Of a stretch of DNA of 64,000 nucleotides, positions 1-64,000 are shown one piece after another. The stretch is from Roseobacter sinensis (lineage in GTDB: Bacteria; Pseudomonadota; Alphaproteobacteria; Rhodobacterales; Rhodobacteraceae), in the NCBI RefSeq assembly GCF_025755255.1, contig NZ_JALIEB010000007.1:1-64000 (forward strand). Direction: 5' to 3'. Position 1 is the stretch's first letter, and every line of letters starts with the position of its first letter. Made by a program: the position numbers and the translations under genes. The notes under the pieces were generated by a model. The model was given only the letters and a program-made list of their open reading frames with translations. It was not told the DNA's origin and did not search any database.

Positions 1-232
1 CATCGGCAAACCAGTTGATCGACACGCCGCCCAGGCTGAAATCCACGTCCCGCACCCGGCTGAACGGCTTCATCCACTCCAAACGACAACCATGAACACC
101 CCAAAAACCATCAGGGTCCTCAATCGACTGGGCGTACATTCTTGTGTAATCTTCCGCTGTCACATGGGGCCGGCGAGGGGCCTCCGCAGCGGGTGAAACG
201 TCTACTGCATCTAGCAACTCTTCTGTCGTCAT
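1..232 (-). CDS. acs: Acetyl-CoA synthetase, N-terminal part (cut by window start)
   Basis: Only the first 77 codons are present; the gene runs off the left edge. AMP-forming acetyl-CoA synthetase activates acetate to acetyl-CoA in the cytoplasm through acetyl-AMP. The visible part matches the family's N-terminal ACAS_N segment: a Y-x-x-M-Y-x-x-S-I-E-D-P-D-G-F-W stretch, then LEWMKPFSRVRDVDF and INWFADG. The ATG start is preceded at a normal distance by GAGGAGG on the minus strand. The long AT-rich upstream region carries repeated TTGTAAA/TTGCAAA motifs (see 312-410). The adenylation core is outside the window, so integrity cannot be judged. Confidence 0.88.
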   Translation of the reverse strand, partial: MTTEELLDAVDVSPAAEAPRRPHVTAEDYTRMYAQSIEDPDGFWGVHGCRLEWMKPFSRVRDVDFSLGGVSINWFAD

Positions 233-311
233 GATGTCCTCCTCATGCTGCGCCCAGAGCGATCCCAACCCATGGAGATTTCTAGAGCTTGCAGAAGGAT
301 CATAGCTGAAA

Positions 312-410
312 TTGTAAATAGATGCGCTTTCTAGCTGGTTTGATTGACATTTTTTGTAAACTCATTTTCGATTTTGCGCCGAGCTTGTAAATACATTCTC
401 AAATTGCAAA
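312..410. promoter_or_regulatory. Cluster of TTGTAAA/TTGCAAA heptamers upstream of acs
   Basis: The 647 bp between acs and the phosphoesterase gene hold no convincing gene. Positions 300-460 are clearly AT-rich. TTGTAAA occurs at 312-318, 354-360 and 385-391, and TTGCAAA at 404-410, all in the same orientation and 80-180 bp upstream of the acs start. Short-chain-fatty-acid regulators of the ScfR/RamB type are known to bind TTTGCAAA-like sites before acetate genes in related bacteria. Assigning these copies to such a regulator is inference. Confidence 0.4.
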
Positions 411-773
411 ATTTTCCAATGTTTACCTTTCAGTAACTTTTTCACTTCCTAGCCTGCCAGGCTCTATCGGTATGCAATTGTATACGATCTGGTCCAGGCA
501 TTCGCATGCCACGACCTGCGACAAACTGTCAATCGGAGTTGACGCTTCCCGTTTTTGGCGAATCGATCTTCTTGATCAACCGCCCATCACGCGCGTGCTG
601 CAGGGGTCGGTCTGCGGTCTCCGGCAGGGGCTAGAGCGCACTCGCCCATTGTCCCAAATCTGCCGGCTCAGGGATGCGACCAAGCCGCCGCCGCGGCATT
701 GGGGGTGAGCCACGGGGACGTTGCGCGAGCGGACGATCGGCGCAGAACCGCCGCGCGCAGCTGTTCCAGACCG

Positions 774-791
774 CTGTCATAGGACGGTCAT
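774..791 (+). promoter_or_regulatory. Candidate PHO box upstream of the phosphoesterase
   Basis: CTGTCAT and CGGTCAT are spaced exactly 11 bp apart (7-bp repeats with a 4-bp AGGA spacer), ending 88 bp before the phosphoesterase ATG. The PhoB consensus is two CTGTCAT-like repeats with an 11-bp period. The first repeat is exact and the second differs at one base. The phosphatase role of the downstream gene fits phosphate control. No -10 element was pinned down. Confidence 0.5.
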
Positions 792-879
792 CGAAGCGTC
801 AGCAATACTTCATGCCAGATGCCGACTGGTGTCACAGACCCGTGCGAGGCTCGACGGCAATCAACCGAAGGAGATCTGA

Positions 880-2805
880 ATGCTGCGTTTTCTCATCACA
901 CCGACCGCGATGGCCTTGGCCGGCGCCGCTTTGGCCAAAGACACCAGCTATATCGGTGCCGTCGAAACCATCGCCGGCGAAGCGGATGGGCAGGCGCGCG
1001 GAACGGTGTTTCTCGATACCAATCGCAATTCGGTGCTCGACGCGGATGAGACCGGCATCGCCGGAGTGATCGTCTCGAACGGGCGTGAGGTTGTCGTCAC
1101 CTCGGACGATGGGACCTATGCGCTCCCGGCCTACGGCGACATGAACGTCTTCATCACCAAGCCGGCGGGATATGTCACGCCGGTGAATGCCCAGATGGTG
1201 CCCCAGTTCGCCTATGTCCATAAGGAGACTGGATCCCCTGATCTGCGCTTTGGCGGGCTTGAACCCACCGGTCCGCTGCCTGCGGCGATCAACTTTCCGC
1301 TGATCGAGGATGCCCAGGACGGCGTCTTCGACTGCCTCGTCTTCGGCGATACCCAGCCCTATACCAACCGCGAGGTCGGCTATGTGCGCGACACCCTGGG
1401 CACCATGCTGGCGCAGCGGGATATGAGCGACACCGAGTGCCTCATCTTCGCGGGCGACGTGATGGGCGACGACCTCTCGCTCTATGATCGGTTCAAGCAG
1501 ATCATCGCCGTGGGCCAGACGCCGCAGTACTTCGTGGGTGGCAACCACGACGTCGATTTCGATGCGGCGTCCGATGCGGACAGCTTTGACACCTTCCGCC
1601 GCGAATGGGGGCCGGAGTATTGGGCCGCAGAGATCGGCGAAGTGATGTTCCTCGGTCTCGACAACGTCCGTTACCCCTGCAATGGCGTCGATCCACATCC
1701 CTTCTGCTCGACCGACAAGACCCACACCTACAATGGCGTGATCAGCGAACGACAGCTCGAATGGCTGGCGAACTTCCTACCAAATGTGCCCGAGGACCGT
1801 CTGATCGTGATGACGGCGCATATTCCGTTCCAGACCTTCACGGACAACACTGCCGCCAAACACCAGACGGACAATCTTGACGAGCTCGCCGATCTTCTGG
1901 AGGGTCGGCGCGTCCTGGCCTTGGCGGGACATACGCATACCACCGAAAACATCGAAGAGGGCGAGCATTTCCATGGCTGGGAGGAGAACACCAACGTCGC
2001 GGGCGCGCCCTTCCACCAGATCATAACGGGTGCGGTCTCGGGCTCGTGGTGGGCGGGTGATCTCAACGATCAGGGCGTGCCGCGCAGCACGCAGCGTCTC
2101 GGCAGCCCGCGCGGTTACTATCAGCTGTCCTTCGATGGCAATGAATACGTCGATACCTATCACGTCTTTGGCGAGGCGGGCGCACAGCTGCACGCCAGCT
2201 TCAACTCACCGCGGTTCCGGGAGTGGGCGGCGCGGCTGATTGCCTATCGCGATCTCTACCCGCGCACCTTCGATCAGGAGCCGCCGGTGATCAATCGCGA
2301 TCTTGGCGATCTCTACATGCTGACCAAGGCCGATCTTGCCGAGGGCACCTGGGTTGCGGTCAACGTCTGGAACGGCTCCAAGAGCTCGACAGTCGCTGTC
2401 TCGATCAACGAGGCCACGCCGATTGCCGGCACGCGGACCCAGGCTGGTGAAGGCGAAGAGAAGCTGACAGGTCTGGATTACGCCGACCCGCTCGCGATCT
2501 GGCAGCAGTCGACGATCAGCTCTGTTTCGGCGCGATCCGTCGACGGCGGCTCCGATACGCAGGGCTACACGACATGGCAGGGCACCGAGTGGTACGGCAA
2601 GGCCGGGCCTTATCAGCGCTGGATGCTGACCGACAACAGCCAGCATCTCTGGCGTGCTGACCTGCCTGAGGACCTGCCCGTCGGGGTGCACATGCTGGAG
2701 GTGTCGACGACGGACCGCCACGGACGGACCTTCACCCGGAGCTATGCCTTCGAGGTTGTGGAAGAGCTGCCCAATCCGGATTGGCAGGCGGAATTCTGGG
2801 AGTAG
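880..2805 (+). CDS. Secreted calcineurin-like metallophosphoesterase
   Basis: A 641-residue protein that probably hydrolyses phosphate esters outside the cytoplasm. A signal-peptide-like N-terminus (residues 1-19, ending ALA) is followed by a carboxypeptidase-regulatory/SdrD-B-like domain (GTVFLDTNRNSVLDADETG, about residues 40-95) of the type placed before such phosphoesterases. The catalytic domain shows the dinuclear-metal motifs in order: FGDTQ, FAGDVMGDD, GGNHDVD, MTAHIPF and AGHTHT. A C-terminal beta-rich domain (about 430-640) matches the calcineurin-like C-terminal module. AAGGAGAT lies just upstream of the ATG, and a PHO-box-like repeat lies further up (774-791). It is monocistronic, and its natural substrate is not evident. 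Confidence 0.85.
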   Translation: MLRFLITPTAMALAGAALAKDTSYIGAVETIAGEADGQARGTVFLDTNRNSVLDADETGIAGVIVSNGREVVVTSDDGTYALPAYGDMNVFITKPAGYVTPVNAQMVPQFAYVHKETGSPDLRFGGLEPTGPLPAAINFPLIEDAQDGVFDCLVFGDTQPYTNREVGYVRDTLGTMLAQRDMSDTECLIFAGDVMGDDLSLYDRFKQIIAVGQTPQYFVGGNHDVDFDAASDADSFDTFRREWGPEYWAAEIGEVMFLGLDNVRYPCNGVDPHPFCSTDKTHTYNGVISERQLEWLANFLPNVPEDRLIVMTAHIPFQTFTDNTAAKHQTDNLDELADLLEGRRVLALAGHTHTTENIEEGEHFHGWEENTNVAGAPFHQIITGAVSGSWWAGDLNDQGVPRSTQRLGSPRGYYQLSFDGNEYVDTYHVFGEAGAQLHASFNSPRFREWAARLIAYRDLYPRTFDQEPPVINRDLGDLYMLTKADLAEGTWVAVNVWNGSKSSTVAVSINEATPIAGTRTQAGEGEEKLTGLDYADPLAIWQQSTISSVSARSVDGGSDTQGYTTWQGTEWYGKAGPYQRWMLTDNSQHLWRADLPEDLPVGVHMLEVSTTDRHGRTFTRSYAFEVVEELPNPDWQAEFWE

Positions 2806-2856
2806 AAGCCGCCTGTGGCCGCCGTATCCGGCCGCAAAAACACATCACTGGCGCGC

Positions 2857-3174
2857 TCAGGCGCCGCCGGTGATGTTCACCTTGCCGACGACCTTGGCAC
2901 CGCTTTCGGTCGTCATGGTCTGGGCTGTCACATCCGCCTGCACATGAGACGAGGCCGCGAAGGTGAGGTCCTCGCACTTGAGGCTGCCCTTGTGCTTGCC
3001 TTCGATCGAGATCGTCTTGGCGGATAGCGCACCATCGATTGAACCGCTTTGCTGCACGACAAGCGCCTCGGCGGTGACGTCGCCCACGACGATGCCTTTG
3101 ACCTCGACACTGCCCTTCTTGGACACCACATTGCCCTCGATGGTCATGTCCTCTTCGATGATCGAATCCGCCAC
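2857..3174 (-). CDS. Bactofilin family polymer-forming cytoskeletal protein
   Basis: A short bactofilin of 105 residues. These proteins form nucleotide-independent beta-helical filaments that scaffold envelope or cell-shape processes. The sequence is a run of beta-helix rungs with regularly spaced glycines and valines (IEGNVVSKKGSVEVKG, then VVGDVTAEALVV, then SIDGALSAKTISIEGKHKG). I chose the GTG start because AAAAGGGTTGAG precedes it and the upstream in-frame extension reads as non-coding basic sequence; an ATG 13 codons further in is possible. It is convergent with the phosphoesterase and lies downstream of the cyclase gene on the same strand. No partner peptidase or M23 gene is adjacent. 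Confidence 0.82.
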   Translation of the reverse strand: MADSIIEEDMTIEGNVVSKKGSVEVKGIVVGDVTAEALVVQQSGSIDGALSAKTISIEGKHKGSLKCEDLTFAASSHVQADVTAQTMTTESGAKVVGKVNITGGA

Positions 3175-3310
3175 GCTCTCAACCCTTTTCGTCCGATGTC
3201 GGCTGAACCTAGAGACGCCACGGTGTTTTGAACAGAGGCAGGGGGAAATGAATCGCCGGCTGAGCGATTGGCCGCCACACCGTACCCGACAGGACGCTGG
3301 CGGCGGATGA

Positions 3311-4666
3311 TTATGATACGGGGGCGGCCGGGGGCCTTGCGAGCTTGTAGACCGGTTGCGGCCCCTCGAAGCCGCTGAGCGCATGATCGCCCGCATGCGC
3401 GGTGTGCCAACCCGGCTCCAGCCCATCGGCGGTGGCGCGATCCATCAGGATCGGTTCCTTCAACCTCTTGCTCAGCGCCTCGAGCCGCGCCGCGAGGTTT
3501 ACCGAACTGCCGTATACGGTGAAGGACTGGCGGTCGTCGGAGCCCACCGTGCCGGAGACCAGTTCGCCCGTCGCCAGGCCGATCCTGATCTTGAAGCCAT
3601 GCGCCGCGGCGACCTGGTGCAGCCGTTCGGCTGTCCTCATCGCAGCTGTCGGATGGTCGGGGATCCCGAGCGGCGCATTGAAGGTGACCAGAAAGCCATC
3701 GCCGAGATAGGTGATCACGACGCCGCGTTCTTCGGAGACTGCGCGGGTGGCGTCGGCGAAGAAATGATCGAGGATCTCGATCACGGCCGTCGGGCTGCGT
3801 TGCGAGGAGAAGCTTGTGAAACCGGCGATATCCATCACCAGGGTGGTCCCAACCGTTTGTTGCGGCGCCAAGGGGCTGTCGTCTGCGATGAGCCGCCGGG
3901 CAATTTCGGCCGGGACGTATTTCCCGAAGAGGGTGCTGACCCGGCGGCGCGTTGCGCGCTCTCTGCGCCATTGCACATCGGAGGCCACCTGCGCAAAGAA
4001 GACCGCGCGCGCCCGATAGACGGCCAGGGCAAGGCTGAGGGCGGCGAAGAAGATCATTGCGGTTTCCTCGATCCGATTGCCGCGGCCGATGAAGTCTATC
4101 GACAGGAACACCTCTTCATAGTCGCTTCGGGTCGCGTCGGGCGGGATATCTGACCAGGACAGGATGTTTTCCATGCCGCCGGCGACCCAGAGAAAGGCGC
4201 CCCACCAGCAGATGACGCAGACCGCACCGGTCCAGATCACCAGCCGCCAGGACAGGCTGAGGCAGGCGACCGCGATGATCGGAAAGAGGTAGTAGATCCC
4301 ATAGGCGCGAAACGCGATGATCTGCGGCACGTCGTCGGCCCGACTGATCGGAACAAGCGCGAAGGTTGCGCAGATCGCGGCCGTGTCCAGCGCATAGACC
4401 GCGTATTTCATCCACCAGCGGTCATGCCGAGTGCCGATCAGCGACAGATGTGTGATCCCGATTGCGGTGAAGATGAGAAGCACAACGATAGCAGCGATGC
4501 GCGGCTCGAACCCGGCAAAGAGGATCGGGGTGCCGACGTACCAGATGAAGGCCGCCCCCGTCACGAGCGTGCGGCAGGCGATGGCCAGCCGTAACCCCTG
4601 CTCCTCGGCACGTTTAAGCCGCGCGGCGGACTCTCTGGCGAACTCTTCGGTGTCGGTATCGGTCAT
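3311..4666 (-). CDS. Membrane-bound class III adenylate/guanylate cyclase
   Basis: A 451-residue protein: a short cytoplasmic start, about six hydrophobic helices (roughly residues 25-225), a linker, and a C-terminal class III cyclase domain (about 250-440). The two metal-binding aspartates are present in VMDIAGFT and YLGDGFLVTF, and the transition-state Asn/Arg pair is in SVNLAARLE. The position that usually carries the adenine-selecting Asp or Thr reads Ser (VYGSSVN), so ATP or GTP preference cannot be read directly. GGGAG precedes the chosen ATG. The open frame extends further upstream only by overlapping the neighbouring lysR-like gene. The hydrophobic half may sense a membrane signal. 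Confidence 0.87.
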   Translation of the reverse strand: MTDTDTEEFARESAARLKRAEEQGLRLAIACRTLVTGAAFIWYVGTPILFAGFEPRIAAIVVLLIFTAIGITHLSLIGTRHDRWWMKYAVYALDTAAICATFALVPISRADDVPQIIAFRAYGIYYLFPIIAVACLSLSWRLVIWTGAVCVICWWGAFLWVAGGMENILSWSDIPPDATRSDYEEVFLSIDFIGRGNRIEETAMIFFAALSLALAVYRARAVFFAQVASDVQWRRERATRRRVSTLFGKYVPAEIARRLIADDSPLAPQQTVGTTLVMDIAGFTSFSSQRSPTAVIEILDHFFADATRAVSEERGVVITYLGDGFLVTFNAPLGIPDHPTAAMRTAERLHQVAAAHGFKIRIGLATGELVSGTVGSDDRQSFTVYGSSVNLAARLEALSKRLKEPILMDRATADGLEPGWHTAHAGDHALSGFEGPQPVYKLARPPAAPVS

Positions 4667-4772
4667 CTGTCTACTCCCGCGCGACAGATGTGTGGCAAAA
4701 TGCGGTGCTGGCCAGCCCGCGTGTTGACCCAGGCGTTCAGTCGGGCCTCCAACCAGCCCCGAGAGGCTGATC

Positions 4773-5366
4773 TCAGGCGCGCGCGGCGATGTGCTGTGCC
4801 ATGTCCTGCAAGATCGCTTTGGATTGTCTGCAATCGGACAGCCCCGGCTTGCAGACGAAATGCACCTCCTGAGCGGCTGTGGCACTCTGGATGATCACGA
4901 GCGTCAGCCTGCCGTATGGCCCGCCGCCGGGCCGGATCAGACAGTCGACCTCGTTGGTGCGCACCAGATCGACGTCGTTGGTTTCGACAAGATCGCGAAT
5001 GTGATGCTGCAGCGTGCGGTCGTGATGGGGCCAGTTCGCCGGCAGCAGGGACCGCACCTTGGGAGACAAGCCTACCCTGAACTTCTTGCTGTTGATGTCG
5101 GGTGCAATCGCTTCGGTCGCGCGTGTCAGGTCCTCGAACACCTGGGTGATCTGAGGCAGATAGTCCTCGCCCTCGCGCGTCATCAGAAGCCCCTGCGGCA
5201 AGCGTCTGAAGAGCGCGACACCCAAGGAGCCTTCGAGTTTCTTGACTTGCTGGCTCACGGCACCCGGCGTCAGGCCGAGCTCATCGGCCGCGCCCTTGAA
5301 GCTCAGGTGCCGGCCAGCGGCTTCAAAGGCCCGAAGCGTGTTCAAAGAGGGAAGTCGGTAGGTCAT
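4773..5366 (-). CDS. Short LysR-type regulator with reduced effector domain
   Basis: At 197 residues this is about two thirds of normal LysR length. Residues 1-62 form a good LysR winged helix-turn-helix (LPSLNTLRAFEAAGRHLSF, then GAVSQQVKKLE and LFRR). The effector half is much shortened: it goes from KFRVGLSPKVRSLLP to a VDCLIRPGGGPYG segment and lacks most of the second lobe. GAGGAGATCC precedes the ATG. It is divergent from the ridA gene with 138 bp between them, so that promoter region is its likely target. It may be a real minimal regulator or a decayed gene; the frame is open, with no internal stop. Confidence 0.78.
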   Translation of the reverse strand: MTYRLPSLNTLRAFEAAGRHLSFKGAADELGLTPGAVSQQVKKLEGSLGVALFRRLPQGLLMTREGEDYLPQITQVFEDLTRATEAIAPDINSKKFRVGLSPKVRSLLPANWPHHDRTLQHHIRDLVETNDVDLVRTNEVDCLIRPGGGPYGRLTLVIIQSATAAQEVHFVCKPGLSDCRQSKAILQDMAQHIAARA

Positions 5367-5424
5367 GGCGGATCTCCTCACAGCAGACTGCCACGAAAAG
5401 AGGGCTTTGCAGACTCAGTATTTC

Positions 5425-5490
5425 TAGGCCTGCGCGAGAGGCATTCTGGTTTGAGGCGCGCCGCTTTGACGCCCTAGCTTAGGCCTGTGC
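5425..5490. promoter_or_regulatory. Direct repeat in the lysR/ridA divergent promoter
   Basis: TAGGCCTGCGC at 5425 and TAGGCCTGTGC at 5480 are repeated 55 bp apart, about five helical turns, between the short LysR gene and ridA. The second copy overlaps the small palindrome CCTAGCTTAGG. Spaced operators on one face of the helix suit a LysR tetramer, but LysR boxes are normally T-N11-A palindromes, so this is only a candidate. Confidence 0.3.
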
Positions 5491-5504
5491 TTGCAGAGGA
5501 GATG

Positions 5505-5897
5505 ATGGTGGCGATCACACTTGAACACATATCAGCGCCGGATGCGCATGATCTCAAGACCGGGTATGCGCAATGCGTTGCCGCCTCGGACGTGCGCCGG
5601 ACGGTCTATGTCAGCGGACAGATCCCGGTGCGTCCCGATGGGTCGGTGCCGGACACCTTCACGGGTCAGGCGGAGCAGGCGTGGGCCAATGTCGCGGCAC
5701 AACTCAGGGCTGCCGGGCTTGGGCTCCAAAACATCGTCAGGCATACGACCTATCTCGCGGATCGGGCCCATACCGCCGAAAACAGCGCCGTGCGCCGTCG
5801 GGTTCTGGGTAGCCACGACCCCGCGCTCACCGTGATCATCGCGGGGATATTCGATCCGGCCTGGCTTCTGGAGATCGAAGCGGTGGCGGTGGAATGA
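5505..5897 (+). CDS. RidA/YjgF family enamine/imine deaminase
   Basis: A 130-residue RidA-family protein. Family members hydrolyse reactive 2-aminoacrylate-type enamines and imines, releasing ammonia, usually as cytoplasmic trimers. The conserved parts are visible: RTVYVSGQIPVRPDG, the central QAEQAWANVAAQL helix, and the TVIIAGIFDPAWLLEIEAVAV end. The canonical RidA arginine (in the R-P-C/V context near the C-terminus) is not obvious, so this may be a divergent subgroup. Several starts are possible (GTG 5487, ATG 5502, ATG 5505). I chose 5505 for spacing to GAGGAG. It is translationally coupled to the next gene through a 4-bp ATGA overlap. Confidence 0.8.
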   Translation: MVAITLEHISAPDAHDLKTGYAQCVAASDVRRTVYVSGQIPVRPDGSVPDTFTGQAEQAWANVAAQLRAAGLGLQNIVRHTTYLADRAHTAENSAVRRRVLGSHDPALTVIIAGIFDPAWLLEIEAVAVE

Positions 5898-6376
5898 TGC
5901 CCGAGATCAGCCGGTCGCTTCACTATGGTGCCGTGCGTGACCGGGCGCGTATCTACCTGGCCATCTTTCGCGAAGTGTCTGCCCGCTACGGGCAGCCGGC
6001 CGCGATCAGCGCTCTCAGGGCTGCCAGCCGGGCCCATGGGCTTGAGGTTGGTGCCCGTCTCGCGCATCTGGCGCCGCGGGACTTCAGTGGCATGCTCGAC
6101 AGCTATTTCCTTGGGCCGGGCAGCGAGACCTACTCGCCCGACGTCAGGGAGCTCAGTGCGACATGCCTTGAGGTGCAGTACATGACCTGCCCGCTCAAGG
6201 ATGGCTGGCGCGAAATGGGATGCAGCGACGACGAGGTTTGCACACTTCTCAGCTGCGCAACCGGGTTCGATGACGGCGTCTGGCAGGCCGCCGGCTTCGA
6301 CTACGAACTGGAGACCTGGGCGCCCGGTAAGATCGGATGCTGTCGCACGCGACTGACGGAAAAGCGCGGGACTTGA
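5894..6376 (+). CDS. L-2-amino-thiazoline-4-carboxylate hydrolase-like protein
   Basis: A 160-residue protein resembling the ATC hydrolase family, the ring-opening enzyme in bacterial L-cysteine production from aminothiazoline carboxylate; most members are of unknown function. Recognisable parts are the helical N-terminus, the MTCPLKDGWREMGCSDDEVC segment with its conserved Cys-Pro-Leu and the later CATGFDDGVWQAAGFDYEL, and a Cys-rich end (GCCRTRL). It overlaps ridA by 4 bp, so the two are made together. Hydrolase plus imine deaminase suggests breakdown of a small C-N compound; the substrate is unknown. Confidence 0.65.
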   Translation: MMPEISRSLHYGAVRDRARIYLAIFREVSARYGQPAAISALRAASRAHGLEVGARLAHLAPRDFSGMLDSYFLGPGSETYSPDVRELSATCLEVQYMTCPLKDGWREMGCSDDEVCTLLSCATGFDDGVWQAAGFDYELETWAPGKIGCCRTRLTEKRGT

Positions 6377-6509
6377 ACGGTCCTCTCAGCGGTCCGCGGT
6401 CGAGCGGGCGGCTTGTCGTCCGGCGACTGAGAACGCGTTTGCGGATGCTGCATCCCTGGCCGGCCGAACTTGGGCATTCGTGAGCAACTGTTTGCGGCCG
6501 CAGCCTTGT

Positions 6510-6929
6510 CTACTTCCGGCGGCGCGTCAGCAGGTTGATGGCATCCAGAAGCTCGCCGGTATCGCAGGGTTTCGGCAGTGCCATGTCGGCCCCCAGATCC
6601 TTGGTGATCCGCAGAAGGTCCGACAGCCCCTGGTTGCGGATGGCGCCGGAGATCGCGATGATCGGCATCTCTTTCATCCAGGGCTGAAGGTTCCAGCTCA
6701 GCGCGCCGCGCAGCCGCGAGATCAAGGAGATGCCGCCGTCTGGAATCGTCTGGTCTTCACGGCGGACAATGATATCGGTGATGAGCAGATCGAAGCGGCC
6801 ATTGGTAATCATGTCCATCGCTTGCGATGCCGTCGTCGCGGTGCGAACCGCGTGGCCACTCGAGGCCAGTACCTCGCTCAAAACGGAGGCGAAAAGCTCG
6901 TCGTCGTCCATGAGAAGTATTTTGGCCAA
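6510..6929 (-). CDS. Single-domain response regulator (CheY-like)
   Basis: A stand-alone receiver of 139 residues with no output domain. Visible features are the acidic pocket (LLMDDDE), the phospho-acceptor Asp in DLLITDII near residue 51, the Ser/Thr switch in IAISGA and the conserved Lys in ALPKPCD. I chose a TTG start because CTGGAG lies 8 bp upstream; the open frame continues further up without a good start. It sits 107 bp downstream of the hybrid kinase on the same strand. The natural reading is that it receives phosphate from that kinase or its receiver domain and acts by protein-protein contact. Confidence 0.83.
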   Translation of the reverse strand: MAKILLMDDDELFASVLSEVLASSGHAVRTATTASQAMDMITNGRFDLLITDIIVRREDQTIPDGGISLISRLRGALSWNLQPWMKEMPIIAISGAIRNQGLSDLLRITKDLGADMALPKPCDTGELLDAINLLTRRRK

Positions 6930-7036
6930 GTGTCGCTCCAGCAGGTTGGCCCGGTGCGGGCGGCGGCAACAGGTATCTGCCGAAATCGTTTGGCCTGCCA
7001 CTATAGGAGTGTGGCGCGTGACAGGGAAGGCCCCTT

Positions 7037-9340
7037 TCAGCTTTTTCGTCCTGCGATCCCCGCGGCGAGCGCCTCTGTAAGGACTTCGGCAAGTTGCGCA
7101 GGCGGGCAGGGCTTTTGCAGCATCGGGCCCACGACATCCCCCATTTCGGTGGAGGTAAAGCCGGTGTAGCCGGACATATAGACAACCGGCAGCTCCGGGC
7201 GCAGATCACGGGCGCGGCGAGCCAGTTCAAAGCCGCTCATGCCATTCGGCATCACGATATCGGTCAGCATCAGGTCCACCGCGGCGCCACTTTCGATGAG
7301 ATCCAGCGCGGCCTGGCCAGAACTGGCAGATCGGAACCGAAACCCGAGCTCCTGCACGAGATCCTCCATGACCCCAAGCAAGCTCTCTTCGTCTTCGACC
7401 AGCAAGATCGTTTGTCCATCGCCGCGACGCATCGGCAGCCGCGTCATTGGCTCCTCGCGCGCATTTTCGGAGGTGCCGCGGGGCAGAACTATGCGGATGG
7501 TACTGCCGAAACCGAGCTCGGAGTAGATGCGCAGCTCGCCATCGGACTTCTGGATGAACCCGTAGACCATGGAGAGGCCGAGGCCACTGCCGGAGCTCGC
7601 GTCCTTCGTTGTGAAGAACGGATCGAGTGCGCGGTCTTTCACCTCCTCCGACATGCCGGGGCCATCGTCGGTGACCGAGATCTCGACGTACCGATAGGCG
7701 CGTGCATCGTGCCGTGCGATATCCTCGGCGTGCGCCTCTTTCATACCGTCGGCGATGTATGCGTAAGGATCCTGTCGGCGCAGCGAGACATCCGCATCGA
7801 TTTCATCGAGCGGGCGTGCCTTTACGGTGATGCGCCCACCTTTACCGCCGCGCTTGATCGCATCACGGCTGTTCAGGACGAGGTTCAGCAAGGCGTTGTC
7901 GAGCTGGCCGTGATCGCAGTAGATCAGCATGTCCGGATCGGGCGGCACGAAGGTGATAGCGACATCGGCTTCGATGGAGGGACGGACCAGCGCCTCGAAC
8001 TCGGCGAATACCTCGGAGACCGGGCGCGATCTTGCCACACCTGGCTGCTGTTTGGCAAAGGCGAGCAACCGCCCCGTCAGCTCGCGCCCGCGCTCGACGG
8101 CACCCAAGGCGGTCTCCAGCACCCGGTCCGATCTCTCCGACAGGTTGTCTGCGCGCGTCAGTTGCATCGCATAGAGGATGGTCGCAAGCAGATTGTTGAA
8201 GTCGTGGGCGATGCCGCCCGTCAGCTGGCCGAGGGCATCCAGCCGCCCCTTGCGCTCGATCTGTTGGCGGTTCTTCTCGAGTTGCGAGACATCGTCCAGC
8301 ACGATGACACAGCGCAGATCGCTCTTGGGGTCTTTCACCACCGCGCCAGAGACGCGGACATAGCGCTTTTCGATCTGGCCTTTCCGTGTCATCGCGTGGG
8401 TCTCGCCGAAAAGGGACTGCCCGATCAGCGCACGGTTGATCGGATCGTTGGAGGCGTCGAGCGGGTGCAGGTCGATCACGTCGAGAAACCTGATCTCTTC
8501 AGGCCAGTTAAAGGGGGTCGGGTCGGAGATGCCGTGCAGCATGTGGCGGGCGGCGGGGTTGATCACCTCGACGACGCCTTGGGCATTCAGGCCGATGATC
8601 CCGTTCATCGTCGTGTCAAGCACCAGGCGCAGCTGCTCGGAGGTCGCCGCGAGATCCCGGTTGACGTCCTGAAAGCGCTTGCGCGTGCTGTTGATCGCCG
8701 CCGCAACCGCGTCGAGATCGTCTTCGGGGGCGGTGCTCGGCCGGTCGAGCTGCAAAGGCGCCTCGACGGTCAGCCAGTCGGGCCTCGAGACATAGTCCGA
8801 GACTTGCCTGAGATGGCGGCTCACCAGTCTGAAAAAGATGATCAGGATCGCGATGGACGCGATCCCGGTCTTGGCCATGTTCGACAGGAAGAGCACCACC
8901 ACCTGCTGGTAGAGGTTGGACCAGATGCCCGCGCGGCTCAGCCCGATCTCCAGTGTTCCCACAGTTGTGACGCCGCGGACGGGATCGCTGTGCACCAGAT
9001 CGATGACAGTGATCTGGAGCTGTTCGTCCGGGTCCTTGGGTCCGCGGGTCCAGGTGGGCAATTGCTCGGCATAAAGGTTCAGTGCCCCGATGTCGGCGTT
9101 TGCGAAGATCCCGTCGATGATCTCGCCGACTTGCTGCTTGTCGAAGGACCACAGCGCCGAGCTGAGGCTTTGACCAAAGCCCTGTTCGATTTGCGAAGTT
9201 ACTCGCTGCAGCGCCTCGTCCTGGCGTTGAAAGGTCAGGTAGAGCTGCAGCGAGGTGGCCAGCAGCGAAAGGAGCGCATTGATCGCCAGCACCAGCAGCA
9301 GAAGCCTGAGCGCCAGCCGATTGTTCCACCGCCGCGGCAC
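7037..9340 (-). CDS. Hybrid sensor histidine kinase with C-terminal receiver
   Basis: A 767-residue inner-membrane kinase. A first membrane helix (about residues 9-32), a periplasmic region to about 150 and a second helix (about 155-175) are followed by a PAS-like domain (about 230-350). The HisKA domain has its histidine in GGIAHDFNNLL (about residue 378). The HATPase has N- and G-boxes (LLNLVLNSRDAI, DDGPGMS and GSGLGLSMVYGF). A receiver domain has its Asp in LMLTDIVMP (about 694). The GTG start lies 4 bp after the binding-protein stop, so the two are cotranscribed. The pairing suggests the kinase reads the ligand state of that periplasmic protein; the ligand is unknown. Confidence 0.88.
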   Translation of the reverse strand: MPRRWNNRLALRLLLLVLAINALLSLLATSLQLYLTFQRQDEALQRVTSQIEQGFGQSLSSALWSFDKQQVGEIIDGIFANADIGALNLYAEQLPTWTRGPKDPDEQLQITVIDLVHSDPVRGVTTVGTLEIGLSRAGIWSNLYQQVVVLFLSNMAKTGIASIAILIIFFRLVSRHLRQVSDYVSRPDWLTVEAPLQLDRPSTAPEDDLDAVAAAINSTRKRFQDVNRDLAATSEQLRLVLDTTMNGIIGLNAQGVVEVINPAARHMLHGISDPTPFNWPEEIRFLDVIDLHPLDASNDPINRALIGQSLFGETHAMTRKGQIEKRYVRVSGAVVKDPKSDLRCVIVLDDVSQLEKNRQQIERKGRLDALGQLTGGIAHDFNNLLATILYAMQLTRADNLSERSDRVLETALGAVERGRELTGRLLAFAKQQPGVARSRPVSEVFAEFEALVRPSIEADVAITFVPPDPDMLIYCDHGQLDNALLNLVLNSRDAIKRGGKGGRITVKARPLDEIDADVSLRRQDPYAYIADGMKEAHAEDIARHDARAYRYVEISVTDDGPGMSEEVKDRALDPFFTTKDASSGSGLGLSMVYGFIQKSDGELRIYSELGFGSTIRIVLPRGTSENAREEPMTRLPMRRGDGQTILLVEDEESLLGVMEDLVQELGFRFRSASSGQAALDLIESGAAVDLMLTDIVMPNGMSGFELARRARDLRPELPVVYMSGYTGFTSTEMGDVVGPMLQKPCPPAQLAEVLTEALAAGIAGRKS

Positions 9341-9344
9341 GGGG

Positions 9345-10094
9345 TCAGTCCACAGCGTGTTTTTGCAACAGAACGGCGAGGGACCCGTCTGCCCTCATCT
9401 CTGAGAGCGCGGCATTGAAAGACGCGACGATCTGTTCGTGATCGGGCCGGCGCTTGGAGACCGCCATATGGATTTCCTGGTTCGCGAGCGAGGGGTCCAG
9501 AAACTCGATCTGCGCCAGCAGCTCGGGGTCTTCTTCGAGAATGGAATGCGTCACCACATGTGTGCTGTCGAGCGTCAGATCCACCCGGCCCGCCGCCACC
9601 ATCTGCACGCCTTGCAGCGTCGTTGTGACTTCGAACTTGGTCAAGAACTCCGCCCTGTCGAATTCCGGCTCATAGAGAAACCCGGTGCCGACCGCGATAG
9701 TGTAGGGTGCGAGGCTCTGCAACCCGTCATAGGTGATCGCTGCCCCCTTCTTGCGAACGAATTTGACCTCTGTCCGGAAGAACGGTTCGGAATAGGTGAG
9801 CGCCTTCTGCATCTCGTCATCGAGAAAGAGGCTGGTCACCACATCGTAATCGCCGGCCCGGGCTCCGCTGACCACCCGTGACCAGGGCAAGATCGCAGTG
9901 TCGACCTCGAAGCCTGCGCGCGTCAGCACGGCACGCGTCACGTCGATCGAGATGCCCATCCCCGGCAGGCTCTCTCCGGAGAACGGCGGCCATTCATCCG
10001 CGACGACAGTGAGCCTCTCCTGCGCGAGAAGTGGGGGCATGCTCAGCATCAGGCTCGCGACGGCGCCGATGATGGCGTGTTTGACAAAGGACAC
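9345..10094 (-). CDS. Periplasmic substrate-binding protein (SBP family 3), likely sensor partner
   Basis: 249 residues with a Sec signal peptide (cleavage after about residue 24, PPLLAQ). A family 3 amino-acid-type binding fold follows: RLTVVADEWPPFSGESLPG at the start of lobe 1, GYDVVTSLFLDDE, and a second lobe rich in polar residues. No ABC permease or ATPase gene is adjacent. The gene is 4 bp from a hybrid kinase and upstream of a response regulator, so a sensing rather than transport role is likely. The sequence resembles proteins that bind polar amino acids or quorum-type small molecules, but specificity cannot be read from it. Confidence 0.8.
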   Translation of the reverse strand: MSFVKHAIIGAVASLMLSMPPLLAQERLTVVADEWPPFSGESLPGMGISIDVTRAVLTRAGFEVDTAILPWSRVVSGARAGDYDVVTSLFLDDEMQKALTYSEPFFRTEVKFVRKKGAAITYDGLQSLAPYTIAVGTGFLYEPEFDRAEFLTKFEVTTTLQGVQMVAAGRVDLTLDSTHVVTHSILEEDPELLAQIEFLDPSLANQEIHMAVSKRRPDHEQIVASFNAALSEMRADGSLAVLLQKHAVD

Positions 10095-10631
10095 GTTCGG
10101 TTTTTCCCGTTATCTCTCGGCGATGTTGTGTTGTGCACGGAAACGGTGGGCCATACAACCCAAGCGAGAGGAGAAATGACAGGCTTGATTCGGGTCGGCC
10201 GTGCAGATGTCTGATTAACGCGCGATGGCAGGCCCTGTGGGCAGTGGCCCGGTCAGAGCTGCCTCGCCTCGGCCAGCGTGGAGGATCAGATGAAGGTGTT
10301 GTCGCCTTCAGATGGCCCCAGCCAAACCCGTGTGCCCGTCAGCGGAGACGTAGCCGCCCGTCCGGAGCGCCTGCGCTGGACGAATTCCCGAGAGGATGTG
10401 GCGCGACTCGCTGTGTCGCGACGGGAAGCGTGGATCTGGCACACCGTTCAGTGCATCAACCCAGCCGTGCACAATTACAACCTATCGTATGGCGATGCAT
10501 CGCGATACGCGAATCTTCCTTTAAAAAAAGCCATTTGCGCGCATTCGGACGCCACGCAACCCTTTCCAGCTTGTGACGGAGGCGTTAAATTTTGGGCGTG
10601 TAACAGAAGAGCTGCGTACGGTTAGGGTTGA
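10095..10631. other. 537-bp intergenic region without a convincing gene
   Basis: This region lies between the divergent binding-protein and small RHH-like genes. It holds one conspicuous palindrome (10486-10509). It also has a 13-codon frame (10176-10214) preceded by AGAGGAG and a 115-codon frame with no family likeness; neither is called. The last 120 bp before the downstream gene are AT-richer, with a run of seven A at 10523-10529, and probably contain its promoter. Confidence 0.6.
10486..10509. promoter_or_regulatory. 24-bp imperfect palindrome
   Basis: The perfect 12-bp core GCGATGCATCGC is flanked by CGTATG and GATACG, giving 24 bp of dyad symmetry broken at one base pair. It lies about 120 bp upstream of the small RHH-like gene start. 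It could be a dimeric regulator operator, possibly autoregulatory. No regulator can be named. Confidence 0.4.
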
Positions 10632-10880
10632 ATGGCGAATAGAAAATTGGAGCGCGTGCAAACCGGTGTTCGCATCGAAAAGCGCATCTTGAAGGTTCTC
10701 AAGGCAATCGCCGCTCAGCACGAGATGTCTCTTGGAGATCTGCTCGAAAACATACTGCTTCACAGCTTCGAAGGCACCTCACCCTTCGAGGCCGAAACGC
10801 TCGCTTTCATCGAACAGATGCGCACGGCCTATGGGCTCGATTTGACCTCGGAGGACAGCGTCCAGTTGAGCGACGCCTGA
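10632..10880 (+). CDS. Small ribbon-helix-helix-like protein
   Basis: 82 residues and basic at the N-terminus. The first half reads as a beta strand (VQTGVRIEKRI) then two helices (LKVLKAIAAQHEM and LGDLLENILLHSF), which matches the ribbon-helix-helix/CopG plan, so it may bind DNA. No toxin gene is adjacent, which argues against an antitoxin of a standard pair. The second half is acidic, with no recognised domain. The ATG is preceded by a weak GTTAGGG. Function unknown. Confidence 0.6.
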   Translation: MANRKLERVQTGVRIEKRILKVLKAIAAQHEMSLGDLLENILLHSFEGTSPFEAETLAFIEQMRTAYGLDLTSEDSVQLSDA

Positions 10881-11161
10881 CCGCGACCGCACGTCGGGCT
10901 TCGGACGCGCCCCCGCGATCACCCTGCTCGTGTCCAGATGTAGCGTCACTTTCTGAGACGGCATCGCAAGCTGTCTTGGGGAAGTGCCGCGGTTTCGAGC
11001 AAACGGCTGCCGATGGTCAAAAAACGGTTCGAAAACTGTAGGCCAATCGTTAACAACCCGTTACAAAACATCTCTACCGAAGGTAGAAGTGGGGGTCTGA
11101 ACGGGCGGGCCGGGGTGGCCGCTGTGATCCCACTGTCTTGGTTTCAACAATGGGATTTGAC

Positions 11162-14100
11162 ATGCGCCGCCAAATATACGCGAATGATTTCAACGACTTT
11201 CTGGGGCTAGGGGTGAGTGAGACCCCGATTGCAGGCGAATTGGACGGCGCGCTGTGGACAGTCGAAGGGTTCAGCACCCTGTCGGATCTGTCGCGTGGCG
11301 AAACCGACGGTGGCGTATCGACGGGGGGCTTCTACGCTCTGAACCGCGCCGATGGTGACAACGCACTCTACCTGCAGCCGGGCGGCAGTGATTTCACGCC
11401 CGGCAGCCTGACCCTGGCCCTGGACAGCGGCGACACCGATCTTTCGGATGTGGTGGTCAGCTTTGAGCGTCTCGTCAACAACGATCAGGCGCGCAGCAAC
11501 TCCTTCGATCTGTCGTTTTCGCTGGACGGTGTGACCTTCTCTCCGCTCGATACCTTTGCGAGCGGTGGCGCGCCAGATGTCAACGGGGTGGCTGCCTCGA
11601 CCGTCGCGGTGCCGTTGCCCGACCTGCCCGCCAATTCCACCGTCTATCTGCGCTGGAGCGGTGATGATGTTGCAGGCAGCGGCGCGCGCGACGAATTCGG
11701 GCTCGACAACCTGCTTGTCGACGGTCTTGAGGCTACCGACGGCGAAGGCGGTGTCTTTACGCTGGAGTTGCTGCATATCGCCGACCAGGAAGCCTCGTCA
11801 TCCGCCGTGGTCGATGCGCCGAACCTGTCCGCCGTGCTGAACGCGCTGCGCGACCAGGATCTGGGTGACGATGGGATTGCCGACAACACCCTGACCCTCT
11901 CCTCGGGTGATGCGATCATCCCGGGCGTCTTCTTCGATGCCTCCGAGGCGATTTTCGGGTCGGCGGGCATCGCCGATATCCAGATCCAGAACGAGCTGGG
12001 CATTCAGGCCATTGCCTTGGGCAACCACGAGTTCGACTTCGGCACTGAGGCGCTCGCCGAGCTGATCTCGGGAGATGCGCCGGGCGATGTCTTCGGCACT
12101 GATTTTGGCGGCACGGAGTTCGCCTATCTCTCCGCCAACCTCGACTTCTCGACCGACGCCAACCTCGCACCGCTCGAAGTGGCGGGCGGCGCGGCACCGA
12201 TGGGCAATACGGTGACCTCCTCGGTGGTGCTGGAGTCGGGTGGCGAGACAATCGGTGTGATCGGAGCGACGACCCCGACACTTGGCCGCATCTCCAGCCC
12301 CGGCGATCTGGCCATTCTGCCCGGCGACTTCGACGACACGCCCACACCGGCGCAGCTGGATGCCCTCGCCGCGCAGATCCAGACGGAAGTGGATGCGCTG
12401 CTGGCGGCTGATCCGAGCATGAACAAGATCATCCTGCTGTCGCATATGCAGCGGCTGTCTATCGAGCAGGAATTGGCCGCGCGTCTCGAACATGTCGACG
12501 TGATTGTCGCGGGCGGCTCCAACACGCGGCTCTTTGATGAGACCGACCGTCCGCGCGACGGCGACAGCGTGCAGGGCGAGTACCCGATCTTCATCGAGAA
12601 TGCGAGTGGGACGCAGACCGCGGTCGTGAACACCGATGGAAGCTACAAATATGTCGGCCGCCTGGTGATCGACTTCGATGAGGACGGCAACATCATCCCC
12701 GGCTCCTACGATCCCGACATCTCGGGTGCCTATGCCACAGATGCACAGGGCGTCGCCGATCTGAATGCCGAAGGGTTGGTCGATCCGGAGATCCAGGCCA
12801 TCGCCGATGCGATCGAGGCGCAGATCATCGCAACCGAATCCAATGTCTTCGGCGCCTCCGAGGTCTTCCTGAACGGGAACCGCTCGGGCGCGGAGGGCGA
12901 CCCGGACGGGGTGCGCACGCAAGAGACCAACCTTGGAAATCTGACCGCGGATGCCAATCTTGCCGCGGCGAAAGAGATCGACGATACGGTGGTCGTCTCG
13001 ATCAAGAACGGCGGCGGCATTCGCGCCTCGATCGGTGAAAGCGTTGTGCTGCCGGGCGATACGGTCGCCACGCGCCTGCCCAATGGTGAGTTGGTCGACG
13101 GCGACGGCAATGTGATCAAGCCCGAGGGCGGGATCAGCCAGAACGATATCCAGACGACGCTCGCCTTCAACAATGGCTTGACCTTGCTGACCCTGACAAA
13201 GGCCGAACTGGTCGCCGTGCTGGAGCATGGTGTGGGCGGGTTGCCGGGGGTCGCAGGCCGCTTCCCGCAGGTGTCAGGCGTCGAGTTTTCCTTCGACCCC
13301 GACCTGCCTGCGGGCGGCCGTATCGTGAATGCGGAAATCGTCGATGAGACCGGCGGCCAGATCGCCGAGCTGGTCCGAGATGGCGCGATCAGCGGTGACG
13401 CGAGCCAGGAGTTTCGCATTGTGACGCTGAACTTCCTCGCCGGCGGTGGCGACGGCTTCCCCTTTCCGGAGGGTGACAGCGCCAACCGCGTGGATCTGGC
13501 CGAGGATGGCGGGCCGCGTACGGGCGAGGCGACATTTGCGGATGATGGCTCCGAACAGGATGCGCTGGCAGAATTTCTTGCCGATCTCGACACCCCCTTC
13601 GCAGAGGCCGATACGGACCCGTCCGGCGATGCACGGATCCAGAACCTGAACTTCCGCGACGACACGGTCTTTGAGGGTGGCGGCGGTGAGGAGAGCGTGG
13701 TGATCAACGAGGTCCTCTCGAGCACTGCGGGCACCGATTCCGAATATATCGAGCTCTTCGGCACGCCCGGCGCTTCGCTCGACGGGCTCAGCCTCATTGC
13801 GGTCGAAAGCGATGCCGGCACATCGAAAGGTACCATTGACTTCCGGCTCGACTTCGATGCCGGCACGGTTCTGGGCGACAACGGGTTTCTGCTGTTGGCC
13901 AACCAGACGGCCGAGGCCACCTATGGTGTGACAGCCAATATCGCCATCCCGGCAAATGCGCTGGAGAATGGCTCTTCGACCTTTGCTCTGGTGGAAACGG
14001 CCAGCCTTTCGGGCGACGCCCTCACCGGGTCGGAAGTGGTGATCGATTCCGTCGCCACGCTCGATGCGGATGGTGACACCGCCGATCTGGGCGCACCCGC

Positions 14101-16444
14101 CGTCGGCCCCGACGGAACGTTTTTGCCCGCGGGTCTCGGCCGCATCGAGGACGGGGTGGATACCGACACGGCGGCGGATTTCGAGATCTTGAGCTTTGGC
14201 AACGACCCAGAGGTGAACACCCCCACGGCGGGCACAGGCCTTGGGGGCGGTGGTGGCGGCGGTGGCAGCATCGACGATGCGCCGACGCTGATCAGTGACA
14301 TCCAGGGCAGCGGCGCGGCCAGCGATCTCGTCGGCCAGACTGTCGTGGTCGAAGCCATTGTGACCGGCGACTTCCAGAACGGCGACGGCGACAGCTTCCG
14401 CGACCTGGGCGGCTTCTTCCTGATGGAGGAAACCGACGATCAGGACGACAGCACGGCCACCTCAGAAGGCATCTTTGCGTTCGAGGGCGGCGGCGATCTG
14501 CTGAGCGACGTGGAAGATGGCGACAAGGTCCGCGTGCTCGGCACGGTGATCGAACGGTTCGGCAAAACCACGATTGAAGTGCGCGAGATCCGGGTGGAAG
14601 AGGCCGGCGCGGTCGATCCACTCTCGCTCGCGCAGTCGATTGAACTGCCGGATCTCGATGACCGCGAGGCCTACGAGAGCATGTTGGTCACCGTTGACGA
14701 GGCGCTGACCTTCTCGGAAAGCTTCGACTACGAGGATTTCGGCCGCGCGGTCCTGACATCGGACGGTCCCGTCTACCAATACAGCCAGCTCAACACACCC
14801 GATGTGGCGGGCAACGCGGCGTACCTGGAAGAGGTCGCCAACCGCACCATCGCGATCGACGATGGCACCAACACGCAGCGGGGCGATTTCGACCCGATCA
14901 CGCTGCCTGACGGCTCGCTTGTCGAAGGGCCGGTCGACGGTGTGCGCATGGGCCAGTCCGTCGACGGCCTGACCGCGATCATGGATTTCGACTTCGGCGA
15001 GTTCCGGTTGCGTCTGCCCGAGGGCGAGGAGTTCGATCTCGATGAAGACACCAACCCGGTCCCGACCGAGCCCGAAGATGTGGGCAGCGACTACAAGGTC
15101 GGTTCGCTGAATGTGCTGAATTACTTCACCACGCTTGGTGGCCAGATCGACAACGGTGAAAATGCGCGCGGGGCCGAGAACCCCGAAGAGCTTGCCCGCC
15201 AGACCGAAAAGCTGGTGCAGACGATCCTCGGGATGGACAGCGACGTGATCGGCCTCATTGAAATCGAGAACGATTTTGCCGGCGACGAGTTTGCCATCAA
15301 AACGCTGGTCGGTGAGTTGAACGCGGCGGTCGGCTCGGAGGTCTGGAGCTTTGTCGACCCGGGTCGCGAGTTTGTCGGTGATGATGCCATCGCAGTGGCG
15401 TTCATCTACGACACCACAACCACCAAGCTGGTCGGCGATGCGGCGGTGCTGGACACCGATGCCTTCCTCGATCCGCTGGGCGCGGGGCAGGGCGGCGACG
15501 CGTTCAACCGCGCCGCTCTGGCTCAGAGTTTCGAGCAAATCGAGACCGGTGGGGTCTTCACGGCATCCGTCAACCATCTCAAATCGAAAGGGTCCCCCAC
15601 GGGCGCTGTCGAGGATCAGGATCAGGGCGACGGGGCAGGGCGGAACAACGCCACCCGCGAGTTGGCGGCGCAGGAACTTGCTGCCTGGCTCGAGACCGAT
15701 CCCACCGGCGTCGATGACGAGGATGTCATGATCCTCGGCGATCTCAACGCCTACGCGCGCGAAACCCCGATCCAGGTGCTGGAAGCGGCGGGCTACACAG
15801 ATCTCGCGCGGGAACTCGAAGGGGATGATGTCTATTCCTACCGCTTCAGCGGCCAGATCGGCACGCTGGACTACGTATTGGCGAACGACGCGCTGAAGGA
15901 TCAAGTCACGGGCGCGACCACGTGGAATGTGAATGCCGACACGCCGGTCTTCTTCGATTACAATCTCGACGACACGTTCACCGATCCGAACACCCAGCGC
16001 CCGATCGATCAGGGGCTCTTCGATGGGTCGAGCCCGCTGCGTGGCTCGGACCATGATCCGGTGGTCGTCGGCCTCGATCTTGACCGCGACAGCCCGCTGC
16101 TCATTGCAGGAACGGAGAAAAACGACCGCCTGTTCGGAACCGATTCGGCGGAACGCATCGTTTCGGGGGGTGGCAGGCTCGACGTGATGTCGGGCGGCGG
16201 CGAGGCCGACACCTTCGTCTTCACCGACACCGACGACCGCCGCGACAGCCTGCGCATCCTCGACTTCGAGGCGGGACTCGACACGCTGGATCTCGACGGC
16301 GCTGTGATCGCCGCAGTGCGCACGCTGGGCCGCGACAACCTGCTGCTGCAGCTCGACGAGGATCGCGACAGCATTTTCCTGCGTGGCATCGACGATCTGG
16401 ACGACATCACCATCATCAACGAAGGTGTCCTCGACATCGCATAG
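11162..16444 (+). CDS. Giant secreted 5'-nucleotidase / ExeM-type nuclease with RTX-like end
   Basis: A 1760-residue multidomain extracellular protein, probably scavenging nucleotide phosphate. In order: an N-terminal beta domain (about 1-190); a metallophosphatase (about 200-480, LLHIADQE and LGNHEFDFG); a 5'-nucleotidase C domain (about 560-770, NGGGIRASIG); a lamin-tail domain (about 846-945, VVINEVL and EYIELF); an OB-like nuclease-linked domain (about 1040-1130); an endonuclease/exonuclease/phosphatase domain (about 1310-1635, GLIEIEN, GDLNAYARE and GSDHDPVVVGL); and a C-terminal glycine/aspartate RTX-like segment (GTEKNDRLFG, GGGEADTFVF). There is no Sec signal and an RTX-like end, so type I secretion is likely. 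GGGA precedes this ATG; upstream ATG 11150 and TTG 11138 are alternatives. Confidence 0.86.
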   Translation: MRRQIYANDFNDFLGLGVSETPIAGELDGALWTVEGFSTLSDLSRGETDGGVSTGGFYALNRADGDNALYLQPGGSDFTPGSLTLALDSGDTDLSDVVVSFERLVNNDQARSNSFDLSFSLDGVTFSPLDTFASGGAPDVNGVAASTVAVPLPDLPANSTVYLRWSGDDVAGSGARDEFGLDNLLVDGLEATDGEGGVFTLELLHIADQEASSSAVVDAPNLSAVLNALRDQDLGDDGIADNTLTLSSGDAIIPGVFFDASEAIFGSAGIADIQIQNELGIQAIALGNHEFDFGTEALAELISGDAPGDVFGTDFGGTEFAYLSANLDFSTDANLAPLEVAGGAAPMGNTVTSSVVLESGGETIGVIGATTPTLGRISSPGDLAILPGDFDDTPTPAQLDALAAQIQTEVDALLAADPSMNKIILLSHMQRLSIEQELAARLEHVDVIVAGGSNTRLFDETDRPRDGDSVQGEYPIFIENASGTQTAVVNTDGSYKYVGRLVIDFDEDGNIIPGSYDPDISGAYATDAQGVADLNAEGLVDPEIQAIADAIEAQIIATESNVFGASEVFLNGNRSGAEGDPDGVRTQETNLGNLTADANLAAAKEIDDTVVVSIKNGGGIRASIGESVVLPGDTVATRLPNGELVDGDGNVIKPEGGISQNDIQTTLAFNNGLTLLTLTKAELVAVLEHGVGGLPGVAGRFPQVSGVEFSFDPDLPAGGRIVNAEIVDETGGQIAELVRDGAISGDASQEFRIVTLNFLAGGGDGFPFPEGDSANRVDLAEDGGPRTGEATFADDGSEQDALAEFLADLDTPFAEADTDPSGDARIQNLNFRDDTVFEGGGGEESVVINEVLSSTAGTDSEYIELFGTPGASLDGLSLIAVESDAGTSKGTIDFRLDFDAGTVLGDNGFLLLANQTAEATYGVTANIAIPANALENGSSTFALVETASLSGDALTGSEVVIDSVATLDADGDTADLGAPAVGPDGTFLPAGLGRIEDGVDTDTAADFEILSFGNDPEVNTPTAGTGLGGGGGGGGSIDDAPTLISDIQGSGAASDLVGQTVVVEAIVTGDFQNGDGDSFRDLGGFFLMEETDDQDDSTATSEGIFAFEGGGDLLSDVEDGDKVRVLGTVIERFGKTTIEVREIRVEEAGAVDPLSLAQSIELPDLDDREAYESMLVTVDEALTFSESFDYEDFGRAVLTSDGPVYQYSQLNTPDVAGNAAYLEEVANRTIAIDDGTNTQRGDFDPITLPDGSLVEGPVDGVRMGQSVDGLTAIMDFDFGEFRLRLPEGEEFDLDEDTNPVPTEPEDVGSDYKVGSLNVLNYFTTLGGQIDNGENARGAENPEELARQTEKLVQTILGMDSDVIGLIEIENDFAGDEFAIKTLVGELNAAVGSEVWSFVDPGREFVGDDAIAVAFIYDTTTTKLVGDAAVLDTDAFLDPLGAGQGGDAFNRAALAQSFEQIETGGVFTASVNHLKSKGSPTGAVEDQDQGDGAGRNNATRELAAQELAAWLETDPTGVDDEDVMILGDLNAYARETPIQVLEAAGYTDLARELEGDDVYSYRFSGQIGTLDYVLANDALKDQVTGATTWNVNADTPVFFDYNLDDTFTDPNTQRPIDQGLFDGSSPLRGSDHDPVVVGLDLDRDSPLLIAGTEKNDRLFGTDSAERIVSGGGRLDVMSGGGEADTFVFTDTDDRRDSLRILDFEAGLDTLDLDGAVIAAVRTLGRDNLLLQLDEDRDSIFLRGIDDLDDITIINEGVLDIA

Positions 16445-16497
16445 CGTTACCGGCTCGGCGGACCTCGCCGCGCCCTCTACCCCTGAAGGATTTGAAA

Positions 16498-17049
16498 ATG
16501 AAACTATTGCATGCTCTTGTGGCGGGACTTCTGCTGTTGGCCCCGTTGTCGGTCCAAGCGGCCACCATTCTGGTGTACGAGGCCGATGGCGAAGGGGTCG
16601 TGACCGATGGCGCCACTACGGGCTTTTTCGGTGATTTCTTCGATCTCGACGCCGATGACATCGACATTGCCGCCAGTGCCGACACGACAACCGGTGATCT
16701 GGACGCCTCGCTGCTGGTCTCGACCTTGAGCGGCGCGACGCTGTTGGAGAGCACTACCGTTGTCAGCAGCAGCCTGACGATCAACGATCCGAACGACGAT
16801 GGCTCCCCGAGCGAAGACTTTTTCACCATCGTCTTCGGCAACCTGTCGGGGGATGACACCGGGTTGTTCGGCGATGTGGCGACGGTGGTTTTCTCCTTCT
16901 TCGAAGAGACAGAGCAGGACGGCCTCTACGCGCCGGTGAATGCGCAAGTCTTTTCGGATCTGACGCCGATTCCGGCTCCAGCCTCTTTGCCCTTGCTCGC
17001 TGCGGGCCTCGGGGGGCTGCTTGCCCTCCGCCGCCACAAGATGCGTTGA
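16498..17049 (+). CDS. VPLPA-CTERM sorting-domain surface protein
   Basis: 183 residues. A Sec signal peptide (residues 1-22, ending VQA) precedes an acidic, Thr/Ser/Asp-rich body without a known domain. The C-terminus has PIPAPASLPLLAAGLGGLLAL followed by RRHKMR. That Pro-rich motif, hydrophobic helix and basic tail make up the VPLPA-CTERM sorting signal recognised by exosortase-type systems of roseobacters. GAAGGA lies 7 bp before the ATG. It follows the giant nuclease by 53 bp in the same direction and may share its transcript. No exosortase gene is in the window. It may be a matrix or outer-surface protein. Confidence 0.8.
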   Translation: MKLLHALVAGLLLLAPLSVQAATILVYEADGEGVVTDGATTGFFGDFFDLDADDIDIAASADTTTGDLDASLLVSTLSGATLLESTTVVSSSLTINDPNDDGSPSEDFFTIVFGNLSGDDTGLFGDVATVVFSFFEETEQDGLYAPVNAQVFSDLTPIPAPASLPLLAAGLGGLLALRRHKMR

Positions 17050-17073
17050 GCAAGGGACAATGCGTCATCTTTC

Positions 17074-17094
17074 GGGGCGGCTGCGCGCCGCCCC
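17074..17094 (+). terminator. GC-rich hairpin after the VPLPA-CTERM gene
   Basis: GGGGCGGC, a TGCGC loop and GCCGCCCC form a perfect 8-bp stem 25 bp past the stop codon. No T-tract follows, so it is either a weak or factor-assisted terminator or an mRNA 3'-end stabiliser. Confidence 0.5.
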
Positions 17095-17248
17095 AAGCCG
17101 TCCGTGTTTCGCGCATGTCACGCGGGGCTGGTGCCGCTGGCGCGCAGCATGTTCGGTAGGACACCTGAAACCGCGCCGCCTCATAGGCGAAGAACGGGAA
17201 TTGTGGTAAACACGCGGTATTGGTTAACGAGATGTCCTGGATTTTTCG

Positions 17249-19228
17249 ATGGGGCGGCATTTAGTACTGACGGTTCACGGTATTGGTGAACAGAAACCCG
17301 GCGAGACGGTCGATGCGGTCGTCGGCACCGCGACGACCCGGTTTCCTGGTGTCGACCGTACGCCCGTGACCGTCGAACGTGATTTCATCCCGCTCGGCGA
17401 GGCTCCGTTTGACGGAACAGAACGCCACGCGCAGCTGTTTCCGATGCACCTGCGCCGGGTGCGTCCCGTGGGCGGCGACGATGAAGCGCTCTTCGCAGAG
17501 GTCTACTGGGCCGACCGTTCGCCCGCCCCCACCGGGCCCTTCCGCACCCTCTTCGATCTGCTGAAGGTGGTTCTTGGGCTTGGCTACCTCGCCATGGATA
17601 ACGTGGAGAACAACCGCGGCTGGGTCCCCATCGGGATCGTGCACTTCTTTACTTGGGTGTTCTATGGTCTCGTTGCACCGCTCAACGCGATGCTGGCTGT
17701 CGGTGCGGCGTTGCTCTTGGTCGATGTCACGCCGCTTGACATCGTGCCCAGCGACACGGCACCGGCTGACCGAAGCTGGACGGATGTGCCGCTGATTACG
17801 ATGTTCTTCCTGCATGGCGCGCTGACCCTCGGGGTGGGGGCCGTGACAGCGGCGCGGGCCAGGACCTATCTGGTGCGGATTTTCGGGCGTGGGATGACGG
17901 CCCTCGGCGTGGTGATGCTGTTCTTGTGGGAGTACGGTGTCTTCGGCGGTGACTTCTGTACCCATGTCAGCTGCGACTTCCAGACAGAGAGCGGCTTTGC
18001 CAACCTCACGGCCTTTGTCCGCTACAGTGTCGCGGCCCTTGGCGTGGCCTGGGCTGGGGTAGTGGTGCTGGCGCTCGCAAGCTATGCAAGCCTGCTGTTT
18101 CGGCGGAATGCCCCTGAGCCACGTGAAGACAGAGGGCACCGCAACATCTATCCCAGCATCTGCACCGCCATGATTGTCTTCTGGATGGTGATCTCGAGCG
18201 CGATCTGGATGGGCTTTGTCGAGTTGGTCGAGACCACGGCAGAGAACACCACAACCACCGGGCTGACCCTGCTGGACGACTATTTCGCAGGGCCCATGAA
18301 CGATGCGATGGGCACCCTGTCGATCACCTTTGCAGGTCTCATACTGATCGTGATCATCGGTGTGGCGCTCGTTGTGGTGCGGGTGATGAACAAGGAGTTG
18401 CTCTACAAGCAAAGCGAGCTTGCCTCGCGCGTCATCCTGAACCTTGGGCTGCAATGGGGGTTCTTCGTGGTACTGGTGATGATTGCCGGATTTATCGCCT
18501 ATGATGTGCTCCATGGCACGCCCGCTGATACCGTCCCGGCGGAGTGTGTGCCCGCCCAGGCGACGCGATCTTTCGATCAGGCGGCGGCCTGTCTGCAAGC
18601 CGCCACACCTTATGTAACGACAGCCCTTCTGGGCCTCTTTGTTCTGATCTACAATTTCTCGGACATTGTGGCCGGCGGCTTGGGCGTTGTGCGGGACATC
18701 GTGACCTACGCGGTTGTCCGGAACTGCAAATGGCTGAGCTCTGTCGAGGAGCGCCGCCCCAATTTCCACGAGCGCAATGCCATCGACGCACGCTTTCGCC
18801 GCGTGCTTTACTACGGCATCGAGGCGCTGACGCCGGATCGGATCACGATCATCGCGCACTCGCAGGGCACTGTGATCGCCACCCAGATGCTGCAGAACGC
18901 ATGGGTCAAGCGCCGGATTGCCGAACTCGCCGATGTTCTGCCGAGCGGACGGCCGCCCGAGGTCACGCTGGTGACCATGGGTTCACCCGTGACCCACATT
19001 TATCGGCGGTACTTTAAGCAGTTCTTCCAGGTTCCGCTGGAGAACATGCCCGACGGCATGGTTTGGCATAACATCCACCGCGCCGATGACTTCGTTGGTA
19101 CCACAATCGACGGGGTGGAGGGGCTGGCTGGCAACTGGGCGGTGCCGGCGGGCGGGCACACGGGCTACTTCACCGATTTCCACGTCTGGGACCGGCTCTG
19201 GAACACCGTCGGCTTCCGCCTGGTCTGA
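17249..19228 (+). CDS. Polytopic membrane protein with split alpha/beta-hydrolase motif
   Basis: 659 residues with no family I can name. The N-terminus opens like a hydrolase (HLVLTVHGIGEQKPGE, an oxyanion-type HG). About nine hydrophobic helices follow between residues 95 and 480. The C-terminal 170 residues carry ITIIAHSQGTVIATQML, a nucleophile-elbow H-S-x-G near residue 535, and a late GGHTGYF whose His could complete a triad. The hydrolase fold therefore seems interrupted by a membrane block. It could be a lipase or esterase acting on membrane lipids. The ATG lacks a good ribosome site. It is convergent with the ABC ATPase gene 2 bp away. Confidence 0.6.
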   Translation: MGRHLVLTVHGIGEQKPGETVDAVVGTATTRFPGVDRTPVTVERDFIPLGEAPFDGTERHAQLFPMHLRRVRPVGGDDEALFAEVYWADRSPAPTGPFRTLFDLLKVVLGLGYLAMDNVENNRGWVPIGIVHFFTWVFYGLVAPLNAMLAVGAALLLVDVTPLDIVPSDTAPADRSWTDVPLITMFFLHGALTLGVGAVTAARARTYLVRIFGRGMTALGVVMLFLWEYGVFGGDFCTHVSCDFQTESGFANLTAFVRYSVAALGVAWAGVVVLALASYASLLFRRNAPEPREDRGHRNIYPSICTAMIVFWMVISSAIWMGFVELVETTAENTTTTGLTLLDDYFAGPMNDAMGTLSITFAGLILIVIIGVALVVVRVMNKELLYKQSELASRVILNLGLQWGFFVVLVMIAGFIAYDVLHGTPADTVPAECVPAQATRSFDQAAACLQAATPYVTTALLGLFVLIYNFSDIVAGGLGVVRDIVTYAVVRNCKWLSSVEERRPNFHERNAIDARFRRVLYYGIEALTPDRITIIAHSQGTVIATQMLQNAWVKRRIAELADVLPSGRPPEVTLVTMGSPVTHIYRRYFKQFFQVPLENMPDGMVWHNIHRADDFVGTTIDGVEGLAGNWAVPAGGHTGYFTDFHVWDRLWNTVGFRLV

Positions 19229-19230
19229 CC

Positions 19231-20010
19231 CTAGACAGTTCCCCCGAGGCTACCCTCGAGCTGCACCATCTCCTGGCCACCGGCCATCATGTCTTGCAAC
19301 TCTTCGGGCGTGATCTCGCCCCGCACGGCCGTCCCAAGCGTCTGGCCGCGATTGAGCACCGTGAAGCGGTCGCCCACCGCCATCGCGTGACGCACATTGT
19401 GGGTGATGAAGACCACCGCGATGCCCTGCTTGCGGACCTTGTCGATGGTTGCCAGCACGTTCGCCGTCTGCCGCACGCCGAGCGCTGAGGTCGGCTCATC
19501 CAGGATCAGCACCTTGGCGCCGAAGTAGACCGCGCGCGCAATTGCCACCGTCTGCCGCTCGCCGCCCGAAAGCGTGCCCACCGCCTGATCCGGCCCGCGC
19601 AGGTTGATGCCCATCTTGCGCATTTCCTCCATGGTCACACGGTTGGCAAAATCATGGTCGAAAAAGCTGATCCCGGCGATCTTCTTCATTGGTTCGTTGC
19701 CCATGAAGAAATTCCGGCTCACGGACATCAGAGGGATCATCGACAGGTGCTGGTGTACGGTCGCGATCCCGGCGGCCATCGCATCCCGCGGGTCCGCGAA
19801 ATCGAGCGGCTTGCCCTCGAAGATGATCTCGCCGGCCGTGGGTTTATGCACGCCGGACATGGTCTTGATGAAGGTGGATTTGCCCGCACCGTTGTCGCCC
19901 AGCAGGCAGTGACACTCGCCCGGAAACACATCGACCGACACGCCCGCGAGCGCGATCACCGAGCCGAAGTGCTTTTCGATGTTCTTCATCTGAATGATCG
20001 GATCGGACAT
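19231..20010 (-). CDS. Sugar (probably inositol) ABC transporter ATP-binding protein, FrcA-like
   Basis: 259 residues with a single ABC cassette: Walker [11 protein letters not shown]-loop TVHQHLS, signature [14 protein letters not shown], Walker [11 protein letters not shown] and H-loop ITHN. Sugar importers of the RbsA class normally carry two fused cassettes of about 500 residues; the one-cassette form is the FrcA type known in rhizobia and roseobacters. It acts as a homodimer driving the permease encoded just upstream, whose stop overlaps this start by one base (TGATG). Inositol as substrate is inferred from the operator shared with the iol genes. Confidence 0.88.
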
Positions 20011-21122
20011 CAGCGCTCTCCCGTGATGATGCGGCGGATATAGGTGTTCAGGATCACCGCAAAGAGCAGAATGACGCCCAGGAACACCCGGAAAAGGCTG
20101 GACTCAACACCTGCGAAGAACAGCCCCTGCTGCACAACGCCGAAGATCAGCGCCCCAAGCGCGGCCCCGATGACCGAGCCGTAACCGCCTGTGAGAAGCG
20201 CGCCGCCGATCACCACCGCGATGATCGCTTCGAACTCCTTGAGCAGCCCCCGGTCGGCGCCCGCCGAGCCGAATTCCATGACCTGGCACACCGCAAAGAC
20301 CGTGGCGCAGAAGGCGGTGAACATGAACATCAGGATTTTCACCTTGTTCACCGGCACGCCCGAGTTGCGCGCGGCCTCAGCATCGCCGCCCGCGGCGAAA
20401 ATCCAATTGCCGAAGCGTGTGCGGGTCAGCAGGATATGCCCGAAGATGATCAAAGCAATGGCCCAGACGATCAGCATCGGGATGCCATCAACGACCGGTT
20501 GCCCGGCGCGCGTGCCGCGTTCGAAGACACCGATCACACCCATGTCGCCCAGCCACTGAAAGATCGGCTGGCCGATCTTGCCGCCGAAGATCGGGGCGAG
20601 CCAGTCGCCCTCGGCTGCGTCGCGAATGCCACCGATGATCGTCTTCCGCTCGACCGTTTGCGGGATGTAGATCGTGAAGCCGCGCAGGATGAAGAGGAAG
20701 GCCAGCGTCACGATGAAGCTCGGCAGGCCGGTGCGCACCACGATCCAGCCGTTGAGCGCTCCGAGCCCACAGCAAATCACGAAGGTGATGAGGATCGCCA
20801 TCCACATGGGCCAGGCCAGCACCACGCCGAAGACGGCGATCATCATGCCCGCAAAGCCGATCATCGAGCCGACCGAGAGGTCAAACTCTCCTGCGATCAT
20901 CAGAAGGCAAGCGCCCACGGCGATGATCATGAATTGCGCCGAGACAATCGACCAGTTCATCACGCCCTGGCTGTTGAACATGCCGCTGTCGAAGGCGAAA
21001 AGCGCAAACAGCGTGAAGACCGCCACCGTGCCGACCATCCCGCCCAGCTCGGGCCGGATCAGCGCGCGGCGGAGCGGTGATATCTCTTTTATTCGCTCGT
21101 CGGTGTCGGTGGTGTCTGCCAC
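20010..21122 (-). CDS. Sugar (probably inositol) ABC transporter permease, FrcC-like
   Basis: 370 residues with a polar cytoplasmic start then about ten hydrophobic helices, of the branched-chain/ribose permease family (BPD_transp_2). Family landmarks include [37 protein letters not shown] and [11 protein letters not shown]. It forms the inner-membrane channel of the importer. It lies between the binding-protein gene and the ATPase gene on the same strand. An intercistronic hairpin (21159-21190) separates it from the binding-protein gene, which would lower its expression relative to that protein. Confidence 0.88.
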
Positions 21123-21158
21123 GGCCTCATCCCCCGATGCATGCAGAAAGTGAGAAAG

Positions 21159-21190
21159 AGGGCGGCCTCCATCCGTCCGAGGGCCGCCCT
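21159..21190 (-). terminator. Intercistronic hairpin between binding protein and permease
   Basis: AGGGCGGCC (21159-21167) and GGCCGCCCT (21182-21190) form a perfect 9-bp stem with a 14-nt loop, starting 16 bp after the binding-protein stop. On the minus strand it is followed by the pyrimidine-rich CTTTCTCACTTTC. It is probably a partial terminator or 3' stabiliser that raises the binding protein : permease ratio. Confidence 0.6.
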
Positions 21191-21206
21191 GAGTTGTGTC
21201 AGAAGA

Positions 21207-22157
21207 TCAGCGGTATTCGCCCGCAAACTCTTCGACCTTGGCCAGCGCGTCCTTGGTCACGAAGCCCGGGCCGGAGTTGATGTTGTTGCCCGGCAGCACG
21301 CCATAGCGGTCCCAGTTCGCCAGAATCACGACGGGCATATAGGCTTGCAGGAAGGGCTGCTGGTCGATGCCCCAGTTGATGGTGCCGTCCTGGATTGCCT
21401 TCACGATCTCTTCGCCCAGATCGAACGTGCCGAAATGGATCGCACCGGCCATGCCGTTTTCCTGCAGCGCCGCGATGGTCGGGTCGGCCGAGACCGGGCC
21501 CAGTGTCAGGATGCCGTCCACATCCGGGTTGGCCGACAGATACGCCAGCACCTTGTTCTTGATCTCCGAGGGGTCGGTGCCGCTGTCCATCATTGAATCG
21601 CCAAGGTCGATGCCCAGACCATCCGCATAGCCGCGGCAGCGCTCGCCCACGGTGGGCTGCTGGATCGCGTGGTTCACGCAGAGGAAGTTGGTCACGCCCT
21701 CATCCTTGGCGCGCAGCCCCGCAGCATAGCCTGCGTCATACTCCGGCTGGCCGACATACATCAGCGCGCCCACTTCGCGCGCCTGCTCCGGCGTGCCGGT
21801 GTTCATGATGATCACGTCAATGCCCTGATCCACGGCCGCTGAAATCGGCCCTTTCAGCACGTCGAAATCCGCCAGAGTGGTAATGATGCCATCGGGGCCG
21901 GACGCTGTCGCCTGCTCGATGATCCGCGCCATATCGGCGATGTCACCCGTGGGCGGGTTGCGGTACTCGACCTCGGCGCCCACTTGCTCGCCAGCCAGCG
22001 CAATGCCGTTCTTGATCGTGTTCCACCAGGTGTCGCTGTCCGGCGCGTGGCTAACGAGAATGTATTTCTCGCCCTCGGCTGCCGCGGTCTGCGCAACCGT
22101 AAAGGACGCGGCAGCCACTGCCGTGGCCAGCATCAGGTTCTTCATCAGTGATGTCAT
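21207..22157 (-). CDS. Sugar (probably inositol) ABC transporter substrate-binding protein, FrcB-like
   Basis: 316 residues with a Sec signal peptide (about residues 1-27, ending TAAAE). A periplasmic-binding-protein-like type 4 fold follows: KYILVSHAPDSDTWWNTIKNG, DGIITTLADFD, GIDVIIMNTGT, then the second lobe (NPDVDGILTLGP, INWGIDQQPFLQAYMPVV). GGGAGGAAAAC precedes the ATG. It is the first gene of the transporter operon. It is divergent from the LacI regulator, with the palindromic operator in between at 22244-22265. Fructose is the substrate of the namesake FrcB. Here an inositol is more likely, because the same operator recurs at the iol genes. Confidence 0.86.
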   Translation of the reverse strand: MTSLMKNLMLATAVAAASFTVAQTAAAEGEKYILVSHAPDSDTWWNTIKNGIALAGEQVGAEVEYRNPPTGDIADMARIIEQATASGPDGIITTLADFDVLKGPISAAVDQGIDVIIMNTGTPEQAREVGALMYVGQPEYDAGYAAGLRAKDEGVTNFLCVNHAIQQPTVGERCRGYADGLGIDLGDSMMDSGTDPSEIKNKVLAYLSANPDVDGILTLGPVSADPTIAALQENGMAGAIHFGTFDLGEEIVKAIQDGTINWGIDQQPFLQAYMPVVILANWDRYGVLPGNNINSGPGFVTKDALAKVEEFAGEYR

Positions 22158-22243
22158 GTTTTCCTCCCAAGGGTTCACCGTTTTCGAGGCGCGCGGGTGA
22201 ACTTCGTCACCTCTCCGAATCTGACTAAAGCACGGGGTCCGAT

Positions 22244-22265
22244 TTTTTGCAACCGGTTGCAAAAA
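22244..22265. promoter_or_regulatory. LacI-type operator, copy 1 (transporter/lacI divergent promoter)
   Basis: A perfect 22-bp palindrome: the core TTGCAACCGGTTGCAA (22247-22262) extended by TTT on the left and AAA on the right. It lies about 87 bp from the binding-protein start and 80 bp from the lacI start. The 16-bp core recurs exactly at 27248-27263. LacI-family sites are typically palindromes with a central CG inside AACCGGTT-like arms, so the adjacent LacI protein is the obvious ligand. Confidence 0.82.
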
Positions 22266-22344
22266 GAGGTAAGCTATTCCATGCTGCAAGACACCGACCC
22301 ATCGGATACAAGAGATCGGACGCCATTCCACCGGACCAGACACC

Positions 22345-23343
22345 ATGCCCGTCACACTGAAAGAGGTCGCAGAACGCGCGGGCGTCTCCCGCTCCGCCGT
22401 CTCACGCACCTTCACCGATGGCGCCTCGGTCTCGGACAAGATGCGCCGCAAGGTCGAGAAAGCCGCGCGCGATTTGGGTTACAGCCCCAACGCGCTGGCG
22501 TCCTCGCTGACCACAGGCCGCACCAAGCTGATCGGGCTGATCTCCAACAACTTTCACAACCCGATTTTCCTGGAAGTCTTCGACCTTTTCACCCGCGCGC
22601 TACAGGACCGCGGCTTGCGACCGCTGCTTGTGAACCTCTCGGACGAGACCGATCCGCAAGCCTCCGTGCGGATGCTGCGGCAGTATTCCGTCGATGGCGC
22701 GGTGGTCGCCTCCTCGACCCTGCCGCCGGGCTTCTCCAAGGCGTTCCGCGATGCGGGTGTGCCGGTGGTGCACAGCTTCGGGCGCTATTCCAGCACGCCC
22801 CAGGTGCATGTGGTGGGCATCGACAATGTGGAGTGCGGGCGCATGGCCGCGCGCACGCTGGTTGCCCGCGGCTACCGCAAGATCGCGTTCCTCGGCGGCC
22901 CCGAAAGCGCCACCTCCACGCAGGACCGCTACTCCGGCTTCTTCTCCGAACTTGGCGCGCATCGCGGCCTCACGACAAGCTACAGCTTTGCGGATGCCTA
23001 TTCCTTTGACGCCGGCCGCCGCGAGATGCTGCGATTGCTACGCGCGGCCCCGGCCGAGGCCTATTTCTGCGGTGACGACGTGCTGTCCATCGGCGCGCTC
23101 TCCGCTATCGCCGACAGCGGGCTCAGCGTACCCGAGGACATCGGGATCATCGGCCTCAATGACATGGAAATGGCCCGCTGGGAGAACATCAACCTCACGA
23201 CGATCCACCAACCCATCCGCCAGATAGTGACGTCTTCGATTGAGCTGATGGTCGCCATGCTCGACGAACCCGACCGCTACCCCGAGGCGCGTATCTTTCC
23301 CTGTTCGATTGTTGAGCGCGGCACGCTCAGGCCTTTGTGCTAG
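22345..23343 (+). CDS. LacI family repressor, probable inositol regulator
   Basis: 332 residues. The N-terminal LacI helix-turn-helix and hinge (VTLKEVAERAGVSRSAVSR, then LGYSPNALASSL) are followed by a periplasmic-binding-like effector domain (KLIGLISNNFHNPIF, VDGAVVASSTLPP, AFLGGPESATST, GIIGLNDMEMARWENINLT). It is divergent from the sugar transporter operon over a perfect palindromic operator, and a second copy of that operator lies 5 kb away before the iol genes. I infer that it represses both units and probably itself until an inositol or catabolite binds. The start lacks a strong ribosome site. Confidence 0.87.
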   Translation: MPVTLKEVAERAGVSRSAVSRTFTDGASVSDKMRRKVEKAARDLGYSPNALASSLTTGRTKLIGLISNNFHNPIFLEVFDLFTRALQDRGLRPLLVNLSDETDPQASVRMLRQYSVDGAVVASSTLPPGFSKAFRDAGVPVVHSFGRYSSTPQVHVVGIDNVECGRMAARTLVARGYRKIAFLGGPESATSTQDRYSGFFSELGAHRGLTTSYSFADAYSFDAGRREMLRLLRAAPAEAYFCGDDVLSIGALSAIADSGLSVPEDIGIIGLNDMEMARWENINLTTIHQPIRQIVTSSIELMVAMLDEPDRYPEARIFPCSIVERGTLRPLC

Positions 23344-23458
23344 TTCTAATTTGCGTGCCCTCTCGGAGCGCTCTATTGACAGGCTTCGGAGTGTTGAAGA
23401 TGCTCGCTTGGCGGCTCGAGGGTTGTCGCAATCACAGACCAGGAAAGCGGCCTTGGCC

Positions 23459-23950
23459 ATGGACGAAGGAACGGTTGCAAGAAGCATCTACAAGTACAAA
23501 ATCGGCGAACTCAATTTGTTGTTTACCCTTTTTGTTGCCGTTTTGGCTGGGTTTTCTGGATTATACTTAGCCTTGGCTACAATGATAATTGGGGCCACTG
23601 CGACAGCAGAAAGGGCGATTGGTGCGATCGTCTGTTTTGGTATGTTTTTCATCCTTTCGCATTGGATAAGGCGCGATCATCGCTCATCCAAAGAAGTTGT
23701 TCTCGAGGGGACAAAAGTTCAGCGTCCGATGACCAAAGGTGATAGAGATGATGATTTCGTTTTTTTCTCCGATGTGCGAAGCCTGGAAGTTGTCAATGAC
23801 TATCAAGACAATGGTCCAGCGTTAGTCTTGGTGACAAGATCAGAAACTATCGCATACAGGAGTATGTACTTCGAAAGCCAAGCCAAGTTTTTGGAGTTCT
23901 CGAGACAGTTTGATGACGTGCTGAAGTCCGGCACCTTTACGGCTTCCTAG
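23459..23950 (+). CDS. Hypothetical AT-rich membrane protein
   Basis: 163 residues with no family recognised. Two adjacent hydrophobic helices (about residues 19-42 and 47-66) precede a soluble C-terminal domain of mixed beta strands, compatible with a PH-like fold (DDFVFFSDVRSLEVV, ALVLVTRSETIAYRS). The gene is visibly poorer in GC than its neighbours and sits alone between lacI and the inositol dehydrogenase operon, suggesting recent acquisition. The open frame extends upstream to 23309 in sequence overlapping the lacI end; I chose the first ATG past lacI. Only a distant AGGAAAG precedes it, so the start is uncertain. Confidence 0.5.
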   Translation: MDEGTVARSIYKYKIGELNLLFTLFVAVLAGFSGLYLALATMIIGATATAERAIGAIVCFGMFFILSHWIRRDHRSSKEVVLEGTKVQRPMTKGDRDDDFVFFSDVRSLEVVNDYQDNGPALVLVTRSETIAYRSMYFESQAKFLEFSRQFDDVLKSGTFTAS

Positions 23951-24061
23951 TTTGCCATACCCAGCTAGCGAAAGACCTCGCCTCACAAACCGCGTAGCCG
24001 AATCGGCGGGTCGACTCAAAGTTCGCTTTGTCTCGCTATAATGTCCATTAAGTCGTACCGA

Positions 24062-25195
24062 TCACCGCAGTATCTGCGGTCGCGCATCCACCCAGGCGCC
24101 GTCTGCCTTTGCCGAGTCTACCGCTGCATAGACCGCCGCCATGGATCGTAGACCATCCATCGCGGAGGGCAGGGCGTTGCGGGTTTCGCCTCGGATCGCG
24201 GCAGCCAGATCGACGTAGATATTCGCCACTGCCAGCGGGAAGCCTTCGGGATGCGCAATCGCCACGCGGGAGAGCCGCGCCGCCTCATCGGACAACCCAG
24301 CCTCACCCTTCTCCATGATCTGGGTGCGCCCACCGACCGGCGTGTAGAACACCTGGTTCGGCTGTTCCGAGGCCCACCGCATCCCGCCGGTCTCACCAAA
24401 GACCTGAATGTCGAACCCGTGTTGCCGCCCGATGGCGACTGACGAGGTCCAGAGCCGCCCGACCGTGCCGCCTTCCATGCGGAAGTTCACCATCGCGTCA
24501 TCCTCTAGCGTACGTGACGGTATGGTCGAGGCAAAATCGGCGGACAGGCTGCGCACCTCGTCGCCCGCAATGAAACTCGCCATATGCAGCGCGTGGATGC
24601 CACAGTCCGCGAACTGCCCCGACACGCCCGCCATCGCCGGATCATAGCGCCATCGCACGCGCGGATTGTCTGCATCGCCTGCATCCCCGTGGTGCCCGTG
24701 GCTGAAGTTGGCAACCACGAGGCGGACCTTGCCGATCTGTGCGGTCTTCACCATCTGCCGCATCTCACGCACCATCGGGTAGGCGGAATAGCAGTAGTTT
24801 ACCGCGCAGATTTTCCCGGACGCCTCGGCCACGCGCACGATCTCCTCGCCTTCTTCGACGGTCATGGTCATCGGCTTTTCGCAGAGCACGTTGAAGCCCG
24901 CCTCCAGGAACGCCTTGGTGATCTCGAAATGCGTGCTGTTGGGCGTGGCCACCGTGACCAGATCCACGCGATCTTCACGCCCGCGCTCGCCCTCCAGCAT
25001 CTCTTGCCAATTCGCATAGGCGCGATCCGCCGCGACCCCCAGCGACTCCGCATAGGCGCGGCCCTTCTCCGCATCCACGTCGAGCGCCCCCGCCGCCAGC
25101 ACAAAGTTGCCATCCGCCTGCGCGCCCAGACGATGCGCTGGCCCGATCTGGCTGCCTTCGCCGCCACCGATCATGCCCCAGTTCAGCTTTGCCAT
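24062..25195 (-). CDS. Gfo/Idh/MocA family oxidoreductase (inositol-type dehydrogenase)
   Basis: 377 residues. The N-terminal Rossmann domain (GMIGGGEGSQIGPAHR) and the family's catalytic LCEKPMT motif near residue 95 are followed by a C-terminal substrate domain (FADCGIHALHMASFIAGDE). Such NAD(P)-dependent enzymes oxidise or reduce inositols, inososes and other polyols. It is the last gene of a three-gene minus-strand unit with the TIM-barrel enzyme and a second Gfo/Idh/MocA protein, 12 bp after the former. By position it probably handles an inositol stereoisomer or keto-inositol other than that used by IolG. Confidence 0.83.
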   Translation of the reverse strand: MAKLNWGMIGGGEGSQIGPAHRLGAQADGNFVLAAGALDVDAEKGRAYAESLGVAADRAYANWQEMLEGERGREDRVDLVTVATPNSTHFEITKAFLEAGFNVLCEKPMTMTVEEGEEIVRVAEASGKICAVNYCYSAYPMVREMRQMVKTAQIGKVRLVVANFSHGHHGDAGDADNPRVRWRYDPAMAGVSGQFADCGIHALHMASFIAGDEVRSLSADFASTIPSRTLEDDAMVNFRMEGGTVGRLWTSSVAIGRQHGFDIQVFGETGGMRWASEQPNQVFYTPVGGRTQIMEKGEAGLSDEAARLSRVAIAHPEGFPLAVANIYVDLAAAIRGETRNALPSAMDGLRSMAAVYAAVDSAKADGAWVDARPQILR

Positions 25196-25207
25196 GCTCC
25201 GCACCCC

Positions 25208-26101
25208 TTACCGAAAGCCGATCGATTCAAGATATTCCCGGTTCGCCCGCGCATCGCCCAGCGGGTCCGGGTCCAAAAGCGGGTCGCAGTCCTGTTCCAC
25301 CGTGCACCACCCCTCGAAGCCTGCGTCCAGCAGCACCTGCCGCACTGCCGGGAAGTCCACGTCGCCTTGCCCGAGATTGCAGAAAATCCCCTGCCCGCAG
25401 GCGTCATAGAATCCGGTGCGCTTGGCGATCACGTCCGCCTTCACCGCCGGATCGATATCCTTGAAATGCATGTAGGAAATGCGCCCGATGTGCCGCTTCA
25501 TGAAGGCCACCGGATCGAACCCCGCGTAGGAGTGATGCCCCGTGTCGAAACAGACCTTCAGAACGCTGTCATCGATCTCGTCCAGCAGCCGCTCCAGCTC
25601 CGGCTCAAAGTCCATGAAGCCCGCCGCGTGGGCGTGAATGCCGACGGTAAGCCCGTACTCCTCGGCGCCCATTTTCGCGATGGTCCCGATGCGGTCGCGA
25701 TAGGCGTTCCACTCCGCGCTGTCCATCTGCTCGGCCTCCGCCGCGCGGCCGGCCGTCGGCGCACGGCGCGGCGAAATGGAATCGATCAGCACCATATGCT
25801 GCGCGCCATGGGCCACAAGCGCCTTGCAGGTGCGCACCGATCCATCCATCACGTCGTCCCAGGCGTCCGGGTCGTGGAACGGCCGGAACACCACCCCGCC
25901 GATCAGCTCCAGATCGTGCTGCGCCAGCGCCGCGCCCAGCTGCGCAGGGTCCTCCGGCATGAAGCCCACCGGCCCCAGCTCGATGCCTTTGTACCCCGCC
26001 GCCGCGCAATCCTTCAGCACCGACTGCCAGGTCGGGTTGCGCGCATCCTCTGCAAACTCCACGCCCCAGGAGCAGGGCGCATTGCCAATCCGTATCGTCA
26101 T
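25208..26101 (-). CDS. IolE/inosose-type TIM-barrel isomerase/dehydratase
   Basis: 297 residues of the AP-endonuclease-2-like TIM barrel family, which includes inosose dehydratase (IolE) and inosose isomerase (IolI). The start IGNAPCSWGVEF differs from the usual IolE opening, which reads like GIAPINWSNDD. Metal-ligand motifs are present: GIHAHAAGF, CFDTGHHSY, YMHFKDID and GWCTVEQD. In this cluster it is the only candidate for the dehydration of 2-keto-myo-inositol, so an IolE role is inferred. The ATG is preceded by AAAGGGCAC. It lies between two dehydrogenase genes on the same strand, with gaps of 12 and 17 bp. Confidence 0.78.
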   Translation of the reverse strand: MTIRIGNAPCSWGVEFAEDARNPTWQSVLKDCAAAGYKGIELGPVGFMPEDPAQLGAALAQHDLELIGGVVFRPFHDPDAWDDVMDGSVRTCKALVAHGAQHMVLIDSISPRRAPTAGRAAEAEQMDSAEWNAYRDRIGTIAKMGAEEYGLTVGIHAHAAGFMDFEPELERLLDEIDDSVLKVCFDTGHHSYAGFDPVAFMKRHIGRISYMHFKDIDPAVKADVIAKRTGFYDACGQGIFCNLGQGDVDFPAVRQVLLDAGFEGWCTVEQDCDPLLDPDPLGDARANREYLESIGFR

Positions 26102-26118
26102 GAGTGCCCTTTCCCGGG

Positions 26119-27222
26119 TCAGAAATCGGAAATCGCCTTCCATGTCTTGTCGGTCGACGACACCATGGCCGCCGCGATCACGCGGTTGACCTCCAGGCCA
26201 TCGCGGAATGTGGGCCAGATCGGATCGCCCGTCTCGATGGCCCGCAGGAAATCGCGCGCTTCGATTATGATCTGATCCTGGTAGCCGGTGCCATGCCCTG
26301 GCCCCTGGCAGAAAGGCTCATAGTCAGGGTGCGCCGGACCGGTCAGGATCTTGGTGAAGCCGCGCGTCGCCTCCGGCCCCTCAGCGCGGTAGAGCCAGAG
26401 CGCGTTCTGGTCCTCCTGATCAAAACGAATAGCCCCCTTGGTGCCGGTGACCTCATACGCATAGCCCATCTTGCGCCCGGTTGAGATGCGCGAGAAGTAG
26501 AGTTGACCCATCGCGCCGCGGACAAAGCGGCACATCATCTGGCCATGGTCATCGTTGGTCACGGTACCGCCGGGCCGCGCCTTATGCACGGTCTCGACCT
26601 CGGCGATCAGCCGGTCGATTGGACCAAGCAGCGCCAACGCTGCGTTGATCATATGGGGCGCGAGGTCGCCCATGGTGCCGTTGGCGTCGCCCACCGTGCG
26701 CCAGCTTGCGGGTGTCTCGGGATCGGCCAGAAAATCCTCTGTGTGCTCGCCGCGAAACCATGTGACATCGCCGATCACGCCATCGGCGATGAGCGCGCGG
26801 GCATATTGGCTGGCCGGGGTGCGGATATAGTTGAAGCCGGTCATGTTCGCGACGCCGGCCGCGTCGGCGGCGGCAACCATCGCCTGGCTGTCCTGCAGCG
26901 AAGCGCCCAAGGGTTTCTCACAAAAGACAGCTTTGCCAAGCGCAAACGCAGCCTCTGCAATCCCGCGATGGGTCTCCTGCGGGCTTGCAATCACAACCGC
27001 CTCGACCCGCGCGTCCTCGACCAGGACCCGCCAATCATCCGTTGCCCGGGCAAAGCCGTAGGCCGCCCGGTATCGCTCTGCGCTTTCGGGAGAGGTGGCG
27101 CAAATCATCTCCAGCCGGGGCCGCAAGCCTGTGTTGAACACCGCCCCCACCGCCGACATCGCCACCGCATGGGCCTTGCCCATGTACCCGCCGCCGACAA
27201 TGCCTATCCCGATCTCAGCCAT
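26119..27222 (-). CDS. Gfo/Idh/MocA family oxidoreductase, first gene of the divergent inositol unit
   Basis: 367 residues. The N-terminal Rossmann motif is IGIVGGGYMGKAHA, the EKP motif is CEKPLG, and the C-terminal substrate-binding region contains GDLAPHMINAALALLG. It is probably NAD(P)-dependent and acts on a cyclic polyol or its ketone. AAGGAA lies upstream of the ATG. The start is only 26 bp from the LacI-type operator at 27248-27263, so this minus-strand unit and the divergent iolDCBJG operon should be repressed together. Confidence 0.85.
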   Translation of the reverse strand: MAEIGIGIVGGGYMGKAHAVAMSAVGAVFNTGLRPRLEMICATSPESAERYRAAYGFARATDDWRVLVEDARVEAVVIASPQETHRGIAEAAFALGKAVFCEKPLGASLQDSQAMVAAADAAGVANMTGFNYIRTPASQYARALIADGVIGDVTWFRGEHTEDFLADPETPASWRTVGDANGTMGDLAPHMINAALALLGPIDRLIAEVETVHKARPGGTVTNDDHGQMMCRFVRGAMGQLYFSRISTGRKMGYAYEVTGTKGAIRFDQEDQNALWLYRAEGPEATRGFTKILTGPAHPDYEPFCQGPGHGTGYQDQIIIEARDFLRAIETGDPIWPTFRDGLEVNRVIAAAMVSSTDKTWKAISDF

Positions 27223-27247
27223 CGGCGTTCCTTTTGCGAGACTCCGG

Positions 27248-27263
27248 TTGCAACCGGTTGCAA
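27248..27263. promoter_or_regulatory. LacI-type operator, copy 2 (iol divergent promoter)
   Basis: TTGCAACCGGTTGCAA is a perfect 16-bp palindrome identical to the core at 22247-22262. It lies between the divergent starts of the Gfo/Idh/MocA gene (26 bp away) and iolD (81 bp away). A partial third half-site, GGTTGCAACC, overlaps its left side. Identity at two promoters of one pathway makes chance unlikely. Confidence 0.85.
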
Positions 27264-27343
27264 AATTTGTATCGTGAGAGTCGGAGCTGTTCAAGACGCG
27301 AATTGATAAGGCCGCAACAAACGCCTGAAGGACCCCTGTTTCG

Positions 27344-29206
27344 ATGACCTCTCACACCCTGACCACTGCGCAGGCCATCGTGAAATGGCTGGACAATCAG
27401 TTCATCGAAGTGGACGGGGCCGAGATGCGCGTCTGCGGCGGCGGCTTCGGCATATTCGGCCATGGAAATGTCCCCTGTCTGGGCGAGGCGCTTTACGGTG
27501 TGCAGGAGACGCTGCCGCTCTACCGCGGCCAGAACGAGCAAAGCATGGGCTTCGCCGCCGCGGGCTACGCCAAGCAATGGTTGCGCCAGCGGTTTATGTT
27601 CTGCACCGCATCCGCCGGGCCGGGCACCTCGAACCTCGTCACCTCCGCGGCGCTCGCCCATGCGAACCGCCTGCCGATGCTGCTGCTCTGTGGCGATGCC
27701 TATGTCACCCGCTTGCCGGACCCGGTACTGCAGCAGATGGAGCATTTTCACGACCCGACCCTCGGCGTGAATGATGCGTTCAAGCCGGTCAGCCGCTACT
27801 GGGACCGGATCACGCATCCCGCGCAGATCATCCAGTCGCTGCCCGCGGCGCTGGCGACGATGCTCGACCCAGCCGATTGCGGCCCAGCCTTCATCGGCCT
27901 GCCGCAAGATGTACAGGGCTGGGCTTACGACTACCCGGGGGAGTTCTTCGAGAAGCGCGTGCACCGCATCCGCCGTCAGACACCGGATGCGGCTGAAATC
28001 ACCGATGCCGCGGCGCTCCTGAAAACCGCGAAACGCCCGATGATCATCGCGGGCGGTGGGGTTCAGTATTCTCGCGCGGTTGCCGAGCTGACCGCCTTCG
28101 CCGAGGCGCACCAGATCCCCGTGGTCGAGACCATTGCGGGCCGCGCGAACCTGATCGACACCCACCCGCTCAACATCGGGCCCATCGGCGTGACCGGGTC
28201 CGACAGCGCCAATGCCATCGCCGAAGAGGCCGATGTGATCTTGGCCGTGGGCACACGTCTGCAGGATTTCACCACCGGCTCCTGGACGGCCTTTGCCAAG
28301 GACGCGCGGTTCATCTCTCTGAATGCGGGCCGACACGACGCGGGCAAACACCGCTCCCTGCCCGTCGTTGGCGACGCGAAACTGGGGCTTGTGGCGCTTG
28401 ACGCGGCGCTCGGTCCGTATAACGCACCCGAACCTTGGGTGGAGTCCGCCCAAGCCCACCGAGCTGATTGGGTGGCTTATGTCGCCGACAACGTGTCCTA
28501 CGGCGACAACCGCCCCAATTCCTACGCCCAGGCCATCGGCGTGGTGAACGCGCTCTGCGACCCGTGCGACCGGGTGGTCGCCGCCGCCGGGGGCCTGCCC
28601 GCCGAGGTCACGGCCAACTGGCGCACGCTCGATCCCGGCACCGTGGATGTGGAGTTCGGCTACTCCTGCATGGGCTACGAGATCTCCGGGGCCTGGGGCG
28701 CGCGCATCGCGCAATCCCAGCGCGAGCCCGAGCGCGACACCATCACGTTCTGCGGCGATGGCTCCTACCTGATGCTGAACTCCGACATCTACTCCTCGGT
28801 GCTCACGGGCAAGAAGCTGATCATCCTCGTGCTCGACAACGGTGGCTTTGCGGTGATCAACAAGCTGCAGACCAACACCGGGAATGAGAGCTTCAACAAC
28901 CTGATCGTCGACTGCCCCACGGTGGCCGCGCCCTTCGCGGTGGACTTCGAAGCGCACGCCGCCTCCATGGGGGCGAACGCCGAAACCGTCGAAAACCCCG
29001 CCGAGCTTGCCGAGGCCTTCAAACGCGCCCAAGCCGCCGACAAGACCAGCGTGATCGTCATGAAGGTCGATGCCTACGAGGGTTGGACGACGCAGGGCCA
29101 CACCTGGTGGGAATGCGGCACGCCGCAGGTCTCCGCGTCCGAGAAAGTGCGGGCCGCTCATGCAGAGTGGGAAAGCGCGCGCCCCCGCCAGCGGAAGGGT
29201 GTCTGA
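27344..29206 (+). CDS. iolD: 3D-(3,5/4)-trihydroxycyclohexane-1,2-dione hydrolase (IolD)
   Basis: 620 residues, a ThDP-dependent enzyme that hydrolyses the ring of the trihydroxycyclohexanedione to 5-deoxy-D-glucuronate in inositol breakdown. The N-terminal ThDP pyrimidine domain contains the catalytic Glu in GQNEQSMGFAAAGYAKQ. A central domain follows, and the C-terminal diphosphate-binding site shows FCGDGSYLML then VLDNGGFAVI. GCGGGFGIFGHGNVPCLGEAL near residue 30 is typical of IolD. It is the first gene of the plus-strand iol operon, 81 bp downstream of the operator. Its stop overlaps the iolC start by one base. Confidence 0.95.
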   Translation: MTSHTLTTAQAIVKWLDNQFIEVDGAEMRVCGGGFGIFGHGNVPCLGEALYGVQETLPLYRGQNEQSMGFAAAGYAKQWLRQRFMFCTASAGPGTSNLVTSAALAHANRLPMLLLCGDAYVTRLPDPVLQQMEHFHDPTLGVNDAFKPVSRYWDRITHPAQIIQSLPAALATMLDPADCGPAFIGLPQDVQGWAYDYPGEFFEKRVHRIRRQTPDAAEITDAAALLKTAKRPMIIAGGGVQYSRAVAELTAFAEAHQIPVVETIAGRANLIDTHPLNIGPIGVTGSDSANAIAEEADVILAVGTRLQDFTTGSWTAFAKDARFISLNAGRHDAGKHRSLPVVGDAKLGLVALDAALGPYNAPEPWVESAQAHRADWVAYVADNVSYGDNRPNSYAQAIGVVNALCDPCDRVVAAAGGLPAEVTANWRTLDPGTVDVEFGYSCMGYEISGAWGARIAQSQREPERDTITFCGDGSYLMLNSDIYSSVLTGKKLIILVLDNGGFAVINKLQTNTGNESFNNLIVDCPTVAAPFAVDFEAHAASMGANAETVENPAELAEAFKRAQAADKTSVIVMKVDAYEGWTTQGHTWWECGTPQVSASEKVRAAHAEWESARPRQRKGV

Positions 29207-30183
29207 TGCTCAAAGAGGCCCTCGCCACCGGCAACTTCCTCGTAATCGGTCGGGTGGGGATGGATTTCTACCCCGACCCGCCGGGCACCCGCACGCGGCA
29301 GGCCACCACCATGCATGTGAGCATGGGCGGCTCGGCGGCGAACACGGCGGCGGGGCTGGTGAAACTGGGCTGCAAGGCGGCGCTGGTCACGGCGGTCTCG
29401 GATGACGCCGTGGGCTGGTACTGCGAAGGCCAGCTCGATCACTACGGGGTCGACCGCACCCATGTGAAACGCGTGCGCGGCGAGTATCGCACCTCGCTTG
29501 CCGTCTACGAGACGCGCATCGAAGAGCACCAGTCGGTCATCTACCGCAACAACGCGGCGGATTTCCAGATGAACACCGCCGACATCGACGCCATCGACGT
29601 CGCGGCCTACGGAGCCGTGCTCACCGCAGGCACGGTCTTTGCCGCCGAGCCTTCGCGCGCTGCGGCCTTCCGCGCCTTCGACAAGGCCAAGGCCGCAGGC
29701 CTTCCGATCCTCTTTGACATTGATTATCGCCCCTACAGCTGGCCCTCGGCGGAAGAAGCCGCCGAGGTGCTGACGCGCGCGGGCGATATGGCCGATGTGA
29801 TCGTCGGCAATGACGAAGAATTCGGCTTCATGGCCGGTCACATCGACAAGGGCCTCGCCAAGGCCCGTGCACTGGCCGAGAGCACCGCGGAGATCGTGAT
29901 CTACAAGATGGGCCCGGACGGCGCGATCACCTTCGCGGATGGCACCGAGACCCGCACGGGCATCTACCCGGTCGAGGCCGTGAAACCCACCGGCGCGGGC
30001 GACAGCTTCATGGCGGGCCTGCTCGCCAGCCTTGCGACAGGCCGCCCGCTGAAAGAGGCGGTGCTGCGCGGCTCCGCCTGCGCCTCCCATGTGGTGGCCC
30101 GCCCCGGCTGCGCGCCCGCCATGCCCGACACTGAGCAACTCGCGGCCTTCCTCGCCGCGCACCCCGGCCCGACCCCGGCCTAG
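29206..30183 (+). CDS. iolC: 5-dehydro-2-deoxygluconokinase (IolC)
   Basis: 325 residues of the PfkB kinase family; it phosphorylates 5-dehydro-2-deoxy-D-gluconate (DKG). The PfkB signatures are clear: the early GG site (SMGGSAANTAAGLVKLG) and the late PTGAGDSFMAGLLA, whose Asp is the catalytic base. The length and the FYPDPPGT segment fit IolC. I took the ATG overlapping the iolD stop (TGATG), since the longer frame runs inside iolD. No IolJ-like aldolase is fused here, unlike in some IolC proteins; a separate aldolase gene follows. Confidence 0.92.
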   Translation: MLKEALATGNFLVIGRVGMDFYPDPPGTRTRQATTMHVSMGGSAANTAAGLVKLGCKAALVTAVSDDAVGWYCEGQLDHYGVDRTHVKRVRGEYRTSLAVYETRIEEHQSVIYRNNAADFQMNTADIDAIDVAAYGAVLTAGTVFAAEPSRAAAFRAFDKAKAAGLPILFDIDYRPYSWPSAEEAAEVLTRAGDMADVIVGNDEEFGFMAGHIDKGLAKARALAESTAEIVIYKMGPDGAITFADGTETRTGIYPVEAVKPTGAGDSFMAGLLASLATGRPLKEAVLRGSACASHVVARPGCAPAMPDTEQLAAFLAAHPGPTPA

Positions 30184-30195
30184 GAAGGAGACATC

Positions 30196-31056
30196 ATGCA
30201 CATCGCCCCGCACGACAATCAGAACAAGCCCATCGTGGGCGCGGAGGACCCTACGGTTCCGCTGAATTACTTCAACATCGTCAAGCTGACCCAGGGCCAG
30301 AGTTTCGAGTATCAGGTGCCGGGCTACGAGACCTGCATCGTGCCCGCCACCGGCACCGTGGATGTTGAGGTCGCGGGCGTCACCTTCGACAGACTTGGCA
30401 ATCGCGGCGAAGACGTCTGGGACGGCGAGCCCGAAGGCGTCTATGTGCCCGTCGGCGCGAAGGTCCGCATGACCTGCACCTCGGACGCCACCGAGACTTT
30501 CATCGCCGGAGCCAAGTATGACAAGGTGCTGGAGCCCTTCGACGTGCGCGTGCCCGAGCTCGACAAAGTGCAATACGGCTCCGACGACACCAAGACCCAC
30601 CGCAAGATCAAGCACATCCTCGGCCAGAAACAGCACGGCAAGGTCGGGCGGCTGCTGGTCTCGGAGCTTTTCACGGTGGGGCAGGGCGGCTGGTCGGGGT
30701 TCCCAGCGCACAAACACGACACCGATAGGCGGGACGGGCCCGGGGGGGATATTATCGAGACGCGGCACGACGAGACCTACAACTTCCGCTTCCGGCCCAA
30801 GCACGGCTCGGGCGTGCAGATCTTGCAGCGCGAGGAGGACAAGCCCGGCGATGCCTATCAGCTGATGGACGGCTCCACTATCTGCATCGACAAGGGCTAT
30901 CACCCCTGCGCGGTGATGCCGGGCTATGAGATGTATTATTTCACCATCCTTGGCGGGCTCAGCCAGCGCAGCCTGGTGCAGTATTTCCAACCGACCCACG
31001 CCTATCAAATCGAGACGATCCCGGGGATCAAGGACATGGTGGCGAAGTTCAAGTGA
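30196..31056 (+). CDS. iolB: 5-deoxy-glucuronate isomerase (IolB)
   Basis: 286 residues of the KduI/IolB family. It isomerises 5-deoxy-D-glucuronate to 5-dehydro-2-deoxy-D-gluconate. It is a double-cupin protein with a metal-site segment (FPAHKHD, then DETYNFRFRP) and the C-terminal HPCAVMPGYEMYYF. Length is normal. AAGGAGA precedes the ATG by 6 bp, 12 bp after iolC. A 152-bp spacer with strong GC-rich dyads separates it from the aldolase gene, so the operon may be tuned there. Confidence 0.93.
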   Translation: MHIAPHDNQNKPIVGAEDPTVPLNYFNIVKLTQGQSFEYQVPGYETCIVPATGTVDVEVAGVTFDRLGNRGEDVWDGEPEGVYVPVGAKVRMTCTSDATETFIAGAKYDKVLEPFDVRVPELDKVQYGSDDTKTHRKIKHILGQKQHGKVGRLLVSELFTVGQGGWSGFPAHKHDTDRRDGPGGDIIETRHDETYNFRFRPKHGSGVQILQREEDKPGDAYQLMDGSTICIDKGYHPCAVMPGYEMYYFTILGGLSQRSLVQYFQPTHAYQIETIPGIKDMVAKFK

Positions 31057-31118
31057 CGCAGTTTGCAACGTCGCAAGATGCACGGAGGGCAACCCCCGGC
31101 CGCGGGCACGGGGCTGAA

Positions 31119-31168
31119 AGCCCCCGCCCGGGGGGGCGGTCGGGGGCTGCCCGGCGGTGCCGCCGGGC
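31119..31168 (+). repeat. GC-rich structured spacer between iolB and the aldolase gene
   Basis: Two dyads lie side by side. AGCCCCCG (31119-31126) pairs with CGGGGGCT (31141-31148). Directly after, GCCCGGCGG (31149-31157) and CCGCCGGGC (31160-31168) form a 9-bp stem around TG. It resembles the dispersed intergenic GC palindromes common in roseobacters and could act as an attenuator or mRNA stabiliser. No T-tract follows. Confidence 0.5.
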
Positions 31169-31208
31169 GATGTCTCTCAATTCGACGACCTGCGACGGGA
31201 CATAGCCC

Positions 31209-32048
31209 ATGCCCCTCGTCACCCTCGCCGACGTCCTGCAACCCGCTCTCAAGGACGGCTACGCCGTTGCCGGCCTCGTTACGCTCGGCTGGGAAGACAT
31301 GCGCGCCTATGTGGCCGCCGCCGAAGCCGAAGACGTACCGCTGATCCTGCAGGCCGGCCCCTCCTGCCGGGCCCACACACCGCTGCCAATCCTCGGCAAG
31401 ATGTTCCGTCACCTCGCCGAAAGCGCCTCCGTTCCGGTCGTCGCGCACCTTGACCACGGTTACACCGCAGAGGAGTGCCGCGAGGCACTGGACTCGGGCT
31501 TCACATCTCTCATGTTCGACGGCTCGCGCCTGCCGCTGCAGCAGAACATCGACGAAACCGCGGCCATTGCAGAGATCGCGCATAGTGCTGGCATCTCTTG
31601 CGAGGGCGAGATCGGCTTCGTGGGATACGCCCAAGGCGCCGCGTCGCAAGGCACCGACCCCGATGAAGCTGCACAATTCGCCCGCGAGACGCACGTCGAT
31701 GCCATGGCCATCTCCGTTGGCAACGTCCACCTCCAGGAGAACAAGGAGGGCGGGCTCGACGAGCCGCGCATCCGCGCCATCGAAGCTCTGACGGATGTCC
31801 CGCTGGTGATCCACGGCGGCTCCGGCGTACCGCTCGCGCAACGCCAGCACCTCGCGCGCACGTCCCACGTCTGCAAATACAACATCGGGACCGAGCTGCG
31901 CATGGCCTTCGGCGCCGCTCTGCGTGACGCGGTCAACAGCGTCCCCACCCGCTTCGACCGCGTGGATATCCTCAAGGACACCCACGATCCGCTCGTCGCG
32001 GCCACCCGTGCGGTGCTGCGCGGGCTGAAAGGAGAGGTGCAATGCTGA
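31209..32048 (+). CDS. iolJ: Class II aldolase, probable DKG-phosphate aldolase (IolJ-type)
   Basis: 279 residues of the fructose-bisphosphate aldolase class II family. In the inositol pathway IolJ splits 6-phospho-5-dehydro-2-deoxygluconate into dihydroxyacetone phosphate and malonate semialdehyde. The metal- and catalysis-linked motifs are VVAHLDHGYTAEE, GEIGFVG, AISVGNVH and LVIHGGSGVP. No dedicated fructose-bisphosphate pathway gene is adjacent, so the iol context decides the call. It overlaps iolG by 7 bp. The next enzyme, IolA (malonate-semialdehyde dehydrogenase), is not in the window. Confidence 0.83.
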   Translation: MPLVTLADVLQPALKDGYAVAGLVTLGWEDMRAYVAAAEAEDVPLILQAGPSCRAHTPLPILGKMFRHLAESASVPVVAHLDHGYTAEECREALDSGFTSLMFDGSRLPLQQNIDETAAIAEIAHSAGISCEGEIGFVGYAQGAASQGTDPDEAAQFARETHVDAMAISVGNVHLQENKEGGLDEPRIRAIEALTDVPLVIHGGSGVPLAQRQHLARTSHVCKYNIGTELRMAFGAALRDAVNSVPTRFDRVDILKDTHDPLVAATRAVLRGLKGEVQC

Positions 32049-33037
32049 ACATCGGGATTCTTGGCTGTGGTCGGATCGGTGCAGTGCACGCGGGATCCAT
32101 CTCCCGGATTGACGGCGCGCGCGTCAGCGCTGTTTCCGACGCTATCCCGGCCGCGGCGCAAACGCTGGCCGAGAAGACCGGTGCCCCGGTGCGCGACAGC
32201 GCCGCCCTGATCGATAGCGCCGAGGTCGACGCAGTCGTGATCGGCACCCCAACAGACACCCACTACGGTCTGATCCACGCAGCGGCCAAAGCGGGCAAGG
32301 CGATCTTCTGCGAAAAGCCCATCGACATGTCCGCCGATCGCATCCGCGACTGCATGTCGGCGGTCGCGGCGGCGGGCGTGCCCTTCATGACCGCCTTCAA
32401 CCGCCGCTTCGATCCGAATTTCGCGCATCTGCACACCCGCCTGACTGCCGGTGACATCGGCGCGGCCGAGATCGTCACGATCCTCTCGCGCGACCCGTCA
32501 CCGCCGCCGGTCAGCTACATCAAAAGCTCCGGCGGCATCTTTCGCGACATGATGATCCACGATCTGGATATGGCGCGGTTCCTGCTGGGCGAGGAGCCCG
32601 TCACCGTCTTCGCCGTCGGCAGCGCGCTGGTCGATGCGGAGATCGGTGCGGCCGGCGATGCGGACACCGCCGCCGTGACGCTCACCACCGCCAGCGGCAA
32701 GATCTGCCAGATCAGCAACTCGCGCCGCGCCACCTATGGCTATGACCAGCGGATCGAGGTGCACGGGGCTGCGGGCATGCTGCGCGCGGCCAACGTGCAG
32801 GAGCACACCATCGAAGTCGCAACCGCCGCAGGTTTCGCGACAGCGCCTGCGCAGCACTTCTTCCTCGAACGCTATGAGAGCGCCTATCTCGCCGAGATGG
32901 AGCATTTCGTAGAGGCGCTGCGCACGGGCAACCCGCCGTCGCCGGGAATCGTCGATGGGCTTCGCGCACAGGTGCTTGCCGACGCCGCGACCCGGTCCTG
33001 GGCGAGCGGGCAGCCGGTCAAGATCCCGCTCGACTGA
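32042..33037 (+). CDS. iolG: Inositol 2-dehydrogenase (IolG)
   Basis: 331 residues of the Gfo/Idh/MocA family; it oxidises myo-inositol to 2-keto-myo-inositol with NAD+. Motifs: Rossmann GILGCGRIGAVHAGS, then FCEKPID near residue 97, and the substrate-domain signature GGIFRDMMIHDLDMARFLLGEEP, of which RDMMIHDLDMARF is diagnostic for inositol dehydrogenases. It is the last gene of the iol operon, overlapping the aldolase by 7 bp. Its 3' end overlaps the convergent UdgX gene by 20 bp. Of the three Gfo/Idh/MocA proteins here this is the best IolG match. Confidence 0.9.
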   Translation: MLNIGILGCGRIGAVHAGSISRIDGARVSAVSDAIPAAAQTLAEKTGAPVRDSAALIDSAEVDAVVIGTPTDTHYGLIHAAAKAGKAIFCEKPIDMSADRIRDCMSAVAAAGVPFMTAFNRRFDPNFAHLHTRLTAGDIGAAEIVTILSRDPSPPPVSYIKSSGGIFRDMMIHDLDMARFLLGEEPVTVFAVGSALVDAEIGAAGDADTAAVTLTTASGKICQISNSRRATYGYDQRIEVHGAAGMLRAANVQEHTIEVATAAGFATAPAQHFFLERYESAYLAEMEHFVEALRTGNPPSPGIVDGLRAQVLADAATRSWASGQPVKIPLD

Positions 33038-34478
33038 CATTCGAACCGACGCTGGTGATGGCGTGTGCTGTCGCGATGTCGTCGCGCAGCGCCTGATGCA
33101 GCCGCATCTGCGCGTTCCGATCCGGCGTGCGCAGAATATGCGCGGGATGCAGCGAGATCAGCACCGGTCCGCCATGTCGCCCCTGCTCGATCTGGCCCCG
33201 ACGCGCCATGATGCGCGCGCCATCTCCGGTGAGCGCCTGCGCCGCGACAGCCCCCAGAGCGAGCACAATCCGGGGGTGCAGGCGGGCAAGCTCCGCGTCG
33301 AGCCACCAGCGGCAGTGCGCGATCTCGCTGCTGTTCGGCCGCTGGTGAAGACGGCGCTTGCCGCGGGTGACATATTTGAAGTGCTTGACCGCATTCGTAA
33401 GGTAAACCTCGGCCCGGGACACGCCCGCCGCCTGCAAAGCTGCGTCCAGCGCCTGGCCAGCGGGTCCGACAAAAGGGCGGCCCTGCAGATCCTCCTGATC
33501 TCCCGGCTGCTCGCCCACGATCATCAATTCGGCGGTCTCTGGCCCTTCGCCCTGCACCGCCTGCGTCGCACCGCTGTGAAGTGGGCAACGTGTGCATCCT
33601 GCTAGGGCCGCTGCAAACCCCGCCTTCGGCGCGCTCCAGTGATCCGGCGCTTCGGCCTGCGCTGCCGCCTGCACACGTGTGGTGCGTGCAGGCGGCAAGG
33701 TGGGGGCGGCCGCCGCCATGGCCCGGGCGCGGGCCGGGGCCCCGGCGATGAGCTCCGGAATGCTCGCAGCCTCGGGCATGTTGTGCCAGTACTTCTTGGG
33801 CATCTCGGAGGTCATCGCTTGCACCTTCAACCGCGCGGGGTTGAAGATGTTGCGGAAGTAGGTCACCCAAAGCCCCTCACTGGCATCCTCGGGCAACTCC
33901 GGGCGCGGCACATCCAGCGCAAAGCGCAAGCGCCCGTCCTCGAAGATCGCCGAAACATCCGGCGTGAAAATCCGCCAGTCCATATCCGCAAAACGCCGCG
34001 CGAAGAAGGTGGCGGTGAACTCCACCGTGTGGTGCGTGGGTTCGAACCAGGCGGCGAAACTGCGGCGCGTGGCGCCCGGGTCTCCGATCTCGCGGAACCG
34101 CACGAAGGCCTTCATCTTGTGTTTACAGCGGTGCACCGCCTTCTCCATCCGCCGCAGGTGAGCCAAGGCCGGGTCGCCCCGGTCAGCGATAAGCCGGGGC
34201 TCCTTTTGCAGCCGCCAGAGAAATGCGTAGAGCCGGTCGAACCGGTCGGCATCGCTGTGCCAGATCACCGCGTTGCTCATGGCCGCAAAGGCGCGCGGCA
34301 CGCGGATCTCGCGGGTTGCAGGCGGCACCTGCGCCTCGGCATCGAACAGCCCCTGCGGTGCATCGCTGTCTGTCCAGCGCAAGTCTTCCGGTGGCACGCC
34401 CGCACTCAAGACCCCCCGCGCGGCGCGGCGCCACGCGGCCTCGGTTCCGATCCGGGGCAGGGTGACACGCTTGGTCAA
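33018..34478 (-). CDS. DUF4130-UdgX fusion uracil-DNA glycosylase
   Basis: 486 residues. The N-terminal DUF4130 domain (about 1-250; HSDADRFDRLYAFLWRLQ, HTVEFTATFFARRF) is fused to a family 4-like uracil-DNA glycosylase of the UdgX type (about 280-480). It shows the 4Fe-4S cysteines (CTRCPLH), motif A GEQPGDQEDLQGRPFVGPAG, the UdgX-specific KRRLHQRP loop whose His forms a covalent bond with the uracil-site deoxyribose in characterised UdgX, and LHPAHILR. It therefore probably binds uracil-DNA irreversibly. Its start overlaps the stop of the radical SAM gene by 4 bp (ATGA), so the two are translated together. Confidence 0.9.
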   Translation of the reverse strand: MTKRVTLPRIGTEAAWRRAARGVLSAGVPPEDLRWTDSDAPQGLFDAEAQVPPATREIRVPRAFAAMSNAVIWHSDADRFDRLYAFLWRLQKEPRLIADRGDPALAHLRRMEKAVHRCKHKMKAFVRFREIGDPGATRRSFAAWFEPTHHTVEFTATFFARRFADMDWRIFTPDVSAIFEDGRLRFALDVPRPELPEDASEGLWVTYFRNIFNPARLKVQAMTSEMPKKYWHNMPEAASIPELIAGAPARARAMAAAAPTLPPARTTRVQAAAQAEAPDHWSAPKAGFAAALAGCTRCPLHSGATQAVQGEGPETAELMIVGEQPGDQEDLQGRPFVGPAGQALDAALQAAGVSRAEVYLTNAVKHFKYVTRGKRRLHQRPNSSEIAHCRWWLDAELARLHPRIVLALGAVAAQALTGDGARIMARRGQIEQGRHGGPVLISLHPAHILRTPDRNAQMRLHQALRDDIATAHAITSVGSNVSRAGS

Positions 34479-35740
34479 AACAGGCTCAGCTGTTCCGGCG
34501 GTGGGGTGAAGCGCGCGCGCAGATCAGCTCTGTCGGTCAGCGCGCCGGGGGTCCACCCCTGCGCCGTGACGAAGGGCTGTGCTTTCTTCATCGACGCGCC
34601 GATGCGCAGCAGATCGTCATAGCGCAGCCGCCGGTGCCGCCGCGTGCCGAGGATGCGATTGACCGTCTTCACGCCAAACCCGGGCACGCGCAGCAGCATC
34701 TCGCGCGAGGCGCGGTTCACATCCACCGGGAACTGCGCGCGGTTGGCGAGCGCCCAGGCGAGCTTGGGGTCCACCTCCAGATCGAGGTTGCCGTTCGGTG
34801 CCACGCCGGTGATCTCATCCAGTTGAAAATCATAGAACCGCAGCAGCCAATCCGCCTGGTAGAGCCGATGCTCGCGTTGCAAGGGTGGGCTGACCAGCGG
34901 CAGCCGTGCGGACGCATCCGGGATCGGTGAAAATGCCGAGTAATAGACGCGCTTCAATCCATAAGAACCATAAAGCCGCGTGGACTGGCCCAGAATGGTT
35001 GCGTCATTGGCCCCATCTGCTCCGACGATCACCTGCGTCGATTGCCCGGCGGGCGCAAACCGCGGCGGGCGCTTGCCCGTGTGGCTGCGCTCCTTCGCCG
35101 CCTGCCGCCGGAGCCGCACATCCGCCATCGCGCGGCGGATCTGGTCCGGGCTCTTCTCCGGCGCGTGTTGCCTGACCGAGGCATCGGTGGGCAGCTCCAC
35201 ATTGATCGATAGCCGATCCGCCAGCCGCCCGGCCTCGTCAATAAGCTCTGGTGCGGCGTCGGGAATGGTCTTCAGATGAATATATCCTCTGAAATTCTCT
35301 TCCTCCCGCAGCTTGCGCGCGATCCGCACCATATCGGCCATGGTTGCATCGGGAGAGCGGATGATGCCGGACGACAGAAACAGCCCTTCGATATAGTTGC
35401 GCCGGTAGAATTCGATGGTGAGCGACACAACCTCCTCCACCGAGAAGCGCGCACGCTGCACATTCGAGGACACGCGGTTTATGCAATAGGCGCAGTCGTA
35501 GATGCAGAAATTCGTCATCAGGATCTTCAGCAGGCTGATGCAGCGCCCGTCCGGGGCGTAGGCGTGGCAGATGCCCGAGCCTTCGTTCGAGCCCAACCCC
35601 TTGCCGTCCCGGCTGTCGCGGCGGGTCGAGCCGGAGGACGCGCAGGAGGCATCGTATTTGGCCGCATCACTGAGGATCGCCAGTTTTTCTTTCAGGGATC
35701 GCTTTGCCATATGTTCTTGATATGTTCCATTGCTCGCCAT
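34475..35740 (-). CDS. UdgX-linked radical SAM protein, putative DNA modification/repair
   Basis: 421 residues. Radical SAM core with the cluster motif C-I-Y-D-C-A-Y-C near residue 80, preceded by the family-typical KYDASCASSGS and followed by LFLSSGI. A C-terminal helix-hairpin-helix-like DNA-binding segment (MLLRVPGFGVKTVNRIL) suggests it acts on DNA. This family is known mainly from its constant pairing with DUF4130-UdgX proteins, and its reaction has not been established to my knowledge. It is the promoter-proximal gene of the pair. An alternative ATG 10 codons in (35710) is possible; AGG precedes the one chosen. Confidence 0.87.
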   Translation of the reverse strand: MASNGTYQEHMAKRSLKEKLAILSDAAKYDASCASSGSTRRDSRDGKGLGSNEGSGICHAYAPDGRCISLLKILMTNFCIYDCAYCINRVSSNVQRARFSVEEVVSLTIEFYRRNYIEGLFLSSGIIRSPDATMADMVRIARKLREEENFRGYIHLKTIPDAAPELIDEAGRLADRLSINVELPTDASVRQHAPEKSPDQIRRAMADVRLRRQAAKERSHTGKRPPRFAPAGQSTQVIVGADGANDATILGQSTRLYGSYGLKRVYYSAFSPIPDASARLPLVSPPLQREHRLYQADWLLRFYDFQLDEITGVAPNGNLDLEVDPKLAWALANRAQFPVDVNRASREMLLRVPGFGVKTVNRILGTRRHRRLRYDDLLRIGASMKKAQPFVTAQGWTPGALTDRADLRARFTPPPEQLSLF

Positions 35741-35887
35741 GGCAAGCCTAGCGCCCTGCGACCTCTTGGCACCCTTGGGAAAATGCGCTCAAAAAATAGT
35801 CATATCGCCCTCCCGTCGTACTCCGAAATGCTGCAGAGCAGCGTCGCCCGTTTACAAAGCACGATGCGCGGCGCGATCTAGGGGCCA

Positions 35888-36472
35888 ATGACGGGGAAGA
35901 TGTCCATAATCGTGGTGGAGGCGGATCGGGATCGCGGGATGCAGATCGCCGAGGGGCTGCAACAGGCCGGCGAGTTCGATGTTCAGGTGATATCGGAGCT
36001 GACGCACCTCGCGCAGGAAATCGCCGCCCGGCAGCCTGATATCGTTCTGATCGACATCGCCAATCCGTCTCGGGACACGCTCGAGGAACTGGCCTTGGCG
36101 TCCGGCCCGATGGACCGGCCGGTTGCAATGTTCGTGGATCGCTCCGAGGCGGGGCTGTCGGACGCCGCGATCGAGGCCGGCGTCTCGGCCTATGTGGTCG
36201 ACGGGCTGCACCCGGCGCGCGTGAAACCGGTGCTCGATGCGGCGATTGCGAGGTTCCGCATGTTCCAGCGGATGCGGGTGGAACTGGCCGAGACCAAGCG
36301 GGCCCTCGAAGAGCGCAAGCTGATCGACCGTGCCAAGGGCATGATCATGAAGGCGCGCGGTGTCGAGGAGGAGGAGGCCTACGCTATCTTGCGGAAAGCC
36401 GCGATGGATCAGGGCAAGCGGGTGGCCGACGTGGCCTCGGCGCTGGTCACTGCCGCCGGGCTTCTGTCATGA
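35888..36472 (+). CDS. nasT: ANTAR-domain antitermination response regulator (NasT)
   Basis: 194 residues. The N-terminal receiver-like domain (SIIVVEADRDRGMQIAEGL, DIVLIDIANPS) is followed by a helical linker and a C-terminal ANTAR RNA-binding domain (ALEERKLIDRAKGMIMKARG, then EEEAYAILRKAAMD). NasT proteins bind paired hexaloop hairpins in nitrate-gene leaders and prevent termination; NasS sequesters NasT without nitrate. The start overlaps nothing upstream; ATG 35900 is an alternative, and neither has a strong ribosome site. It overlaps nasS by 4 bp. A matching RNA target is visible at 37759-37875. Confidence 0.92.
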   Translation: MTGKMSIIVVEADRDRGMQIAEGLQQAGEFDVQVISELTHLAQEIAARQPDIVLIDIANPSRDTLEELALASGPMDRPVAMFVDRSEAGLSDAAIEAGVSAYVVDGLHPARVKPVLDAAIARFRMFQRMRVELAETKRALEERKLIDRAKGMIMKARGVEEEEAYAILRKAAMDQGKRVADVASALVTAAGLLS

Positions 36473-37641
36473 GAACCGCAGCGCTTTCGGTCGGGTTCAT
36501 CCCCCTGGTGGACGCAGCGCCGCTGATCGTCGCGCAGGAGATGGGCTTTGCCGCACAGGAAGGCATCGCGCTCGAGCTGCGCCGCGCACCCTCGTGGTCA
36601 AGCCTGCGCGACATGCTGAGCTTCGGGCAGGTGGATGCCGCGCATATGCTCTCCACCGTGCCGGTGGCTGTGGCCATGGGGCTCGGTGGCGGCGGCACGC
36701 CACTCGCGGCGGTCTCGGTGATGTCGGTGAACGGCAATGTGGTTGGCGTCAACCGCGTACTGGAAGAGCGGCTGCGTGGCGCCGGCTTTGGGTTCGATTT
36801 CTTCGATGCCCGCGCCGCGGGAGTGGCGCTGTCTCAGGTCAGCGACACGCCGCTGCGCGTGGGTGTGCCCTTCCCCTTCTCCATGCATGCTGAACTGGTC
36901 TTCTACTGGTTGGCGAGCCTCGGCCCCGTCGCCGAGGGGCAGATCGAGATCAAGACCGTGCCGCCACCGCTGATGGCAGAGGCCATCGAGGCGGGCGAGA
37001 TCGACGCCTTCTGCGTGGGCGAACCCTGGGGGTCCCGCACTGTCGAGAAAGGGGTTGGCGCGCTCCTGCTGCCCGGGGCCGCGATCTGGAATTTCGCCCC
37101 GGAGAAGGTGCTGGCCGTGCGGCAGGACTGGGCCGAGACAGAGCGCTCCTTGCTCTTTCGTCTGATCCGCACGGTGTGGCGGGCAGGGCGGTGGTTGGCG
37201 GAGCCGGGATCGATCCTGCTCGCGACCGAGCTGCTAAGTAGGCCCGCCTACCTCGACCTTGCGCCCGAGCTTATCGAGCGTGCGCTGACCGGGCGGCTCA
37301 CGATCAATGCCACTGGAGAAGAGCGCGACACGCCGCAATTTGTTGAGTTCGCGCGCGGGGCGGCCAACTTTCCTTGGCGCAGCCAGGCGGAGTGGATCGG
37401 CCACCAGATGGCCTTGCGCACCGGCCATGACCCGGCCGCCGCTCGCGAGGCTGCCGCACAGGTCTATCGGACCGATCTGTTCCGGGCGGCTTTGAAGGGA
37501 ACCAGCGCCGATTTGCCCGGTGCGTCGTCGAAAATCGAAGGCGCTCTGGACGCGGACACCGCCGTGGCCTCCGCCGCAGGCCGCGTGATTCTGTGCCGTG
37601 ATCGGTTCTTCGATGGGCGCACATTTGAGCCGACGGGCTGA
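36469..37641 (+). CDS. nasS: Nitrate sensor, cytoplasmic NrtA-like protein (NasS)
   Basis: 390 residues, homologous to the nitrate-binding protein NrtA/CmpA but with no signal peptide: it starts directly at RTAALSVGFIPLVDAAPLIVA. The fold landmarks shared with NrtA are present (FGQVDAAHMLSTVPVAVAMG, VGVPFPFSMHAELVFYWLASLG, DAFCVGEPWG). A cytosolic NrtA-like protein coupled by a 4-bp overlap to an ANTAR regulator is the NasS arrangement: it holds NasT when nitrate or nitrite is absent and releases it on binding. It sits directly upstream of the transporter gene leader it is expected to control. Confidence 0.9.
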   Translation: MRTAALSVGFIPLVDAAPLIVAQEMGFAAQEGIALELRRAPSWSSLRDMLSFGQVDAAHMLSTVPVAVAMGLGGGGTPLAAVSVMSVNGNVVGVNRVLEERLRGAGFGFDFFDARAAGVALSQVSDTPLRVGVPFPFSMHAELVFYWLASLGPVAEGQIEIKTVPPPLMAEAIEAGEIDAFCVGEPWGSRTVEKGVGALLLPGAAIWNFAPEKVLAVRQDWAETERSLLFRLIRTVWRAGRWLAEPGSILLATELLSRPAYLDLAPELIERALTGRLTINATGEERDTPQFVEFARGAANFPWRSQAEWIGHQMALRTGHDPAAAREAAAQVYRTDLFRAALKGTSADLPGASSKIEGALDADTAVASAAGRVILCRDRFFDGRTFEPTG

Positions 37642-37644
37642 TTG

Positions 37645-37661
37645 TGCACGAATTTTGTGCA
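37645..37661. promoter_or_regulatory. NtrC-type binding site before nrtA leader
   Basis: TGCAC-N7-GTGCA (17 bp) matches the outer arms of the NtrC consensus TGCACYANNNTGGTGCA exactly; the centre is AT-rich GAATTTT. It lies about 100 bp upstream of a possible promoter (TTGATC at 37720, CATAAC at 37744, 18-bp spacer) that would start transcription just before the first leader hairpin. It implies nitrogen-limitation control on top of nitrate-responsive antitermination. Confidence 0.6.
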
Positions 37662-37758
37662 CATGCGGCGCCTCTGCTGCTGCGATGCAGAAAGTTTTCC
37701 GAAAATCGAAGCAAGCCGCTTGATCGCTTGAGGTGCCGGTCTGCATAACTCCGATACA

Positions 37759-37824
37759 GACACGCAAAGATGCGCGTCCTCGAAATATGCCCCTCGATCG
37801 GGGTTACACTGAGCAAAGCCGCTC
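37759..37824 (+). ncRNA. ANTAR RNA element (two hexaloop hairpins) in the nrtA leader
   Basis: Hairpin P1: GACACGC (37759-37765), loop AAAGAT, GCGCGTC (37772-37778), one A-C mismatch. Hairpin P2: GAGC (37811-37814), loop AAAGCC, GCTC (37821-37824). Both loops are hexanucleotides with A at position 1 and G at position 4, the conserved identity in ANTAR targets. The 3' half of P2 and part of its loop are also the 5' arm of the terminator at 37816-37875, so the two structures exclude each other. NasT binding to P1-P2 should let transcription continue into nrtA. Confidence 0.8.
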
Positions 37825-37875
37825 GACCTTCACCGCCTCTCTCCTCCCCGGCGGTTCAGGTCGGCGGCTTTTTTT
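37816..37875 (+). terminator. Intrinsic terminator in the nrtA leader, controlled by NasT
   Basis: AAGCCGC pairs with GCGGCTT, CGACC with GGTCG, and ACCGCC with GGCGGT around a 12-nt loop. The stem runs straight into seven T (37869-37875), a classical Rho-independent terminator 41 bp before the nrtA ATG. Its 5' arm begins inside the P2 hexaloop, so P2 formation blocks it. Confidence 0.85.
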
Positions 37876-37915
37876 CTTGCCCGGACAGCCGGGCGCGAGA
37901 GCGAAAGGCTTTGAT

Positions 37916-39283
37916 ATGAAACACATTCTCCTCGGTCTGGCAGCGGCTGCCTTGACCACGGGACCGGCCCTGGCGCAGTCCTTGGAATTGGAAAAGGACG
38001 AGCTGACCTTCGGCTTCATCAAACTGACAGACATGGCGCCGCTCGCGGTTGCCTATGAGAATGGCTACTTCCTCGACGAGGGGCTCTTCGTCACGCTGGA
38101 GGCGCAGGCCAACTGGAAGGTGCTGCTCGACGGCGTGATCGACGGCCAGCTCGATGGCGCGCACATGCTCGCGGGACAGCCGCTCGCCGCCACCATCGGC
38201 TTCGGGACGGAGGCGCATATCATCACGCCTTTCTCGATGGACCTCAACGGCAACGGCATTACCGTCTCCAACGAGGTTTGGGAAATGATGAAGCCGAACA
38301 TCCCGAAGATGGATGACGGCCGCCCGCAGCACCCGATCAGCGCAGAGGCGCTGGCGCCGGTCGTGCAGTCATTCAAAGACAAGGGCGAGCCCTTCAACAT
38401 GGGCATGGTGTTCCCGGTCTCGACGCACAACTACGAGCTGCGCTACTGGCTTGCGGCAGGTGGTCTGCACCCCGGCTACTACAGCCCCGAGAATATCTCC
38501 GGCCAGATTGGCGCGGATGTCTTCCTCTCCGTAACGCCGCCGCCGCAGATGCCGGCAACCTTGGAGGCGGGCACGATCCACGGCTACTGCGTGGGCGAGC
38601 CCTGGAACCAGCAGGCCGTCTTCAAAGGCATCGGCGTGCCGGTGATCACTGACTACCAGCTCTGGAAGAACAACCCCGAGAAGGTTTTTGGCATCACCGC
38701 CGAGTTCGCCGAGCAGTATCCGAACACGACGCTGGCCATCACCAAGGCGCTAATTCGCGCGGCGATCTGGCTCGATGAGAACGACAACGCCAATCGTCCG
38801 GCCGCCGTGGAAATCCTGAGCCAACCGGAGTACGTGGGCGCGGACTATGACGTGATCGCCAATTCCATGACCGGCTTCTTCGAGTTCGAGAAGGGCGACA
38901 AGCGCGACATCCCCGACTTCAACGTCTTCTTCCGCTACAATGCGACCTATCCCTTCTACTCCGATGCGATCTGGTACCTGACGCAGATGCGCCGCTGGGG
39001 GCAGATCGACGAGGCGAAGGACGACCAGTGGTATCACGACGTGGCCAAGGACGTGTACAAGCCCGAGATCTATCTCGCCGCCGCGCGCCTGCTGGTGGAT
39101 GAGGGCCTCGCCAACGAAGCGGACTTTCCCTGGGACAGCGATGGCTACAAGGCGGCAACCCCCGCTGAGGATATCATTGACGGCATTCCCTACGACGGCC
39201 GCAGCCCCAACGCCTACCTCGAAAGCCTGCCGATCGGCCTGAAGGGCGGCCAGACGGTGGTGGGCTCCGAGGTCCGCGGGTGA
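37916..39283 (+). CDS. nrtA: Nitrate ABC transporter substrate-binding protein (NrtA)
   Basis: 455 residues. Sec signal peptide (about residues 1-21, ending ALAQ), then the CmpA/NrtA fold: [76 protein letters not shown] and a tryptophan/tyrosine-rich end. It captures nitrate and/or nitrite in the periplasm for the NrtB/ATPase importer. I placed the start at this ATG because it begins the signal peptide; the longer frame would run through the leader terminator. It is the first structural gene of the transporter, controlled by the leader at 37759-37875. Confidence 0.92.
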
Positions 39284-39297
39284 CAGGGGCGGCGGTG

Positions 39298-39321
39298 CAA
39301 GGTGGCGTGAACACCACCTTG
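39298..39321 (+). terminator. Intercistronic hairpin between nrtA and nrtB
   Basis: CAAGGTGG (39298-39305), loop CGTGAACA and CCACCTTG (39314-39321) form a perfect 8-bp stem 14 bp after the nrtA stop. Flanking GGCGG and CCGCC can extend it. No T-run follows. It is likely a partial terminator or 3' stabiliser favouring nrtA mRNA over the membrane genes. Confidence 0.6.
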
Positions 39322-39397
39322 CCCCGCCGCGCGCTCCGCACCGACACATTCGCCCAGCACGCCAACACCCCTTAGATCCCCATCCAGGAGACCCCAG

Positions 39398-40480
39398 ATG
39401 ACCACAGTGGACCCGGATTTCGCCGCCGAAGAGGCTCGCGAGGCGCGCCGCGCCCGGCTCTTCACCCGCATCAACAAAGCCGATACCTGGTTTCAGGTTC
39501 TGGGGATCGCCTGGATCACCCCGATCGTAAAGGCCGCCGCCGGGGACAATCCGCGCGCCCAGATGAAGGACCTCTGGCGCCTCGCCGGCGTGCCGCTTTT
39601 GGCCATCTGCGCCTTCCTGCTGATGTGGGGCACACTGGCGCCGAAAGTTCAGACATCGCTGGGCGCCGTGCCCGGACCCGCGCAGGTCTGGGCTGAAGTG
39701 GTCAACCTGCACGAAGACGCCCAGGCCAAGGCCGCGAAAGAGGCCAAATTCAACGAGATGGTCGAGAAGCGGAACCAGAAGCTGATCGATGCGGGCAAGG
39801 CCGATCAGGTCAAGCAGGTCGCCTACACAGGTGCGCCGAGCTACTACACGCAGATCTGGACCTCGATCAAAACAGTGTTCTTCGGCTTCATGATCGCGAC
39901 GGTTGTGGCTGTCCCGCTGGGGATCGCGGCGGGCCTCTCGCCGACTGCGAATGCAGCCCTCAACCCCTTGATCCAGATCTTCAAGCCGGTCTCGCCGCTG
40001 GCCTGGCTGCCGATTGTGACCATGGTGGTTTCGGCCGTCTACGTAACGCAGGACGGCTGGTTCGCCAAATCCTTCCTGATCTCGGCCATCACCGTGACGC
40101 TCTGCTCGCTGTGGCCGACGCTGATCAACACGGCGCTTGGCGTGGCGAGCATCGACAAGGATTTGGTGAACGTCTCCAAGGTGTTGAAGATGAACACCTA
40201 CACCAAGATCACGAAACTGGTGCTGCCCTCTGCGCTGCCGCTGATCTTCACCGGTCTGCGCCTCAGCCTTGGTGTCGGCTGGATGGTCTTGATCGCCGCA
40301 GAGATGCTGGCGCAGAACCCAGGACTTGGAAAATTCGTCTGGGATGAGTTCCAGAACGGCTCCTCCAGTTCGCTCGCCAAGATCATGGTGGCGGTCTTCA
40401 CCATCGGGATCATCGGCTTCCTGCTCGACCGGGTGATGTACGCGCTGCAGTCGCTCTTCACCTTCACGAACAACCGCTAG
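39398..40480 (+). CDS. nrtB: Nitrate ABC transporter permease (NrtB)
   Basis: 360 residues. A long cytoplasmic N-terminus with one helix (about 68-85) and a charged periplasmic or linker segment (about 108-140) come before the BPD_transp_1 permease domain (about 165-350; GAPSYYTQIWTSIKTVFFGF, the NvskvLKMNTYTKITKLVLPSALP coupling loop, and LRLSLGVGWMVLIAAEML). It is the homodimeric channel of the nitrate importer. It lies 114 bp after nrtA across a hairpin and 44 bp before the ATPase gene. Nothing is unusual except the extended N-terminal half, which is common in NrtB. Confidence 0.9.
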   Translation: MTTVDPDFAAEEAREARRARLFTRINKADTWFQVLGIAWITPIVKAAAGDNPRAQMKDLWRLAGVPLLAICAFLLMWGTLAPKVQTSLGAVPGPAQVWAEVVNLHEDAQAKAAKEAKFNEMVEKRNQKLIDAGKADQVKQVAYTGAPSYYTQIWTSIKTVFFGFMIATVVAVPLGIAAGLSPTANAALNPLIQIFKPVSPLAWLPIVTMVVSAVYVTQDGWFAKSFLISAITVTLCSLWPTLINTALGVASIDKDLVNVSKVLKMNTYTKITKLVLPSALPLIFTGLRLSLGVGWMVLIAAEMLAQNPGLGKFVWDEFQNGSSSSLAKIMVAVFTIGIIGFLLDRVMYALQSLFTFTNNR

Positions 40481-40524
40481 CCTGCGCTCAAGCACCGAAG
40501 CGATAGCGCAACAAGGAGTCACCC

Positions 40525-42201
40525 ATGGGTATCCTGACATTCGACAGCGTTTCCAAATCCTACGGCGACACGGCTGTTCTGAAGGACATCAACCTGACCG
40601 TTGCAGAAGGCGAGTTCCTCGTGATCCTCGGGTTCTCCGGCACCGGAAAGACCACGCTGATCAACATGATGGCCGGTCTCGACACGCCGTCCCAGGGCAG
40701 TGTGACCTTCCGCGGCAAGCCCATCACCGAGCCCGGACCCGAGCGGGGCGTTATCTTTCAGAACTACTCGCTCATGCCCTGGCTGACGGTCACCGGAAAT
40801 GTGCGGCTGGCGGTGGATACGGTCTTTCCTGACCTGACCGCTGCCGAGAAGGCCGACAAGGTGGCCCATTACGTCGACATGGTCGGACTTGGCCACGCGG
40901 CCACGCGCCGCCCGGCGGAGCTGTCGGGCGGCATGCGCCAGCGGGTCAACGTGGCGCGTGCTTTGGCGATGAACCCCGACGTACTGCTGCTGGACGAGCC
41001 GCTGTCGGCGCTCGACGCGCTGACGCGTGCGAACCTCGCAGACGAAATCGAGCATATCTGGGAGGCGGACCGCAAGACCTGTGTCCTCATCACCAATGAT
41101 GTGGACGAGGCCATCGTGCTCGCCGACCGGATCATCGCGCTGACGCCTGAGGGCACGCTGGGTGCCGAGTTCAACGTGAGCATCCCGCGTCCGCGCGACC
41201 GCTCGGCGATGAACAACGACGCCACCTTCAAGGCGCTGCGGGCGGAGGTCACAGGATACCTCATGGACGTGGGCATCGAGGCCAAGGTGGAGGGCACCCG
41301 CGTGTTGCCCGAGGTAACCCCGATTCACGGCGTACCCACGGCTGTTGCCGATGCGCAGAAAGGCCTGATCGAGAACCGTTTTCTCGACTTCAGTCTGCTG
41401 CACAAGGTCTACCCGACACCCAAGGGGCCGCTCACGGTGGTCGAGGATTTCGACCTCAAGATCGACCGGGGTGAGTTCATCTCGCTCATCGGCCATTCGG
41501 GTTGCGGCAAATCCACCGTTCTGACCATGGCGGCCGGGTTGAACGAGATCTCCAAAGGGGCGATCAAGCTCGACGGCCGCCACGTGGAGGGCGCGGACCC
41601 GGAGCGCGCGGTCGTGTTCCAGTCGCCCAACCTCTTCCCCTGGCTTACGGCCAAACAGAACGTGGCGATTGGGGTCGACAAGGTCTACCCGAGCGCCAGC
41701 CAGGTCGAGCGTCAGGAGGTTGTCGAATACTACCTCGAGCGGGTGGGCCTGGCCGATGCGATGGACAAATCCGCAGCCGATCTTTCCAACGGAATGAAAC
41801 AGCGCGTGGGCATCGCGCGGGCCTTCGCGCTCAGCCCCAAGTTGCTGTTGCTCGATGAGCCCTTCGGCATGCTCGACAGCCTCACCCGCTGGGAGCTGCA
41901 GGAGGTGCTGATGGAGGTCTGGTCGCGCACTAAGGTCACGGCGATCTGCGTCACGCATGATGTGGACGAGGCGATCCTGCTGGCGGACCGCGTGGTGATG
42001 ATGACCAACGGCCCGCAGGCGACCATCGGCAAGATTACGAAGGTTGATCTCCCGCGTCCGCGGACCCGCAAGGCGCTGTTGGAGCATCCCGACTACTACA
42101 CCTATCGGCAGGAGGTGCTCGATTTCCTTGAGGAATATGAGCACGGCAACACCCCAAAGGCGGCGCAGAAGACCGCGCCCAAGGCCATTGCGGCGGAGTG
42201 A
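40525..42201 (+). CDS. Nitrate ABC transporter ATP-binding protein with two fused cassettes (NrtC/NrtD-type)
   Basis: 558 residues made of two complete ABC cassettes, so one gene replaces nrtC and nrtD. Cassette 1 (about 1-240): Walker A GFSGTGKTT, signature LSGGMRQRVNVARAL, Walker B LLLDEPLSALD; its H-loop reads ITNDVDEA, with Asn in place of the usual His. Cassette 2 (about 290-520): GHSGCGKST, LSNGMKQRVGIARAF, LLLDEPFGMLD and the intact VTHDVDEA. The solute-binding domain carried by cyanobacterial NrtC is absent. Missing the switch His in cassette 1 suggests one degenerate and one active ATP site. Confidence 0.9.
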   Translation: MGILTFDSVSKSYGDTAVLKDINLTVAEGEFLVILGFSGTGKTTLINMMAGLDTPSQGSVTFRGKPITEPGPERGVIFQNYSLMPWLTVTGNVRLAVDTVFPDLTAAEKADKVAHYVDMVGLGHAATRRPAELSGGMRQRVNVARALAMNPDVLLLDEPLSALDALTRANLADEIEHIWEADRKTCVLITNDVDEAIVLADRIIALTPEGTLGAEFNVSIPRPRDRSAMNNDATFKALRAEVTGYLMDVGIEAKVEGTRVLPEVTPIHGVPTAVADAQKGLIENRFLDFSLLHKVYPTPKGPLTVVEDFDLKIDRGEFISLIGHSGCGKSTVLTMAAGLNEISKGAIKLDGRHVEGADPERAVVFQSPNLFPWLTAKQNVAIGVDKVYPSASQVERQEVVEYYLERVGLADAMDKSAADLSNGMKQRVGIARAFALSPKLLLLDEPFGMLDSLTRWELQEVLMEVWSRTKVTAICVTHDVDEAILLADRVVMMTNGPQATIGKITKVDLPRPRTRKALLEHPDYYTYRQEVLDFLEEYEHGNTPKAAQKTAPKAIAAE

Positions 42202-42289
42202 TTGGCAATGCTTGAACAAAACAGCAAGTGGCCGATCCGTTTCACATGGACGCAAGGGCTGCCCCGCGTTTCCGCCGGGCGGGACATGG

Positions 42290-42314
42290 GTATCAAAGGC
42301 GGTGCATTTGATAC
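42290..42314. promoter_or_regulatory. Inverted repeat upstream of nirB
   Basis: GTATCAAA (42290-42297) and TTTGATAC (42307-42314) are a perfect 8-bp inverted repeat with a 9-nt spacer, ending 27 bp before the nirB ATG in the 140-bp gap after the transporter genes. It could be a protein operator or an mRNA hairpin near the ribosome site (GGAGG at 42331). It does not match the ANTAR hexaloop pattern. Confidence 0.45.
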
Positions 42315-42341
42315 GCAAGGTGCGATCTTCGGAGGCCTTCA

Positions 42342-44777
42342 ATGACACAGAAACTCATCGTCATCGGAGCGGGCATGGCGTCGGGCCGGGTGCTGGAGCA
42401 CCTCACCGATGCCGACCCGGGCGCCTATGACATCACCCTCTTCAACGCGGAGCCGCGCGGCAACTACAACCGGATCATGCTGTCGCCGGTTCTGTCGGGC
42501 GAGAAGACCTATCAGGAGATCGTGACCCACGATGACGCCTGGTACGCGGCGGCAGGCGTCACCTGCCGCTTCGGCGAGCGCGTGGTGGCGATTGATACCG
42601 CTGCAAAGACCGTCACGGCAGAGACGGGCGAGGTGCTGCCCTATGACAAGCTGCTCTTCGGCACAGGCTCCAACCCGTTCATGATCCCATTGCCCGGGCA
42701 TGACCTCGACGGTGTGATCGCCTATCGCGATCTGGAAGACACCGAGCGCATGATGGCCATGGGACCTGACAACAAGGTTGTTGTCATCGGCGGCGGTCTT
42801 CTGGGCCTGGAAGCGGCGGCGGGCATGGCGGCCCGCGGTGTGGATGTGACCGTGGTGCATATCATGGGCCACCTGATGGAGCGTCAGCTGGACGAAGCGG
42901 CGGGGTACCTGCTGCGCAAGTCCTTGGAAGCGAAGGGCATCACGATCCTCTGCGGCGCGAACTCCAAGGAAATCCTTGGGGAGAACGGTCGCGTGCGGGC
43001 GCTGCTGCTCGAGGATGGCACCGAACTGGCGTGCGATCTGCTGGTCATGGCAGTGGGCATCCGCCCCAACGTCGCCTTGGCGCAGGAGGCCGGGCTTGCG
43101 GTGGGGCGCGGCATTCATGTGGACGACCAGATGCTGACCTCCGTAGAGGACGTGCTCGCCGTGGGCGAATGCGTGGAACACGACGGCGCCGTCTTCGGTC
43201 TCGTGGCGCCGCTCTACGATCAGGCCAAGGTGGCGGCGGCAACCCTGTTGGGGCAGCAGGCGGCCTTCGTGCAAAAGAGCCTCTCAACCAAGTTGAAGGT
43301 GACGGGCTGCGACCTCTTCTCCGCGGGTGACTTCGCCGAAGGCGAGGGGCGGGAAGACATCGTCTTCCGCGATCCGGGCCGTGGTATCTACAAGCGGCTG
43401 GTGATCGAAGACGACAAGCTTGTCGGAGCCGTCATGTATGGCGACACCGCTGACGGCAGCTGGTTCTTCGGGCTGATCAAGGACGGCACCGACATCTCGG
43501 AGATGCGCGAGACGCTGATCTTCGGCCCGGCCTATCAGGGAGGGTCCCCCGTGGACCCCCTGTCAGCCGTTGCAGCCTTGCCGCCTGAGGCGGAAATCTG
43601 TGGCTGTAACGGCATTTGCAAATCCACCATCACCGATGCCATTGCGGGCGGCGCAACCGACCTCGGCGCCGTGCGCGCGACCACAAAGGCCAGCGCCTCC
43701 TGCGGCACCTGCACGGGGTTGGTCGAACAGCTTCTGCAGGTCACGCTGGGCGATGACTTCCAGATGCCAGCGGCGCAACCCATGTGCGGCTGCACCGATC
43801 TTACCCATGAGGACGTGCGGCGCCTGATCAAATCGCAGGAACTCAAATCCCAGCCCGCCGTCTGGCAGGAGCTGGGCTGGACCACCCCCAACGGTTGCCA
43901 TGTCTGTCGCCCGGCGGTGAACTTCTACCTGCTCGCCGACTGGCCGCTGGAATACCGCGATGACCCGCAGAGCCGCTTCGTGAACGAACGCAAGCACGCG
44001 AACATCCAGAAGGACGGCACCTTCAGCGTCGTCCCGCGCATGTGGGGCGGGATCACCAACCCCACCGAGTTGCGGGCTATCGCGGATGCGGCCGAGAAAT
44101 ACGACGTCCCGACCGTCAAGGTCACCGGCGGGCAGCGCATCGATCTGCTGGGCGTGAAGGGCGAGGATCTGCCCTATATCTGGGCCGATCTGAACAAGGC
44201 CGGGCTGGTCTCGGGCCATGCCTATTCCAAAGGCCTGCGCACGGTGAAAACCTGCGTCGGCACAGATCACTGCCGCTTTGGCACGCAGGACAGCACCGGC
44301 CTCGGGATCAAGCTCGAACGGGCGCTGTGGGGCTCCTGGACGCCGCACAAGGTCAAGCTGGCTGTCTCGGGCTGCCCGCGAAATTGTGCGGAAGCCACCT
44401 GCAAGGACGTGGGTGTCGTCTGCGTGGACAGCGGCTATCAGGTGGGCGTCGCCGGTGCTGCGGGCATGGACGTGAAGGAGACCGAGCGGCTGGCTGATGT
44501 GCCGACCGAACAGGAGGCCATCGACCTCACCGTCGCTTTCATTCAGCTCTACCGCGAGAACGCGAAGTACCTCGACCGCCCATACAAATGGGTCGCGAAA
44601 GTCGGCCTCGATTGGGTCAAGGCACGCGTCGTCGATGATCTGGAAGAACGTGCACGCCTGATCGCGGCCTTCGAGCTTTCCCAGAGCATCTATCGCAAGG
44701 ACCCCTGGGCCGAACACGCGGCCAAGCCCGCGCCCTTCGCGCCGCTTGCAAATCTGGAACTGGAGGCCGCGGAATGA
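42342..44777 (+). CDS. nirB: Assimilatory nitrite reductase large subunit (NirB/NasB)
   Basis: 811 residues; reduces nitrite to ammonium with NAD(P)H in the cytoplasm. FAD/NAD domains span about 1-320 (IVIGAGMASGRVLEHL, VVVIGGGLLGLEAAAGMAARG). A BFD-like [2Fe-2S] domain lies at about 419-465 (CGCNGICKSTITDA, then CGTC), with a second cysteine cluster (MCGC, CHVC). The siroheme/4Fe-4S reductase domain is about 550-760, with CVGTDHCRFGTQDS and VSGCPRNCAEATCKD holding the cluster cysteines. GGAGG precedes the ATG. It overlaps nirD by 4 bp. Siroheme comes from CysG at the end of this operon. Confidence 0.95.
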   Translation: MTQKLIVIGAGMASGRVLEHLTDADPGAYDITLFNAEPRGNYNRIMLSPVLSGEKTYQEIVTHDDAWYAAAGVTCRFGERVVAIDTAAKTVTAETGEVLPYDKLLFGTGSNPFMIPLPGHDLDGVIAYRDLEDTERMMAMGPDNKVVVIGGGLLGLEAAAGMAARGVDVTVVHIMGHLMERQLDEAAGYLLRKSLEAKGITILCGANSKEILGENGRVRALLLEDGTELACDLLVMAVGIRPNVALAQEAGLAVGRGIHVDDQMLTSVEDVLAVGECVEHDGAVFGLVAPLYDQAKVAAATLLGQQAAFVQKSLSTKLKVTGCDLFSAGDFAEGEGREDIVFRDPGRGIYKRLVIEDDKLVGAVMYGDTADGSWFFGLIKDGTDISEMRETLIFGPAYQGGSPVDPLSAVAALPPEAEICGCNGICKSTITDAIAGGATDLGAVRATTKASASCGTCTGLVEQLLQVTLGDDFQMPAAQPMCGCTDLTHEDVRRLIKSQELKSQPAVWQELGWTTPNGCHVCRPAVNFYLLADWPLEYRDDPQSRFVNERKHANIQKDGTFSVVPRMWGGITNPTELRAIADAAEKYDVPTVKVTGGQRIDLLGVKGEDLPYIWADLNKAGLVSGHAYSKGLRTVKTCVGTDHCRFGTQDSTGLGIKLERALWGSWTPHKVKLAVSGCPRNCAEATCKDVGVVCVDSGYQVGVAGAAGMDVKETERLADVPTEQEAIDLTVAFIQLYRENAKYLDRPYKWVAKVGLDWVKARVVDDLEERARLIAAFELSQSIYRKDPWAEHAAKPAPFAPLANLELEAAE

Positions 44778-45103
44778 GCTGGATCGACATTGGACATATC
44801 GATGACATCCCCCTGCGCGGCGCCCGCGTGGTCAAGACCCCGGTGGGCTGCGTGGGTCTCTTCCGCACAGGAGAGGCGGAGGTCTTTGCCGCTTCCAACA
44901 GCTGCCCGCACAAGGGCGGACCGCTGGCCGAGGGGATCGTGCATGGGCAAAAGATAACCTGCCCGCTGCACAACTGGGTGTTCGATCTGAACTCCGGTGA
45001 GGCAATCGGGGAAGACGCGCGGATCGCGACTTACCCGGTGCGCCTCGAGGCCGGGCGCATCCTGCTGGACGGAGCTGCCGTGGGCAAGCGGAGCGCGGCC
45101 TGA
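44774..45103 (+). CDS. nirD: Nitrite reductase small subunit, Rieske-type (NirD)
   Basis: 109 residues of the NirD Rieske-like family. SCPHKGGPLAEG and CPLHNWVFDL give both Cys-x-His halves of a [2Fe-2S] Rieske site, so unlike enterobacterial NirD, which lacks the ligands, this subunit should carry a cluster and pass electrons to NirB or nitrate reductase. It is translationally coupled on both sides: 4 bp with nirB and 1 bp (TGATG) with the nitrate reductase gene. Confidence 0.93.
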   Translation: MSWIDIGHIDDIPLRGARVVKTPVGCVGLFRTGEAEVFAASNSCPHKGGPLAEGIVHGQKITCPLHNWVFDLNSGEAIGEDARIATYPVRLEAGRILLDGAAVGKRSAA

Positions 45104-47733
45104 TGGACGGCAGCGGCCTGCCCGAGACGCGCTCGACCTGCCCCTATTGCGGGGTCGGCTGTGGCGTGCTGCTGCGCCCGGACGGGCAGGGCGGCCTTGC
45201 GGTGCGGGGCGACCCTGATCACCCGGCCAACTGGGGCAAGCTCTGCTCAAAGGGCGCGGCACTGGGCGAGACCGTGGGGCTGGGCGAGCGGCTGCTGGCC
45301 CCGCAGATCGCGGGGCAGCAGGTTACATGGGATCACGCACTAGGGCAGGTGGCCGCGCGGTTCTCGAAGACCATCGCCCAGCACGGCCCCGACAGCGTGG
45401 CCTTCTATGTCTCAGGCCAATTGCTGACCGAAGACTATTACGTCGCCAACAAGCTCATGAAGGGTTTCATCGGCTCGGCCAATATCGACACAAATTCGCG
45501 GCTCTGCATGGCCTCCTCGGTCGCCGGGCACAAGCGCGCCTTTGGCACCGACACGGTGCCCGGCACCTATGAGGATCTGGATGAGGCCGATCTGGTCGTG
45601 CTCGTCGGCTCCAATCTGGCGTGGTGTCACCCGGTCCTGTACCAGCGGCTCTTGGAGGCGCGTCGGCAGCGGGGCACGCGGATCATCGTGATCGACCCAC
45701 GCCGCACCGCAAGCTGTGATCAGGCCGATCTGCATCTTGCGCTGGAGCCGGGCAGCGATGTGGCGCTCTTCAATCACCTGCTCACCAGGATTTACGAGGG
45801 CGGTGCGCTCGACAAATCCTACCTGCGACATGTGTCCGGCTTCGATGATGCGTTGCACGCCGCCTATGCCGATGACATCGCGGTGACCGGGTTGGAGCCC
45901 GCTGCCGTCGCGCAGTTCTGTGCCGAGTGGATCAGATCGGAACGGGTCGTGACCGTGTACAGCCAGGGCGTGAACCAATCGACCTCGGGGTCGGACAAGG
46001 TCAATGCGATCCTGAACTGCCATCTGGCCACTGGTCGGATCGGCAAGCCGGGCTTGGGGCCGCTGTCGGTCACCGGCCAGCCCAATGCCATGGGCGGGCG
46101 TGAGGTCGGCGGCCTGGCCAATATGCTCGCCTGCCATCTCGATCTGGAAAACGCCGATCACCGCGCTGCCGTGCGCGGGTTCTGGGGCAGCGGGCCGCTG
46201 CCCATGGCGCCGGGGCGGAAGGCGGTCGACATGTTCCGCGCCGCTGAAGAGGGGCGGATCAAGGCGCTCTGGATCATCCACACCAACCCCGCGGTGTCGA
46301 TGCCGGATGCGGATCGCGTCGCGCGCGCCATTGCGAATTGCGACTTTACCGTGGTCAGCGACATCACGGCTTCGACCGACACAGCGCGGTTGGCAGACGT
46401 GCTGCTGCCCGCGACGGCTTGGGCGGAAAAGAGCGGCACGGTCACCAATTCCGACCGCACCATCAGCCGTCAGCGCCCCGTCCTGCCCGCGCCGGAGGGC
46501 CCGCGCGATGATTGGGCGATCCTGGCCGATGTCGGCCGGCGCATGGGCTGGGCAGCGGCATTCGACTATACCAGCCCTGCCGAGATCTTTCGCGAACATG
46601 CAGCCCTCTCAGCTATTGCGGGCCGATTTGGCCGCGATTTCGATATCTCGGGCCTCTCGGATCTGGACGACAACGCCTATGACGCCCTGCCGCCAACCCG
46701 CTGGCCGGTCTCGCAAACGAAACGGGGTGGACGGTTTTTCGGTGATGGCGGATTTTTCCATCGTGACGGAAAGGCGCGGATGCTGCCGCTTCGCTGGCGC
46801 GAACCGGCAGCACGGACTGATCGACGCTATCCCTTCCGGTTGAACACCGGGCGCATCCGTGACCAATGGCACACGATGACCCGCACAGCGTTGTCGCCAC
46901 GCCTGTCGGCGCATCTGGCCGAACCCTTTGTCGATCTGCATCCTGAAGATGCCGCACGCCTCGATGTCGCAGCCGCGGACCTCGTCACTCTGACCAGCGC
47001 GCACGGCAGCGCCATTCTGCGCGCCCGGATCACCGATGCCCAGACCCCGGGGCAGCTTTTCGCGCCGATGCACTGGACCGCCGAATATGCACCGAAGGGT
47101 CGCGTCGATGCGCTTGTGGCGGGGGCCACCGACCCGGTGTCGGGGCAACCCGAAAGCAAAGCGGCGGTGGTCGCCGCCGCGCGGTTCGATGCGGCATGGT
47201 ACGCCTTCGCCGTTTCCGCCAACCAGCTGGCGCCGCGGGCGTCCTACTGGGCGCGGGCGCGTACGGCAACGGGCTGGCGGGCCGAGTTGGCCTGCACTGC
47301 GCCGGTGGCCAATTGGGAAGCGGAGGCGCGGGAGATGTTCGACCTGCCGGATGCGAGCTTGCAAATGGTCGAAGATGCGGCCCGTGGGACGGCGCGCTTG
47401 GCCTTTCACGACGGCGGCCGCCTGCGTGCCGCTCTCTTCGTGGCGCCAGAGCCCATTGCAGTGATGCGCGCGTATCTCACAGGGCAGATCGGCGAGCCCG
47501 GCCGCGAGGTTCTGACCGGTCGCACGGCGGCAGACCGTCCCGATCCCGGGCCTGTTATTTGTGCCTGCCTGAACGTGGGGCTGAACACGATCCTCACCGC
47601 CATCGAGTCGCAGGGCCTGATCTCGGTCGATCAGATCGGGGCCGCTCTGGGCGCGGGGACGAACTGCGGCTCCTGCCGTCCTGAAATCGCGACACTTCTT
47701 GCCGCCCGATCCATGCGGGAGGCGGCAGAATGA
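45103..47733 (+). CDS. nasA: Assimilatory nitrate reductase catalytic subunit (NasA/NasC)
   Basis: 876 residues of the molybdopterin oxidoreductase family; reduces nitrate to nitrite in the cytoplasm. The N-terminal 4Fe-4S motif is CPYCGVGCGV with the fourth Cys in GKLCSKGA. The Mo-bis-MGD domains run to about residue 560 (SNLAWCHPVLYQRLLEARR, YSQGVNQSTSGSD, GKPGLGPLSVTGQPNAMGGREVGG split across two segments), followed by the dinucleotide-binding end. A C-terminal BFD-like [2Fe-2S] domain (about 817-870; CACLNVG, CGSCRPEI) provides an extra electron entry, as in the NasA form lacking a separate electron carrier. It overlaps the next gene by 4 bp. Confidence 0.94.
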   Translation: MDGSGLPETRSTCPYCGVGCGVLLRPDGQGGLAVRGDPDHPANWGKLCSKGAALGETVGLGERLLAPQIAGQQVTWDHALGQVAARFSKTIAQHGPDSVAFYVSGQLLTEDYYVANKLMKGFIGSANIDTNSRLCMASSVAGHKRAFGTDTVPGTYEDLDEADLVVLVGSNLAWCHPVLYQRLLEARRQRGTRIIVIDPRRTASCDQADLHLALEPGSDVALFNHLLTRIYEGGALDKSYLRHVSGFDDALHAAYADDIAVTGLEPAAVAQFCAEWIRSERVVTVYSQGVNQSTSGSDKVNAILNCHLATGRIGKPGLGPLSVTGQPNAMGGREVGGLANMLACHLDLENADHRAAVRGFWGSGPLPMAPGRKAVDMFRAAEEGRIKALWIIHTNPAVSMPDADRVARAIANCDFTVVSDITASTDTARLADVLLPATAWAEKSGTVTNSDRTISRQRPVLPAPEGPRDDWAILADVGRRMGWAAAFDYTSPAEIFREHAALSAIAGRFGRDFDISGLSDLDDNAYDALPPTRWPVSQTKRGGRFFGDGGFFHRDGKARMLPLRWREPAARTDRRYPFRLNTGRIRDQWHTMTRTALSPRLSAHLAEPFVDLHPEDAARLDVAAADLVTLTSAHGSAILRARITDAQTPGQLFAPMHWTAEYAPKGRVDALVAGATDPVSGQPESKAAVVAAARFDAAWYAFAVSANQLAPRASYWARARTATGWRAELACTAPVANWEAEAREMFDLPDASLQMVEDAARGTARLAFHDGGRLRAALFVAPEPIAVMRAYLTGQIGEPGREVLTGRTAADRPDPGPVICACLNVGLNTILTAIESQGLISVDQIGAALGAGTNCGSCRPEIATLLAARSMREAAE

Positions 47734-48686
47734 CTTTGGCAGATTACGTCCGCATCCTTGGCAGAGGGCCTGGGCGATCCCGCGGGCTGACTGACTCCGA
47801 AGCTCATGCGGCGATGCAGCTCATGCTGTCGGGGGATGCAGCACCAGAAGCGGTGGGCGCGCTGCTCATGCTGTTGCGAATGAAGGGTGAAACCGCCGAC
47901 GAGATTGCAGGTTTCGCCCGCGCCGCGCAGGAGGATGCGGCGGCGCTCCCCGCTGTCGATCTGGACTGGCCGAGCTATGCGGCCGGTCGGACAAGGGGGC
48001 TGCCCTGGTTTCTGCTGTCGGCAAAGCTGGTTGCCTCGGCGGGGCACCGCGTGGTGCTGCATGGCTGGAACGGAGCCGACGCGGCCGTTCGGGACGGGCT
48101 CGGATCCGCGGGCATCGGCGTTGCGGACACAGCCGAAGAGGCGCAGAGGCTCATCGCCCGGGACGGCATCGCCTATCTGCCGCTCGAGCAGCTCGCGCCA
48201 AACCTCTTCGCGCTGCTCAATCTTCGGGTTGTTCTGGGCCTGCGCTCCTGCATCAATACGGTTGCGCGCATGCTGAACCCGGCGAGTGCTCCGGCCAGTG
48301 TCCAGGGCGTGTTCCACCCGTCCTATAGGCTGTTGCAGGCGGATGCGGCCGCCCTGCTGGGGTGGCAATCCCTCACCGTGATCAAGGGTGGCGGCGGCGA
48401 GTTCGAGCGTCACCCCTCAAAGCCGACACTTGGTTTTGGCTTGCGCGACGGCAGCGCCTGGACGTGCGATTTGCCGGCCCAGTGCTCCACTTTGCGGCGT
48501 CTCGACGACGGGCAGCGCGGGGCAGACCGATTGGGCGAGATGTGGGCCGGTCGGCTGCGCGACCCCTTTGCGGAAGACATCATCATCGGCACCGCGGAAC
48601 TCGCGCTCGACACGCTTGGGGTCGACGCGCCCCGCCGGACGGCCGAGCGGATCTGGGCCGAGCGCGATCACGCGGCGGCCGCCTGA
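47730..48686 (+). CDS. TrpD-like (glycosyltransferase family 3) protein without PRPP motif
   Basis: 318 residues related to anthranilate phosphoribosyltransferase and the YbiB group. The N-terminal helical domain is typical (ALLMLLRMKGETADEIAGFARAAQ). Where TrpD has its PRPP-binding GTGGD, this protein reads AAGRTRGLPWFLLS, so the normal transferase reaction is unlikely. Later conserved parts (LRVVLGLRSCINTVARMLNP, GVFHPSYRLLQADAAALLG, IKGGGGEFERHP) are intact. It sits inside the nas operon with a 4-bp overlap to nitrate reductase and 14 bp before cysG. YbiB-type relatives bind nucleic acid; a regulatory or maturation role here is only a guess. Confidence 0.75.
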   Translation: MTLADYVRILGRGPGRSRGLTDSEAHAAMQLMLSGDAAPEAVGALLMLLRMKGETADEIAGFARAAQEDAAALPAVDLDWPSYAAGRTRGLPWFLLSAKLVASAGHRVVLHGWNGADAAVRDGLGSAGIGVADTAEEAQRLIARDGIAYLPLEQLAPNLFALLNLRVVLGLRSCINTVARMLNPASAPASVQGVFHPSYRLLQADAAALLGWQSLTVIKGGGGEFERHPSKPTLGFGLRDGSAWTCDLPAQCSTLRRLDDGQRGADRLGEMWAGRLRDPFAEDIIIGTAELALDTLGVDAPRRTAERIWAERDHAAAA

Positions 48687-48700
48687 AGGAGACGATTGCC

Positions 48701-50119
48701 ATGAAGAGTTTTCCCATGTTCATCCGCACCACCGGCCGTCGGGTCGTGATTGTGGGCGGCGGAGAGCAGGCGGCCCAGAAGATGCGGCTGATCCTCAAGA
48801 CGGATGCCAAGATCGACATCGCGGCGATGTCGCTCGACCCCGAACTGCTGGGCGTTGTCAAGGATGGGCGGGCCAGATGGCACCAGGGCGATATCACTGC
48901 AGCTTGCTTCGAAGGTGCTGCGATGGGGTTCATCGCGACCGGATGCCCCGGTCTCGATGCCAGCCTGCAGGCGATTGCGCAGGCGGCGGGGTGCCCTGTC
49001 AACGTGGTCGATCAACCGGACCTCTGCGATCTGACAACCCCCTCGATCGTCGATCGGGATCCGGTGGTTGTGGCCATCGGGTCCGAAGGCACGGCGCCTG
49101 TTCTGGCCCGGCAGATCAAGACCAGCGTGGAAGAGCTGCTGCCGCCGACCCTCGGCGGGTTGGCCGCAGCAGCGGGGCGGTTGCGCGCCGCGGTCGCGCA
49201 GCAAGTGGCCCGCTCGCAACGTCGCGCCTTCTGGCGCTGGGTCTTTGCAGATGCGCCGCGCGCGGCCTGGGTGCGAGGACAGGAGCGCGACGCGATTGAA
49301 AAAATCAAGCGTGCCATCGCGGCAGGCGGTGCACCCGACGTCTCGGGCAAGGGTATGATCTGTCTGATCGGGGCGGGGCCGGGCGCGCGGGATCTGCTGA
49401 CGTTGCGCGCCGTGGCCCGGCTGCAGGAAGCCGATGTCATCTTTTACGACCGCCTGGTCGACCCCGATGTGCTCGAACTTGCGCGGCGCGATGCCGAGCG
49501 CGTCTATGTCGGGAAGGTCGTGGGGGCCAGCGCCTGGCCCCAGGACCGGATCAACGCCCTGATCGTGGCGGAGGCGCTCAAGGGCAAACGCGTGGTGCGC
49601 CTGAAATCCGGCGACCCCGGCATTTTCGGCCGCGCCGGCGAAGAGATCGCGGCGGCGGAGGCGCGTGGGATCGATGTCGAAATCGTGCCCGGTATCACAG
49701 CCGCCTGCGCTGCAGCGGCGAGCGCGGGAAGAAGCCTGACCGAACGGGGCCAGACCAATGCGCTCGTGCTTGCGACCGGGACGGGGGCGGAGGGCGGCGC
49801 GTTGCCGGACTCTGTCCGCCTCAGCGGGCCGGGCACCAGCACTGTCTTCTACATGGCAACCCGCCAAGCTGAAACGATCAAGACGGCTTTGCTCGATCGG
49901 GGACTTCCTCCCTCATCGACCTTCACGCTGGCGGTCGATGTCTCCAAGCCGACCGAGCGGATCCTGAGTGGCCGCATCGATGGTCTCGATACCGTCATCG
50001 CTGAGCAGGGTGTCATCGGATGCGCTGTCATTCTGGTGAGCTGGCCGCTGGGCGCTGCCGCCTCGGAAGATGTAATGCTGCCAGAGCATCGCGTGTCGGC
50101 GCAGATGGCCATTGCGTGA
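48701..50119 (+). CDS. cysG: Siroheme synthase (CysG)
   Basis: 472 residues, trifunctional. The N-terminal precorrin-2 dehydrogenase/sirohydrochlorin ferrochelatase domain (about 1-205; VVIVGGGEQAAQKMRLIL, CPVNVVDQPDLCDLTTPSIV) is followed by the C-terminal uroporphyrinogen-III methyltransferase (about 218-460; VCLIGAGPGARDLLTLRA-like opening, DVIFYDRLV, VRLKSGDPGIFGRAGEE, VPGITAACAAAASAGRSLT). It supplies siroheme to NirB. AAGGAG lies 8 bp before this ATG; the longer frame overlaps the previous gene. The N-terminal dinucleotide motif GGGEQAAQK differs slightly from the usual GGGxVAxRK. Confidence 0.93.
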   Translation: MKSFPMFIRTTGRRVVIVGGGEQAAQKMRLILKTDAKIDIAAMSLDPELLGVVKDGRARWHQGDITAACFEGAAMGFIATGCPGLDASLQAIAQAAGCPVNVVDQPDLCDLTTPSIVDRDPVVVAIGSEGTAPVLARQIKTSVEELLPPTLGGLAAAAGRLRAAVAQQVARSQRRAFWRWVFADAPRAAWVRGQERDAIEKIKRAIAAGGAPDVSGKGMICLIGAGPGARDLLTLRAVARLQEADVIFYDRLVDPDVLELARRDAERVYVGKVVGASAWPQDRINALIVAEALKGKRVVRLKSGDPGIFGRAGEEIAAAEARGIDVEIVPGITAACAAAASAGRSLTERGQTNALVLATGTGAEGGALPDSVRLSGPGTSTVFYMATRQAETIKTALLDRGLPPSSTFTLAVDVSKPTERILSGRIDGLDTVIAEQGVIGCAVILVSWPLGAAASEDVMLPEHRVSAQMAIA

Positions 50120-50191
50120 GCCGATCCGCGGCTGAGCAGGTCTTTCACACGCAGGCCGTGGGTCCCTGGCTGCCTAAACGACCGCCAGCGA

Positions 50192-51076
50192 TCAGAGCTT
50201 GTTGACGGGCACCTTCAGGGACATGTTGCCATCCTTGTCGCGCGGTACTGCGCCGGCGCGGATGTTCACCTGCAAGGACGGGATGATCAGGCTTGGCATC
50301 GCCAGCTGTGCATCGCGTTCGGTGCGCATCTTCACAAAGGCTTCCCGCGTGGTCTCGCCGCCCACATGGATGTTGGCCGCCTTCTGTTCGCCGATGGTCG
50401 TTTCCCATGCAATGGCGCGCCCGCCCGGTCCGTAGTCGTGACAGACGAACAGACGCATGGCGTCCGGTAGCGTGAGAATGCGCTGAATTGAATCGTAGAG
50501 CTGCCCCGCGTCTCCGCCGGGAAAATCCGCGCGTGCCGATCCGCCATCGGGCATGAAGAGGGTGTCGCCTGCAAAGGCCGCGTCGCCGAAGATATGGACC
50601 ATGCAGGCGGGTGTGTGACCGGGTGTGTGCAGGGCGAAACACTCCAGCGTGCCGACGTGATAGCTGTCGCCATCCTTGAAAAGCGCATCGAACTGGGAGC
50701 CGTCCCGCTGGAACTCGGTCCCTTCGTTGAAGATCTTCCCGAAGGTGTCCTGGACCGTCTGGATATGCTCTCCGATCCCGATCTTGCCGCCGAGCTTCTG
50801 TTGGATATAGGGCGCGCCCGACAGGTGATCGGCGTGCACATGGGTCTCGATGATCCAGTCAAGCTGAAGGCCGTTGGCCTCGATGTAGGCGATGATCTCG
50901 TCAGCACTGTCATGGCTCAGCCGGCCGGCGGCATAGTCGAAATTCATGACCGCATCGATCACCGCGCAAGCGGTGCTGTCTGGGTCGCGGACCACGTAGC
51001 TGATGGTGTTGGATTGCGCATCGAAGAAGGACTGCACGATGGGGTGCTTGTCCATGTGAACCTGGGGCAGTGTCAT
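50192..51076 (-). CDS. MBL-fold hydrolase, ETHE1/persulfide dioxygenase-like
   Basis: 294 residues of the metallo-beta-lactamase fold. Metal motifs: THVHADHLSG (HxHxDH), LHTPGHTPACMVH, FAGDTLFM and CHDYGP, as in glyoxalase II/ETHE1-type enzymes. ETHE1 proteins oxidise glutathione persulfide with one iron, but sequence alone does not separate them from other hydrolases of this fold. I placed the start at the ATG with GGGAG upstream; the long in-frame extension overlaps the lysR gene and is not coding-like. No sulfurtransferase or rhodanese is adjacent. It is convergent with cysG. Confidence 0.78.
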   Translation of the reverse strand: MTLPQVHMDKHPIVQSFFDAQSNTISYVVRDPDSTACAVIDAVMNFDYAAGRLSHDSADEIIAYIEANGLQLDWIIETHVHADHLSGAPYIQQKLGGKIGIGEHIQTVQDTFGKIFNEGTEFQRDGSQFDALFKDGDSYHVGTLECFALHTPGHTPACMVHIFGDAAFAGDTLFMPDGGSARADFPGGDAGQLYDSIQRILTLPDAMRLFVCHDYGPGGRAIAWETTIGEQKAANIHVGGETTREAFVKMRTERDAQLAMPSLIIPSLQVNIRAGAVPRDKDGNMSLKVPVNKL

Positions 51077-51177
51077 TCCAGCGTCTCCCGTTTGCAACAG
51101 CCTAGCACGCCTGCCCGGTCCCGCAACGGTCAACAACGACGCAGCGATCCCGCGCGCCAGACTGGATCTGAATGGAC

Positions 51178-52134
51178 TCAAACGCTCTCGACAGCGCAGT
51201 CGCGCTTTGGATTTGCACCGATTGTCTCGAGCAGCGTCAGAACCTCCGCAACCCAGGCATCGCGCAGGGTTTGCGCGAGGATCGAGATCGGCCGGTATCG
51301 AGGCGCGAAAACCGCGTAGCGGTACCTGATTGCCTCGCGCAGGGGCCGAAATGCAATTGTCTTGCCGGAGGCCGCAGTTGCTTCGACATGCACCACCGTA
51401 AGCGGGTCGAGGATCGCGCAGCACTGACCGGCCGAGACGAACTGCAGGATCGGCAGGAAGGTCTGGCTCTCTACCATGCTGGAGAAGGCGAGATCCTGCG
51501 CCTTGAAATGAGCCTGCACATCCTGCTGATGCGCATGGGTGCTCTGCAGCGAACCCATGGCGACGCCGTCCAGTTGGGTGATCGACACCGCCGTGTTGGC
51601 GGTCAGGGGATGATCGGCCGGAAGCGCGAGAAAACAGTCGCCGTGGATCACGTCGGCGGTATAGAGCGTCTGCGTCTCGGTGTCTTGAGGCGCATCCGCA
51701 AAGCCGAAATCGATGCTCTGCGCGCGGGCCAGCTCGAGAATCTGAGCCGAGCTGCGCGCCATCATCGACACCGTGATATCACGATTGCCCGCGATCTGTT
51801 CCGCGACAAACCGCGGAAACAGCATCGAGACCGGCCCCGGCATTGCCGCGATGTTGAGCGCGCCGGCGCTGCCGTCGCTGAGGCTGCGCATGGTCTGCTG
51901 CACCCGCGACAGCTGGCCGAGGATGGCCTCGGCTTCGGTGAGCAGATATTGCGCCTCCGGAACCGGAACCAGTTTGCGCCCATCACGCAGGAAGAGTTGC
52001 AGGCCCAACTGGTCTTCCAGCGTCTTGATGGCGGCGCTTACGGCGGGTTGAGTCCGCCCGAGCTTGCGCGCGGCGTCCGACAGCGATGCGGAGGTCATGA
52101 CCGCCTGAAAGGCTCTGATCTGCGAGATATTCAT
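51178..52134 (-). CDS. LysR family regulator of the TAXI-TRAP unit
   Basis: 318 residues, full-length LysR. The winged helix-turn-helix is at residues 1-60 (ISQIRAFQAVMTSASLSDAARKLGRTQPAVSAAIKTLE in overlapping parts). The effector domain runs from about 85 to 300 (LNIAAMPGPVSMLFPRFVAEQ, SIDFGFADAP, GDCFLALPADHPL). It is divergent from the TAXI binding-protein gene across 121 AT-rich bp that contain an ATC-N9-GAT box (52157-52173). ATG 52146 is an alternative start; neither has a clear ribosome site. It probably activates the transporter and oxidase genes in response to their substrate. Confidence 0.85.
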   Translation of the reverse strand: MNISQIRAFQAVMTSASLSDAARKLGRTQPAVSAAIKTLEDQLGLQLFLRDGRKLVPVPEAQYLLTEAEAILGQLSRVQQTMRSLSDGSAGALNIAAMPGPVSMLFPRFVAEQIAGNRDITVSMMARSSAQILELARAQSIDFGFADAPQDTETQTLYTADVIHGDCFLALPADHPLTANTAVSITQLDGVAMGSLQSTHAHQQDVQAHFKAQDLAFSSMVESQTFLPILQFVSAGQCCAILDPLTVVHVEATAASGKTIAFRPLREAIRYRYAVFAPRYRPISILAQTLRDAWVAEVLTLLETIGANPKRDCAVESV

Positions 52135-52156
52135 CACGCAAAGCATAAGAAAAATC

Positions 52157-52173
52157 TATCAAATAAAAAGATA
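52157..52173. promoter_or_regulatory. LysR-type box (TATC-N9-GATA)
   Basis: TATC-N9-GATA contains the ATC-N9-GAT form of the classical T-N11-A LysR recognition element. It lies 23 bp upstream of the LysR start and 83 bp upstream of the TAXI gene start, in the shared promoter. The region is strongly AT-rich, so a chance match is possible. Confidence 0.45.
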
Positions 52174-52255
52174 TTAAAATTTGTATTTATTTTTTGGTTG
52201 AGTACGATTTTCGCACGACTCACCCAACGGAAGTCGGTCAATTGGGAGACAATTC

Positions 52256-53266
52256 ATGAAGTTATTTTCGAGACTGTCCGGAGCTGCCGTGGCTGCCGTG
52301 CTGGTCGCCGGAACGGCCGCTGCGCAAGACCCCACGTTCTTCCGTATCGGAACCGGTAGCGCCGGCGGCACGTACTTTCCGATCGGCGGAACCATCGCGA
52401 ACGGCATTTCCGCGCCTCCGGGCTCGCGGCCCTGCGAAGAGGGTGGCCAATGCGGTGTGCCCGGCCTGATCGCCATTGCTCAATCCACCACCGCGTCGGT
52501 CTTCAACAATACGGCCGTGGAAAACGGCGAGCTGGAAGCGGGGCTTGCCGCCGCGGATGTGACACGCTCGATGTATCTGGGCGAGGGCAAGTTCGAGGGC
52601 AAGCCGCACCCGAAGCTGCGCATCGTCGCGAACCTCTTTCCGGAGGATCTGCATTTGGTGATGCCGAAGGGCACTCAGATCTCCAGTCTCGCGGATCTTG
52701 CGGGCAAGCGGGTTGGTATCGCGCAGGCCGGCTCGGGCACGCAGGTGGCTGTGGAGCAGATGCTCGCCGAGTGGGGTGTGACCCGTGACAATATGGACGA
52801 GGCGGAGTTGAACAACAGCCAATCCGCCGAACGGCTCGCGGATGGCCAGCTTGACGCGTACTTCTACGCCGCGGGCTGGCCTGTCTCTGCGATGGTGCAA
52901 CTCGCCACCACCAAGGGTATGGACCTGCACAGCTTCAGTGACGAGGATCTGGCCAAGATCAACGAGATCATCCCGGCCTACATCCCGTCGTCGATTCCGG
53001 CCGGTGTCTACGAGGGTGTCGACTACGAAGTGAAAACGCCGGCGGTGTCGGCCTTGCTGGTCGTCTCCTCCGACCTCTCGGAAGAGCTGGTCTATGGCAT
53101 CACCAAGGCGCTGTGGAACGACAACACCCGCAAGCTGCTCGACAACGGTCATGCGAAGGGGAAACAGATCACGCCCGATACGGCGCTCGACGGGATTGCC
53201 GCGCTGGGCGTGCCGCTCCATGCGGGTGCCGAGAAGTTCTACAAGGAAGCCGGGTTGCTGGAGTAA
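52256..53266 (+). CDS. TAXI-type TRAP transporter substrate-binding protein
   Basis: 336 residues. Sec signal peptide (about 1-23, ending TAAAQ), then the TAXI family opening PTFFRIGTGSAGGTYFPIGGTIANG, which is diagnostic. GKRVGIAQAGSGTQVAVEQML and LADGQLDAYFYAAGWPVSAM follow. TAXI proteins deliver substrates such as amino acids or dicarboxylates to a fused TRAP permease driven by an ion gradient. GGGAG is 8 bp before the ATG. A terminator-like hairpin lies between this gene and the permease gene. Substrate is unknown; the downstream DadA-like oxidase points to an amino or imino acid. Confidence 0.9.
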   Translation: MKLFSRLSGAAVAAVLVAGTAAAQDPTFFRIGTGSAGGTYFPIGGTIANGISAPPGSRPCEEGGQCGVPGLIAIAQSTTASVFNNTAVENGELEAGLAAADVTRSMYLGEGKFEGKPHPKLRIVANLFPEDLHLVMPKGTQISSLADLAGKRVGIAQAGSGTQVAVEQMLAEWGVTRDNMDEAELNNSQSAERLADGQLDAYFYAAGWPVSAMVQLATTKGMDLHSFSDEDLAKINEIIPAYIPSSIPAGVYEGVDYEVKTPAVSALLVVSSDLSEELVYGITKALWNDNTRKLLDNGHAKGKQITPDTALDGIAALGVPLHAGAEKFYKEAGLLE

Positions 53267-53292
53267 GGCCTCTCTTTCTGCCTTACCGGCCA

Positions 53293-53330
53293 GGAGCGGC
53301 GGGCGTAATCCGCGCGCCGCTCCGCTTTTT
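53293..53330 (+). terminator. Rho-independent terminator/attenuator between TAXI gene and TRAP permease
   Basis: GGAGCGGCG (53293-53301) and CGCCGCTCC (53315-53323) form a 9-bp stem with a 13-nt loop, followed by GC and five T (53326-53330). It lies 27 bp after the binding-protein stop and 31 bp before the permease start in the same operon, so partial read-through is expected. Confidence 0.75.
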
Positions 53331-53360
53331 AGTCACATCACATGACGATGGGGATGCGCG

Positions 53361-55577
53361 ATGAGCCGCCACCAAACAGATCCCGTGCGCGAGTTGAGCG
53401 AGCAGGAGCTTGCCGCCATCGAAAAGAAATACGACGAGGGTGCCGCCACACGCGCCGTCACGCCCGGGTTCGGCAAGTTCCTCAGATATGTGGCGCTGAC
53501 CTTCGCCGTGTATCACTATCTGACGGCCGGCTTCGCGCTGCCGCCCGATTACTGGCACATGGGGTGGCACCTCAGCGGTCTCTTCATCCTGACCTATGCG
53601 CTCTACCCATTGGTGAAGACACCTACATCTTTCGATCTGAACACCGGGGCCTTGCGACTGGGGGGTGTGCCCTTTCTCGACCTGATCCTCATGGTGCTCG
53701 GTGTCGCCTCGGCCCTCTACCTTGGTCTCGCCTGGCGCGGGATCGAGTGGCTGGGCGTCGAGGAGATGACCTTCCGAATGGGCAACCCAAACGGCTATGA
53801 CATGCTCTTCGGCTGCATCCTGATCGTGCTGGTGCTGGATATCGCACGCCGGACGCTGGGCTGGATCCTGCCGCTGATCATCTCCGTCTTCATCTGTTAC
53901 GCCCTGTTCGGCCCCTATTTTCCGGGGCTGCTTCAGCATCCCGGCGTGAAGTTCAACACCTTCGTCTCGTCGATGTACTTCCCGCAGGAGGGGATCTTTG
54001 GCGTGACGCTCTGGGTGGTTTCGACCATCGTGTTCCACTTCGTGCTCTTCGGGGTGATCGCGCAGCGCACCGGGTTGGGGCAGCTCTTTATCGACAACGC
54101 AACGATCCTTGCGGGGCGCTATACCGGGGGCCCGGCCAAGGTGTCGGTCGTGTCCTCGGCCTTCTTCGGGACGATCTCGGGGTCGTCGGTGGCGAACACC
54201 GTCTCGACCGGCGCGCTGACGATCCCCAACATGAAGCGGCTGGGCTATCCGGGACATTTCGCCGGTGGTGTCGAGGCGGCAGCCTCCGCAGGCGGACAGA
54301 TCACCCCGCCGATCATGGGGGCGGCCGCCTTCATCATGGCCGAGTTCCTCGAGCTGCCCTACACCACGATCGTGATCGCGGCGATCTTTCCGGCACTCCT
54401 GCACTACGTTGGTGTCTTTGCCGTGGTGCACCTGATGGCCCGCAAGCTGGGTCTGAAAGGGCTTGCGAAGGATGCGCTGCCGCGCCTCGGTGCTGTCTGG
54501 CGGGATGGTTGGGCGAACATCGTGCCGCTCGTGGGCCTTCTGGTCGTGCTTTTCTCGGGATACACGCCGTACATGTCCGCCTTCTGCGGCATCTCGCTGG
54601 CCATCATCGCGGGGATGAGCCGGGCGCGGGAGCCCGTGACGCTGATCTATGCGGCCGCCTTCATCGCCTTCGTCGTCTGGAAGTACACAGGAGGCGGGTT
54701 CGACCTGACGATGTCAGCGATCCTCATCGGCGGTGCCGTGCTGGCGACCCTGAACCCCCAGCGGCGCATCTCGATCTCCGAGATGGGAGATACCTTCGAG
54801 ACCGGCGTGAAATACGCCCTCGCCGTCGGCGCTGCTTCGGCGGCGGTGGGGATTGTCATCGGGGTGATCAACACCACCGGCGTCGGCTTCCGCATCGGCT
54901 TCATGGTCACGCAGGCCGCCTCGAACCTGGGCAGCGATCTGGCGTGGCTGTTCACCTTCGGCAGTTGGACCTTGTTTACCGTCGAAGATCTCACATTGTT
55001 CATCAGCCTGGTGTTCATTGCCCTGGCCTGCATTCTGATGGGCGCGGGCGTCCCGACGACAGCACTTTACATCATGCTGGTCTCGGTTGCGCAGCCCGCG
55101 CTGGCGCAACTCGGCATTCCGCCCATCGCCAGCCATATGTTCGTGCTCTACTACGGTGTCGTGGCCGAGATCACGCCACCGGTCTGCACCTCTGCCTACG
55201 CAGCCGCAGCGATTGCGAATTCGAACCCCTTCCGCACCGGGATATCCGCCTTCACCCTTGGGCTGGGCAAGGTGGTGGCACCCATGGCCTTCGTCTATGC
55301 GCCGGTGCTGCTCTTCGTCTCCTCGACGGGCTTCGATCTTTGGGAGTTCACCTATACGGCGGCGAGCTGCATCGCCGGGGTCATTGCCCTGTCGGCTGCG
55401 GTCGTGGGGTATTGGCTTGTGCCGATGGGCGTCGTCTTCCGCTGGCTCATGGCCATCGCGGGGCTCGTGTTCATCGCGCCGTCACTCCAGGCCGACCTTG
55501 CGGCGCTGATCATCGCATCACCCGCAATTGCCTCGCAGGTCCTCGCCAAGCGCCGAGGGGCCCAACCTGCGGTCTAA
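53361..55577 (+). CDS. Fused TRAP transporter permease (DctQM-type)
   Basis: 738 residues, the 4TM-12TM fused TRAP permease that partners TAXI binding proteins. After an acidic cytoplasmic start there are about 16-18 hydrophobic helices. Family landmarks are SSAFFGTISGSSVANTVSTG, AASAGGQITPPIMGAAAFIM and GAGVPTTALYIMLV. It is an inner-membrane secondary transporter. The start is the ATG after GGGGATGCGCG with weak ribosome pairing; the coding potential fits. The DadA-like gene begins 3 bp after its stop, so import and oxidation are coupled. Confidence 0.92.
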   Translation: MSRHQTDPVRELSEQELAAIEKKYDEGAATRAVTPGFGKFLRYVALTFAVYHYLTAGFALPPDYWHMGWHLSGLFILTYALYPLVKTPTSFDLNTGALRLGGVPFLDLILMVLGVASALYLGLAWRGIEWLGVEEMTFRMGNPNGYDMLFGCILIVLVLDIARRTLGWILPLIISVFICYALFGPYFPGLLQHPGVKFNTFVSSMYFPQEGIFGVTLWVVSTIVFHFVLFGVIAQRTGLGQLFIDNATILAGRYTGGPAKVSVVSSAFFGTISGSSVANTVSTGALTIPNMKRLGYPGHFAGGVEAAASAGGQITPPIMGAAAFIMAEFLELPYTTIVIAAIFPALLHYVGVFAVVHLMARKLGLKGLAKDALPRLGAVWRDGWANIVPLVGLLVVLFSGYTPYMSAFCGISLAIIAGMSRAREPVTLIYAAAFIAFVVWKYTGGGFDLTMSAILIGGAVLATLNPQRRISISEMGDTFETGVKYALAVGAASAAVGIVIGVINTTGVGFRIGFMVTQAASNLGSDLAWLFTFGSWTLFTVEDLTLFISLVFIALACILMGAGVPTTALYIMLVSVAQPALAQLGIPPIASHMFVLYYGVVAEITPPVCTSAYAAAAIANSNPFRTGISAFTLGLGKVVAPMAFVYAPVLLFVSSTGFDLWEFTYTAASCIAGVIALSAAVVGYWLVPMGVVFRWLMAIAGLVFIAPSLQADLAALIIASPAIASQVLAKRRGAQPAV

Positions 55578-55580
55578 GCG

Positions 55581-56819
55581 ATGACGCACAAGGTCACCAT
55601 ACTGGGCGCTGGCATTGTCGGTCTTTGCACGGCGCTGTCTCTGGCCGAACGTGGCATCGCCACGCGCGTGATCGACCGCCGCGCGCCGGGCAGAGAGACA
55701 TCCTACGGAAATGCGGGAGTGATCTCGCCCTGGTCGGTGATCCCGCAAGCCATGCCCGGCATCTGGCGGCAGATACCGCATTTGATGTTCGGCGCAGCCC
55801 GACCGCTTTCAGTCCACCCGAAGGTCTGGCCCCGCATGATCCCCTGGGGGCTGAGGTTTCTGTGGCAAGGCAGCGAGGCGCGGGTCAGGGCGAGTGCGGA
55901 CGCGATGGAGCTGCTCTGCGGCCCTTCGATCGAGCTTTACAGGCGGCATCTGGCCGGCACGAAGGGCGCGCATCTGATCACCGATAGTCTCTACGTGCAC
56001 GCCTTCCGGGATGGCAGCCGCGCGACCCTGGACAGCTTGGACTATGCCATTCGCCGCGAAAAGGGCGCCGAGATCGAGCTGATCGGCGCTGATCACCTGC
56101 GGCGGATCGAGCCCGCGCTCACTCGGGACTTCGCGGCGGCGATCCTCGTGGGCGGGCAGGCTCGTGCGCGCTCCCCGGGGCAGATCTGTGACTTGCTCGC
56201 CGAAAAGGCAAAGGGCCTGGGTGTCGAGTTTGTCACCGACAGCGCCCAACGGATCGAACGGGATGGGCAGGGCTGGTCGGTCATCGGTCGGACCGGGCGT
56301 TACACCAGTGAAAAGGTCGTCGTGGCGCTCGGCGTCTGGAGCGCATCGCTGCTGACGCCGCTTGGTCTGCGGCTGCCTCTGATGGCGGAACGGGGATATC
56401 ATCTGGAGTTTTCCGAGCCGGGCGTCGAGGTCAACAACTCGGTGCTCGATGTCGATGCAAAGCTTGTTGCAAGCAGCATGACCGGCGGTCTGCGGCTTGC
56501 GGGTCAGGCGGAATTCGCGCCGATTGACGCGCCGGTCGATCCACGAAAGCAGCGCCTGCTGGAGCGGTTGGGCCGGGCGATGTTCCCCGAGTTGAACACC
56601 ACACCCGCCCAGCTGTGGATGGGGCGGCGGCCCTCCTTCCCGGACAGCCGTCCGGCGCTTGGGGCCATCGCCGGCCTCGACGGCCTCTACGCCAATTTCG
56701 GCCACTCGCACTATGGTCTGATGATGGCGCCGAAGTCCGGTGAGATCCTGGCGGATGTGGTCGGGAACAGGCCGCTCAACGTCGATCTCGCACCGTTTTC
56801 GGTACATCGGTTTGCTTGA
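55581..56819 (+). CDS. FAD-dependent oxidoreductase, D-amino-acid dehydrogenase (DadA)-like
   Basis: 412 residues of the DAO family. The N-terminal dinucleotide-binding motif is TILGAGIVGLCTALSLAERG, followed by TSYGNAGVISPW, typical of DadA-type flavoenzymes, and a C-terminal FAD contact region (WMGRRPSFPDSRPALG, YANFGHSHYGLMMAPKSGE). Such proteins oxidise D-amino acids, hydroxyproline epimers or N-methylated amino acids to imino or oxo acids, passing electrons to quinone. Its tight linkage to the TAXI-TRAP permease says the imported compound is its substrate. It is convergent with a LacI gene 23 bp away. Confidence 0.85.
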   Translation: MTHKVTILGAGIVGLCTALSLAERGIATRVIDRRAPGRETSYGNAGVISPWSVIPQAMPGIWRQIPHLMFGAARPLSVHPKVWPRMIPWGLRFLWQGSEARVRASADAMELLCGPSIELYRRHLAGTKGAHLITDSLYVHAFRDGSRATLDSLDYAIRREKGAEIELIGADHLRRIEPALTRDFAAAILVGGQARARSPGQICDLLAEKAKGLGVEFVTDSAQRIERDGQGWSVIGRTGRYTSEKVVVALGVWSASLLTPLGLRLPLMAERGYHLEFSEPGVEVNNSVLDVDAKLVASSMTGGLRLAGQAEFAPIDAPVDPRKQRLLERLGRAMFPELNTTPAQLWMGRRPSFPDSRPALGAIAGLDGLYANFGHSHYGLMMAPKSGEILADVVGNRPLNVDLAPFSVHRFA

Positions 56820-56842
56820 AACGGTTTGATCTTCGCGCGGGC

Positions 56843-57850
56843 CTAGGGGAGGCGCCGCACCGAACGCCGCGCGGCCATCTCGGTCTCGAGCTTCAGCGGG
56901 GCCGCGGCCTCTCCGGTCTCGATCCACCTGGCGAGCTTGGCCGCGGCACATGTTCCCATCCGCTTGACCGGCAGGTGCACGCTGCTCAGCGGCGGCCAGG
57001 TGCTTTGCGAGCTCGGCAGATCATCGACGCCGACAATCGATATCTGCTCCGGCACGCGCAGGCCCAGCCTTTGCAACCCGGCCAACACGCCCTGTGCAAT
57101 GACATCCGACAGACACAGAAGTGCCGTGGTCCCGGATGCCTGTGCGACCAGCCCATCGACGGCGCGGGCCGCCGCCACAAAGTCGATCGGCACCTCGTGA
57201 AACGTCAGGGCCAGATCGCGCCGGCTGCGCAGAGCGTCGACACGCACACGCGTCCGGTCGTTCGTGGCTGTGGGCCCGGACAGCACCGCAATCGCCGTGT
57301 GGCCCATCTCCAGAAGGTGATCGAGCGCGCGCAAGGCAGCTTCGCCGTTGTCATATCCGACCGTCACGAGAGGGCTTTCGGGGTCGAAGTAGGAGGTCGC
57401 GATCACCGGCGTCCTGTAGCGCCGGATCAAGGCATCGAACGTGTCGCTGTGCGTGATCCCGGAGACGATGAACCCCTCAACACCGAGATTGAGGAGGTCC
57501 TGCGCCCGCTGGGCCTCTTTTTCGGGGTCGCTGTTCGTCGTCGCCACGACCAACGAAAACCCGTGCTCGGCCAGCGCGAGCTCCAGCGCGTCGAGAAAGC
57601 TGGAAAAAATGGCATTGTCCAGCGTCGGCACCAGCGCGCCGACCATATGCGTCCGGCCGGAGTTGATTGCGCGCGCCGCGGCGCTTGGCACGAAATCGAG
57701 GGCTTCGATGGCGCTGCGGACGCGCGCGTGAGTCGTGTGCGACACCGCCGAAGAACCGCTCATCACGCGGGACACCGTGGCGACGGACACACCGGCGCGA
57801 CGCGCGACGTCACGCATATTGTGCCGCTTCTTCGATACTTTTTTGGGCAA
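56843..57850 (-). CDS. LacI family repressor of the DUF1989-GcvT/proVWX unit
   Basis: 335 residues. Basic start, then the LacI helix-turn-helix (MRDVARRAGVSVATVSRVMSG) and hinge, then a periplasmic-binding-like effector domain (HMVGALVPTLDNAIFSSFL, VEGFIVSGITHSD, AIAVLSGPTATNDRT, SIVGVDDLPSSQSTWPPLSS). The TTG start is favoured because GGGAGGGGCGC precedes it; ATG 57817 is the alternative. It faces the DUF1989-GcvT gene over a double palindrome (57894-57930) that starts 44 bp from its own start, so both autoregulation and control of the onium-compound operon are likely. Confidence 0.88.
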   Translation of the reverse strand: MPKKVSKKRHNMRDVARRAGVSVATVSRVMSGSSAVSHTTHARVRSAIEALDFVPSAAARAINSGRTHMVGALVPTLDNAIFSSFLDALELALAEHGFSLVVATTNSDPEKEAQRAQDLLNLGVEGFIVSGITHSDTFDALIRRYRTPVIATSYFDPESPLVTVGYDNGEAALRALDHLLEMGHTAIAVLSGPTATNDRTRVRVDALRSRRDLALTFHEVPIDFVAAARAVDGLVAQASGTTALLCLSDVIAQGVLAGLQRLGLRVPEQISIVGVDDLPSSQSTWPPLSSVHLPVKRMGTCAAAKLARWIETGEAAAPLKLETEMAARRSVRRLP

Positions 57851-57893
57851 GCGCCCCTCCCGATCATCGCCTTTGCGCGAGGCCTATTGACAG

Positions 57894-57930
57894 ATGTAAC
57901 TAGTTTCAAACATCATGAAACTAGTTACAT
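57894..57930. promoter_or_regulatory. Double operator between lacI and the DUF1989-GcvT gene
   Basis: ATGTAACTAGTTTCA (57894-57908) and TGAAACTAGTTACAT (57916-57930) are exact reverse complements with a 7-bp spacer. Each arm is itself an almost perfect palindrome around AACTAGTT. This gives two dimer sites centred 21 bp apart, about two helical turns. The arrangement suits cooperative binding by the adjacent LacI protein and would cover the start region of the rightward transcript. Confidence 0.85.
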
Positions 57931-57950
57931 GCTGCCAGTACAGGCCCAAT

Positions 57951-60269
57951 ATGCAAGACTTACTCCCCTTGCGCAGTTTCTCAAACATCGGACATATGGC
58001 TCATGGTCGCTATTTTGCCGGCTTCCCGCAGAGGACAACTGTCTCCCATCGGATCGACCCGCGTGGCAGCCTGTTGGTCAAGGCCGTCAAAGGCGATCTC
58101 ATCCGGATCAGCCTTGAAGGGCCCGGGGCGGAGATCGCTATCCTGGCCTTTGATCCCAGCGGTGCGCGCCGCGAGGCCGATCTGGGGATCTCACCGCCCA
58201 AGGCCCTCTCGGCCGGCGATTTCGCTGCTGCTCCGTTGACCGGATGGCTCGGTGCGCATGGCGTGACGGGCGAGCTGAGCCTTGAGGCCAGTGCGGTCTC
58301 CTATCAGGCCGATGGGGTCGTGCTGCGGGTGCCTTCTGCACTGACGCTCTGGATCGTCAACCCCGCGGCCCCGGTCGATCTTGTCAACGGGACGGGGCGC
58401 GGTGTTGCACGCGTCGAGCACACGAAGCAGGCAGGCCAACTCGATCTGCCGGAGCCTCTGGGTGATGTGCGTGATGAATTCACTGTCGCGCGGGGCACGG
58501 CGCAGGCCTATCAGCTGCAGCGGGGCGAAGTGCTTCAGATCATCGATGTCGAGGGGCAGCAGTGTTCGGATTTCCAGGCGTTTGGACTGGCAGCCCTGGA
58601 CCGCGCGCAGGAGCGGATGATCGACGGCACCGCGACGCGCAGCATGGTGCGTCGCTCCTTTCCGGGGCCGGGGCTCTTCGACAAGTTCTTCGATGCGGAG
58701 ATGACACCGATGCTGCGGGTTCTCCGAGACACCTGCGGGCGCCACGATACCTTTGGTCTGGCCTGCACCGCGCGCGGATATGAAGAGCGTGGTTTTCCGG
58801 GGCATGTGAATTGCTCGGACAATATCTCTCGCGCGGTTGCGCCATTTGGCGTTGCACCCCGTACGGCGTGGCCGGCGATCAATTTCTTCTGGAACACTTG
58901 GATCGACGCGCATCATCACCTGCAGACCGAAGAGAGCTACTCGCGGCCCGGAGACTATGTGGCGATGGAGGCGCTCGACGATCTGACCTGTGTGAGCACC
59001 GCCTGCCCGGACGACATCGACCCCATCAACGGGTGGAACCCCACCGATGTTCACGTCCGCATCTATCGGCCCGAGACGCGGATCACGCGGTCGGTCGCTT
59101 ATCGCAGCAAAGAGGATGCGCCCATGCAGATCAGTCAGGAATCTGCCTTTCACGAGCGGCTCGCGCCTCTCACCGACCATTTTGCCCCGGCGCGCGATTT
59201 GTGGTTGCCGGTCTCGTTCCCGTCTCACGGAACGCTGGGCGAGTACTGGGCCTGCCGGGAGGCGGCCACCCTTCAGGACATGAGCGGGTTGCGCAAGTAT
59301 GACGTGATGGGCCCGGATGCCGAGCGGCTGTTGCAGCGCGCATTGACCCGCGACATCGCGCGCCTTGCGGTTTGGCGGGGCAGCTATGCGGTCATGTGCG
59401 ATGACACCGGGCAGGTGATCGACGACGGGACGCTGTTCCGTCTGGCGCCGCATCTCTTTCGCTGGTGCTGCGGGTCCGAGGAAAGCGGCCGGGCGCTGAC
59501 CGCACTTGCCGAGCGCGAAGGGCTTCAGGTGCGCATTCACGACTTGGGCGGTGCGCTGCCCAACCTTGCGCTGCAGGGCCCGAAATCGCGCGAGATCCTG
59601 AGGAAGCTCGTCTTTACGCAACCGCACGTCCCCAACCTCGACCAGCTGAACTGGTTCGGTGCCACCGTCGCGCGGGTCGCCCACCGGGAAGGGGCACCGT
59701 TCTTCCTGACGCGCAGCGGCTACACGGGCGAGCTTGGATACGAGCTTTTCTGTTCGAAGGAAGATGCCGTCGAGCTGTGGGATTCCGTGATGGAGGCAGG
59801 CGCGGAGTTCGGGCTGAAGCCCATGGGATCTGCGGCGCTGAACATCATTCGGATCGAGGCAGGGCTGGCCGCGGCCGGAGCGGAGTTCACCGCAGGTGTC
59901 GATGCCTTCGAGGCGGGGCTCGGCTTTGCCGTCAATCTCAAGAAGAGCGACTTCGTGGGCAAGCCCGCGCTGGAGCGCAACGCGACCGCCCAGCGGCATC
60001 AGCTGAAAGGGTTGCTGTTTGATTGTACCGACGTGCCGCCGCATGGCGCGCCGGTGTTCTGTACCGAGCGTCAGATCGGCACGGTCACATCCGCCACCCA
60101 TTCACCGATGCTGGAGCGGTCGATCGCGATGGCGCGGCTCAATATCGAACACGCAGGCAACGGAACGGCAGTGCAGGTCGGGCAGATGGATGGTCGCATG
60201 AAGCGTCTGTCGGCAACGGTTACGGACATCCCCTTCGTCGACCCCAAAAGAGAAAGGGCGCGGGCGTGA
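57951..60269 (+). CDS. DUF1989-GcvT fusion protein (aminomethyltransferase-type demethylase candidate)
   Basis: 772 residues. A beta-rich N-terminal region (about 20-165) and a DUF1989/urea-carboxylase-associated domain (about 175-375; IIDVEGQQCSDFQAF, GHVNCSDNISRA, VSTACPDDIDPING) are fused to a complete GcvT/aminomethyltransferase domain (about 395-765; RKYDVMGPDAERLLQ, LALQGPKSREIL, SGYTGELGYELF). GcvT folds move one-carbon groups from methylated amines to tetrahydrofolate. DUF1989 has no settled function. Starts at ATG 57915 (inside the operator) and ATG 57996 are possible; I chose 57951. Its stop overlaps the start of proV (GTGA), so it is made with a betaine-type transporter and may demethylate the imported compound. 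Confidence 0.82.
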   Translation: MQDLLPLRSFSNIGHMAHGRYFAGFPQRTTVSHRIDPRGSLLVKAVKGDLIRISLEGPGAEIAILAFDPSGARREADLGISPPKALSAGDFAAAPLTGWLGAHGVTGELSLEASAVSYQADGVVLRVPSALTLWIVNPAAPVDLVNGTGRGVARVEHTKQAGQLDLPEPLGDVRDEFTVARGTAQAYQLQRGEVLQIIDVEGQQCSDFQAFGLAALDRAQERMIDGTATRSMVRRSFPGPGLFDKFFDAEMTPMLRVLRDTCGRHDTFGLACTARGYEERGFPGHVNCSDNISRAVAPFGVAPRTAWPAINFFWNTWIDAHHHLQTEESYSRPGDYVAMEALDDLTCVSTACPDDIDPINGWNPTDVHVRIYRPETRITRSVAYRSKEDAPMQISQESAFHERLAPLTDHFAPARDLWLPVSFPSHGTLGEYWACREAATLQDMSGLRKYDVMGPDAERLLQRALTRDIARLAVWRGSYAVMCDDTGQVIDDGTLFRLAPHLFRWCCGSEESGRALTALAEREGLQVRIHDLGGALPNLALQGPKSREILRKLVFTQPHVPNLDQLNWFGATVARVAHREGAPFFLTRSGYTGELGYELFCSKEDAVELWDSVMEAGAEFGLKPMGSAALNIIRIEAGLAAAGAEFTAGVDAFEAGLGFAVNLKKSDFVGKPALERNATAQRHQLKGLLFDCTDVPPHGAPVFCTERQIGTVTSATHSPMLERSIAMARLNIEHAGNGTAVQVGQMDGRMKRLSATVTDIPFVDPKRERARA

Positions 60270-61315
60270 GTGTCGTCGAACTGGAGAACGTCTGGAAGGT
60301 CTTTGGCAGCCGGGCATCGGAAGCCATGGCGGCAATCAGGGCCGAAGGGCTTGGCAAGGCGGAAGTGCTGGAGCGTTTCGAGGCCGTGGTGGGCGTGAAA
60401 GATGCCTCCTTCTCGGTCGAGGAGGGCGAGATTTTCTGTCTCATGGGCCTGTCGGGTTCCGGCAAATCGACGCTTGTGCGCCACATCAACCGGCTGATCG
60501 AGCCAACCTCCGGCACCATCCGGATCATGGGCGAAGACATCGGTGCGATGAAGTCGGAGCAGCTTCGGGCGACCCGGGCCGACAAGATCGGCATGGTCTT
60601 CCAGAACATGGCGCTGCTGCCGCACCGGTCCGTGCGCGACAACATCGGCTTCGCGCTCGAACTGCGGGGGATCGACGGCTACAGCCGGGCGCAGGCCGCG
60701 GACCGCGCGCTCGAGACGGTGTCGCTGCATGGCTATGGCGACCGACTGCCATCGGAGTTGTCAGGCGGCATGCAGCAACGCGTCGGCCTCGCGCGGGCTC
60801 TGGCGGCGGATCCGGAAATCCTGCTGATGGACGAGCCCTTTTCCGCGCTCGATCCGCTGATCCGGCGCAACCTTCAGGATGAGTTCCTGGGCCTCAGCCA
60901 GAACCTGAAGAAGACCACTGTCTTCATCACTCACGATCTCGATGAAGCAATCCGCATGGGAGACAGGATCGGGATCATGAAAGACGGCGAGATCGTGCAG
61001 ATCGGCACGGCAGAGGACATCGTGACCGCGCCCGCCGATGACTATGTGGCCGACTTCGTCGCGGGGATCTCGCGGCTCAAACTGGTGTCGGCCTCCAAGA
61101 TCATGGTCAACCCCGACGCCCATGCCGCGGCGCACGGGCCCATTGATCCGGCAAAGAGCTACCCCGTGGCCAGCCCCGAGGATGATCTGGATTCGCTCGT
61201 GGGCCTCAGCACCGGTGCGGATCTTCCGGTTCTGATCAAACATGACGACTCGATTGTGGGGATCGTGACGAAAGACACCCTTCTCAAAGGGTTGCAAGGA
61301 GGGGCAGAGGCATGA
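60266..61315 (+). CDS. proV: Glycine betaine/proline-type ABC transporter ATP-binding protein (ProV-like)
   Basis: 349 residues. ProV-specific N-terminal extension (VWKVFGSRASEAMAAIRAEG), Walker A GLSGSGKST, signature LSGGMQQRVGLARAL, Walker B ILLMDEPFSALD and H-loop ITHDLDEA. The C-terminus is a shortened regulatory region (VLIKHDDSIVGIVTKDTLL) rather than two full CBS domains. The GTG start overlaps the previous stop by 4 bp and has AAAGG 8 bp upstream; the longer frame lies inside the fusion gene. It energises import of a quaternary onium compound. Confidence 0.9.
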   Translation: MSVVELENVWKVFGSRASEAMAAIRAEGLGKAEVLERFEAVVGVKDASFSVEEGEIFCLMGLSGSGKSTLVRHINRLIEPTSGTIRIMGEDIGAMKSEQLRATRADKIGMVFQNMALLPHRSVRDNIGFALELRGIDGYSRAQAADRALETVSLHGYGDRLPSELSGGMQQRVGLARALAADPEILLMDEPFSALDPLIRRNLQDEFLGLSQNLKKTTVFITHDLDEAIRMGDRIGIMKDGEIVQIGTAEDIVTAPADDYVADFVAGISRLKLVSASKIMVNPDAHAAAHGPIDPAKSYPVASPEDDLDSLVGLSTGADLPVLIKHDDSIVGIVTKDTLLKGLQGGAEA

Positions 61316-63138
61316 GCGGAGCTGTCATAGGCGGCGGTGCGGAGCAACGCGAGATTGATGATCGGGACGTCTCTGTCGGCACCTTCTTGCAGGAGAAGGT
61401 GCCCTACTACGCGCCGGTCTTCGAGAAGGTGCAACGTGCGACCCTGCCACGCTGGCACCTGAACATCTGGGCGCTGCTTGTGCCCTGGCTGTGGTCGGCG
61501 TACCGCGGTGTCTGGGTTCTGTTCTGGATCGCGCTGGCGATTGACGTGACCGCAATCGTCTGCCTGATGCAGGTGGTGAAGTTCAGCCCGCTCCTGGCCG
61601 AGGCGCAACTTAACCCGGAGGCCAACGCCACGCTGATCGCGCGCTATTCGCATTGGATCAACATCTACAGCTGGATCGGCGTGCTGCTGCTGATCGGTGG
61701 GCGGCTGTGGATGGCGAGTTCGGCCAACCGCCTCTATTACGCCCAATACGCCCGATGGCGGATCAACAGTGCGGTGCCGAGCGGCGTCAGCATGCAGCGG
61801 CTGGTGCTGGGCGTCATGGTCATCCTGATCGTCGCACCGCTCACCACCTATCGCGCCACCCAGCTGCGGCTGGATGAGCGAGCCTGCTTCAATCACATCC
61901 GCGCCGCGGAAGGCGTGGAGGCGCTTCTCGCCCGCTATGATGCCAGCGATGTGACGGATCTGATGTCCATCCTCTCGGGCGAGATCACGCAGCGGGAAAC
62001 CCGCATGGAGGCGCTGAACGCGATCGAGACGCTGAGTGATGAACAAAAATCGGAGCGGGCCGCGCTGCGTAAAGAAGCGCGCGATCTGGGCCGGGATCTT
62101 GAGCTGACCGAGGATTTCACCAACATCACCGCGCGGGACAAGTTCGACTGCTATTTCATCGACGACTTCCCGACGCTCGCCCGGCTGGAGCCGCCAGAGG
62201 ACATCACCTATCGTCGCGTGCCGGACGAAGAGGCGATTGCCGCGGGCCGGGAGGGGGCGACCAAGGTGATCGAGCAGATCAAGGACCCGGTCGAGGGCCG
62301 CAAGGTCACCATCTTCACCTATTCGGCCGAAAGCATCGACATCTCCATCAACTACCTCCGCGCCCAGTTTGCGGGCGGCTTTGATGCAATGACCAATGTG
62401 CTGCGGCAGTCGCTCATTCGGGTCGAGGTGGCCTTCATGCAGACCCCCTGGCTGGTGGTCGCGTTTCTCTTCATCGCGCTCAGTTGGGCCTTCGCGGGGC
62501 TCGGTACGACCATTTTCGTAGCGAGTTCCTTGGGTTTCCTTGCGCTCTTCGAGCTCTGGCAGATTGCGATGCAGACCATGGCGCTGGTGGTTGTCTCGAC
62601 GGCTGTCTGCGTACTCGTCGGGCTGCCCATCGGTATATGGATGGCCAAGAACAAGTGGTTCCGATGGATCACCGAGCCGATCCTCGATGTGATGCAGACC
62701 ATCCCCTCGCTCAGCTATCTGGTGCCTGCCGTGGCTTTCTTTGGCATCTCGCAGCCACCCGCGGTACTTGCCACCGTGATCTTCGCGATGCCGCCGATGA
62801 TCAAGCTGACCGCACTTGGCATTCTGCAGGTGCCCGAAAGCACCAAGGAGGCGGCGCTGGCCTTCGGGGCCTCCGAAAAGCAGCTCTTGCGCAAGGTCGA
62901 GCTGCCCATGGCGATCCCCTCGATCATGGCGGGGTTGAACCAGACGATCATGCTGGCCCTCTCGATGGCCACCATCTCGGCGTTCATCGGCGCTGAAGGG
63001 CTCGGCGCCATCGTGACCTCTGCCCTCGGCGACGCGCAGGCGGGCAAGGGGCTTTTGGCGGGCATCGCCATCGCGCTCGTTGCGATGATGATCGACCGCA
63101 TCCTCAAAGGGATCCGGAACTCGTTCAGCCGGATCTGA
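61312..63138 (+). CDS. proW: Glycine betaine-type ABC transporter permease with large N-terminal extension (ProW-like)
   Basis: 608 residues, about twice a minimal permease. Residues 1-190 hold several helices including the WHLNIWALLVPWLWSAYRGVW segment. Residues 200-330 are hydrophilic, with a probable coiled coil (AIETLSDEQKSERAALRKEA). The BPD_transp_1 domain occupies about 385-600, with the coupling loop EAALAFGASEKQLLRKVELP and the VMQTIPSLSYLVPAVAFFG segment. It overlaps proV by 4 bp. The extension may be a periplasmic or regulatory domain; I do not recognise it. Confidence 0.88.
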   Translation: MSGAVIGGGAEQREIDDRDVSVGTFLQEKVPYYAPVFEKVQRATLPRWHLNIWALLVPWLWSAYRGVWVLFWIALAIDVTAIVCLMQVVKFSPLLAEAQLNPEANATLIARYSHWINIYSWIGVLLLIGGRLWMASSANRLYYAQYARWRINSAVPSGVSMQRLVLGVMVILIVAPLTTYRATQLRLDERACFNHIRAAEGVEALLARYDASDVTDLMSILSGEITQRETRMEALNAIETLSDEQKSERAALRKEARDLGRDLELTEDFTNITARDKFDCYFIDDFPTLARLEPPEDITYRRVPDEEAIAAGREGATKVIEQIKDPVEGRKVTIFTYSAESIDISINYLRAQFAGGFDAMTNVLRQSLIRVEVAFMQTPWLVVAFLFIALSWAFAGLGTTIFVASSLGFLALFELWQIAMQTMALVVVSTAVCVLVGLPIGIWMAKNKWFRWITEPILDVMQTIPSLSYLVPAVAFFGISQPPAVLATVIFAMPPMIKLTALGILQVPESTKEAALAFGASEKQLLRKVELPMAIPSIMAGLNQTIMLALSMATISAFIGAEGLGAIVTSALGDAQAGKGLLAGIAIALVAMMIDRILKGIRNSFSRI

Positions 63139-63178
63139 CACCAACACCTCGAACACGTTCATAACAGGGAGACACAAC

Positions 63179-64000
63179 ATGAAACTTTGGACATCCACCG
63201 CCATCGCCGCCGCGCTGGCCTTCAGCGCCGCACCCGGTATCGCGCAGGAAAAGATCACACTCTCGGACCTCAGCTGGAACGGGGCGCAGGCCATCGGCCA
63301 TGTGCTGAGCGCCATCATCGAAGGGGAAATGGGCGGCGAGGCCGAGATCGTCTCTGGTATGAACCAGGCCGCCGTGATCATGGCCGGCATGGACAAGGGC
63401 GACGGCTCGATCGACGTCTACACCGACCTCTGGATGCCCAACCAGCAGGCGCTTTGGGACGAATACATCGACGGGAACCAGACGGTTCTGACCAACAAGC
63501 CCTACAAGGGCACGTCCAACATCTATGTGCCGAGCTACATGGCCGACAAGGTTTCCTCCATCGAGGACCTCAACAACCCCGAGATTGCCGCGATGTTCGA
63601 CACCGACGGCAATGGCAAGGGGGAATACTGGGCCGGGGACGTGACCTGGGCCTCGACCAAGCGCTGGCAGATCAAGTTCAAATCCTACGGTCTCGACGGG
63701 CTTTGGGAGCCGAACATCGTCTCTGCCGATACGTTCAAGGCTGGTCTTGAGGCCGCCTATACCGCGGGCAAACCGCAGCTCTTCTACTACTGGACGCCCG
63801 AGGCGATCCACGTGAAGTACGATCTGACCGCTCTCGAAGAGCCGGAGCGTTTTGATGGCTGCGAGGATGTCGATCTTGATGCGGAAGACTGGCTCGAAGT
63901 GTCCAGCTTTGAATGCGTGATCGCGGCCAACGACATCTTCGTCGCCTACTCCAAGTCGCTGGAAGAGCGGAACCCGGCCGTTGCCAAGATGCTGTCGAAC
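63179..64000 (+). CDS. proX: Glycine betaine-type substrate-binding protein, ProX-like (cut by window end)
   Basis: 274 codons are present; the gene runs off the right edge. Sec signal peptide (about 1-22, ending GIAQ), then the OpuAC/ProX-type binding fold: ITLSDLSWNGAQAIGHVLSAI, IDVYTDLWMPNQQALW and KPQLFYYWTPEAIH. The Trp and Tyr residues are of the kind that make aromatic cages for quaternary amines in this family. AGGGAG lies 9 bp before the ATG. It follows proW by 40 bp and completes the importer fed into the DUF1989-GcvT enzyme. Betaine, choline-like or sulfonium substrates are all possible. Confidence 0.9.
   Translation, partial: MKLWTSTAIAAALAFSAAPGIAQEKITLSDLSWNGAQAIGHVLSAIIEGEMGGEAEIVSGMNQAAVIMAGMDKGDGSIDVYTDLWMPNQQALWDEYIDGNQTVLTNKPYKGTSNIYVPSYMADKVSSIEDLNNPEIAAMFDTDGNGKGEYWAGDVTWASTKRWQIKFKSYGLDGLWEPNIVSADTFKAGLEAAYTAGKPQLFYYWTPEAIHVKYDLTALEEPERFDGCEDVDLDAEDWLEVSSFECVIAANDIFVAYSKSLEERNPAVAKMLSN

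Follow-up and report, generated by a model that had tools for sequence, protein, structure and literature searches.

In the 64,000-nt stretch of Roseobacter sinensis DNA analyzed here (the window), a compact operon encodes a protein that, to judge from its sequence, belongs to a separate clade of the TMAO demethylase (Tdm) family and is not a plain Tdm. We lean slightly toward a reading in which the operon combines an importer with a redox-neutral, formaldehyde-releasing demethylation and in which the main substrate is a compound other than TMAO. Taken by itself, the reaction class (metal-dependent redox-neutral demethylation with formaldehyde as a product) appears very probable, while a main substrate other than TMAO is fairly likely.

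Locus layout and operon structure

By the ORF check of the window, the enzyme gene is a reading frame of 772 aa on the plus strand (57951-60269) with an ATG start at 57951. A second in-frame ATG lies at 57915; because it overlaps one operator copy, and because the nearest relative aligns from 57951, residues are numbered from the latter. The features of the locus are listed below in window coordinates, each with its basis.

56843-57850, minus strand: LacI-family regulator, divergent from the operon (Pfam, neighborhoods)
57887-57916, plus strand: sigma-70-like promoter match, TTGACA, 18, CATCAT (consensus match only)
57895-57908, no strand assigned: predicted operator copy 1, TGTAACTAGTTTCA (pattern from clade-2 loci, genome scan)
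57916-57929, no strand assigned: predicted operator copy 2, TGAAACTAGTTACA, 21 bp from copy 1 (pattern from clade-2 loci, genome scan)
57951-60269, plus strand: Tdm-like protein, here called Tdm clade 2, with N-terminal region, DUF1989 and GcvT (Pfam, NCBIfam, PDB match, alignment, tree)
58482-58985, plus strand: DUF1989 with the putative Tdm metal-site residues D207, C272, H285, C288, C352, and D355 (Pfam, alignment; roles from parts of PMC12560246)
59163-59930, plus strand: GCV_T folate-binding-type domain, presumed folate arginine replaced by L630 (Pfam, alignment)
60000-60242, plus strand: GCV_T C-terminal barrel domain, GCV_T_C (Pfam)
60266-61315, plus strand: ABC transporter ATPase, ProV/choline type, GTG start (Pfam, NCBIfam)
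61312-63138, plus strand: ABC transporter permease, ProW/choline type, 608 aa (Pfam, NCBIfam)
63179-64000, plus strand, continuing to contig position 64132: ProX-like periplasmic binding protein gene (sequence- and structure-database matches, alignment)

An earlier sequence-only reading of this DNA had proposed a DUF1989-GcvT fusion, joined by 4-bp overlaps to ProV/W/X-like genes and placed under a LacI repressor of its own. The fusion is confirmed by the Pfam domains within the frame. The overlaps hold for the ProV- and ProW-like genes: the stop of the tdm-like gene and the start of the ATPase gene share GTGA (60266-60269), and the ATPase and permease genes share ATGA (61312-61315). The ProX-like gene starts 40 bp past the permease stop and is cut by the window end. 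The divergent gene and its conserved operator likewise agree with a dedicated LacI regulator.

Just before the LacI gene, the plus strand of the window (52256-56819) encodes a TAXI-type TRAP binding protein, a fused TRAP permease, and a D-amino acid dehydrogenase-like FAD enzyme. None of seven loci (L043-L049) has this set, as such, next to the clade-2 gene.

Family and active-site residues of the DUF1989-GcvT enzyme

The 772-aa protein matches the Pfam domains DUF1989 (E 3.3e-41), GCV_T (E 2.1e-60), and GCV_T_C (E 1.1e-16). The NCBIfam TMAO demethylase model NF053776 matches it over the full length at 1028 bits, which is below the curated equivalog cut-off of 1100 bits and far exceeds the scores of the NCBIfam models for glycine cleavage, sarcosine oxidase, DMSP demethylase, and UAAP. 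The PDB entries 9q59 and 9q5l, both TMAO demethylase, match the query at E 2.7e-190. By sequence, the DUF1989-GcvT composition is already known and is that of Tdm. Given the full-length Tdm model match and the 9q59 match, the earlier statement that no characterized pathway has such a composition is wrong, and a wholly new composition was dropped as a candidate.

The Tdm of M. silvestris, as described in the parts of PMC12560246 used here, has the same two domains and an additional N-terminal DUF1989-like domain. It carries Zn at C263, C279, and C343, with Fe proposed at H276 and D346 and with D198 nearby, and it converts TMAO to dimethylamine and formaldehyde with or without oxygen. According to the same parts of that report, the reaction site is thought to be the DUF1989 metal site and not the folate fold, the folate contacts are lost (E. 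coli R223 corresponds to L618), THF use is probably vestigial, and THF is not necessary for the enzyme.

We take D207, C272, H285, C288, C352, and D355 of the query as the equivalents of M. silvestris D198, C263, H276, C279, C343, and D346, respectively, an assignment made by motifs and by an alignment of homologs other than the M. silvestris sequence itself. In this alignment of 110 rows, query included, five of the six residues are identical throughout (110/110) and D355 in 109/110; the Pfam DUF1989 match has D355 and some of the last loop at its edge or slightly outside it. The earlier suggestion that Cys residues of DUF1989 might serve as ligands thus gains substance, as DUF1989 would be the metal-bearing domain and the Tdm metal-site residues appear to be kept.

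The folate side turned out differently from what had been supposed. In the query, L630 aligns with the arginine in the GcvT motif of B. subtilis; the folate arginine was placed through this motif instead of by direct alignment to the E. coli chain (R223). The leucine is invariant in an 18-row family alignment. A complete folate-type site had been expected, whereas the presumed folate-contact arginine is a leucine, as reported for M. silvestris Tdm in the cited parts of PMC12560246, and hence folate dependence is doubtful.

AlphaFold gave a model of moderate quality for the Tdm-like protein (pLDDT 77.6). A Foldseek search with this model gave GcvT folds at the top and the DUF1989 structures 3siy, 3oru, and 3di4 lower; 9q59 was not among the 50 matches listed.

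Twelve places in the query genome match the Tdm model, eleven of them through the GcvT part only, and hence the genome is rich in GcvT-type domains. A stand-alone second DUF1989 protein, encoded on the same contig (L004:4692-5567; contig C63, about 104,690-105,570), is weakly UAAP2-like (41.9 bits vs. a cut-off of 284.7).

A clade separate from canonical Tdm

Tdm-like matches (E <= 1e-100) were found in 39 of 149 searched genomes of the same bacterial family. Members 52-100% identical to the query occur in eight of these genomes, query included, and the rest have only members at 41-48%; three of the eight carry both identity bands. Clade 2 comprises 19 of the 111 rows of a tree, set apart by a branch with SH-aLRT 100 and length 0.54, and 9q59 lies outside it; the tree is a quick search with a midpoint root for drawing only, and the M. 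silvestris and R. pomeroyi enzymes are not among its rows by name. The 1100-bit cut-off divides the scored rows along the same line, with clade-2 rows at 1028-1055 bits (6/6) and canonical rows at 1183-1237 bits (5/5). In view of the two-peaked identities and the genomes with both copies, a plain Tdm is no longer our preferred reading.

Conserved residues that distinguish the clade include Q203 (R), G276 (Y), F282 (Y), A306 (G), and I359 (A), several of them close in sequence to the metal ligands. Such differences are not significantly enriched near the ligands (5/29 conserved positions near them vs. 5/55 in the rest of the DUF1989 region; Fisher p 0.30); both comparisons were made without L066, identical to L016, and without the long-branch homolog L069. 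No description of clade 2 appeared among the open-access papers listed by the literature searches.

The clade-2 enzyme resembles M. silvestris Tdm and 9q59/9q5l in domain order, length, Zn/Fe-site residues, and the leucine in place of the folate arginine. It differs from canonical Tdm not only in identity, clade, and position under the curated cut-off but also in its binding protein, regulator, and genome context.

Genes of the TMA/TMAO pathway and gene neighborhoods

Eighteen clade-2 genomes were searched for pathway genes, eight from the family sample and ten behind named loci. Nine of them contain a canonical-band second copy (44-49%), called canonical by identity and not by tree placement. 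The TMA monooxygenase Tmm is present in all nine dual-copy genomes and in none of the nine clade-2-only genomes (Fisher p 4e-5; the counts and the p value treat related genomes as independent), and the query genome has no Tmm match at E 1e-80. The DMA monooxygenase DmmA (NF041259) exceeds its cut-off in 5/9 dual and 0/9 clade-2-only genomes, with no match in the query genome. GmaS (TIGR03105) does so in 9/9 and 3/9, respectively, with the query genome among the latter three (G000:C57:139360-140643; 649.8 bits, above the cut-off). For comparison, among 31 canonical-Tdm-only genomes Tmm was found in 29, DmmA in 17, and GmaS in 25.

TmoX was sought in eight of the 18 clade-2 genomes, where matches above 225 bits occur in 0/5 clade-2-only and 2/3 dual genomes; one clade-2-only genome (G073) has a weak match (35%, 204 bits). 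At E 1e-20, TmoX matches were found in 25/31 canonical-only genomes. With half of the clade-2 genomes lacking Tmm, which begins the TMA pathway, and with an importer and a regulator of its own, clade 2 may act on a different compound. In the genome of Roseovarius albus, the clade-2 band and the canonical band are represented by two copies each.

The gene neighborhoods show the same division. Within flanks of up to about 10 kb (shorter at contig ends; query not counted), Tmm was found at 0/18 clade-2 loci vs. 46/69 others, TmoX at 0/18 vs. 18/69, and a binding protein of the query type at 11/18 (10/17 distinct) vs. 1/69. The 18 loci include L045 and L066, which are one sequence, and L069 is counted among the 69 others. 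The ProX-type protein is absent at 7/18 clade-2 loci, two of which (L063 and L064) end near the gene on one side. A scan of ten neighbors against Pfam, with L066 left out of the neighbor clustering, revealed no common partner gene around the loci devoid of the ProX-type protein: DctM genes lie elsewhere in L048 and L049, the other neighbors are unrelated, and in L064 (Roseovarius albus) the clade-2 copy is directly behind the TRAP genes DctP and DctM.

TmoXWV, the known partner importer of TMAO demethylase, is an ABC transporter of the ProXWV kind, like the one encoded here. The TMA cluster of R. pomeroyi comprises tmm, tdm, dmmDABC, and gmaS with the regulators TmaR and TmoR (parts of PMC5520151 and PMC13390433). 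It holds tdm together with a TMAO importer, much as the query locus pairs a Tdm-like gene with an importer; in contrast, the query locus consists only of these two, with LacI in place of the AraC/GntR regulators, and the query genome has neither a Tmm nor a DmmA match.

The binding protein

The solved structures nearest to the binding protein are DmpX of the DMSP importer DmpXWV (7YLE, E 9.5e-14) and the glycine betaine binder ProX (1R9L, E 2.8e-10), followed by TmoX of R. pomeroyi (4XZ6, E 8e-7); the protein falls below every NCBIfam cut-off for ProX or choline binders. The model of its structure is poor (pLDDT 63), and hence the pocket was read from an alignment of 22 proteins, of which 11 are clade-2 binding proteins, query included.

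W55, W102, and W177 of TmoX are kept in all 11, and the W222 position is W or Y. In contrast, the position of TmoX Glu131 is occupied by S, A, T, or Q in 11/11 (Ser in the query), whereas it is E in 4XZ6, in the eight locus TmoX proteins aligned, and in DmpX. The F106 position is Q, R, or H, and the F220 position is Y, as in DmpX. Tyr200 of DmpX is kept in 11/11, but Glu113 and Thr64 are not. Tyr200 has an aligned tyrosine in the betaine binder ProX as well and is therefore not specific to one ligand. In TmoX, Glu131 hydrogen-bonds the oxygen of TMAO (residue roles from parts of PMC8918994 and PMC10030565), and the matching change E114A in TmoX of HTCC1062 abolished TMAO binding (part of PMC8918994). 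Hence, by sequence, the loss of this glutamate in all 11 proteins and the replacement of F106 suggest that the ligand is not TMAO and may be betaine-like.

The LacI regulator and its predicted operator

The predicted operator is a palindrome, TGWAACYRGTTWCA, with two copies at the sigma-70-like match (one such match found vs. 0.2 expected in shuffles). Copy 1 is situated inside the promoter spacer, and copy 2 begins at the last base of the promoter. The operator pattern was derived from the clade-2 loci themselves; hence its presence there is by construction, and only its rarity elsewhere is informative. In the 18 clade-2 genomes it has 22 sites; 21 of these precede a clade-2 gene and are spread over 13 genomes. 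The reversed pattern occurs eight times in the same genomes. The sole match away from a clade-2 gene is TGAAACCGGTTTCA (G157:C11:137816-137829). In a tally that left out L066, the operator was found at 12/13 clade-2 loci with a LacI neighbor (query included) and at 0/5 without one. Among the 69 other loci only L069 has it, and that locus also carries the query-type binding protein.

As 21 of the 22 sites are upstream of clade-2 genes, the LacI regulator seems to be dedicated to the clade-2 operon and, so far as the sequences tell, to serve it alone. From its family and the position of the predicted sites we infer that it represses the operon.

Proposed function and alternative readings

In the mechanism that we favor, one small onium or N-oxide compound would enter through the ProX-type ABC transporter and be demethylated by the Tdm-family enzyme at the Zn/Fe site of DUF1989. 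The reaction would be redox-neutral and yield formaldehyde plus the demethylated compound, by analogy with the action of Tdm on TMAO. The LacI-type repressor, bound at the tandem operators, would hold transcription down, and repression would presumably be lifted by the substrate or the product. Rather than TMAO itself, a related compound is the probable substrate, and it may bear a carboxylate as well. An explicit candidate is a carboxylate-bearing S- or N-oxide osmolyte, e.g., dimethylsulfoxonium propionate (DMSOP), which clade 2 might convert to methylmercaptopropionate and formaldehyde in a redox-neutral way; we consider this specific assignment quite improbable. The sequence-only reading had suggested an importer of onium or betaine-type compounds coupled to their demethylation: the kind of importer and the demethylase-family enzyme stand by sequence, and the link to folate becomes doubtful with the arginine replaced by L630. 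With a single enzyme, a single importer, and a single repressor whose operator is predicted, the operon is compact enough for direct tests of ligand binding and of the release of the repressor.

The most serious alternative is a plain TMAO demethylase with an alternative TMAO importer, serving formaldehyde or C1 energy and not nitrogen, which would account for the absence of Tmm and Dmm. It is a tentative possibility that we rate as less than even. The full-length similarity to Tdm speaks for it, and as the six marked metal-site residues are unchanged, TMAO may still be the substrate. The three tryptophans of TmoX persist in the binding proteins, and since TMAO can come from outside, Tmm is not required. 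Nor does a missing Dmm exclude TMAO, since one SAR11 strain that has no dmmDABC can grow with TMAO (part of PMC8918994); SAR11 lacks Dmm but keeps Tdm (parts of PMC5520151 and PMC8918994). It is harder to reconcile with plain TMAO use that a separate clade exists beside a canonical-band Tdm in half of the genomes searched, that the TMAO glutamate is gone and F106 replaced in every binding protein compared, and that metal-site loop residues (Q203, G276, F282, I359) are differently conserved, though this enrichment is not significant.

It seems unlikely that the enzyme acts on a betaine-type compound by folate-dependent methyl transfer, forming mainly methyl- or methylene-THF. GCV_T and GCV_T_C do match over nearly their whole profiles and the transporter is of the ProX/choline type, but the invariant leucine at the presumed folate arginine, together with the dispensability of THF for M. 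silvestris Tdm (parts of PMC12560246), argues against it. Finally, the DUF1989 part might act like the urea-amidolyase-associated UAAP proteins, with the GcvT part incidental. The similarity to the UAAP2 and UAAP1 models is weak (88 and 55 bits vs. cut-offs of 285 and 206, respectively), the Tdm model by contrast covers the whole protein, and no urea or guanidine enzyme was seen among the seven scanned proteins of 52256-63138; such a role is extremely improbable.

Since clade-2 proteins fall just under the Tdm cut-off, similarity annotation would name them TMAO demethylases or leave them unnamed. If, as we favor, the substrate of clade 2 differs, surveys that count tdm genes would make TMAO turnover look larger than it is and would miss a second way in which imported osmolytes yield formaldehyde.

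Distribution of clade 2

Named clade-2 members, taken from the best 80 of at least 591 relatives and thus no census, come from Leisingera, Ruegeria, Cognatishimia, Roseovarius, Roseibium, and two Chromatiales. The homolog at L069, from an uncultured Kiloniellaceae, is a long-branch intermediate whose locus also has the operator and a binding protein of the query type. Of the clade-2 residues it shares F282, A306, and I359 but keeps R203. Its genome (G159), excluded from the counts of 18, has a second copy at 46% and no Tmm. In the record for L126 (Chromatiales, ex Bugula neritina), two ORFs of 725 and 85 aa stand in place of a single clade-2 frame.
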